From Micromonospora sp. NBS 11-29 (GTDB taxonomy: Bacteria > Actinomycetota > Actinomycetes > Mycobacteriales > Micromonosporaceae), in NCBI RefSeq assembly GCF_002140155.1, contig NZ_NAPR01000004.1:706169-739050 (forward strand): a stretch of 32,882 nucleotides of DNA. Reading direction: 5' to 3'. The notes below the pieces were generated by a model, which saw only the letters and a program-made list of their open reading frames with translations, ran no database searches and was not told the origin of the DNA. A program made the position numbers and the translations under genes. Below, piece by piece: positions 1 to 32,882 of this stretch. Every line of letters starts with the position of its first letter. The first letter of the stretch is position 1.

Positions 1-398
1 ACGTGGACGCCGTGCTGATGTACCCGAACATCGCCAGCGAGCTGTCCGCGTACACCGTGGTCGCCGGCGCGGACGGCGACGACCCACGGGTCGACGGCCC
101 GGCGCCGTTCCTGCGGGCCGCCGCCGACGCGATGGACCTCGACCAGCTCCGGGTGATCGACACCGGCCTGGACCCGGTCACCGCCGAACGCGAGCAGTGG
201 GACGACGGCAACAACACCCTCGCCCTCGCGCCCCGGCTCTGCGTGGGCTACGAACGCAACGTGGAAACCAACGCGCAGCTCGAACGCGCCGGCATCGAGG
301 TGATCGCCATCGCCGGCTCGGAACTGGGCTCCGGCCGGGGCGGCCCCCGCTGCATGTCCTGCCCCCTCGTCCGGGAGCAAGGAGGGGCCCCTTCTTAA
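1..398 (+). CDS. arcA: Arginine deiminase, C-terminal part (5' end outside window)
   Basis: Hydrolyses L-arginine to citrulline and ammonia, the first step of the arginine deiminase pathway, in the cytoplasm. Only the last ~131 residues are in the window; the frame is open at the left edge, so the true start lies upstream. The segment [15 protein letters not shown], the block [19 protein letters not shown] and the terminal GGPRCMSCP, which holds the catalytic cysteine, are family hallmarks. The gene runs into a dispersed repeat: the last six residues (QGGAPS) and the TAA stop are encoded by a repeat arm. The next gene converges from the other strand. The identification is firm. Whether the repeat-encoded tail matters is unknown; it follows the active-site cysteine by fewer than 15 residues. 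Confidence 0.93.
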
Positions 399-462
399 CA
401 CCTACGTGTGAGAAGGTGCCCCTTCTCTACCGGAGGCGTTAACAAGGGGCCCCTCCTTACAC
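378..462. repeat. Dispersed palindromic repeat, copy 1 (one half arm plus one full unit)
   Basis: A half arm (378-402) is followed by a full unit (about 406-462) with the core CTACCGGAGGCGTTAACAAG between GGGGCCCC-type blocks. The ends can pair with each other, giving a long GC-rich hairpin. The same unit occurs near 9360, 16967 and 32353. It lies between two convergent genes, so it may also act as a bidirectional terminator. Confidence 0.85.
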
Positions 463-463
463 C

Positions 464-1345
464 TCAGCGCAGGGTGAGCTGGCGGCCCAGCAGGCCCTGC
501 CGGGAGCGGCGGCCGGCCGCGTCCAGCGGCTCCGGCTCCGCCACCGCCTCGGCGTAGCGCCCGGCGAACTCCGTGACCGGGCCCTCCCACTCGGTGGCCG
601 GGGTGTCCTCCGGCAGGTCCCAGACCGGCGTCAGGCGACCGTGCGCCCGGAACATGCCCGCGAACCGGGTGTCGTCGCCGAGGGTCAGCGTGCCGGCCGC
701 GGCGAGCCGGGACAGGGCGTCCAGCGCCACGTCCTCGTCCTCCGGCAGCACCCAGCGGACGTGGGCCTTCTCCGGCACCCGGCACCAGTACGCGGCCCGC
801 GCCGACGCCAGCTTCACCGTCGGGTAGACGGCCGCGTTGGCCCGTTCCAGGGACGCCTGCACGTTCGGGTCGTCGGCGGCGCCCGGGTCGAGCCAGAACT
901 CGAACCCCTCGTGCATGCTGATCTCCAGCGGGCCGTCCACCAGGATGTCCTGGAGGCGGGGGCCCGGTCCGGGCAGCGGCGGCACGTCCACCTGGCCGCC
1001 CGGTTCGGTACGCAGCGCGCTGAGCAGCGCGTCGGCGAGGTCCCGGGAGACGTCGCCGGACTGCTGGTGCCGCTGGAGGCCGATGAGGATCCGCCCGTCC
1101 GGCTTCGTCACCACCGGGGCGGCCATCGGCAGGACGGTGGCCAGGGTGACCGGGCGGTCGCCGTACTCCTCGACCAGTTCGGGGGTCAGCCGCAGCGGCG
1201 CGGAGGCGGCCGGCACCAGCTCGCGCAGGGCGATCCACTCCGGCTCGTCGGCCAGCCCCTCGAAGGGGCGGGGCACGAAGATGTCGCGTACCTTCTCCCG
1301 CTTCGGGGTGGCTTCGGCCCGTTGGCTCTTTCGACGCTTGCTCAC
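464..1345 (-). CDS. DUF5926 family protein
   Basis: Predicted 293-residue cytoplasmic protein of an actinobacterial family of unknown function (DUF5926). It has a basic N-terminus (SKRRKSQRAEATPKREK), then the conserved segment VFVPRPFEGLADEP-like and a region rich in W, P and acidic residues. There is no signal peptide or membrane segment. The GTG start at 1345 was chosen because homologues begin with a basic S/A-K-R-R stretch and because TAGGCT lies 8 nt upstream with no Shine-Dalgarno sequence, the arrangement of a leaderless mRNA. The stop abuts the dispersed repeat. Some databases label this family as SecA-related; nothing in this sequence supports that. Confidence 0.85.
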   Translation of the reverse strand: MSKRRKSQRAEATPKREKVRDIFVPRPFEGLADEPEWIALRELVPAASAPLRLTPELVEEYGDRPVTLATVLPMAAPVVTKPDGRILIGLQRHQQSGDVSRDLADALLSALRTEPGGQVDVPPLPGPGPRLQDILVDGPLEISMHEGFEFWLDPGAADDPNVQASLERANAAVYPTVKLASARAAYWCRVPEKAHVRWVLPEDEDVALDALSRLAAAGTLTLGDDTRFAGMFRAHGRLTPVWDLPEDTPATEWEGPVTEFAGRYAEAVAEPEPLDAAGRRSRQGLLGRQLTLR

Positions 1346-1394
1346 GGCGAGACAGCCTAGAGGCCGGGCGGGGCGGCCGGGGGCAGGACCCGCC

Positions 1395-1844
1395 TCACCC
1401 GGCGGCGACCAGGTCCGGCCGGTGCGACCCGGCCGGGTCGAACTCCGCCCAGACGCTCTGGCCCAGCCCGTCCCGGTCGACGCCCCAGCGGCTGGCCAGC
1501 CCGGCGACGATGTGCAGCCCGCGCCCGTCGGCCGCGTCCGGGGTCGCCACCCGCATTCGCGGGCCGGCGCCGGCACCGCCGTCGGTGACCCGGAGCTGGA
1601 CGCTCGGCCCCCGCTCGGTGGCGCGCAGCCGCCAGGCCACCCGGACCACGCCGCCCGGCAGGGCGTCGGCGTGCCGGACCGCGTTGCCGACCAGCTCGGC
1701 GAGGACCGCCACCAGGTCGGCCAGCAAGGCCGGGGGTACGACGTCGGCCAGCTCGTCGGCGAGCCGGTGCCGGGCCAGGCGCGCACCGGTCGCGTGGTGC
1801 GGCACCACCACGCACCACGACCGTTGCGCCGGACCCCTCGACAC
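1395..1844 (-). CDS. RsbW-like ATP-binding protein (anti-sigma factor type kinase)
   Basis: A 149-residue protein with a single HATPase_c_2 (GHKL) fold. The N box is ELVGNAVRHADA, the G1-like segment is VTDGGAGAGP, and the G2 segment is DGRGLHIVAGLA. Family members bind sigma factors or anti-anti-sigma factors and phosphorylate the latter. The GTG start at 1844 is preceded by GGAAGGA at good spacing and lies 26 nt after the stop of the histidine kinase upstream, so the two are probably co-transcribed. An earlier in-frame start would overlap the kinase and encodes low-complexity sequence. No partner sigma factor or STAS protein is in the window, so the target is unknown. Confidence 0.85.
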   Translation of the reverse strand: MSRGPAQRSWCVVVPHHATGARLARHRLADELADVVPPALLADLVAVLAELVGNAVRHADALPGGVVRVAWRLRATERGPSVQLRVTDGGAGAGPRMRVATPDAADGRGLHIVAGLASRWGVDRDGLGQSVWAEFDPAGSHRPDLVAAG

Positions 1845-1870
1845 GCCGTTCCTTCCCGTGGGCGCCCGGG

Positions 1871-3325
1871 TCACCCCCGGGGCAGCCGCACCTCTGCGAC
1901 CGTACCCCCGCCGGCCCGTGGCCGGAGGGACACCCATCCATTCTGCTGCTCCACGATCTGCCGGACGAGGTAGAGGCCAAGCCCGGCACCGCGGTAGCGC
2001 CGGCGGTCGCCCGACTCCCCCTGCCAGAACCGGTCGAAGGCCCGCTCGACGTGCTCCGGCCGGATGCCGATGCCCCGGTCGGCGACCCGGAACGAGACGG
2101 TCCGCTCGTTCGCCTCGGCGCCGATCTCGATCGGCGTGTCCGGCAGCGAGTACTTGCCGGCGTTGGTGCCCAGCTCGGTGAGGACGGTGGCCAGGCTGTG
2201 CCGGTCGCCGAGCGCCTTCGGCAGGTCGGCCGGCAGGTCGAGCACGATCCGGTGCCGCAGGTCGGCCGGCAGGTCGAGTACGGCCGCCCGCAGCGCGTCG
2301 ACCAGGTCGAACGGTGCGGCCGGCTCCTCGCCGGGGCGGTTCTCGGTGGCGGCGGTGAGCAGCCGGTCGACCAGCCGGGCCAGTTCGTTGGCGCGTTGCC
2401 CGATGATCCGGGCGGCCTGTCGACGGTCGTCGTCGCTGAGCGACTCCCAGTGGTCGGTGAGCGTGTCCGCGTACCCCTTGATCACGGTGACCGGCGTGCG
2501 CAGCTCGTGGCTGGTCACCGCGATGAAGAGGTCGCGGTCGTGGTCGCGCCGCTGCTGGTCGGTGATGTCGCGGAAGGTGACCACCCGCAGCGCGTTCGGG
2601 CCGGGCAGCTCGCCGGCGGTGATCCGCAGCCAGCGGCCGTCGGGCAGGCGGTGGTCGAGCACCTGCCCGGGGGGTGGGAGCGGGAACGGCAGCGGTCGGC
2701 TCAGTGCCTCGTCCGTCGACCGGCCGGTGACCCGGGCCGCCGCCGGGTTCCAGAGCCGGACCCGGCCGTCGCGGTCCACCACCGCCAGGCCGTCGGCGAG
2801 CGCCGCCACCACCGGTCCGTCGCCGCGTACGGGGAAGCCGGACTGGTCGCCGTACATGTGCGCGATGCAGGCGGCCACGTAGCCGACGACGGCGCGCTGC
2901 GAGGCCTCCAGCGGCTCGCCCGCCGGGTAGAGCGCGTGCAGGCTGCCGACGGTCAGGCCACCGATCTCCGCCCGCGCCATGATCATCTGGTGGAGCCCTC
3001 GCGCGGCGGCCTCGTCGGCCAGCGGACCGGGGATCGCGTCGACCCGGACCACCCGCACCGGCGGGCCGGCGAGCAGGCAGACGGTGGCCGGGTCGGTGGC
3101 CGGCAGCGGGCGACCGGTCACGAACTCGGCGCTGCCGGTCGCCACGATCACCCGCCCGCCGGCCGGGGTGAATTCCACGAAGACCAGACCGGCCGCGCCG
3201 ACCGCCGGCTCGACCTCGCGGAGCAGGCGGGTGAGCACGGCGAGACCGGACTCACCCGAGTTGATCATCCGGTTCACGGTCGTCTGGCCGGCGATGAGGG
3301 CGGGGTAGTCGGTGCGCTCCGGCAT
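1871..3325 (-). CDS. GAF/PAS sensor histidine kinase
   Basis: Predicted 484-residue soluble kinase with no membrane segment. Domains in order: GAF-like (about 15-165), PAS (about 172-265), HisKA with the H box VTSHELRTPV (about 270), and HATPase_c with N box ELGTNAGKYS, G1 DRGIGI, F box FDRFWQG and G2 GAGLGLYLV. It should autophosphorylate in response to a cytosolic or redox signal. ATG at 3325 (MPERTDYP) is preferred over an upstream start that adds an Arg-rich tail. No response regulator is adjacent; the downstream partner is an RsbW-like ATPase, which suggests a link to sigma-factor control. That link is inferred from gene order only. Confidence 0.9.
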   Translation of the reverse strand: MPERTDYPALIAGQTTVNRMINSGESGLAVLTRLLREVEPAVGAAGLVFVEFTPAGGRVIVATGSAEFVTGRPLPATDPATVCLLAGPPVRVVRVDAIPGPLADEAAARGLHQMIMARAEIGGLTVGSLHALYPAGEPLEASQRAVVGYVAACIAHMYGDQSGFPVRGDGPVVAALADGLAVVDRDGRVRLWNPAAARVTGRSTDEALSRPLPFPLPPPGQVLDHRLPDGRWLRITAGELPGPNALRVVTFRDITDQQRRDHDRDLFIAVTSHELRTPVTVIKGYADTLTDHWESLSDDDRRQAARIIGQRANELARLVDRLLTAATENRPGEEPAAPFDLVDALRAAVLDLPADLRHRIVLDLPADLPKALGDRHSLATVLTELGTNAGKYSLPDTPIEIGAEANERTVSFRVADRGIGIRPEHVERAFDRFWQGESGDRRRYRGAGLGLYLVRQIVEQQNGWVSLRPRAGGGTVAEVRLPRG

Positions 3326-3351
3326 GCCCCGAGTGTGCCGCGCCGACCGCG

Positions 3352-3366
3352 CGGGGGACACCCCCG
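3352..3366 (-). terminator. Short GC hairpin after the GDPD gene
   Basis: CGGGGG-ACA-CCCCCG forms a 6-bp stem with a 3-nt loop, between the 3' end of the glycerophosphodiesterase gene and the start of the histidine kinase gene. No T-run follows, as is usual in actinomycetes. It is a weak candidate terminator. Confidence 0.35.
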
Positions 3367-3401
3367 GGCGGGCGAGCGTCCACCGGACGGATCGACGAGG
3401 C

Positions 3402-4184
3402 TCACCGACCCAACCGGGCCAACGCGTGGGCGGGCCGGTCCGTGATCACCCCGTCCACCCCGGCGGCGAGCACCAGTTCGAGGTCCTCGGGTTCGTTCAC
3501 GGTCCAGACGTAGACCGAGTTGCCGGCGGCCCGCAGCGCGGGGACGAGGTGCGGGCGGGCCCGGACCAGGTCCACCCCGGGACCGGCGATCCGACTGCCG
3601 AAGGGCAGCCGGCCCAGCCGCAGCCAAGGGGGCAGCACCTCCAGCAGCAGCACCGTGGGCAGCTCCGGCGCCAGCTCACGGACCCGGCGTACGGCCAGCG
3701 GGGAGAAGGACATCACGGTCACCCGGACCGGGTCGTCCGGGCCGGGCTCGGCGAGACCGTGACGACGCAGCAGGGCCACCAGCCGGCGTTCCACCTCACC
3801 CCGGTAGCGCGACGGGTGCTTGGTCTCGATCAGCAGCCGGACCGGCCGCCCGGCGGCGAGCACCGCGTCGAGCAGCCGCTCCAGCGTGAGCAGCCGGGTG
3901 TGCGACTCGTCCAGCGTCTCGACCGTCGCGGCGGCCCGGTGCCAGGAGCCGAAGTCGAGCGCCTCCAGCTCGGCGAGCGTACGGGCGCTGACCAGCCCGT
4001 GGCCGTTGCTGGTGCGGTCCAGCCGGCGGTCGTGCACGCAGACCAGATGGCCGTCACGGGTCAGCCGGACGTCGCACTCCAGTCCGTCCGCGCCCTCGTC
4101 CAGGGCGCGCAGGTAGGCGGCGAGGGTGTGCTCCGGCAGGTCGTACGAGGAGCCGCGGTGGGCGAAGACCAGGGGGGCGGTCAT
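3402..4184 (-). CDS. Glycerophosphodiester phosphodiesterase
   Basis: A 260-residue GDPD-family enzyme that hydrolyses glycerophosphodiesters to glycerol-3-phosphate and an alcohol. The N-terminal FAHRGSSYDLPEHTLAAY contains the catalytic HRG; ECDVRLTRDGHLVCVHD gives the metal-binding E-x-D and the second catalytic His; later blocks LLIETKHPS, VMSFSP and VWTVNEPEDL, and the terminal GVDGVITDRP, are typical. It has no signal peptide, so it is likely cytoplasmic (UgpQ-like). It starts 15 nt after the rhodanese stop, suggesting one transcript from the LCP genes down to here. Confidence 0.93.
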   Translation of the reverse strand: MTAPLVFAHRGSSYDLPEHTLAAYLRALDEGADGLECDVRLTRDGHLVCVHDRRLDRTSNGHGLVSARTLAELEALDFGSWHRAAATVETLDESHTRLLTLERLLDAVLAAGRPVRLLIETKHPSRYRGEVERRLVALLRRHGLAEPGPDDPVRVTVMSFSPLAVRRVRELAPELPTVLLLEVLPPWLRLGRLPFGSRIAGPGVDLVRARPHLVPALRAAGNSVYVWTVNEPEDLELVLAAGVDGVITDRPAHALARLGR

Positions 4185-4199
4185 GACCGGTTACGTGCC

Positions 4200-4541
4200 T
4201 CAGACGACCCGACCGGGCTGCCCGTCGTCGGTGACCACCGGGCGGCCGGCGGCGGCCCAGTCACCCATCCCGCCTTCGACGTTGCGCACCTGCTCCCAGC
4301 CGTTGCGCAGCAGGTAGGCCACCACCTGCCCGGAGCGGCCGCCGGAGCGGCAGATCACCGCCACGTCGCGGTCGTCGGGCACCTCGGCGAGTCGGGCCGG
4401 CAACTCGGTCATCGGCAGGTGGTGGGCGGCCGGCGCGTGGCCGGCGGTCCACTCGTCGTCCTCGCGGACGTCGAGCAGGTAGACGTCGTCGGGCACGGCC
4501 GACGCGGGCACGCTGGGAAGCTGGGCTCCGAACACGGTCAC
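4200..4541 (-). CDS. Rhodanese-like domain protein
   Basis: A 113-residue single-domain rhodanese. The motif YLLDVREDDEWTAGH and the active-site loop CRSGGRS, with the sulfur-accepting cysteine, are intact, and NVEGGMGDWAAAG closes the fold. It probably acts as a sulfurtransferase or persulfide carrier in the cytoplasm; the acceptor is unknown. GTG at 4541 (VTVFGAQLPS) was chosen because a longer form would run into the LCP gene that ends at 4565. It sits in a tight minus-strand run between an LCP gene (23-nt gap) and the GDPD gene (15-nt gap). Confidence 0.9.
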   Translation of the reverse strand: MTVFGAQLPSVPASAVPDDVYLLDVREDDEWTAGHAPAAHHLPMTELPARLAEVPDDRDVAVICRSGGRSGQVVAYLLRNGWEQVRNVEGGMGDWAAAGRPVVTDDGQPGRVV

Positions 4542-4564
4542 CAAGCCTAGCCGCCCGGTCGGCT

Positions 4565-5482
4565 CTACAGCCGGTTGACCCAGCCGGGGTTCGCGGTGGC
4601 CCACTGCGGCACCCGGGTGTCCCGCACGGCGGTGAACAGCCCGTGGCCGCCGTCGTCGAGCACCACGTACGACACCTGGTCGATGGTCTGCGGGTAGGAG
4701 GGCACCCGGACCCCACGCAGGGCGTCCGCCGGCAGCGCGCGGAGCGCGAAGACCAGTTCGTCCAGGGGTACGCCGTTGGTGTCCACGGTCAGCGCCCCGC
4801 CGACCGTGCGCAGCACCCGGTCCAGCTTCACCGGATCTCCGCGCAGGTCCGTCTCACCGGCCCGGTCGAGCACCGCCCGGAGCATCTGCTGCTGGTGCCG
4901 CTGCCGGTCGTAGTCGCCGTTCGGCAGGTCGTAGCGCTGCCGCACGTAGTCGAGCGTCCGGGCACCGTCCATCTGCTGGCAGCCCGGGTCGAACCGGGTG
5001 CCGGTGTGGATCGAGCGGACCGGCGTGTCGACGCACATGCGGATGCCGCCGAGTTGGTCGATCACCTGGGTGAAGCCGGAGAAGTCGATCAGCGCCGCGC
5101 CGTCGAAGCGGAGCCCGGTGAGTCGGGCGAGGGTCGCGCTGAGCAGCCGGGCCCCGCCGGGGCCACCGCCGCCGTGCTCGTACGCGGCGTTCACCTTGTC
5201 CTGGCCGCCGGGGAACCCGGGCGCCGCCGGGACGGCCACCAGCAGGTCCCGCGGCACGGAGATCAGGTACGCCTGCCGCATCCCGGCCGGTACGTGGACG
5301 ATCAGGATGGTGTCGGAGCGTTGGTCCTCGGGGTTCGCGCCGGGTCGGTGGTCGGAGCCGATCAGCAGATAGTTGAGCGCTCCGTCCAGGTCCGTCCGTT
5401 TCTTCCGGGCGGTCCGGTCGAGCAACTGCTCCTTGGCCACCGTGCGGTCGTAGCGGTGGGTCAGCCAGTGCAGCCCGGCCAC
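4565..5482 (-). CDS. LCP family cell-wall ligase 1, N-terminal anchor out of frame or without start
   Basis: LytR-CpsA-Psr domain protein. LCP proteins move glycopolymers from polyprenyl-phosphate carriers to peptidoglycan on the outer face of the membrane. Diagnostic blocks are LLIGSDHRPG, QRSDTILIVHV, LISVPRDL, INFSGF-like DFSGFTQVIDQLGGI and YVRQRYDLPNGDYDRQRHQQ, with the polar Arg and Asp residues that bind the pyrophosphate. GTG at 5482 is the first usable start in frame, but the same frame continues upstream to about 5626 and encodes an Arg-rich stretch and a clear membrane helix (FLLGAGLTLVLVAALGVAG) that every LCP protein needs. No ATG, GTG or TTG precedes that helix in frame. ATG at 5612 would serve if one G of the G6 run at 5594-5599 were absent. 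The true start is therefore unresolved. Confidence 0.85.
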   Translation of the reverse strand: MAGLHWLTHRYDRTVAKEQLLDRTARKKRTDLDGALNYLLIGSDHRPGANPEDQRSDTILIVHVPAGMRQAYLISVPRDLLVAVPAAPGFPGGQDKVNAAYEHGGGGPGGARLLSATLARLTGLRFDGAALIDFSGFTQVIDQLGGIRMCVDTPVRSIHTGTRFDPGCQQMDGARTLDYVRQRYDLPNGDYDRQRHQQQMLRAVLDRAGETDLRGDPVKLDRVLRTVGGALTVDTNGVPLDELVFALRALPADALRGVRVPSYPQTIDQVSYVVLDDGGHGLFTAVRDTRVPQWATANPGWVNRL

Positions 5483-5657
5483 GCCGAGCGCGGCGACCAG
5501 GACCAGGGTCAGCCCGGCGCCGAGCAGGAACCGGGGCCAGCGGGCGGGTCGGGCCCGCCCGCGTCGGTTCCGTGCTGGTCTGGACGTGACGATCCCCCCG
5601 TGGCCGTGACATGAGACCCGCTCACGTCAGGCTACGGGGGGACCAGCGGTCACCGGG

Positions 5658-6878
5658 TCATTTCCGGGTGGAGAGGACGGTCGGGTTGGCCACGATGAAG
5701 TCGGCCAGCTTGTCGTTCTTGACCGCCTCGAACATCTGCATCGACGTCTCGTTGAACTGCTCGAACTGCTTGTCCTCGGTCGAGCTGTAGGTCCCGCCGT
5801 TGGTGCGCAGCGTGACCAGGTCGTTTCCGCTGAGGTTCTTGAGGGTGAAGATGAAGTCGGCGACCGGCACGCCGCCGGTGTCCAGGACGAACGCCTTGCC
5901 GGCGGCCTTCATCAGCGAGTTCAGCTTGATCGGGTTGGTCAGCATGCCACCCTCGGTGGCCTTCTTCGCCATCGCCTTGATCAGCTGCTGCTGGTTCTGC
6001 TGCCGGTCGTAGTCGCTGTTGGGCAGGCCGTAACGCTGGCGGGAGTAGTCGAGCGCCTCCCAGCCCTCCATCTCCTTGCAGCCCTTCTTGTGCACCACCG
6101 TCTTGTAGGGCTTGCCGGTCTTCTTGGCGTCGGCGTTCCACATCGGCTTGCCGTCCACGAACGACATGTGGTGCGACGGGACCTCGTGGCTCACGCAGAT
6201 GCGTACGGTGCCGAGCGCGTCGATGACGTTCTTGAAGCCGCCGAAGTTGATGATCGCGGCGCCGTCGAAGCTGATCCCGGTCATCGACTTGATCGTCTTG
6301 GCCATCAGCTGGGCGCCGCCCTCCCAACCGCCGCCGTTCTGCGCGCCGTGGAAGAAGGCGGCATTGATCTTCTCGGTGCCGCCCTTGTAGCCGTTCTTGC
6401 TGAACGCGGGGATGCGGGCCTGGGTGTCCCGGGGGATCGAGATCAGGTACGCCTGGTCGTGGCTGGCCGGGATGTGCAGGATGATGATCGTGTCGGACCG
6501 GACGTCGTCGGCGGCCCAACGGGCCCGGGCGTCCACGCCGAGCAGCAGCATGTCGATCGGACCGTCCAGGCTGTTGCCGCCCTCGGCGTCGCTCTTGCCG
6601 GCCTCGCCGAGCAGGTTGCGCTGGGCGATGTTGTTGGTCGCCTGGCCGATCACGGCCTTGCTGCCGACGATCGCGACGCCGCTGGTCACCATCAGCACCG
6701 CGCCGAGCACCAGCGTGAGCTTCGCCCAGAGCGGGTCCTTGCGCTTGGTGCGCTTCTTCTTTCCACCCCCACCGGGGCCACGGCCACCCGGACCGGGCTG
6801 TGTGGGGATGACCGGGGGGACCCGCCCGGAAGATCCGGGTGCCGGTGAGTGCGGGCGACGGCTGGTCTGAACCGACAT
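5658..6878 (-). CDS. LCP family cell-wall ligase 2
   Basis: A 406-residue type II membrane protein. It has a Pro/Gly-rich cytoplasmic tail ending in GGKKKRTKRKDP, one membrane helix (about 55-75) and an extracytoplasmic LCP domain with LLLGVDARAR, VRSDTIIILHIP, LISIPRDTQ, NFGGFKNVIDALG and YSRQRYGLPNSDYDRQQNQQQ. All the expected Arg and Asp ligands are present. The extra segment with several Lys, His and two Cys (about 245-285) is a variable insertion. ATG at 6878 has GGAG 8 nt upstream. It is the middle gene of three tandem LCP paralogues, and its 174-nt upstream gap could hold its own promoter. The substrate polymer cannot be told from sequence. Confidence 0.93.
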   Translation of the reverse strand: MSVQTSRRPHSPAPGSSGRVPPVIPTQPGPGGRGPGGGGKKKRTKRKDPLWAKLTLVLGAVLMVTSGVAIVGSKAVIGQATNNIAQRNLLGEAGKSDAEGGNSLDGPIDMLLLGVDARARWAADDVRSDTIIILHIPASHDQAYLISIPRDTQARIPAFSKNGYKGGTEKINAAFFHGAQNGGGWEGGAQLMAKTIKSMTGISFDGAAIINFGGFKNVIDALGTVRICVSHEVPSHHMSFVDGKPMWNADAKKTGKPYKTVVHKKGCKEMEGWEALDYSRQRYGLPNSDYDRQQNQQQLIKAMAKKATEGGMLTNPIKLNSLMKAAGKAFVLDTGGVPVADFIFTLKNLSGNDLVTLRTNGGTYSSTEDKQFEQFNETSMQMFEAVKNDKLADFIVANPTVLSTRK

Positions 6879-7052
6879 GCGTACTCCAGCTCGGTGATCG
6901 GGGGCGGGACCACTTTACGTACCTGTTCCCGTTCTCGCGACCTCTTGAAGCGGCCAATCCCGTCAATCCCGGCCGATGTCCTCTACTTGTGGCCGAACGG
7001 GCGAGGGCAAGGGCCCGGTCGGAGGTTGGCCCGGGCGGCCCGACCGGTGTGG

Positions 7053-8288
7053 TCAGCCGCCGGCGGTGTCGCCCGGTCCCTTCTGGTTGGTCCGCACCCA
7101 GTCGGCCATCTTGTCGCCGGCGATGGCCTGGTACATCGCCAGCGCCTTCTCCCGGTCGGAGACCACCACCGACTGGCCGTCGATGGTCTGGCCGCCGAGG
7201 TGGGGGCTGGTGACGAACGTCAGGTTCTCCCCGCGCAGGCTGCGGAACTGCACCGCCATGTCGGTCAACGAGAATCCCTGGTCGACCGTGACGGCGGCGG
7301 TCACCGCCTTGAGGAAGTCGTTCAACTTCTTCGGGTTGGTCAGGGTCCCGGAGCTCGCCGCCTTGTCCATCAGCGCCCGCAGGAACTCCTGCTGGTGGCG
7401 CATCCGGGCGAAGTCGCCGTCCGGGAACTGCTTGCGCTGCCGGATCCAGTCCAGCGCCTCGGCGCCGTTCATGTGGTTCACGCCCTTGGTGAACGTCCGG
7501 TACGGCTTGTGGATCGAGGTGGTGTTCCGTTCCACCTTCAGGTCGACCCCGCCCAGCGCGTCGGTGACGTCCTTGAAACCGGCGAAGTCGATGGCCATGA
7601 CGTGGTCGATCCGTACGTCGGTGAAGCACTCCACGGTCTTCACCGCGAGCGGCAGGCCGCCGAACGCGAACGCCGCGTTGATCTTGTTGCGCGAACCGGA
7701 ATCGCAGGCGGCGCCCGCGTTCTCCGGGATCGGCACGTACAGGTCGCGCGGAACGGAAACCAGGTAGGCGCTCTTGTGGTCGGCCGGGATGTGCATGACG
7801 ATCACGGTGTCGGCCCGCCACTTGCCGGCACCGTCGACCGGGGCGTCCGGATCCCGCGAGTCGCTGCCCACGAGCAGGATGTTGAACGCGCCGTCGACCT
7901 TCTTCGCCGGCCGTCCCCCGGTGATCTCCGAGAACGGGTCGGTGCGGGCCAGGTCGTCGTCGAGGTTGCGGGCGTAGAACCAGGCGCCGACGCCGCCGAG
8001 CAGCGCCAGCACCAGCACCGCGACACCGGCCACCAGGCCGATGCGGCCCCAGCGCGGACGCGGCCCTCGGCGGCCCGGCCCGCCCGATCCACCACCCGGC
8101 CCGCCGGGGCCGACCGGCCCACCGGGCACACCCGAGCGGGGTGCCTCGTCAGCCGACGGGTACCAGCGGGTTTCGGTGGCGCGGGCGCGCGGGGGTGTGC
8201 CCCGGCCGGAGCCGGGAACCGAGGCGCGGCCCGCACCCCGGTTCAGGGGGCGGGGGAGCGGGACGCCGGCAGACGAGGTCGCTGACAT
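7053..8288 (-). CDS. LCP family cell-wall ligase 3
   Basis: A 411-residue protein with a long Gly/Pro/Arg-rich cytoplasmic N-terminus (about 1-85), one membrane helix (LVAGVAVLVLALLGGVGAWF) and an LCP domain with ILLVGSDSRDP, WRADTVIVMHIP, LVSVPRDLYVP, DFAGFKDVTDALGGVDL and WIRQRKQFPDGDFARMRHQQ. The catalytic-site Arg and Asp residues are conserved. ATG at 8288 is chosen because TACCCT lies 7 nt upstream with no Shine-Dalgarno sequence, which suggests a leaderless message. The frame is open further upstream inside the epimerase gene on the same strand, but that part does not look like LCP sequence. It is the first of three LCP genes read in this direction. Confidence 0.93.
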   Translation of the reverse strand: MSATSSAGVPLPRPLNRGAGRASVPGSGRGTPPRARATETRWYPSADEAPRSGVPGGPVGPGGPGGGSGGPGRRGPRPRWGRIGLVAGVAVLVLALLGGVGAWFYARNLDDDLARTDPFSEITGGRPAKKVDGAFNILLVGSDSRDPDAPVDGAGKWRADTVIVMHIPADHKSAYLVSVPRDLYVPIPENAGAACDSGSRNKINAAFAFGGLPLAVKTVECFTDVRIDHVMAIDFAGFKDVTDALGGVDLKVERNTTSIHKPYRTFTKGVNHMNGAEALDWIRQRKQFPDGDFARMRHQQEFLRALMDKAASSGTLTNPKKLNDFLKAVTAAVTVDQGFSLTDMAVQFRSLRGENLTFVTSPHLGGQTIDGQSVVVSDREKALAMYQAIAGDKMADWVRTNQKGPGDTAGG

Positions 8289-8362
8289 GTAACCGAGGGT
8301 AGGTCGGCCGTTCCACCGCCGCTCCCAGGCGCGCTCCGGAGTCGGCCGGCTGCCGGCCGGGG

Positions 8363-9343
8363 TCAGTACCCCAGTCGCCCGCGGAAGTACTCGATCGTGC
8401 GTCGGAGGCCGTCCTCGGGCGTCACGGCCGGCTCGTATCCGAGCAGCTCGCGGGCGAGCGTCAGATCGGGACGCCGCATCTCCGGGTCGTCCGAGGCGCG
8501 GGTGATGTAACTCACCTCGGAGGTGCTTCCGGTGAGTGACACGATCGTCTCGGCCAGTTGCCGCATCGACATCTCGTGCTCGGTGCCGCAGTTGATCGGG
8601 CCGGTCTGGGTCGAGTCGAGCAGCAGCAGGATGCCGCGCACGAGGTCGTCCACGTAGCAGATCGAGCGGGTCTGGTTGCCGGTGCCGTGCACGGTGATCG
8701 GCTCGCCGCGCAGCGCCTGGGAGATGAACGTCGGAATGGCCCGGCCGTCGTCCGGGCGCATCCGCGGGCCGTACGTGTTGAAGATCCGCACGATCGCGGT
8801 GTCCGTGCCCCGGCTGCGGTGGTACGCCATGGTGGCCGCCTCGGAGAAGCGCTTCGCCTCGTCGTAGACGCTCCGGATGCCGATCGGGTTGACGTTGCCC
8901 CAGTACGTCTCGCGCTGCGGGTGCTCCTTCGGGTCCCCGTACGCCTCGGAGGTGGAGGCCATCAGGAACCGCGCACCGTCGGCGGTGGCCCGCTCCAGCA
9001 GCGCCAGCGTGGCCACCGAACCGACCCGGAGGATCTCCACCGGCAGCTTCTCGAAGTCGGTCGGGCTGGCCGGGGACGCCATGTGCAGGATCGCGTCGAA
9101 CCGCTCGGCCAGCGCCGGGTGATCGGTCGGCAGGCCGTCGGAGATGTCCGCCTCGACCAGCGTGAAGGTCGGCTTCTCCAGCAGATGGGCCACGTTGTCC
9201 TTGGAGCCGGTGACGAAGTTGTCCAGCACCACCACCGTGCACTCCCGCTCGACCAGTCGGTCGACCAGGTGGGACGGGACGAAGCCGGCGCCGCCGGTGA
9301 CGAGGATGCGGTGTCCGGCACCAAACCGCGGGGGAACCTTCAT
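8363..9343 (-). CDS. NAD-dependent epimerase/dehydratase, UDP-glucuronate decarboxylase-like
   Basis: Extended short-chain dehydrogenase of ~326 residues. The Rossmann motif ILVTGGAGFVPSHL carries Pro where the third Gly of GxxGxxG is usual. The catalytic set is STSEAYG and YDEAK. The block FNTYGPRMRPDDGR and the segment HGTGNQTRSICYVDDLVRG resemble UDP-xylose synthases and dTDP-glucose dehydratases. It probably makes an activated sugar such as UDP-xylose for surface glycans, in keeping with the LCP genes downstream. ATG at 9343 lies 7 nt after TAGGGT; GTG at 9352 is an alternative. The exact substrate is uncertain. Confidence 0.88.
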   Translation of the reverse strand: MKVPPRFGAGHRILVTGGAGFVPSHLVDRLVERECTVVVLDNFVTGSKDNVAHLLEKPTFTLVEADISDGLPTDHPALAERFDAILHMASPASPTDFEKLPVEILRVGSVATLALLERATADGARFLMASTSEAYGDPKEHPQRETYWGNVNPIGIRSVYDEAKRFSEAATMAYHRSRGTDTAIVRIFNTYGPRMRPDDGRAIPTFISQALRGEPITVHGTGNQTRSICYVDDLVRGILLLLDSTQTGPINCGTEHEMSMRQLAETIVSLTGSTSEVSYITRASDDPEMRRPDLTLARELLGYEPAVTPEDGLRRTIEYFRGRLGY

Positions 9344-9359
9344 GCCCGCCACCCTATAG

Positions 9360-9419
9360 GGGTAAGGCGGGGCCCCCTGTTAACGCCTTCGGTAGAGGAG
9401 GGGGCCCCGCTTAACACCC
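9360..9419. repeat. Dispersed palindromic repeat, copy 2 (inverted relative to the others)
   Basis: Read on the minus strand it starts GGTGTTAAGCGGGGCC, has the core CTACCGAAGGCGTTAACAGG and ends in GGGGCCCCGCCTTAC, matching copies 1, 3 and 4. It fills the gap between the start of the epimerase gene and the end of the symporter gene; the symporter TGA stop is 5-6 nt beyond it. Its -10-like TATAGG neighbour at 9353-9358 may belong to the epimerase promoter. Confidence 0.85.
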
Positions 9420-9424
9420 ACCTC

Positions 9425-11098
9425 TCAGTGCGCGCCGGCGCCGGTGAGCGCACGCACCTCCAGCTCGGCGTACTTCTCGTCGTCACGTTCCTTTGACAGG
9501 ATCGTGCCGAGCCAGCCGCACAGGAAGCCGATCGGGATGGAGATGATGCCCGGGTTCGACAGCGGGAACCAGTGCCAGTCGTGGTCGGGGAACATGGCCG
9601 TCTCCGCCCCGGAGACGACCGGGGAGAAGAAGACCAGCGCCACGGCGGAGATGAGACCGCCGTAGATCGCCCAGACCGCGCCCGAGGTGTTGAACCGCTT
9701 CCAGAACAGGCTGTAGAGGATCGCCGGCAGGTTGCCGGAGGCGGCGACCGCGAACGCCAGCGCGACCAGGAACGCCACGTTCAGGTTCTGCGCGAAGATC
9801 GACAGTACGATCGACACCGCGCCGATCACCAGCGCGGAGATCCGGGCGACGTTCACCTCCTGCCGCTCCGACGTCTGCCCCCGCTTGATGACGTTGGCGT
9901 AGAAGTCGTGCGCCAGGCTCGACGACGACGCCAGGGTCAGCCCGGCTACCACGGCGAGGATCGTGGCGAACGCGACCGCCGCGATGATCGCCAGCAGTGT
10001 CGCGCCGCCCAGGCTCCCACCGAAGAAGTCCACGCCCAGCGCCTCGGCGAGCTGCGGCGCGGCCGTGTTGCCGGCCTTGTCCTGCGCCTTGATCGCCTCT
10101 CCGCCGACGATTGCCGCCGCACCGAAGCCGAGGGCCAGGGTGAGCAGGTAGAACGCGCCGATGATGCCGATCGCCCAGAGCACGCTCTTGCGGGCCGCCC
10201 GCGCGGTCGGCACGGTGTAGAAGCGGATCAGGATGTGCGGCAGGCCGGCGGTGCCGAGGACCAGCGCGATGCCGAGCGAGAGCAGGTCCATCTTGCTGTA
10301 GAACGTCTTCAACGCGTCACCGGGTGTCTCCACGCCGTAGCGCAACCCGGGTTCGAGGAACGCCGCTCCCTTGCCCGAGGCGTCGGCCGCGTCGCCGAGC
10401 AGCGAGGACAGGTTGAACTTGTACTTCGCGAGCACCAGCAGCGTCATCACCAGCGCACCGCTCATCAGCAGGAACGCCTTGACGATCTGGACGTACGTGG
10501 TGCCCTTCATGCCGCCGACCGTCACGTAGATGATCATCAGGGCGCCGACCAGGATGATGGTGGCGACCTTGGCGGTGTCGGCGTCCATGCCCAGGAACGT
10601 GGTCCCCGGCTTGATGCCGAGCAGCAGCGCCACCAGGGCGCCTGCGCCGACCATCTGGGCCAGCAGGTAGAAGATCGACACGGTGATGGTGGAGACCGCC
10701 GCCGCGGTCCGGACCGGCCGCTGCCGCATCCGGAACGCCAGTACGTCCGCCATCGTGTACCGGCCGGAGTTGCGCAGCAGTTCGGCGACGAGCAGCAGCG
10801 CCACCAGCCAGGCGACCAGGAAGCCGATCGAGTAGAGGAAGCCGTCGTACCCGTACAGGGCGATGATGCCGGCGATGCCCAGGAAGGACGCGGCCGACAT
10901 GTAGTCGCCGCCGATCGCCATGCCGTTCTGGAAGCCGGAGAAGGAACGGCCGCCGGCGTAGAAGTCGGTGGCGGTCTTCGTCTGCCGGCTCGCCCAGACG
11001 GTGATCGCGAGCGTGATCGCCACGAAGACCAGGAACAGCGTGATGGTGAGGTTCCGGGCGGTGGTGCTGCCCGCCTCAGCCGCGAGGACCGTGTTCAT
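9425..11098 (-). CDS. Sodium/solute symporter, cation-acetate (ActP/MctC) type
   Basis: A 557-residue SSS-family transporter with about 13 membrane helices. Conserved blocks are FYAGGRSFSGFQNGMAIGGDYMSAASFLG near the start, VGGMKGTTYVQIVKAFLL, GTAGLPHILIRFYTVPTARAARKS, and ASSSSLAHDFYANV with the sodium-site Ser residues. It probably takes up acetate or another short monocarboxylate with Na+ or H+. A loop of about 40 residues (231-270) precedes the GLPH helix. ATG at 11098 lies inside the end of the DUF485 gene (23-nt overlap), so the two are translated from one message. That partner pairing is typical of this transporter family. Confidence 0.93.
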   Translation of the reverse strand: MNTVLAAEAGSTTARNLTITLFLVFVAITLAITVWASRQTKTATDFYAGGRSFSGFQNGMAIGGDYMSAASFLGIAGIIALYGYDGFLYSIGFLVAWLVALLLVAELLRNSGRYTMADVLAFRMRQRPVRTAAAVSTITVSIFYLLAQMVGAGALVALLLGIKPGTTFLGMDADTAKVATIILVGALMIIYVTVGGMKGTTYVQIVKAFLLMSGALVMTLLVLAKYKFNLSSLLGDAADASGKGAAFLEPGLRYGVETPGDALKTFYSKMDLLSLGIALVLGTAGLPHILIRFYTVPTARAARKSVLWAIGIIGAFYLLTLALGFGAAAIVGGEAIKAQDKAGNTAAPQLAEALGVDFFGGSLGGATLLAIIAAVAFATILAVVAGLTLASSSSLAHDFYANVIKRGQTSERQEVNVARISALVIGAVSIVLSIFAQNLNVAFLVALAFAVAASGNLPAILYSLFWKRFNTSGAVWAIYGGLISAVALVFFSPVVSGAETAMFPDHDWHWFPLSNPGIISIPIGFLCGWLGTILSKERDDEKYAELEVRALTGAGAH

Positions 11099-11444
11099 GG
11101 GTCACCTCCCCGATCTCGGCGCGGATCCGGTCGGCGACCGGGTCGATCCGCCGGTTGGCGTACCGCGAGTAGAGCCAGGCGATGACGAACGTGGAGACGA
11201 ACTGGAGCAGGCCGAAGACCAGGGCGACGTTGATGTTGCCGACCAGCTTCGTGCCCATGAAACCCCGCGCGTACGCGGAGAGGATGACGTAGAGCGCGTA
11301 CCACAGGAAGAACGCGACGGTCATCGGGAAGACGAAGCCGCGCAGCGCGCGCCGCAACCCGGCGAACTCGTCCGACCGTTGGACGGCGAGGTACCGTTCC
11401 GCCGCCGACTCGGCCGGTGCGGACGCGGGTGTGTCCGTGGACAT
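11076..11444 (-). CDS. DUF485 membrane protein, symporter partner
   Basis: A 122-residue protein with two membrane helices (FVFPMTVAFFLWYALYVIL and INVALVFGLLQFVSTFVIAW) flanking a short loop with RGFMGTKLVG, and a cytoplasmic tail ending YSRYANRRIDPVADRIRAE. This is the DUF485 family, almost always encoded just before an acetate-type symporter. ATG at 11444 (MSTDTPAS) has AAGGTGG upstream at suitable spacing. The start region contains TGTGGATCA, one base from a DnaA-box-like 9-mer that is repeated ahead of the other DUF485 operon at 19096. Its role is thought to be assembly or gating of the transporter; this is not established. Confidence 0.92.
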   Translation of the reverse strand: MSTDTPASAPAESAAERYLAVQRSDEFAGLRRALRGFVFPMTVAFFLWYALYVILSAYARGFMGTKLVGNINVALVFGLLQFVSTFVIAWLYSRYANRRIDPVADRIRAEIGEVTHEHGPRG

Positions 11445-11579
11445 CTGTGGATCACCACCTTCGCAGGCGTGGGGGATTTCCGCGCACGCTAGGAGCGCGG
11501 AACCCGGCGCGAAAGCCCCATCCGGCCGCTGGTAGCCCCCTGCGCCCAACGGCACCCACCCTGCGCCCAGTGACCCACA

Positions 11580-12539
11580 TCACTCCGCTAACCGGTCACC
11601 CACCTCGTGATTGTGCCGGCGGATGAGGTGATTGACGCCGGCCATGGTGGAGGCGATCACCGTGATGAGGACTGCCATCGGTAGCGGCTGGCCGTCGAAG
11701 TGCCGCATCGCCGTGTTGGTGAGCAGAGGGTCGGGGATGAGCCATCCGGCGATGAAGCCGGTGAATCCGATGCCGATGATGACGACGGGTCGGTGGCGAC
11801 GGACCGCGAAGGCGGCTCCGACGGCGACGATCGCGGCGGTGAGGATCCCGATGACCATCGGCACGGCGTCAGGAACGTAGACGCCGTGACGTCCCCATTC
11901 TCCGGTGCCTTTCCAGGCGAGGGTTCCGAGCGGGACGAGGGCCCACCAGAACAGGCGCGGCCGGGGCGCGGTCCACCGCTCGCGGCCGGCGAGCGCGAGC
12001 AAAACGAAGATCAAGACCGGTGCGGCGTACGCGAAGAGTTGTCCGCCGGGGTTGATTCCCACGCCGGCGCCCCTGAGCACGTCGATGACGAACCAGCCAA
12101 CGGTGAGGGTCAGGAATATGGCCTGCAGGGCGAGGGCGGTCCGGGTCGCGCCGCATAGCCAGGCGATCAGCGGTGCGAGGGGCAGCAGGCCGAGGACGAC
12201 TATCTGCGGCCAACCGGAGATGATCCCCGGCATGTCGCTGGCGAGGGCGGCGCCGGTGAACAGGTCCAGGGTGGCGCCGACGGGCTGGGTGCCGGCGGCG
12301 ACGAGCAGTGCACTGAGTCCGGTGGTGAGGGCCGCGGTGGTGACGGGCGTGGTGAGTCGCAGCCGGATCGCCAGTGCGATGAGATTCCATGTCTCGTGCC
12401 GGCTCGGGTGTCGCCGGCCGTGGTCGAGGTCCAGCAGCAGTCCGAGCAGTTCCTCGCCGCGGGCGGCACGGTGCGTGGCTGGTAGCAGGCGTAGCAGCCA
12501 TCGATACCGTCGCTCCAGCGGGCTCACGCCCGGGTTCAT
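11580..12539 (-). CDS. Multi-pass membrane protein coupled to PadR
   Basis: A 319-residue protein of unknown function. The cytoplasmic N-terminus (ERRYRWLLRLLPATHRAARGEELLGLLLDL) resembles the start of membrane proteins commonly found next to PadR regulators in actinobacteria. About seven or eight hydrophobic helices follow, with none of the motifs of a known transporter or enzyme. Its ATG overlaps the padR stop (ATGA), so translation is coupled and it is likely the gene that PadR controls. Third-position GC is normal for the region, so it is not obviously a recent arrival. A function in membrane stress or export of a PadR ligand would be a guess. Confidence 0.85.
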   Translation of the reverse strand: MNPGVSPLERRYRWLLRLLPATHRAARGEELLGLLLDLDHGRRHPSRHETWNLIALAIRLRLTTPVTTAALTTGLSALLVAAGTQPVGATLDLFTGAALASDMPGIISGWPQIVVLGLLPLAPLIAWLCGATRTALALQAIFLTLTVGWFVIDVLRGAGVGINPGGQLFAYAAPVLIFVLLALAGRERWTAPRPRLFWWALVPLGTLAWKGTGEWGRHGVYVPDAVPMVIGILTAAIVAVGAAFAVRRHRPVVIIGIGFTGFIAGWLIPDPLLTNTAMRHFDGQPLPMAVLITVIASTMAGVNHLIRRHNHEVGDRLAE

Positions 12540-12883
12540 CCGCTGGTTCCGAGGCGCGGGGCGGTGCGGGCGGCACGCTTGTTGAGGCGCTCCTCGGCGA
12601 GTCGAGCCGCGGCGGCCATCCGCTGGCTCTCAGCGCGGATGGCGTCCGCCCCCGCGTCGGTCAGTCGATAGAAACGGCGTAGCCGGCCTTTTGCCACCTC
12701 GTCATGGTCGGGGGCGATGAGTCCTTGGGTGACGAGGCGGTCGAGGGCCCCGTAGAGGGTGCCGGCGCGTAACCGGATCCTGCCGCCGGTCATCTCGTCG
12801 ACCTCCGTCACCACGGCGTATCCATGGCGGGGTTGGTCGGCCAGAGCGGAGAGGATCAGGAACGTCTGCTCACTGATGTCCAT
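12536..12883 (-). CDS. PadR family transcriptional regulator
   Basis: A 115-residue regulator. The winged-helix part has SEQTFLILSALADQPRHGYAVVTEVDEMTGGRIRLRAGTLYGALDRL split over the usual PadR helices and wing, then a C-terminal dimerisation helix (GADAIRAESQRMAAAARLAEERL). PadR proteins repress their own operon until a ligand binds. ATG at 12883 starts directly downstream of a strong promoter with no Shine-Dalgarno sequence. A 12-bp perfect palindrome covers the -10 box, a natural site for autorepression. The gene overlaps the membrane-protein gene by four bases. Confidence 0.93.
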   Translation of the reverse strand: MDISEQTFLILSALADQPRHGYAVVTEVDEMTGGRIRLRAGTLYGALDRLVTQGLIAPDHDEVAKGRLRRFYRLTDAGADAIRAESQRMAAAARLAEERLNKRAARTAPRLGTSG

Positions 12884-12918
12884 GCACGATATATATCGCA
12901 CCGCGATGCATATGGCAA
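12884..12918 (-). promoter_or_regulatory. padR promoter with palindromic operator
   Basis: On the minus strand TTGCCA (12918-12913) is followed by a 17-nt spacer and TATATA (12895-12890). Six further bases lead to the A of the padR ATG, so the message would be leaderless. The perfect palindrome CGATATATATCG (12887-12898) covers the -10 element. Both the promoter match and the palindrome are visible; the idea that PadR binds it is inference. Confidence 0.65.
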
Positions 12919-12929
12919 TGCCGGCGGGT

Positions 12930-13463
12930 CTAGTTGGTCAGATCGTGGTAGCGGCCTCGGTAGTGCAGCAGGGGAGGGGTGTCCTCGGTCAGGTCGACCG
13001 TCTCGATGGTGGCCTCGACCAGCAGGCCCCAGCCGTACTCCCGAGCGGTGTCGAGCCGGCAACCCGCCCAGCCGCCCGCGTCCGTGGGCACCGGGCCGTA
13101 GGGCGTCTCGGTCCAGGCGTCCAGCGCGAACAGGCCGCCGGGCGAGGGGAACAGGCCGGCGAAGCGGTCGGCGAGTTGCCGGTGGCGCGGGCCGAGCGGG
13201 GCGACCGCGAACCGTCCGGCCTCCTCGACCGCCGCCCACAGCTCCGACTCCGGGTCGACCAGGCCGAGCAGCCGGTCCGGCTCCCCCTCGGCCACCAGCG
13301 TGGAGGAGACGGTGAGCCCCGCCGGGCCGGGCGCGGTCCAGAGCGTCACCGGGGCGGCCAGCCGGCCACGCAGCCGGCGGACCGGCGAGCGCTGCCCGGC
13401 CGGCACCGCGAACGGATCGGTGTGGTGGATCTCGGCACCCGGCTCATGATTCACGTGAAACAT
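12930..13463 (-). CDS. Flavin reductase-like domain protein
   Basis: A 177-residue protein with the flavin reductase/FMN-binding split-barrel pattern. RLRGRLAAPVTLWTA leads into GLTVSSTLVAEGEPDRLLGLVDPESELW; further on are GRFAVAPLGPRHRQLADRFAG, GGWAGCRLDTAREYGWGLLVEATIE and a terminal LHYRGRYHDL. It probably reduces or binds FMN in the cytoplasm; the partner oxygenase is not visible. The start MFHVNH is encoded by a near-perfect parS site, which fixes ATG at 13463. The frame is open far upstream but is shadow sequence there. The gene is divergent from the small gene at 13620. Confidence 0.85.
   Translation of the reverse strand: MFHVNHEPGAEIHHTDPFAVPAGQRSPVRRLRGRLAAPVTLWTAPGPAGLTVSSTLVAEGEPDRLLGLVDPESELWAAVEEAGRFAVAPLGPRHRQLADRFAGLFPSPGGLFALDAWTETPYGPVPTDAGGWAGCRLDTAREYGWGLLVEATIETVDLTEDTPPLLHYRGRYHDLTN
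13447..13462. other. parS-like centromere site (ParB binding)
   Basis: TGATTCACGTGAAACA matches the parS consensus TGTTTCACGTGAAACA at 15 of 16 bases, and its core TTCACGTGAA is a perfect palindrome. It overlaps the flavin reductase start codon and encodes its residues F-H-V-N-H. ParB binds such sites to segregate origin-proximal chromosome regions. Only one copy is seen in the window. Confidence 0.75.
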
Positions 13464-13619
13464 TGTGCCGCCCCGGCCCCGGGCCCAGCCGAGGAAGCGC
13501 TCGTGCAGGCCGGTGGTGTCGCCGAGCTGGGTGTGCGCCTCGGCGAGCAGCCCGCCCAGATGAAACAGCAGCGCACCTCCAGCAGGCGTCGCTCGGCTGA
13601 CCCGCCTACCCTGCGGGGC

Positions 13620-13877
13620 ATGGCTCTCGTACCTCCGCAGAAGCTCGCCGAAGAGCGAGTGGTCAGCGCCGACGCCGTCCTCGGCGGTCAGGTCGACCTG
13701 CGCGCCTATCCGTACCGTCACCTGATGGTCGCCGCCCGGAACGCCTGGGGTCGCCCCGGGTTCCGGCCGCTGATGGAGGCGGTGGAGCACCTGTCGAACT
13801 ACGGCTGGGAACTGGTCAATGTGACGAGCGTCGGCGACGGCCACGTCGTGTACGCCGCCATGCGTCGCATCGCCTGA
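13620..13877 (+). CDS. Small conserved protein of unknown function
   Basis: An 85-residue soluble protein. The block AYPYRHLMVAARNAWGRPGF is followed by LMEAVEHLSNYGWELVNVTSV and ends in HVVYAAMRRI. The GWELVNV segment resembles small DUF4177/DUF5703-type proteins, a weak similarity. ATG at 13620 is preceded by TACCCT and 7 nt without a Shine-Dalgarno sequence, which points to a leaderless mRNA. It diverges from the flavin reductase gene across 156 bp. Twin hairpins follow its stop. No function can be assigned. Confidence 0.8.
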   Translation: MALVPPQKLAEERVVSADAVLGGQVDLRAYPYRHLMVAARNAWGRPGFRPLMEAVEHLSNYGWELVNVTSVGDGHVVYAAMRRIA

Positions 13878-13906
13878 CGCGCGGGCGCATCCGCGTAGAT
13901 CGAATG

Positions 13907-13969
13907 CCACTTCGCCGAAGTGGTCGCATCGAACCGCTGAGGAAGGCACCACTTCCCCGAAATGGTGCC
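13907..13969. terminator. Two tandem related hairpins between convergent genes
   Basis: CCACTTCGCCGAAGTGG (13907-13923) is a near-perfect palindrome. GGCACCA-CTTCCCCGAAA-TGGTGCC (13945-13969) forms a second stem of about 10 bp with one mismatch. Both share the motif CCACTTCNCCGAANTGG. They lie between the + strand small gene and the - strand SRPBCC gene, so they could terminate both. Confidence 0.65.
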
Positions 13970-13973
13970 ATGA

Positions 13974-14471
13974 TCACCCGCCCGCGGGGGGCAGCGAACG
14001 GCGGGCGGCGGCCAGCACCTCCGGGTCGGCGCAGCCGGCCGCGTACCCGGCGATCCGGCGGCGGATGTCCCACCCCAACAGCCGGACGCCGATCCACTCG
14101 GCCAGCGGGCGCAGCAGCGCCGGCCGGCAGCGGAAGTTGTACCGCCAGGTGGCCACCGTGGTGCCCGGCTCCGGGCCGGGCGCGAAGCGCCAACCGCCGC
14201 CGAACCGCTCGAAGAACCACGGACCCCGGACCATCTTCATGCCCACGTTCGTTGGCGGCGCCCAGGAGACGTACTCACTGACCATCGTCAGGCCGTGCCG
14301 GGAGCGGGTGAACGTGCGCACACCGCGCCCCGGGCGGGTCGCGCCGTCCTCGAAGTGCTGCTCGCGGACGAACGGGTCCCAGCGGTAGCGGACCGGGGCG
14401 ACGGTCTGGGACACGGCGAACGCCAGCTCCGGCGGAACCGGGACGGTAGCGACCGCCTCGACGACCGGCAT
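13974..14471 (-). CDS. SRPBCC family protein
   Basis: A 165-residue START/polyketide-cyclase-like protein with a helix-grip fold that forms a hydrophobic ligand pocket. It opens with VVEAVATVPVPPELAFAVSQTVAPVRYRWDP, a standard SRPBCC first strand and helix, then EYVSWAPPTNVGMKMVRGPWFFERFGGGWRF and TTVATWRYNFRCRPALLRPL. There is no signal peptide. ATG at 14471 shares one base with the stop of the ABC permease gene, so it is translationally coupled and belongs to the ABC operon. It might bind or modify the transported compound; that is inference. Confidence 0.88.
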   Translation of the reverse strand: MPVVEAVATVPVPPELAFAVSQTVAPVRYRWDPFVREQHFEDGATRPGRGVRTFTRSRHGLTMVSEYVSWAPPTNVGMKMVRGPWFFERFGGGWRFAPGPEPGTTVATWRYNFRCRPALLRPLAEWIGVRLLGWDIRRRIAGYAAGCADPEVLAAARRSLPPAGG

Positions 14472-16165
14472 CAGCGCGTCGGGGTGACGGCGGCCAGCAG
14501 TTCCGGCTGCCGGCGGTCCAGCGCGTCCCCGGCCAGGTACGCGCCGAGCAGCGCCGCTCCCGCCCCGTAGGCCAGGCCGGCCGGCAGCGCCAGCCACAGC
14601 CAGACGTCGCCGAGCAGGGCCGCGGCCACCACGAACGGCACCGCCGCCACCGTCGCGGACACCATCGAGACCAGCGTGTACAAACTCTTCGCGATCCCCG
14701 CGCCGGTGTTCATGGCGAACGGGTTGCTCGTCTCCGGCAGCGAGTAGGCGCCGAGCACCGACACGAACCCGTTGATCGCCAGCCCGCAGCCGTACGCGGC
14801 GAACAACGCGCCGGCCATCGCGCCCAGCCATTCGGGTCGCCCGAGGAGGAATGCCAGCACGACCACGATCACGGCGAGGATCGGCACCACGTAGAGCGAG
14901 AACGCCGTCATCCGGGCCCGCAGCTCCACCCGCCCCGGCACGCCCGCGACGACGTTCGCCGCGTACGCGCTGCCGTCGAAGCCGAACTGGTTGGCCAGCG
15001 TCACCGACGCGAGCACCCCGACGAAGGCCATGGAAATGCTGACCAGCACCGGGGACGCGTCGGCGGCGGACTCCCCGAACGTCGTCCCGCCCTCGACGGC
15101 GAACGACGCGCCACCGAGGTTGACCATCACCGGCACGAACACGCCGACCACCGCGACCGTGATCAGGTTCGCCCGCCGCCGGGCATCCCGCCACCAGTAG
15201 CGGCACTCCCGGGCGACCAGCGCGCCGAACCGGTCCCGCCGCACCCAACCGACCGCGCGGGGGAAGAGCTGCGCGGCCGCGCCGCCGACCACGCCGCGCG
15301 GGGCGCGGGCCGGCCCGGCGCTCGCCGCGCCCACCATGGCCGACTCCAGCGACCGCGACCACCAGAGCAGGAGTACGCCGACCGTGGCGGCCGTGATCAG
15401 CAACTTCACCACCGCCACGACGGGCCGTCCCTGCGCCACGTCGACGCCCACCGTCCAGGGCGCGCCGAACGGCGTCCAGCCGATCACCCGGGCCACCCCG
15501 GTCAGCCGGTCCCAGTCGGCCTGGCGCACCGCGGCGACCACGAACAACTGCAACGGCCCGAGCATCGCGGCCAGCACCGCGAGCAGCACGGCGGCCAGGT
15601 CGCGTACCCGACGGGACCGCAACATGGTGGCGAACGCGCTGGTCAACGCACGGGCCCCAGCCACGCAGACCAGCAGCCCACCGACCACGCCGAGCGCGCC
15701 GACCAGCGCGGCCGACCACCCACCGAGCGCACCGGCGGTGACCACCAGCCCGGCCGCCGTGATCGCCGTGGCCAGCACCGGCACGCTGACCAGGGCGGCG
15801 GCGAGCAGCCCGGTGACCAGCGTGCGGCGGGAGAGCGGGAGCAGCGCGAAGCGGGCCGGGTCCAGCGTCTCGTCCACGCCGAAGAAGACCAGCGGCAGGA
15901 GCAGCCAACCGAGCGTCAGCAGGGCACCGCCGAAGGCAGCGGTCATCAGCGCGTACCGGGTCTCGTCGGCGAGGCCCGGCGCGGCCAGCAGGATGAACCC
16001 CGTCGCGGCGAACCAGAGCGCGAATAGCACGCCCAGCACGAACAGCCCGATCCGCCACGCCTGGCCGCGGAAGTTGTTGCCGAGCACCCGCAGCTTGAGC
16101 CGGACGAAGTGTCGGGGCGAGACGGCCCGGACGGGCCGCTCGGGGGCGGTCACCGGGACAGCCAC
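14471..16165 (-). CDS. ABC transporter permease
   Basis: A 564-residue integral membrane protein with about 12 hydrophobic helices, partner of the ATPase encoded just upstream. The cytoplasmic stretch FVRLKLRVLGNNFRGQ precedes the first helix, and the loop FGVDETLDPARFALLPLSRRTLV is typical of ABC-2-like exporters in actinobacteria; VARECRYWWRDARRRANLI marks the second half. GTG at 16165 has AGGAG five bases upstream and overlaps the ATPase gene by 16 nt. GTG at 16153, a GTGA overlap, is the alternative. The substrate is unknown. Confidence 0.88.
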   Translation of the reverse strand: MAVPVTAPERPVRAVSPRHFVRLKLRVLGNNFRGQAWRIGLFVLGVLFALWFAATGFILLAAPGLADETRYALMTAAFGGALLTLGWLLLPLVFFGVDETLDPARFALLPLSRRTLVTGLLAAALVSVPVLATAITAAGLVVTAGALGGWSAALVGALGVVGGLLVCVAGARALTSAFATMLRSRRVRDLAAVLLAVLAAMLGPLQLFVVAAVRQADWDRLTGVARVIGWTPFGAPWTVGVDVAQGRPVVAVVKLLITAATVGVLLLWWSRSLESAMVGAASAGPARAPRGVVGGAAAQLFPRAVGWVRRDRFGALVARECRYWWRDARRRANLITVAVVGVFVPVMVNLGGASFAVEGGTTFGESAADASPVLVSISMAFVGVLASVTLANQFGFDGSAYAANVVAGVPGRVELRARMTAFSLYVVPILAVIVVVLAFLLGRPEWLGAMAGALFAAYGCGLAINGFVSVLGAYSLPETSNPFAMNTGAGIAKSLYTLVSMVSATVAAVPFVVAAALLGDVWLWLALPAGLAYGAGAALLGAYLAGDALDRRQPELLAAVTPTR

Positions 16166-16914
16166 GACAGCTCCTGGCCCGTCGCCGTCCGGCCGCCGAC
16201 GACCTCGACGAAGACCTCCTCCAGCGACCGCTCGCCGCGTACCTCCGCCAGCGTGCCCACCCGCTTGATCCGGCCGTCGGCGAGGATCGCCACATGCGAG
16301 CAGAGCCGCTCGACCACCTCCATGACGTGACTGGAGAAGATCACCGTGCCGCCGCCGGTCACGTACCGGTGCAGGATGTCGCGGATCAGCGCCGCCGAGA
16401 CCGGGTCGACCGCCTCGAACGGCTCGTCGAGCACCAGCAGTCGCGGACCGTGCAGCAGCGCGCAGGCCAGGCCGATCTTCTTCTTCATGCCGGCCGAGTA
16501 GTCGACCACCAGCGTACGGCCGGCGTCGCTGAGCGCCAGCACGTCGAGCAGCTCCGTCGCCCGCTGGTCGACCACCGCCGGGTCCATGCCGCGCAACAGA
16601 CCGTGGTACGCCAGCAGCTCCGCCCCGCTCAACCGGTCGAACAGCCGCACGCCGTCCGGCATCACGCCGAGCAGGCTCTTCGCGCGGACCGGATCGGCCC
16701 AGACGTCGTACCCCAGCACCCGGGCCTCGCCGGCGTCGGGCCGCAGGAGGCCGACGGCCATGGAGAGGGTCGTGGTCTTGCCGGCCCCGTTCGGGCCGAG
16801 CAGGCCGTAGAACGAGCCGGTCGGCACGGCCAGGTCGACGCCCGCCACCGCGATCTTGGTGTCGAAGCGCTTGGCCAGGCCACGGAGGGAGAGGGCCGGG
16901 GGCTGATCCGTCAT
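16150..16914 (-). CDS. ABC transporter ATP-binding protein
   Basis: A 254-residue nucleotide-binding subunit. It has Walker A GPNGAGKT, a Q-loop region in LLGVMPDGVRLFDRLSG, Walker B LLVLDEP followed by FEAVD, and the switch His in SSHVMEVVE. The signature YSAGMKKKIG departs from LSGGQ, as in several ABC-2 exporter families. ATG at 16914 follows TACCGT by 6 nt with no ribosome-binding site, suggesting a leaderless start. It is first in a three-gene operon (ATPase, permease, SRPBCC). Confidence 0.93.
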   Translation of the reverse strand: MTDQPPALSLRGLAKRFDTKIAVAGVDLAVPTGSFYGLLGPNGAGKTTTLSMAVGLLRPDAGEARVLGYDVWADPVRAKSLLGVMPDGVRLFDRLSGAELLAYHGLLRGMDPAVVDQRATELLDVLALSDAGRTLVVDYSAGMKKKIGLACALLHGPRLLVLDEPFEAVDPVSAALIRDILHRYVTGGGTVIFSSHVMEVVERLCSHVAILADGRIKRVGTLAEVRGERSLEEVFVEVVGGRTATGQELSWLSR

Positions 16915-16965
16915 GGTCCGACGGTAGCCCGCCCCGGCCAGCACGCGCTCCCGCGCCCACGCCGA

Positions 16966-17023
16966 GGTGTTAAGCGGGGGCCCCTCCTATACCGGAGGCG
17001 TTAACAGGGTCCCCTTCCTTACA
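16966..17023. repeat. Dispersed palindromic repeat, copy 3
   Basis: It starts GGTGTTAAGCGGGGGCCCC, has the core TATACCGGAGGCGTTAACAG and ends in TCCCCTTCCTTACA. The TTA of CTTACA is the TAA stop codon of the minus-strand symporter gene, so the repeat overlaps the coding end. It lies between the ABC ATPase start and that symporter end. Confidence 0.85.
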
Positions 17024-18659
17024 AGCGGAGGGATTCGGGGGTGTGCAGGCGGAGCATGGTGGCGCCGACGTCGCGGGGCAGTCGCCGCCGGCTCGCCATC
17101 GAGACCACCACCATCACCGTGAACGCCAACGGCACCGTCCACGCCGCCGGCTGGGTGGTGAGCGTCGCCGGCCAACCGGTCAGCGGCGGCCCGAGCACGG
17201 TGAGCAGCACCGCGCCGATCGCCGCGCCGCCGCCGACCAGCACCCCGGCGGCGGCGCCCAGGTCGGTCAGGCCGCGCCACCAGATGCCGAGCACCAGCAG
17301 CGGGCAGAAGCTGGACGCGGCGACCGCGAACGCCAGCCCGACGACCTGCGAGACGTCCAGCCCGGAGACGTTCAAGGCGAGCACCGCCGGCACCGCGCCG
17401 GCGATCACCGTGGCGAGTCGGAAACCGCGGACCGAGCCTCGGCCTAGCACATCCGTGGAGATCACCCCGGCGACGCTGGTGAGCAGGCCGGACGAGGTGG
17501 AGAGGAAGGCCGCGAACGCCCCGGCGGCGACCAGCGCGGCGAGCAGCCGGCCGGTGGTGCCGTCGCCGAGCGCCGCGCCGGGCAGCAGCACCACCACCGC
17601 GTCGGTCTGACCGGTGACCAGCAGGTGTGGGGTGTAGATCCGGCCCAGCACGCCGTAGATCGTGGGCAGCAGGTAGAAGACGCCGACCAGGGCCAGCACC
17701 ACCAGCGTGGTGCGCCGGGCGGCGGCCCCGTCGGGGTTGGTGTAGAAGCGCACCAGTACGTGCGGCAGCCCCATCGTGCCCAGGAACGTGGCCAGGATCA
17801 GCGAGTACGTCGCGAACAGGCTGCGGTCGTCGTCGCCCGCGGTGTCCGGCAGCAGCCATTCGGTGGCGCCGATCGCCGCGCCGGACACCTCCGGCACCGG
17901 GTCACCGGCGGCGAAGTCGAGTCGGTCGCCGGGGCGTACCTCCCGCACGTCGCCGTCGGGCAGGGTGAGCGTCGCGCGGTGCTCGACCACCACGGTGGTC
18001 GCGGTCCGGAACGCCGGCCCGTCGGGCGGAGTCACCGCCGGGCGGGCGTCGGCCTGCCACTGCAACGCCAGGAAGATCGCGGGTACGGCGAGCGCGGTGA
18101 GCTTCAGCCAGTATTGGAACGCCTGCACGAAGGTGATCGCCCGCATGCCGCCCAGCGCCACGTTCGCGGTCACCACCACGGCCACCAGGAGCGCCCCGAC
18201 CGGGTAGGGCGACCCGGTCAACGTGGCCAGCGTCAGCCCCGCGCCCTGCAACTGCGGCACCAGGTACAACCAGCCGATGAAGATCACGAAGACGGTGGCG
18301 ATGGTGCGCAGCCGGCGCGAGCCCAGCCGCACCTCGCAGAAATCCGGCAGCGTGAACGCGCCGGAGCGGCGCAGCGGGGCGGCCACGAACAGCAGCAACG
18401 CCAGGTAGCCGGCGGCGAAACCGACCGGGTACCAGAGCACGTCGACGCCGTACTTGAGGATCAGCCCGGCCACGCCGAGGAAGCTCGCGGCCGACAGGTA
18501 CTCCCCGCCGATCGCGGCCGCGTTCCAGGTCGGGCTGACCGCGCGGGAGGCGACCAGGAAGTCGGACGTGGTGCGGGCCAGCCGCAAACCGTAGAAGCCG
18601 ATGCCGACGGTGACCAGCGTGACCGCGACGATCGCCGGGACCACGTACCCGTTGGTCAT
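17019..18659 (-). CDS. Sodium/solute symporter 2 (acetate-type) with long extracytoplasmic loop
   Basis: A 546-residue SSS transporter with about 13 helices, a paralogue of the gene at 9425. Shared blocks are DFLVASRAVSPTWNAAAIGGEYLSAASFLG (about 33-62), GMRAITFVQAFQYWLK, GTMGLPHVLVRFYTNPDGAAARR and STSSGLLTSVAG. Residues about 201-280 form a polar, beta-rich insertion containing TLTLPDGDVREVRPGDRLDF, roughly twice as long as the matching loop in the paralogue. ATG at 18659 overlaps the stop of the DUF485-like gene by one base. The TAA stop comes from a dispersed repeat. It likely transports a small carboxylate; the loop may alter selectivity. Confidence 0.9.
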   Translation of the reverse strand: MTNGYVVPAIVAVTLVTVGIGFYGLRLARTTSDFLVASRAVSPTWNAAAIGGEYLSAASFLGVAGLILKYGVDVLWYPVGFAAGYLALLLFVAAPLRRSGAFTLPDFCEVRLGSRRLRTIATVFVIFIGWLYLVPQLQGAGLTLATLTGSPYPVGALLVAVVVTANVALGGMRAITFVQAFQYWLKLTALAVPAIFLALQWQADARPAVTPPDGPAFRTATTVVVEHRATLTLPDGDVREVRPGDRLDFAAGDPVPEVSGAAIGATEWLLPDTAGDDDRSLFATYSLILATFLGTMGLPHVLVRFYTNPDGAAARRTTLVVLALVGVFYLLPTIYGVLGRIYTPHLLVTGQTDAVVVLLPGAALGDGTTGRLLAALVAAGAFAAFLSTSSGLLTSVAGVISTDVLGRGSVRGFRLATVIAGAVPAVLALNVSGLDVSQVVGLAFAVAASSFCPLLVLGIWWRGLTDLGAAAGVLVGGGAAIGAVLLTVLGPPLTGWPATLTTQPAAWTVPLAFTVMVVVSMASRRRLPRDVGATMLRLHTPESLRL

Positions 18660-19096
18660 CAGCGTTCCGGCCGCTGGACCAGGTCGACGAAGTCCTGCTC
18701 GTTGCGTTCGGCCAGCCGCACGTACGCCCAGCCGACCACGATCAGGAACGGGAAGGAGGCCACCCCGAGCAGCAGCCACGGCAGGTTGACCCCGAGCACG
18801 GTGACCCGGCCGACCGACGGCGCGATGGCGAACAGCCACGGCAGCCCGCCCAGCCCGATCAGCACCAGCAGGCTCAGCCGCAGCGCGAGCGAGAGTTGGG
18901 CGCGCATCAGCCCCTGCACCAGGGCCTCGCCGACCCGGGTCTGCTGGGCCAGCTCGGAGCGGGTGCGGTCGGCCCGGCTGCCCGAGCGGGAGACCTCGGC
19001 CAGCACGATCCGGGTCCGCTGCGGCGCGCGGGGGCCGGGGACGGCGGGCGCCTCGACGGGCCGTCCCGCCGGCTGCTGTTCGTCGGCTGCGGTCAT
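18659..19096 (-). CDS. DUF485-like small membrane protein 2, symporter partner
   Basis: A 145-residue protein with a Pro/Ala-rich cytoplasmic head, an Arg-rich amphipathic stretch and two membrane helices (LSLALRLSLLVLIGLGGLPWLF and LPWLLLGVASFPFLIVVGWAYV), ending YVRLAERNEQDFVDLVQ. Position and topology match the DUF485 partner at 11076, although sequence similarity is weak. ATG at 19096 lies 7 nt after GAGACT; a perfect TTGACA (19131-19126) stands 16 nt upstream of that, giving a promoter with a leaderless start. An array of DnaA-box-like 9-mers lies further upstream. Confidence 0.85.
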   Translation of the reverse strand: MTAADEQQPAGRPVEAPAVPGPRAPQRTRIVLAEVSRSGSRADRTRSELAQQTRVGEALVQGLMRAQLSLALRLSLLVLIGLGGLPWLFAIAPSVGRVTVLGVNLPWLLLGVASFPFLIVVGWAYVRLAERNEQDFVDLVQRPER

Positions 19097-19103
19097 CCCC
19101 GGC

Positions 19104-19131
19104 AGTCTCGCCTGCCCGGCGCGAATGTCAA
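19104..19131 (-). promoter_or_regulatory. Promoter of the DUF485/symporter 2 operon
   Basis: The -35 element TTGACA (19131-19126) is perfect. The spacer is 16 nt and the -10 element GAGACT (19109-19104) keeps the key A and final T. Seven bases separate it from the ATG at 19096. The consensus match is direct; activity is inferred. Confidence 0.55.
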
Positions 19132-19149
19132 GCGCAGCGGGGACAGCCC

Positions 19150-19222
19150 TGTGCACAACCTGTGGATAACCGCTCATACCTGTGGACAACCCGGTGGATG
19201 AACCCGGAGTCGTTGTGGACGA
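19150..19222. promoter_or_regulatory. Array of four DnaA-box-like 9-mers
   Basis: TGTGCACAA (19150), TGTGGATAA (19161), TGTGGACAA (19181) and TGTGGACGA (19214) lie in one orientation. The second and third are exact complements of the DnaA boxes TTATCCACA and TTGTCCACA; the others differ from the latter by one base. The offsets of 11, 20 and 33 bp are close to whole helical turns. The array sits 19-91 bp upstream of the TTGACA of the symporter promoter and ahead of the divergent Uma2 gene. Confidence 0.65.
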
Positions 19223-19266
19223 TCGAACGGAATGTCAGGGTGAGCCGGTAGAGAGGAGGTGTGACA

Positions 19267-19818
19267 GTGACCAGCCCGGCACGACCTGGCAGCGGTGACG
19301 CCTGGACGGTGGACGACCTCCAGGACCTCCCCGAGGACGGCCAGGACTACGAGATCTTCGACGGGAGCCTGCTCGTGTCCCCACACGCGGACGTCCGCCA
19401 CGGGGCGATCGCCAACCGCCTCCGCCGGCTCCTCGACCGGCAGGCACCGGCCGGCCTGCTCGTCGGGCAGGACGTCGGGGTCAGCGCGAAACGCTCGTCC
19501 TACTTCGTACCCGACGTCTTCGTCGCACACGAGGACGCCTTGGAGCGGGGCGGCGCGGCGCTCGCTCCCGCCGACGTGCTGCTCGTGGTCGAGGTCGTCT
19601 CCCCCGGCAATGCCGGCCGCGACCTGGTGCTCAAGCGTCACGAATACGGTGTGGCGGGCATTGGGCGATACTGGCTCGTGGAGCCGCGCAAGCAGACCGT
19701 GACCGTGCTGGAGAACGTCGGCGCAGGCTACCGTGAGTCGGCCGTCCTCTCCGTCGCCGACGTCTACCGCACCGATCACCCGTTCCCGCTCGTCCTGCCG
19801 GTCGCCGACATCTTCTGA
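19267..19818 (+). CDS. Uma2 family (DUF820) putative endonuclease
   Basis: A 183-residue protein with the PD-(D/E)XK-like Uma2 fold. WTVDDLQDLPEDGQDYEIFDGSLLV is the usual opening; then YFVPDVFVAHED carries the Asp, VVEVVSPGNAGRD the Glu, and LKRHEYGVAGIGRYWLVEP the Lys/Tyr helix. Uma2 proteins are widespread in actinobacteria and cyanobacteria, but their substrate is unknown. GTG at 19267 is preferred to GTG at 19261 because the strong GGAGGT at 19255-19260 touches the first but is 6 nt from the second. A strong hairpin follows the stop. Confidence 0.88.
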   Translation: MTSPARPGSGDAWTVDDLQDLPEDGQDYEIFDGSLLVSPHADVRHGAIANRLRRLLDRQAPAGLLVGQDVGVSAKRSSYFVPDVFVAHEDALERGGAALAPADVLLVVEVVSPGNAGRDLVLKRHEYGVAGIGRYWLVEPRKQTVTVLENVGAGYRESAVLSVADVYRTDHPFPLVLPVADIF

Positions 19819-19831
19819 ACACCGCCGAGCG

Positions 19832-19871
19832 CGCAACGGGGGCCGGTCCCGACGGAACCGGCCCCCTTGCG
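19832..19871. terminator. Strong bidirectional hairpin terminator
   Basis: The 5' arm CGCAA-C-GGGGGCCGGT pairs with ACCGGCCCCC-TTGCG, giving 15 base pairs with one bulged C and a 9-nt loop. It sits between the convergent Uma2 gene and the secreted repeat-protein gene, so it can end both transcripts. Confidence 0.8.
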
Positions 19872-19879
19872 TGTCGTGA

Positions 19880-21964
19880 TCAGTTGGTCGGGACCACCAG
19901 GTCCACGGTGAGCGTGCCGGTGGCCGGCACGACGAACAAGGCCAACTTGCGGGTGCCGTCCGGGTTGGTCACCAGGTAGCGGCCGGAGTAGTCCCGGTCG
20001 CCGGACCGGACGTCGTAGGTGAAGTAGACGCGCTGCTTGCCGGTGACCCGCAGGGTGAACCGGCCGTCCGACATCCAGCCCGCCCCGGCGATGTCACCGG
20101 TGTCGGCGCTGCGCGCGATCACGTAGCCGCTGGCGGACGGCGGGCCGCCCTGGAGCGTGAACGTGCCGGTCACCGTGCTGCCCGGCCGCATGGCGGTGTC
20201 GTGGGTCGCGGTGCCCCCGGCGGTCACCGTCACCGGGGTGGCGGTGAAGCGGCTGACCGCGTCACCGGACCAGTGAGCGGCGTGCGGGTTGCCGCTGAAC
20301 ACCACCGGCCAGGCGTACGGGCCGAGCCGGTCGAGCGTGTAGCGCCCCTGCGCGTCGGTGGTCGCGTCGTCGACGCCGACGCCGGGGTGGCCGGTGAGCA
20401 CCGAGACGTCGACCGAAGCCGCTGGTGCGCCGGTGGTCGCGTCGGTGACCGTACCGGTGATCCGGCCGGCCGGGTCGAGGCGCACCTGCGGGCCGGCGGT
20501 CACCGTGCCGACGGTGGCGGCGACGGTCGCGGCCTGCCGTTCGTCACCGGTGCCGCCCTCGGCACCCACCCACTGCCGGCCGTAACCGGCGGTGCCCGGG
20601 GTGGCGAAGAGCCGGTAGGTGCCGGCGGCCAGCGGGCCGACCCGGATCCGGCCGGCCCGGTCGCTGCAGTTCCCGTGCCCGTCCCGAAGCGCGGCCTGCT
20701 TGGGCAGGAAGGCGTCGACGCAGACGTCGGCGACCGGCCTGCCGGTGGCCCGGTCCACGATCGTGGTGCTGATGACCGCGCCCGGACGCAGCTTCGGAGC
20801 CACCTCGGTGGTCTGGCCGGCCACCACCTTCACCTTGCTGAGCTGACGGTTGAAGTGCAGGCCATCCGGTGCGTAGACGTAGAAGTCGTGCCGGCCCTGG
20901 GGCAGCCCGGTGAGGGTGACGACACCGGTGCCCCCGCTGCACGTCTCGTCGGAGCTGACGCAGAAGTCGGCCACCGGGGCGCCGCTGACCGAGTCGACGG
21001 CGGCGATCCGGACGGAGCCGGTGCCGAGCAGGGCGTCGGTGATCCGGGTGCGTTGGCCGCCCTGGACGACCACGAGGTTCGCGTCCTCGTAGTCGAGCTT
21101 GCCCCGGTAGTACTGCATCCGGTCGCCGGACTCGAACCGCACCTTGTACGACCCGGCCAGCAGCGCCGGCACGGTGAACGTGCCGTCCGCCCCGGTCCGG
21201 GTGTCGGCCCCGCCGTACATGTTGGCGGTGTTGACGGACACGTCGGCGTTGGCGAGCGGCTGGCCAGCCGTGGTGGTGAACCGGCCGCTGAGGCTGCCCA
21301 CTCCGAGCACCGTCTCGTCGACCGTGGTCTCGGCGTCGGCGGTCACCTCGTACCGGCCGGCATCGACCTCGTCGATCTTCCCGGGGGCGTACTGGGTCTG
21401 GTAGGAGCCCTCGATCGGCTGGAAGGAGAGGGTGTACGTGCCGGGCGTCGCGGCGATCCGGTACCGACCGTCCTCGTCGGTCGACCCGTACGCCTGCTCG
21501 TAGTCGTCGATCTTGGTGGCGTTGACGGAGAGCCAGGACACCGGTGCGCCGGAGGCCGTGGTGATCCGCCCGGTGAGCACACCCGTCGCGCGGAGCTGGT
21601 CGTCGGCGGTGGCGGTCCCGCCGCTGCTGACCGTCACCGGCTCGGCGTCCCACACCTGTGCCTTCTGCCGGTAGTACTGGGCCGGCAGGTCGACAGGATG
21701 GAATCCGACGAGGTAGCGCCCGCCGGCCAGGCCGCCGACCGACCACCGGCCGTCCGCGTCGGTGGTGGTCCAGCCGGCGGTCGCGTAGGTGTCGCTGTTC
21801 AACACCTCGACCTGGGCGTCGGCCGCGCCGACGCCCGTGCTGGTGGTCAGCCGTCCGCTGACCGTGCCGGTGGCCGCGGCCTGCGCCGGGGTGACCCCGG
21901 GCAGGACGACGGCACCGGTGACGACGGCCGCCAGGGCGGCCCGACGTACGAGGGAAAAACGCAT
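19880..21964 (-). CDS. Secreted protein with seven carboxypeptidase-regulatory-like repeats
   Basis: A 694-residue exported protein. The signal peptide MRFSLVRRAALAAVV... is cleaved near PAQA-A (about residue 29). The rest is a row of about seven beta-sandwich units, each opening with a G-x-[VIL]-[ST]-G-x-[VIFL]-T pattern: near SGRLTT, TGRITT, SGRFTT, VRIAAVD, STTIVD, TGTVTD and TGTFTL. Two units carry Cys pairs. There is no enzymatic domain, no LPXTG and no C-terminal helix, so it is likely a free or loosely bound surface protein. ATG at 21964 was chosen for the signal peptide. TATCCT at 22057-22052 may be its -10 box, leaving an ~80-nt leader. Confidence 0.87.
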   Translation of the reverse strand: MRFSLVRRAALAAVVTGAVVLPGVTPAQAAATGTVSGRLTTSTGVGAADAQVEVLNSDTYATAGWTTTDADGRWSVGGLAGGRYLVGFHPVDLPAQYYRQKAQVWDAEPVTVSSGGTATADDQLRATGVLTGRITTASGAPVSWLSVNATKIDDYEQAYGSTDEDGRYRIAATPGTYTLSFQPIEGSYQTQYAPGKIDEVDAGRYEVTADAETTVDETVLGVGSLSGRFTTTAGQPLANADVSVNTANMYGGADTRTGADGTFTVPALLAGSYKVRFESGDRMQYYRGKLDYEDANLVVVQGGQRTRITDALLGTGSVRIAAVDSVSGAPVADFCVSSDETCSGGTGVVTLTGLPQGRHDFYVYAPDGLHFNRQLSKVKVVAGQTTEVAPKLRPGAVISTTIVDRATGRPVADVCVDAFLPKQAALRDGHGNCSDRAGRIRVGPLAAGTYRLFATPGTAGYGRQWVGAEGGTGDERQAATVAATVGTVTAGPQVRLDPAGRITGTVTDATTGAPAASVDVSVLTGHPGVGVDDATTDAQGRYTLDRLGPYAWPVVFSGNPHAAHWSGDAVSRFTATPVTVTAGGTATHDTAMRPGSTVTGTFTLQGGPPSASGYVIARSADTGDIAGAGWMSDGRFTLRVTGKQRVYFTYDVRSGDRDYSGRYLVTNPDGTRKLALFVVPATGTLTVDLVVPTN

Positions 21965-22102
21965 CTGCGTCCCAACGTGAGGGTGGTGGGGCGCCCCCGC
22001 GCAGGCTTCGCCCACACCGACCCCCGCGCCCCGTCCGGGATCGGCTCGGTCAGGATAGGGGGCGGGTGTGACGTTCGTCGATCAGCTTGTCGACGCCGGG
22101 CG

Positions 22103-22864
22103 TCAGCGGCTCCAGTCCTGCTTGGCGGCGCGCACCAGCTTGTCCTTCAACTCCCGGGTGTGCCGACGGCTCACCGGCAGTTCGCTCCCGTCGATCACCA
22201 CCACGTAGCCGGAGTTGACCAGCCGCAGCTCCGCGATCAGCCGCAGTTGCACCAGGTAGGAGCGGTGGATCCGGACGAAGCCCGCGTCGGCCCAGCGCTC
22301 CGCGAGCGTGGCCAGCGACACCCGGACCAGGTGCGAGCCGTCCGCGGTGTGCAGCCGGGCGTAGTCGCCCTGCGCCTCCACCCAGCGCACCGCCGAACGG
22401 GGCAGCATCCGGGTGGTGCCGGCCAGCTCGATCGGGATGGTCGGATCCTCCTCCGCCCGGGCCAGCGCCGCCGGGTGCGACGGCACCACCCGCGAACCCG
22501 TCACCCGGCGCAGCGACTCGGCCAGCCGCTCGGCGCGGACCGGCTTGCGGACGTAGTCCGTGGCGCCCAGGTCGAATGCGTCGGCCGCGCCGTCGTCGTA
22601 CGCGGTGACGAAGACGATCGCCGGCGGCCGGGCGAACCGGCGCAGCACCCGGGCCAGCTCCATGCCGTCCAGGCCGGGCATCCGGATGTCGAGGAAGACC
22701 ACGTCCACGTCGTCGTCCCGGAGCACCCGCAGCGCCTCGGTCGCGTCGCCGGCCGTGTGCAACCGGGCCACCCGGGGATCGGCGCGCAGGTGGTAGGCCA
22801 GCTCGTCGAGAGCCGGCGGCTCGTCGTCCACCGCCAGCACCCGGAGGAATCCGGAGACCGTCAC
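22103..22864 (-). CDS. LytTR family response regulator
   Basis: A 253-residue response regulator. The receiver domain (about 8-122) has AVDDEPPALDELAYHL, the phospho-acceptor Asp in VVFLDIRMPGLDG, FVTAYDDGA and YVRKPV. The LytTR DNA-binding domain (about 140-250) contains WVEAQGDYARLHTADG, FVRIHRSYLVQL and LPVSRRHTRELKDKL. GTG at 22864 overlaps the stop of a 12-codon micro-ORF that links it to the kinase gene. LytS/LytTR pairs of this type are often linked to carboxylate or pyruvate transport, so the symporter operon 3 kb away is a plausible target; this is inference. Confidence 0.93.
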   Translation of the reverse strand: MTVSGFLRVLAVDDEPPALDELAYHLRADPRVARLHTAGDATEALRVLRDDDVDVVFLDIRMPGLDGMELARVLRRFARPPAIVFVTAYDDGAADAFDLGATDYVRKPVRAERLAESLRRVTGSRVVPSHPAALARAEEDPTIPIELAGTTRMLPRSAVRWVEAQGDYARLHTADGSHLVRVSLATLAERWADAGFVRIHRSYLVQLRLIAELRLVNSGYVVVIDGSELPVSRRHTRELKDKLVRAAKQDWSR

Positions 22865-22899
22865 CGCGCCGACCCGGCTCGCTCGCTCCGCTCGCTCAC
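22861..22899 (-). CDS. 12-codon micro-ORF bridging kinase and regulator genes
   Basis: Reads VSERSERAGSAR. Its GTG overlaps the kinase TGA (GTGA at 22896-22899), and its own TGA overlaps the GTG start of the regulator (GTGA at 22861-22864). The DNA is made of GAGCGAGCG-type direct repeats. It may serve only to pass ribosomes from one gene to the next; the peptide itself need not matter. Confidence 0.4.
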   Translation of the reverse strand: MSERSERAGSAR

Positions 22900-24116
22900 G
22901 ATGTAACCCGGACGCCGGGATGGAACTTCGGCACCCGCATGCTCACCTTCGTACCCGAGCCCAGGCCGGTCTCCACGACCAGGCCGAACCGGTCGCCGAA
23001 GGCCGACCGCAGCCGCTCGTCGACGTTGGAGAGGCCGACATGCTGCCCCGGGTCGTCGGTCGGGTCGCTGCCCGCGCCGGACACCTCGGCGATGCCGGCG
23101 GTCAGCGTCGTCGGATCCATCCCCACCCCGTCGTCCTCCACCGTGATGTGACACTCCGCGCCCGCGTCCCGGGCCTCGATGCTCACCATGCCGGTGCCCG
23201 GCTTGCGGGACAACCCGTGCCGGACCGCGTTCTCGACCAGTGGCTGGAGGCAGAGGAACGGCAACGTCACCGGTAGCACCTCGGGGGCGATCTGGAGGCG
23301 CACCTGGAGGCGTTCGCCGAAGCGGGCCCGCTCGATGGTCAGGTACCGGTCGATCGAGCGCAGCTCCTCGGCCAGCGTGGTGAACTCGCCGTGCGCCCGG
23401 AAGGAATAGCGGGTGAACTCGGCGAACTCCAGGATCAGCTCCCGGGCCCGTTCCGGGTCGGTGCGCACGAACGAGCCGATCGCGGTCAGCGCGTTGTAGA
23501 TGAAGTGCGGGCTGATCTGGGCGCGCAGCGCCCGCACCTCGGCCCGCGCCAGCCGCTCCCGGGACGAGTCCAGTTCGGCCAGGGCGAGCTGGTCGCCGGC
23601 CCAGTGCGCGGTTTCCAGGGTGGCCTGCACCAGGCCCGGCGCCGGCCGTTCGCCGGCCACCGCGACCAGCGCGCCGACCACCCGGCCGTCCGCGCTCAGC
23701 GGTGCCACCACCGCGCCGCGTACCGGACAGTCGACCAGGTCGCAGTGCAGTTCCGACTCGTGCAGCACGGTGGAGCGCCCGCTGTCGACCACCCGCCGGG
23801 CCGCCGCGACCAGTTGGTCGCCGTGGTGCGCGCCGCCCCCGTCGATGGCGAGCAGCGACTCCCGGTCCGTCAGCGCCAGCCCGGCCGCACCCACCAGGGC
23901 CCGCAGATGGCGTACGGCCTTCGCCGCGCCCGCCGCGCTCAGGCCGGCGCGCAGCGGCTCGGCGGCCAGCCCGGCGGTGTGCAGCACCTCGTACGTGGCC
24001 CGCTGGGTGGCCGTGGCGATGCCCCGTCGGGCGCGCAGCCGCAGCACCGCCCAGAGTGCCGCGGCCAGCGCGGTCACCAGCGAGACGACCGCGACGACGG
24101 ACGAGAGGTTGCCCAC
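22896..24116 (-). CDS. LytS-type sensor histidine kinase
   Basis: A 406-residue kinase. One N-terminal helix (VVAVVSLVTALAAALWAVL) precedes a GAF-like region (about 60-175, with CDLVDCPVRGAVVAPL). The His_kinase domain has the motif LRAQISPHFIYNALTAIGSF with the phosphorylated His, and a HATPase_c domain follows with LQPLVENAVRHGL, DDGVGM and HVGLSNVDERL. GTG at 24116 follows TAACGT by 7 nt; the TAA of that -10-like box is the stop codon of the sugar transferase gene. It may thus have its own leaderless promoter despite the 10-nt gap. The regulator gene is downstream. The Cys pair in the GAF region could sense redox state. Confidence 0.93.
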   Translation of the reverse strand: MGNLSSVVAVVSLVTALAAALWAVLRLRARRGIATATQRATYEVLHTAGLAAEPLRAGLSAAGAAKAVRHLRALVGAAGLALTDRESLLAIDGGGAHHGDQLVAAARRVVDSGRSTVLHESELHCDLVDCPVRGAVVAPLSADGRVVGALVAVAGERPAPGLVQATLETAHWAGDQLALAELDSSRERLARAEVRALRAQISPHFIYNALTAIGSFVRTDPERARELILEFAEFTRYSFRAHGEFTTLAEELRSIDRYLTIERARFGERLQVRLQIAPEVLPVTLPFLCLQPLVENAVRHGLSRKPGTGMVSIEARDAGAECHITVEDDGVGMDPTTLTAGIAEVSGAGSDPTDDPGQHVGLSNVDERLRSAFGDRFGLVVETGLGSGTKVSMRVPKFHPGVRVTS

Positions 24117-24126
24117 CGGCCGAACG

Positions 24127-25686
24127 TTAGTACGCGCCCTTGCGGGCCAGCACCACCCCGACGGTCCGCCACAGGATGCTCAGGTCGTACGTCAACGACC
24201 AGTTGTCGACGTAGTAGAGGTCGAGCCGGACCGCCTCGTCCCAGGAGAGGTCGGAGCGGCCGGAGACCTGCCACAGCCCGGTCATGCCCGGGCGCACCAG
24301 CAGCCGGCGTCGCACGTCGCCCAGGAAGTCGCCGTCGTCGGCGGGCAGCGGACGCGGGCCGACCAGCGACATCTCGCCCCAGAGCACGTTGATCAACTGA
24401 GGCAGCTCGTCCAGCGACGAGGCCCGCAGGAAACGGCCCACCGGGAAGACCCGGGGATCCTGCTTCATCTTGAACAACATGCCGTCGGTCTCGTTCTGGT
24501 CGACCAGGCCGGCCAGCCGTTCCTCGGCATCCACGTACATGGTGCGGAACTTCCAGACCCGGAAGGTACGCCCCTCGTGCCCGACCCGGGGCTGCCGGAA
24601 GAAGACCGGCCCGGTGTCGGAGATCCGGATGGCGAGCGCGATCGCGGCGAAGAGCGGGGACAGCAGCAGCAGCCCCAGCCCGGCGGCGGCCCGGTCCATC
24701 AGGCTCTTGACCAGCAGCGCCGGCCCGGAGAGGGTCGGCTCCTCGACGTGCAGCAGCGGCAGGCCCTCGATCGGCCGGATGTGCACCCGGGGGCCGGCGA
24801 TGTCGGTGAGCTGGGGCGCGACCACCAGGTCGACGCCGGAGCCCTCCAACTGCCAGGCCAGCCGGCGCAGTTCGCCCGGCTCGGCGCTGGCCGAGCCGCA
24901 GACCGCGATGGTGTCCCCGCCGACCTCACGGACCAGGGCCAGCACGTCGCGGCCGGCGTACACAGGTACCGGCGTCTCCAGGCCCCGGGCGGCGGCGTAC
25001 CCGTCGGTGAGGTGGATGGCCACCGGGACCAGGCCGACGCCCGGGTTGCGGGTGACGGTGGTGTAGACCTCCAGGCACTCCGGCAGCGTGCCGACCAGCA
25101 CCATCCGGTGCCCGGCCTGACCGGCGCGGCGGCGCAGCGCGTGCAGGCCGCCCCGCGCGGTCATCCGGCCGAGCAGGATCAGCACGAGGGCGCCGAGCAG
25201 TGCGAAGCCGACCGTCCAGCGGGAGAGCGAGTAGGTCTTGGTGGCGAAGGCGATGAAGGAGACGGTGGCGGCGACCGCCACACCGGCTCGGATGACCCGC
25301 TTGAACTCGTCCGGCCCGAGACCCAGGTAGCGCCGGTCGTAGGCCCGGTTGCCCCACAGGAACAGCACCCAGCCGAGCGGCAGGAGCAGGAACGCCACGG
25401 TGTAGAACCACGCCTGGGGCGAGTTGCGGAAACCGGAGGTGGCCTGCTCGAAGATCTGCACGGCCAGGAAGCTGGCCAGTGCCGCCGCGCCGAAGTCGAT
25501 GAGTAGCAGGATCGCGATGTAGGGGCGGTGCCACCGGGAGACGCGGCGCCGGGCGCGGGCCCACGCCGACCGGGGAACGCCGTTGTGGGACGGCGGTGTC
25601 GGCGGCTGGATCTCAAAGCTGTCGACGTGCCGCACGCTCTTGCTCCGGCCTGTGTCGGTTACCGGGCGCTGGAGGCTTGTCGTCAC
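24127..25686 (-). CDS. Polyprenyl-phosphate sugar phosphotransferase (WbaP/CpsE type)
   Basis: A 519-residue membrane enzyme that loads the first sugar-1-phosphate of a polysaccharide repeat onto undecaprenyl phosphate. Four N-terminal helices (about 55-195) are followed by a CoA-binding-like region, a fifth hydrophobic stretch (about 318-340) and the catalytic C-terminus with VFFRQPRVGHEGRTFRVWKF, FRTMYVDAE, LRASSLDELPQLINVL, GEMSLVGPRP and RPGMTGLWQVSGRS. GTG at 25686 is the chosen start. A TATAGT -10 box at 25826-25821 implies a leader of ~130 nt. With the LCP genes and the GT4 gene it points to a capsule or wall glycan. Confidence 0.92.
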   Translation of the reverse strand: MTTSLQRPVTDTGRSKSVRHVDSFEIQPPTPPSHNGVPRSAWARARRRVSRWHRPYIAILLLIDFGAAALASFLAVQIFEQATSGFRNSPQAWFYTVAFLLLPLGWVLFLWGNRAYDRRYLGLGPDEFKRVIRAGVAVAATVSFIAFATKTYSLSRWTVGFALLGALVLILLGRMTARGGLHALRRRAGQAGHRMVLVGTLPECLEVYTTVTRNPGVGLVPVAIHLTDGYAAARGLETPVPVYAGRDVLALVREVGGDTIAVCGSASAEPGELRRLAWQLEGSGVDLVVAPQLTDIAGPRVHIRPIEGLPLLHVEEPTLSGPALLVKSLMDRAAAGLGLLLLSPLFAAIALAIRISDTGPVFFRQPRVGHEGRTFRVWKFRTMYVDAEERLAGLVDQNETDGMLFKMKQDPRVFPVGRFLRASSLDELPQLINVLWGEMSLVGPRPLPADDGDFLGDVRRRLLVRPGMTGLWQVSGRSDLSWDEAVRLDLYYVDNWSLTYDLSILWRTVGVVLARKGAY

Positions 25687-25820
25687 CTCAACCCATGTCC
25701 TCCCGCATGACCCGCGCCCTCACTCGCCGTGAGGACCCGGGTCGCTCACCGTCCCAGTCTTCCACGCGTTCGGGGAGATCTGGCCGGCTCCGAGTCAGTT
25801 GTGAAGCCGGGGACCGAGCC

Positions 25821-25826
25821 ACTATA
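25821..25826 (-). promoter_or_regulatory. -10 element for the sugar transferase gene
   Basis: TATAGT on the minus strand is the best -10 match in the 229-bp gap between the Fpg/Nei stop and the sugar transferase start. No good -35 is visible at 17-18 bp. The remaining leader has several GC stems but no riboswitch that I recognise. Confidence 0.45.
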
Positions 25827-25915
25827 CCGGTGGATGCCGGCTCGGGTAGAGGCGCGGAGTGGGACCTTCCGCGATCCCCGGTCGATTCCGCTCAGTAGTC
25901 GCCGGGTGTGGTTAC

Positions 25916-26776
25916 TCACCGTACGAGACGGGACAACCGACGGTCAGCGAGCGGCTTGCCGCCGGTCTGACAGGTGGGGCAGTACTGAAGGCTCGAATCG
26001 GCGAACGAGACCTCGCGCACCGTGTCGCCGCAGACCGGACAGGGCAGTCCCTTCCGGGCGTGCACCCGCAGGCCGGAACGCTTCTCCCCCTTCAGCTCCG
26101 CGGCGCGCTGCCCCATCGACCGCCGTACCGCGTCGCCGAGCACCGTCCGGGTCGCCGCGTGCAGGACGGCGAGCTGCTCGTCGGTGAGCCGGTCGGTGAT
26201 CGCGAACGGGGAGAGCCGCGCCGTGTGCAGGATCTCATCCGAGTACGCGTTGCCGACGCCGGCCAGCACCGCCTGATCGGTCAGCACGCCCTTGACCTGA
26301 CCCCGGCGGCTGCGTAGCCGCTCGGCGAAGGTGGGCAGGTCGGCCGCCAGCGCGTCCGGCCCCAGCTTCGCCACGCCGGGCACCTGGGCCGGGTCGGTGA
26401 CCAGATAGGCGGCCAGCTTCTTCTGGGTGCCCGCCTCGGTCAGGTCGAAGCCGGAGCCGTCGTCGAGGCGTACCCGCACCGCGATCGGGCCCTTGCCGGG
26501 CCGCAGCGGCACCGTTGACGGAAACGCCTCCCGGTAGTGCAGCCAACCCGCCCGGGCCAGGTGGACCACCAGGTGCAGGCTCTCGTCGAACCGGACGTCG
26601 AGGAACTTGCCGTACCGGCCCGCACCGGTGAGCGTCCGCCCGGCGACCGCGCTCGGCGGCGGGTCGTACGTCTTCAGCGCGTTGATCGCGGCGACCTCGA
26701 ACCGCTCCACCCGCCGGCCCACCGCCCGCTCACGCAGGTAACCGGCGAGCGCTTCCACCTCCGGTAGTTCAGGCAC
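25916..26776 (-). CDS. Fpg/Nei family DNA glycosylase
   Basis: A 286-residue base-excision repair enzyme. After Met removal the N-terminal Pro-Glu of PELPEVEALAG is the catalytic nucleophile and acid. GRYGKFLDV carries the conserved Lys; the helix-two-turn-helix part includes VLTDQAVLAGVGNAYSDEIL; and the C-terminal zinc finger has CPVCG and CPTCQ, spaced as in Fpg, with VR at the end. It should remove oxidised bases and nick the abasic site. GTG at 26776 follows TACCGT by 6 nt, a leaderless pattern. It diverges from the GT4 gene with only 24 bp between starts. Confidence 0.92.
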   Translation of the reverse strand: MPELPEVEALAGYLRERAVGRRVERFEVAAINALKTYDPPPSAVAGRTLTGAGRYGKFLDVRFDESLHLVVHLARAGWLHYREAFPSTVPLRPGKGPIAVRVRLDDGSGFDLTEAGTQKKLAAYLVTDPAQVPGVAKLGPDALAADLPTFAERLRSRRGQVKGVLTDQAVLAGVGNAYSDEILHTARLSPFAITDRLTDEQLAVLHAATRTVLGDAVRRSMGQRAAELKGEKRSGLRVHARKGLPCPVCGDTVREVSFADSSLQYCPTCQTGGKPLADRRLSRLVR

Positions 26777-26782
26777 GCCCCA

Positions 26783-26792
26783 ACGGTAGCCT
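26783..26792. promoter_or_regulatory. Overlapping divergent -10 elements
   Basis: TACCGT on the minus strand (26788-26783) serves the glycosylase start at 26776, and TAGCCT on the plus strand (26787-26792) serves the glycosyltransferase start at 26801. They share the TA at 26787-26788. Spacings to the start codons are 6 and 8 nt, as expected for leaderless mRNAs. Confidence 0.5.
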
Positions 26793-26800
26793 TCTTTCCC

Positions 26801-28075
26801 GTGAAGATTGTGGTGGCGCACAACCGGTACCGGGAAGCTCAGCCCTCCGGCGAGAACACCATCGTCGACGCGGAGATCGCCCAGCTCACCGCGGCCGGCG
26901 TGGAGGTGCTGCCGTTCCTGCGCAGCTCCGACGAGATCCCCTCGATGTCCAAGCCGGCCAAGGCGCTGCTGCCGATCTCGCCGATCTGGGCCCCGAAGGC
27001 CCAGCACGACCTCGACCGTCTGCTCACCGAGCACCGGCCGGACGCGTTGCACCTGCACAACCCGTACCCTCTGCTCTCGCCCTGGGTGGTGCGGACCGCG
27101 CACCGGCGCGGCGTGCCGGTGGTGCAGACGGTGCACAACTACCGGCAGGTCTGCTCCTCCGGCCTCTACTTCCGCGACGGCGTGATCTGCCAGGACTGCC
27201 GCGGCCGCGCGCTGGGCGTGCCGGCGATCGTGCACCGCTGCTACCGCGACTCCCGGGCGCAGAGCGCCCTGATGGCTGCCACGCTGGCCGTGCACCGCCC
27301 GACCTGGCGCTCGGTGGACCGCTACGTCGCGCTGACCACGGCGGTCGCCGACCACCTGCGCGACTACGGCATCCCGGACGAGCGGATCGTGGTCAAGCCC
27401 AACGCGGTGCCCGACCCGGGCACTCCCGCGCCCCCCGGGGACGGCTTCCTGTTCATGGGCCGGCTCAGCCCGGAGAAGGGCCTCGACCTGCTGCTCACCG
27501 CGTGGCGCCGGCACCCGGTGGGCGCGCTCGGCCCGCTGCGCATCGCCGGCGACGGCGAGCTGCGCCCGCTGGCCGAGGCGGCCGCCGCCGACCGGCCCGA
27601 CGTGCGCTACCTGGGCCAGCTCGACCGCCCCGGGGTACGCGCCGCGCTGGCCGAGAGCGCCGTGGTACTGGCCACGTCCACCTGGCACGACGTGCTCCCC
27701 ACCGTGATCATCGAGGCGCTGGCCGCCGGCCGGCCGGTGCTCGGCACCGCACTCGGCGGCATCCCGTACCTGGTCGGCGCGGACACCCCGCGCGAGCCCG
27801 CCGGCACCGGCCCGGCCGAGGTGGCCACCGCGGCGCCCGGCGAGGGCCGGGTGCCGCTGCCGACCGGGGTACGGCGAGGCGAGGCCGGCTGGGTGGTGGC
27901 GCCGGAGGCCGACGCGCTTGCCGCCGCGCTGCCGCTGGCCTCGTCCGAGGCGGCGGCGCTGGCGGGGGCGGCGAGGAGCCGCTATGAGCGCACGTTCCAC
28001 CCCGACGTGATCACCAAGCGCCTGATCGACGTCTACACCGGCCTGGCCGGCGCGGGGAGCCGGACGTCCCGTTGA
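26801..28075 (+). CDS. GT4 family glycosyltransferase
   Basis: A 424-residue GT-B glycosyltransferase. The N-terminal domain has VVAHNRYREAQPSGENTIV and LHLHNPYPLLSP. A Cys-rich block VCSSGLYFRDGVICQDCRG with a later HRCY is typical of a GT4 subgroup. The donor-binding domain has FMGRLSPEKGLDLLL, IAGDGELR, YLGQLDRPGVRAALAES and STWHDVLPTVIIEALAAGRPV, where Asp replaces the first Glu of the usual EX7E. It transfers a nucleotide-activated sugar, probably in surface glycan synthesis. GTG at 26801 lies 8 nt after TAGCCT. Confidence 0.92.
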   Translation: MKIVVAHNRYREAQPSGENTIVDAEIAQLTAAGVEVLPFLRSSDEIPSMSKPAKALLPISPIWAPKAQHDLDRLLTEHRPDALHLHNPYPLLSPWVVRTAHRRGVPVVQTVHNYRQVCSSGLYFRDGVICQDCRGRALGVPAIVHRCYRDSRAQSALMAATLAVHRPTWRSVDRYVALTTAVADHLRDYGIPDERIVVKPNAVPDPGTPAPPGDGFLFMGRLSPEKGLDLLLTAWRRHPVGALGPLRIAGDGELRPLAEAAAADRPDVRYLGQLDRPGVRAALAESAVVLATSTWHDVLPTVIIEALAAGRPVLGTALGGIPYLVGADTPREPAGTGPAEVATAAPGEGRVPLPTGVRRGEAGWVVAPEADALAAALPLASSEAAALAGAARSRYERTFHPDVITKRLIDVYTGLAGAGSRTSR

Positions 28076-28242
28076 GCGGCGCGGGTGAGCCCACCACGGT
28101 GGGTGACCCTAGGGCCTACCCTGCCCAACAATTACGGAGAGTCGCGGCTCGCCCCGTGATCGTTCCGGGCTGGTTCCACCCTTGGAGCGCTGGCCTGGGC
28201 AGACATAGCCGGCCTCGCCAGGGCCGGGCTTGCCCTCCCGTC

Positions 28243-28315
28243 CCCTTTGCTCTGCAGCCAATCACGCAGCAGGAACGATCCGTGACTGCTGCGCCGATAG
28301 GTGCAGAGCAAAGGG
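28243..28315. repeat. Long nested inverted repeat
   Basis: CCCTTTGCTCTGCA and TGCAGAGCAAAGGG form a perfect 14-bp outer stem. Inside it CGCAGCAG and CTGCTGCG form an 8-bp inner stem, with an 8-by-8 internal loop and a 13-nt terminal loop. It lies just upstream of the PIN-domain remnant. It could be a folded RNA, a remnant of a small mobile element or a terminator for the GT4 gene 168 nt upstream. Confidence 0.6.
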
Positions 28316-28377
28316 CGCCACTGGTCGACAGGCGCTGCGCCCAGAACGATACGCAGAGTAGCGGCGATCAAGGTCTG

Positions 28378-28563
28378 TTGACCGAGGAGGTCCGGGATTC
28401 TGCGGCAGCCCTTCCTTCCGGAATCCGAACGCTGGACGCGTTGCATGTGGCGAGTGCGCAGGCCCTCGGTGAGGCGCTCGACGCACTGGTCACATACGAC
28501 AAGCGAATGGCGGACATAGCAGCGTCGGTGGGCTTACCGGTCGCGTCTCCTGGCGCCAACTGA
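28378..28563 (+). pseudogene. PIN-domain (VapC-like) toxin remnant, C-terminal half
   Basis: The frame encodes LPSGIRTLDALHVASAQALGEALDALVTYDKRMADIAASVGLPV divided over the last PIN helices and strand: the L-D-A-L-H segment with its conserved Asp, and the V-T-Y-D-K-R block with another. The N-terminal half, with the first catalytic Asp and the Glu, is not found in any frame of the preceding 300 bp. An open frame runs upstream to 28072, but its content there is not PIN-like. No antitoxin gene is visible. A broken toxin gene from a lost toxin-antitoxin locus is the simplest reading. TTG at 28378 is only a nominal boundary. Confidence 0.6.
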
Positions 28564-28627
28564 GCCACGTCGCTGACGGGAGTGGCGGCCCATACGCCAT
28601 TCCGGTCAGGTGGATCATGGCGTTGCT

Positions 28628-28876
28628 TTACAGACTTGGCCGTCCGGGCTGGTCGTGCCGCACGGCCAGCGGGCGCGGGCTTGCCGAGCGGGCCGGCGGT
28701 TCGGCTTGTTGAGCGACGCGGATGACGTCGCGGGCCGCGGTCGCCACCGAACATTCCGGGATGCGGCAGACCCGACAGCGGCCGTCCGAGTGGGATCGGT
28801 GGTCACGGAGGACCGCTCGGGCGGTGAGGATCAGCCGGTTGCGGATCTGGGCCAACGACAGGAACGGCCCGGTCAT
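28628..28876 (-). CDS. Small cysteine-containing hypothetical protein
   Basis: An 82-residue protein. An N-terminal helix (SLAQIRNRLILTARAVLRDH) is followed by the Cys cluster CRVCRIPEC and another helix (VATAARDVIRVAQQ). The CxxCx4C pattern could bind a metal. ATG at 28876 lies 2 nt beyond the stop of the XRE/TPR regulator gene, so it is probably cotranscribed with it. I do not recognise a family. Confidence 0.5.
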   Translation of the reverse strand: MTGPFLSLAQIRNRLILTARAVLRDHRSHSDGRCRVCRIPECSVATAARDVIRVAQQAEPPARSASPRPLAVRHDQPGRPSL

Positions 28877-28878
28877 GG

Positions 28879-30069
28879 TCAACTCACCCCGAGGGCGGCG
28901 GCGAGCTGAACGATCGTGGCCGGAGCGCGCGGGTCCCGGGCCGCCTGGGCGAGCACCTCCCGGGCGACCGGCCGCTGGCGTACCTCAGCGGGTGCCAACC
29001 GGTCCGCGTCGACCAGCACCCGGCCGGCGCTGGCCGGGTCGTCGGCCTGGAGGTAGGCGCGGGCCGCGTCGACCAGGTGCGCCGCGCGGTGTTCCACCGG
29101 TAGCCAGCGCCAGGCGTCCCGCCGGGTCGTCTGCTCGTGCCAGACGATCGCTTCGTTCGCGTCGCCCAGGTCGAGCGCGGCGGCGGCGCGGGCCAGGTCG
29201 ACCGCCGTCGGCCCGAACGCGGTCCGGTGATGGTCATGGCCTTCACCCACCCGGGCGGCCATGCCGGCGGCCTCGTCGATGAGGTCGGCGGTGGCGTGCT
29301 CGTCGCCCCGACGCGCCGCCGCCAGCGCGGCCTGCACCAGCAGCGTCCCGCACAACGACAATTCGCCGGGAGCGCCGCCCGCCGGATCGGGCGGGGCGAT
29401 CCGGTACGCGGCGGCCAACGTGGCGGACTGCGCCTCCCGCGCCCGCCCCGAGGCGCGGAACACCTGACCGAGCTGCACCGTAGCAGCGGCCACCGACACG
29501 GGATCGCCGGTCGCGGCAGCCATGGCCCGGTCCGCGGCCAGCCAGCCCAGCTCGGCCTCGCCGAGCTTCACCAGCAGCGACGCGGTGAGCCGGTACGCCT
29601 CCAGCAGCAGCGGGCGTCCCCACCCGTCGTCGACGACGCGCGGCCCGCCGGCCAGCAGCCCCGGCACGACGGCGGCCACCTGCGGATACCGGGCATGCTG
29701 GAACATCACCCAGGCATGCTCGACGTCCCGGGCCAGCCGGTCCGCCGGCAACACCGGGCCGCGACCCGGCGGCCCGATCTGGTACGCCGAAAGGGCCGCC
29801 CGGATGCGATCCACGCACTCGGCCCGCTCGGTGATCGCGGCGGGTTGAGCGTCCCGGCCGAGCAACACGGCGGTGTCGATCCGCAGCACAGCGGCGATCT
29901 CCCGCAGAGTCGACACCTTGTCCAGCGACCGGACACCCCGCTCGATTTTGTCGACCCAGGACTTCGACCGACCGAGCCGATCGGCGAACACCTGCTGCGA
30001 CAACTTCCGCCGGCCCCGCCAGTACGCCACCCGCCGGCCGACCGGCAGCAGCTCACTGCTGCTGCTCAC
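28879..30069 (-). CDS. XRE family regulator with TPR-like C-terminal domain
   Basis: A 396-residue protein. The N-terminal helix-turn-helix (about 8-65) reads VAYWRGRRKLSQQVFADRLGRSKSWVDKIERG, followed by a long alpha-helical region (about 90-390) of Ala/Leu-rich paired helices like tetratricopeptide repeats. Such proteins sense a ligand or partner through the C-terminal part. GTG at 30069 lies inside the end of a small upstream ORF (17-nt overlap). A small Cys-containing gene follows. The target is unknown; it faces away from the other XRE gene at 30569. Confidence 0.88.
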   Translation of the reverse strand: MSSSSELLPVGRRVAYWRGRRKLSQQVFADRLGRSKSWVDKIERGVRSLDKVSTLREIAAVLRIDTAVLLGRDAQPAAITERAECVDRIRAALSAYQIGPPGRGPVLPADRLARDVEHAWVMFQHARYPQVAAVVPGLLAGGPRVVDDGWGRPLLLEAYRLTASLLVKLGEAELGWLAADRAMAAATGDPVSVAAATVQLGQVFRASGRAREAQSATLAAAYRIAPPDPAGGAPGELSLCGTLLVQAALAAARRGDEHATADLIDEAAGMAARVGEGHDHHRTAFGPTAVDLARAAAALDLGDANEAIVWHEQTTRRDAWRWLPVEHRAAHLVDAARAYLQADDPASAGRVLVDADRLAPAEVRQRPVAREVLAQAARDPRAPATIVQLAAALGVS

Positions 30070-30235
30070 GCCGCCACCGCCGGTCCGGCACCGCCCGGGT
30101 CGTCTCCTCGGCGGGTATCCGCTCCGCCTCGGCTTGGGCGAGCAGCCGCTGTCGGGCGGCCTCCCGTTCCGCCCCCTGGACCTGCTCGCCCCGGTCTTCG
30201 TGCTCGCGCTTCCGTCGCGGCGTCACGACCAGCAC
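30053..30235 (-). CDS. Small basic/charged hypothetical protein
   Basis: A 60-residue, highly charged and helical protein (PRRKREHEDRGEQVQGAERE... ending RREQQQ). Third-position GC is high, as in real genes here. GTG at 30235 overlaps the preceding short frame, and its 3' end overlaps the XRE/TPR gene. The chain of overlaps argues for a translated leader gene. No family is recognised, and its reality is moderately certain. Confidence 0.45.
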   Translation of the reverse strand: MLVVTPRRKREHEDRGEQVQGAEREAARQRLLAQAEAERIPAEETTRAVPDRRWRREQQQ

Positions 30236-30426
30236 CCCGCTCGGTGCGCCCCAGCGAGCGTCAACAACGGCTGTTCCCGCAGGTGGGACGCCCTAGCCAC
30301 GCCGACGGCTCGTGAGATGCCCGCCCGGCTTCGCGTCGGGATGAAGCGGTCGAGCAGGCTCACCCGACGACGCGGGAACGGCAGGAGCCTGCGCAGCAGA
30401 GCGAGGCGTGTCGCATGTCGAGTCAC
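30223..30426 (-). CDS. Possible small Arg-rich protein heading the XRE/TPR cluster
   Basis: A 67-codon frame (VTRHATRLALLRRLLPFPRRRVSLL...) with GGAGGT 3 nt before its GTG, a little too close. It ends inside the next small gene by 13 nt. Composition is Arg-rich and helical with no recognisable domain. It is weaker than its neighbour and could be chance. Confidence 0.3.
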   Translation of the reverse strand: MTRHATRLALLRRLLPFPRRRVSLLDRFIPTRSRAGISRAVGVARASHLREQPLLTLAGAHRAGCWS

Positions 30427-30429
30427 GGG

Positions 30430-30568
30430 ACCTCCCAGGCGTAGTGATTTACATGCCGAGAGTGACAAACGAGAATCGACAAGTCTAGTCTTCCATGGAA
30501 AATATCTTTGGATGAGTACTCCTCGCTGATGCTCCTTGATCTCCGAGGTGGAGGGGAGAACACTGGCG
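30430..30568. promoter_or_regulatory. AT-richer divergent control region between two XRE genes
   Basis: This is one of the least GC-rich stretches of the window. It contains the palindromes TTCCATGGAA (30491-30500) and GAGTACTC (30514-30521), possible operators for either XRE protein. No promoter with good -35/-10 spacing could be fixed. Confidence 0.35.
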
Positions 30569-31447
30569 ATGTTCGCGACCCTGGAGGCGGAAGTGGCGAG
30601 AGCAAGCGGCCCGACGATCGCGCGCTGGCAGCTCGGCCGGGAGTTGCGGCGGCTGCGTGAGGCGGCCGGCGTCTCACACAAAGAGGTCGCTGCCGAGCTG
30701 GGCTGCTCGGAGTCGAAGATCTATAAGCTTGAATCAGGGGTAGTCGGCGTCAGCCGGGCTGACGTGATCGTGATGCTGACCCGTTACAACGTCAGCGACG
30801 ACCGGCTACGGCAAACCGTCCTCGACCTTCAGCGCCAAGGCAAGGAACGGGGCTGGTGGGCGAAGTTCGGGCAGCTTCCGAACCCCTACAGCATGTACAT
30901 CGGGCTGGAGTCCGCAGCGACGGCCGTGCGGAACTTCGAGTTGGCCGTCGTGCCGGGACTGCTTCAGACCGAGGATTACGCCTACGCGATAACGAACGCG
31001 GCATGGCCGGGCCAGAGTGAGGAAGCGCGCCGCCGGGTTGAGGTGCGCATGACCAGACAGGCTTGTCTGACCGAAGACCCGGTGCTCAAGTTCTGGGGAA
31101 TCCTCGACGAAGGCGTGCTGCGCCGTCAGACCGGTGGCCCGGACGTGATGCGCGCCCAGCTCCGCCATCTCGTTGAGATGAGCGACCGGCCGAACGTCGA
31201 GCTTCAGGTATTGCCGTTCAGCGAAGGGTGGCATCCCGGCACGGTGGGCTCCTTCTCGATCCTGGAGTTCCCCGAGGACATCCACAGCCCAGTCGTGTAC
31301 GTGGTGAGTCAGGCGGGAGACGCCTATCTCGAACGTGAGGACGACTTGCGGCGCGTTACGCTTTCCTACACCCACTTGCACGCGGCGGCGCTCAGCGTCA
31401 ACAAGTCCCGCGACCTGATCGCCGCCATCGCCAAGGAGATGACGTAG
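30569..31447 (+). CDS. XRE family regulator with DUF5753 domain
   Basis: A 292-residue regulator. The helix-turn-helix is LRRLREAAGVSHKEVAAELGCSESKIYKLESG (about 23-55). The C-terminal DUF5753 domain includes FELAVVPGLLQTEDYAYAI, GILDEGVLRRQTGGPDVMRAQLRHL, VELQVLPFSEGWHPGTVGSFSIL and VVYVVSQAGDAYLEREDD. This class is abundant in differentiating actinomycetes and is paired with DUF397 proteins, as here. ATG at 30569 follows GGAGGGGAGA. A TTG at 30536 would add 11 residues before it. Confidence 0.92.
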   Translation: MFATLEAEVARASGPTIARWQLGRELRRLREAAGVSHKEVAAELGCSESKIYKLESGVVGVSRADVIVMLTRYNVSDDRLRQTVLDLQRQGKERGWWAKFGQLPNPYSMYIGLESAATAVRNFELAVVPGLLQTEDYAYAITNAAWPGQSEEARRRVEVRMTRQACLTEDPVLKFWGILDEGVLRRQTGGPDVMRAQLRHLVEMSDRPNVELQVLPFSEGWHPGTVGSFSILEFPEDIHSPVVYVVSQAGDAYLEREDDLRRVTLSYTHLHAAALSVNKSRDLIAAIAKEMT

Positions 31448-31460
31448 GGAGAGCCGCGCA

Positions 31461-31643
31461 ATGGACAGGGCACCCGCAGTGTGGCGCAAGAGCAGTCGAA
31501 GCGACGCCAACGGTCAGTGTGTCGAGGTGGCCGACCTCCGCGATGGGGTCGCCGTTCGAGACAGCAAGGACAAGAGCGGCCCCACGTTGGCATTCGACGC
31601 CCGGGGATGGCGTACATTCATCGATTTTCTTAAGAGCAACTAG
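31461..31643 (+). CDS. DUF397 domain protein
   Basis: A 60-residue protein with the family pattern W-R-K-S-S-R-S (AVWRKSSRSDANGQCVEVADL), then VAVRDSKDKSGPTLAFDARGW and a terminal FIDFLK. DUF397 proteins work with XRE-DUF5753 regulators in developmental or antibiotic switches, by genetic evidence in Streptomyces. It starts 13 nt after the regulator stop, with GGGAG in front, so the two form an operon. Confidence 0.93.
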   Translation: MDRAPAVWRKSSRSDANGQCVEVADLRDGVAVRDSKDKSGPTLAFDARGWRTFIDFLKSN

Positions 31644-31661
31644 CGCGGCGACCGAGGAGCG

Positions 31662-31937
31662 TCACCGGGCCTGGCCTCCGGCTGCCTGATCGTCGGTCCC
31701 TGCCCATCGGCTCAGGTGCCGAGCGACGATGTCTCGTACCTGACGGCGCAGGTCCGTGTGCCCGACCTCGCTGATCCCCTCGGCCTCGAAGACCGCATCG
31801 GTGAAGCTGTCCACCTCGCCCGGAGGGGACTGGCGGAGCCGTTGGTTCTCCGCGGGTGACAGGCAGAAGCCCAGCTTGATGCACAGTTCGTCGAGGAGCC
31901 GTCGAACTTCAGACTCCCGGTCGTCGGGTTGGCCCAT
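31662..31937 (-). CDS. Conserved small hypothetical protein
   Basis: A 91-residue soluble, acidic-then-basic protein. It opens MGQPDDRESEVRRLLDELCIKLGFCLSP, contains PPGEVDSFTDAVFEAEGI and ends in DLRRQVRDIVARHLSRW. The composition looks like a real protein. I have no function for it. It converges on the DUF397 gene with an 18-nt gap. ATG at 31937 is the only good start. Confidence 0.7.
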   Translation of the reverse strand: MGQPDDRESEVRRLLDELCIKLGFCLSPAENQRLRQSPPGEVDSFTDAVFEAEGISEVGHTDLRRQVRDIVARHLSRWAGTDDQAAGGQAR

Positions 31938-31979
31938 GCGGGACAGCGTGACGACTCCCGCCGCCGGGTGCCAACCCGA

Positions 31980-32350
31980 TTAGGGGTGGCCAGTTCGGCC
32001 GTGAGGCGAGTCGTTCACGCCATCAGGTTGGTAGCGACGCCGAGATGCCCCGCCGCTGGCCAGCCCGAGGGACCGGGCGGCCGTCAGGCCCGGGGAGGGC
32101 GTCGGCTCACATGATCGCCGGCGATCCCGCCGACTCCACCAACTTCTGTACGAGCTTCCATACGCCGGTGGACGGGTTCGACCTCGGCGGATTTCCCGTT
32201 TCGCTCATGCTGCGTGTCGAGTGCCATTGCGCGGCGCACCGCGTCGGCCTGGCGACCGTCCAGCTTGCGGCAATCCAGGCTCTTCTCGTACCCCGGTTGG
32301 TGCTGCCGGAGCGTGCACCCGATCGGTGACAGCCCGCGCGAGGCGGCTCG
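31980..32350. other. Stretch without a convincing gene
   Basis: One short plus-strand frame from ATG 32111 to 32329 (72 codons, with a CHC cluster and no Shine-Dalgarno sequence) is the only candidate. Its codon bias is weak and no family is recognised. It may be a degraded gene. Nothing else was seen. Confidence 0.4.
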
Positions 32351-32352
32351 GC

Positions 32353-32410
32353 GGTGTTAAGAAGGGGCCCCGCCTATACCGGAAGCGTTAATAAGGTGCC
32401 CCTCCTTACA
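32353..32410. repeat. Dispersed palindromic repeat, copy 4
   Basis: It starts GGTGTTAAGAAGGGGCCCC, has the core TATACCGGAAGCGTTAATAA and ends in GCCCCTCCTTACA. The TTA of CTTACA is the TAA stop of the minus-strand phosphatidyltransferase gene. Its orientation is as in copy 3. Confidence 0.85.
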
Positions 32411-32882
32411 GGGAGGCGCGGGCGGAGAAGGCGATGCTGGCGAGCAGGAAGCCGCCGTTGACGATGGTGAACGCCACCACCACCCAGAAGGCCAGCGCGG
32501 GCGCGAACATCAGCACCAGCCCGGCCACGAAGATCACCGCGCCGTAGTCCCGAACCAGCTTCACCACCCGGACCGGAAGCGACGTGGACGTGACCATGCT
32601 GGCCGCGTTCGGGCCGGCCTGCATCACCGAGGTCACCAGGTTGACCATCCAGGTGCCGGCGAAGACCGCCACCAGCCACACGGGCGTGGACGGTCGCTGC
32701 GCCACCGCCGTGGCGGACAGCGCGGCCACCAGCGCGATCTGGGCGGCCACGTCACAGAGCACATCGACCCGGGCACCCGCCGCGCTGCCCTGCCCGGTCA
32801 CCCGGGCGAGCTGCCCGTCGGCGCAGTCCAGCGCGTACGCGATCTGCCAGCCGACCAGCGCGACCAGCCCGACCACCCAGGC
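32406..32882 (-). CDS. CDP-alcohol phosphatidyltransferase, C-terminal part (5' end outside window)
   Basis: At least 158 residues of a membrane enzyme that moves a phosphatidyl group from CDP-diacylglycerol, or a related group, to an alcohol. The signature D-x2-D-G-x2-A-R-x8-G-x3-D-x3-D is complete in DCADGQLARVTGQGSAAG and ARVDVLCD. Three or four hydrophobic helices follow (LVALVGWQIAYAL, QIALVAALSATAVA, VWLVAVFAGTWMVNLV, and the final pair). The first helix and start lie beyond the right edge. The stop codon is part of repeat copy 4. The substrate cannot be told from this part. Confidence 0.92.
   Translation of the reverse strand, partial: AWVVGLVALVGWQIAYALDCADGQLARVTGQGSAAGARVDVLCDVAAQIALVAALSATAVAQRPSTPVWLVAVFAGTWMVNLVTSVMQAGPNAASMVTSTSLPVRVVKLVRDYGAVIFVAGLVLMFAPALAFWVVVAFTIVNGGFLLASIAFSARASL

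Follow-up and report, generated by a model that had tools for sequence, protein, structure and literature searches.

An array of DnaA boxes lies between divergent genes in Micromonospora sp. NBS 11-29, about 103 kb from dnaA, and is best explained as a DnaA-box cluster outside oriC that is linked to the origin by position. Its predicted role is most likely the titration of DnaA, a reading to which we assign a probability of a little under one half (about 0.47). A role as an operator of the neighbouring operon follows closely behind, and the array may serve both purposes at once. The cluster reading is favoured by a box spacing that is near-invariant in Micromonospora and at least four further genera, despite changes in the linker and in the genes on either side. 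Against it stand the three or four boxes, few beside the 12 of oriC, and the fixed distances to the first gene in one class of relatives, which favour a promoter role there.

The array and its boxes

The window analysed is the whole stretch of 32,882 nucleotides. At positions 19150-19222 its minus strand carries three good DnaA boxes (A, B and C) and a weaker fourth (D). Box B (19161-19169, TTATCCACA) and box C (19181-19189, TTGTCCACA) match TTRTCCACA exactly, and box A (19150-19158, TTGTGCACA) and box D (19214-19222, TCGTCCACA) each have one mismatch. B starts 11 bp from A, C 20 bp from B and D 33 bp from C, leaving gaps of 2 bp between A and B and 11 bp between B and C. The initial annotation, which had described four DnaA-box-like 9-mers in one orientation at these offsets, two exact and two with one mismatch, was confirmed on re-reading; its term "in phase" is a fair one, as B, C and D lie 11, 31 and 64 bp from A, or about 1, 3 and 6 helical turns. 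Box A of the source strain is near-palindromic (plus strand CTGTGCACA). High-affinity DnaA boxes of actinomycetes are given as TT(G/C)TCCACA (PMC4285127), and the E. coli consensus as TTATnCACA (PMC5742627).

Allowing one mismatch, TTATNCACA occurs six times in the window against 1.96 expected, a count reached in one of 100 shuffles, and three of the six near-matches fall within 40 bp. The 232,652 bases around dnaA contain 49 boxes with at most one mismatch, compared with 23-28 in simulated sequence. They also contain four clusters of at least three boxes in three regions (two in oriC, one at 632.0 kb, and the array), and such clusters were absent from all five first-order Markov simulations of this region. 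A genome-wide count of such clusters, proposed as a check alongside the initial annotation, was made by scanning all 6,473,810 bases for a strict triple, defined as three TGTGnAnAA cores in the same orientation with gaps of 0-25. The triple was found at two places in 6.47 Mb, and the reversed-pattern control gave none; oriC escapes this pattern, its boxes being mixed in orientation and form. The sole other strict same-orientation triple of cores in the genome lies at C38:162604-162665 (L047, L296). Over the whole genome the enrichment of single strict TTRTSCACA sites is only mild (40, compared with 23 for the reversed pattern), but 17 of the 40 sit on contig C33 between 614 and about 725-726 kb, a segment of 111 kb that makes up 1.7% of the genome. 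The array is not a product of chance.

Conservation of the array

A search of 121 Micromonospora genomes with a 271-bp region containing the array gave a match in 113, many of them over the array alone. A sequence-only model built from the 30 best loci matched all 121 at E ≤ 0.01, where weak matches may be any pair of DnaA boxes. One locus per genome was read in 119 of the 121, with G104 and G115 left out. Conservation in relatives, the second check that had been proposed, was borne out: 97 of the 119 loci had all three cores TGTGnAnAA with the offsets of 11 and 20, comprising 30/30 rows of the model and 67 of the 89 loci outside it. The other 22 loci deviate in one box (20 loci) or two (2 loci), some by a 1-bp shift. 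Among 41 records of named genomes with the array pattern, 41 were Micromonospora.

The mean majority fraction was 0.981 over the cores, 0.686 in the linker between B and C and 0.546 just left of A. It was 0.69 at box positions 3 and 5, which account for most of the variation among relatives and are the positions where DnaA boxes tolerate change. Box A reads TTGTCCACA in 37 of the 119 relatives, TTGTGCACA in 22, TTATTCACA in 21 and TTGTTCACA in 16, the rest having other forms; box B is TTCTCCACA in 59, a form that occurs twice in the source genome's oriC; and box C is TTATCCACA in 68 and TTGTCCACA in 35. Box D is optional: within 120 bp to the right of C, another TGTGGAnR box was present in 53 of the 119, at an offset from C of 32-33 bp in 27 relatives and of 54 bp, equal to 33 plus two helical turns, in 19.

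For the rest of the family, 20 of the stronger matches were fetched, representing 7 of 44 genera. The array was found at the same locus in genera g8, g10, g32 and g36, with offsets of 11 and 20 bp (21 in G151). A response regulator is the first gene beside it in 9/9 loci read from g10, g32 and g36; this protein shares 81-84% identity over 223-225 residues and has its start some 36-46 bp to the left of the array, with the DUF485 gene beginning 1.9-6.3 kb beyond it on the same strand. The array lies between the LytTR and DUF485 genes in G127 (g8) and G121 (g2), with box B altered in the latter. The locus of G180 (g40) contained none of the reference genes and was not counted. At the level of the order, 28 of 150 genomes matched at E ≤ 1e-5, nine of them outside the family, the best at 7.4e-7 compared with 1.9e-16 for the source genome; as the model was trained on the genus, distant homologues may escape this search.

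A separate array was observed in genus g11 (loci L240-L247), where five or six DnaA boxes in the same orientation, at offsets of 11-12, 12, 11, 21-22 and 11 bp, lie upstream of dnaB. It starts 108-116 bp from the first residue of DnaB in 8/8 loci (Pfam DnaB on L240). That g11 had retained the array studied here without the symporter was considered and rejected, the g11 matches being this other locus upstream of dnaB in 8/8. A symporter match at E ≤ 1e-100 was obtained in 156 of 200 family genomes; none of the 156 belongs to g11, and at least three g11 genomes were among those without such a match. Upstream of dnaB in Micromonospora, one box was present in 8 of 13 loci, two to four in 4 and none in 1; the source genome has three. 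In the source genome the dnaB match (C33:663213-665954; L279, L034) is split into two halves that are separated by about 1.4 kb inside an open frame of 967 aa, as would be expected for an intein; split matches occur in other Micromonospora as well.

Distance from oriC

In the source genome, dnaA lies at C33:622416-622898 and oriC at C33:621.3-621.7 kb; the latter is flanked by dnaN and dnaA and contains 12 boxes of at most one mismatch. The identification of the array as oriC, already denied in the initial annotation, was rejected: the array does not lie between dnaA and dnaN, and the 12-box region flanked by DnaN and dnaA is 103 kb off. The accompanying description of the array as far from dnaA is relative and calls for correction, the distance being about 103 kb.

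Distances to dnaA were measured in 44 of the 121 genus genomes, picked for few contigs. The array and dnaA shared a contig in all 44, and the array lay 98-150 kb 5' of dnaA in 42 (median 112.7 kb), four of these distances (G021, G036, G043 and G081) using a wrap-around with the contig taken as circular. In the exceptions, G008 and G012, the array is retained at 349 and 287 kb from dnaA on the opposite arm. Because the LytTR gene remains within about 4-10 kb of the array in both, a block has moved, and movement with the symporter alone was rejected. In g2, g8, g10, g32 and g36 the array was located by hand 106-143 kb 5' of dnaA in ten same-contig genomes; in G220 the two are on different contigs. 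The neighbouring genes move together with the array, and plain conserved synteny, without selection on distance, may account for this spacing from oriC.

Two other groups of boxes were observed near the origin. Six DnaA boxes in two opposed groups occur at C33:632024-632155 (L033), some 1.4 kb downstream of parB; the open reading frame that follows them has no Pfam match. The second-best model match in the genome, at C33:614156-614209 (L032), consists of two exact TTATCCACA boxes 31 bp apart and lies about 7 kb from oriC; matches 8-9 kb from dnaA were also found in G018 and G012.

Turnover of the flanking genes

On its left the array is bordered by the DUF485 gene (18659-19096, minus strand; ATG at complement 19094-19096), whose Pfam DUF485 match (E = 1e-5, 25.9 bits) falls under the family cut-off of 28. 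This is the first gene of a leftward operon with a sodium:solute symporter family protein (17019-18671, minus strand; Pfam SSF, E = 3.2e-42), the start codon of which is unsettled. On the right follows a rightward gene for a Uma2-family protein (19261-19818, plus strand; Pfam Uma2, E = 1.3e-29). A LytTR response regulator is encoded at 22103-22864 (minus strand), and in some relatives its 3' end lies directly to the right of the array.

Many relatives have right neighbours other than Uma2. The nearest recognised gene on the right was LytTR in 54 of 119 loci, Uma2 in 23, CarbReg in 10 and none in 32; on the left it was DUF485 in 80, a receiver-domain protein in 27, CarbReg-like in 1 and none in 11, the class "none" taking in contig ends and unrecognised genes. 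A start resembling that of an ECF sigma factor was seen by eye on the right in L060, L068 and L069. In all 108 loci with a recognised left gene, the nearest one pointed leftward and thus away from the array. When a proper response-regulator query was used, a full-length regulator was found directly left of the array in 37 of the 119 loci, giving DUF485 in 80, the regulator in 37 and CarbReg-like in 1, with G009 at a contig edge. The connection that the initial annotation made with a "symporter operon" is less tight than it seems: in these 37 Micromonospora loci and in the nine of g10, g32 and g36, the response regulator is the gene that adjoins the array.

The regulator has the domains Response_reg and Trans_reg_C and is followed by a HAMP-HisKA kinase (L183) and, in a g10 genome, by a DUF4153 protein (L248). 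Because G028 retains a regulator fragment, and nothing more of the gene, next to DUF485, the gene content suggests that the regulator was lost in the DUF485 class. The ancestral order is presumed to have been LytTR-array-(regulator-kinase-DUF4153)-DUF485-symporter.

A possible operator of the leftward operon

The strongest alternative, also raised in the initial annotation, is a DnaA-controlled promoter. The array would then act as an operator, with DnaA bound to it activating or repressing the leftward operon, whether regulator-kinase-DUF4153-DUF485-symporter, as in the presumed ancestor, or DUF485-symporter, as here, and would couple uptake or sensing to the replication state. We regard this predicted role as a real but tentative possibility. 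The box A end of the array faces the leftward gene, the uniform orientation of the left neighbour (108/108) suits an operator equally, and at some of the B. subtilis clusters DnaA is reported to regulate transcription (PMC4447404).

The two classes of left neighbour point in different directions. A putative DUF485 promoter was recognised by eye at 19104-19131 on the minus strand, with TTGACA at 19131-19126, a 16-nt spacer and GAGACT at 19109-19104, 7 nt before the ATG, so that the transcript would be leaderless; a sigma-70 consensus scan of 18900-19500 reported no promoter. In the DUF485 class, the start-to-start distance from TTGACA to box A was 12-13 bp in 14 genomes and 23-24 bp in 32, and was scattered from 9 to 83 bp in 26 others, while the spacing of A, B and C hardly moves. 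Distances of 12, 24, 36 and 48 bp do not correspond to helical phasing at 10.5 bp. Against an operator, then, the distance to the promoter varies in this class despite a consensus -35 hexamer, and the array has altered little where a different first gene has taken the place beside it.

The response-regulator class is more uniform: 36 of its 37 genomes have the regulator's start codon at exactly 42 bp from the start of the model (202 bp in G081), and in 35 a -10-like hexamer, TACA(G/C)T, lies exactly 37 bp start-to-start from box A. Between this hexamer and box A, 22 bp from the latter, is a conserved box-like sequence, ATCTCCACG (consensus of the 35 genomes; for example locus L189 of G002). 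These fixed distances favour an operator, although the 36 genomes are relatives and the distance may be partly inherited. A DnaA sink is ranked first because the promoter distance is loose in the larger, DUF485 class while the array is kept. The operator comes a close second because the distance is rigid in the response-regulator class, an observation that slightly lowered our estimate for the sink and slightly raised that for the operator.

Both roles could be combined in one specific arrangement, in which a rigid three-box complex is an early-duplicated DnaA sink and also a replication-state input to a two-component and nutrient-uptake operon; in this full form we consider the idea unlikely. 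If it were true, DnaA would gate signalling or carbon uptake in these filamentous actinomycetes. Genus g11, in which a symporter ortholog was not found, has a five- or six-box array upstream of dnaB instead.

Readings of low probability

The initial annotation had further allowed that a different regulator reads TGTGGANAACC repeats here and uses the array as its operator; the neighbouring LytTR protein would be an example. LytTR operators consist of direct repeats of [TA][AC][CA]GTTN[AG][TG] 12-13 bp apart. The array has direct repeats about two turns apart that resemble such operators, and LytTR is the nearest recognised right gene in 54 of 119 loci. This reading was rejected as highly improbable, since no match to a single consensus repeat was present on either strand in 19061-19330; moreover, G012, G096, G119, G008 and G017 retain the array although their LytTR gene lies at a distance of 3.9 to 12 kb, and the variants of the array are those of DnaA boxes, some common to oriC.

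Less likely again is a DARS-like site, which would reactivate ADP-DnaA and had also been suggested at the outset. A compact three-box core with fixed spacing would suit it; in DARS, however, box I must oppose boxes II and III (PMC5742627), and the boxes of the array are co-directional. A strict core in the opposite orientation within 110 bp was found in none of 119 relatives on the right and in one on the left. An opposite reading of the near-palindromic box A is thinkable in the source strain and not in relatives with TTATTCACA, TTGTTCACA or TTGTCCACA, so the DARS architecture was rejected on box orientation. A chance cluster or mutational leftover, for which the only mild genome-wide enrichment of single strict boxes might speak, has negligible probability given the rarity of the triple and its conservation among relatives.

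Titration of DnaA as the proposed function

If the array is an oriC-linked cluster that titrates DnaA, the spacing of A, B and C would let DnaA molecules sit on one face of the DNA, where they would bind head-to-tail as a small cooperative oligomer. DnaA of M. tuberculosis is reported to show no binding to a single box, and that of S. coelicolor to bind one weakly (PMC4285127). The array would be duplicated soon after initiation, and for that reason its new copies would bind free DnaA and damp re-initiation, a mechanism first suggested for datA and later for the clusters of Streptomyces and B. subtilis. Because the array lies immediately 5' of the leftward operon's promoter, bound DnaA may also modulate that operon (DUF485-symporter here, regulator-kinase in relatives).

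Clusters near oriC are described as repressing untimely initiation in S. coelicolor and B. subtilis (PMC4585315, PMC5742627). Removal of six B. subtilis clusters led to early initiation according to the review PMC5295017, although elsewhere it notes that no clusters of significant function have been identified in B. subtilis. The accumulation of E. coli DnaA boxes towards oriC has been argued to suit titration (PMC12371093).

Being small and well defined, the array lends itself to tests of initiator titration in filamentous bacteria that produce antibiotics, and it may connect DnaA with an operon for two-component signalling and transport. To our knowledge, the control of replication initiation in actinomycetes beyond Streptomyces and mycobacteria has been little explored, and among the literature matches listed no such cluster was reported in Micromonospora.

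Comparison with known systems

DARS1 and DARS2 of E. coli resemble the array in having a three-box core with fixed spacing and are described as differing from it in the inverted box I, all boxes of the array sharing one direction. Closer to it is datA of E. coli, the essential boxes of which are co-directional (PMC5742627), like those of the array, and which likewise has a conserved position near oriC. In contrast, datA is said to need an IHF site located between boxes, where the array has gaps of 2 and 11 bp and its one IHF-like match overlaps boxes A and B. This match to the IHF consensus, at 19156-19168, has one mismatch and is the sole such match in the window; IHF-like matches in the window total 17 against 16.0 expected, which is the level of chance, and from its sequence the array is unlikely to provide for the IHF need of datA.

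The B. subtilis clusters (Okumura et al. 2012, as cited in PMC5295017 and PMC4447404) are intergenic, and several lie upstream of genes, as the array does. The six strongest regions outside oriC in that species are reported to have 4-11 predicted sites per 300 bp (PMC4447404), compared with three or four boxes at rigid spacing here. The S. coelicolor clusters (Smulczyk-Krawczyszyn et al. 2006, as cited in PMC4585315 and PMC5742627) share with the array an actinomycete host, a box of the TTGTCCACA type and a location near oriC but outside it. The array has two of the features that mark the Streptomyces and B. subtilis clusters, a location close to oriC (103 kb here) and intergenic clustering of several boxes outside it. 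By analogy, it is predicted, at odds just short of even, to be an oriC-linked cluster of the kind known from Streptomyces and B. subtilis.
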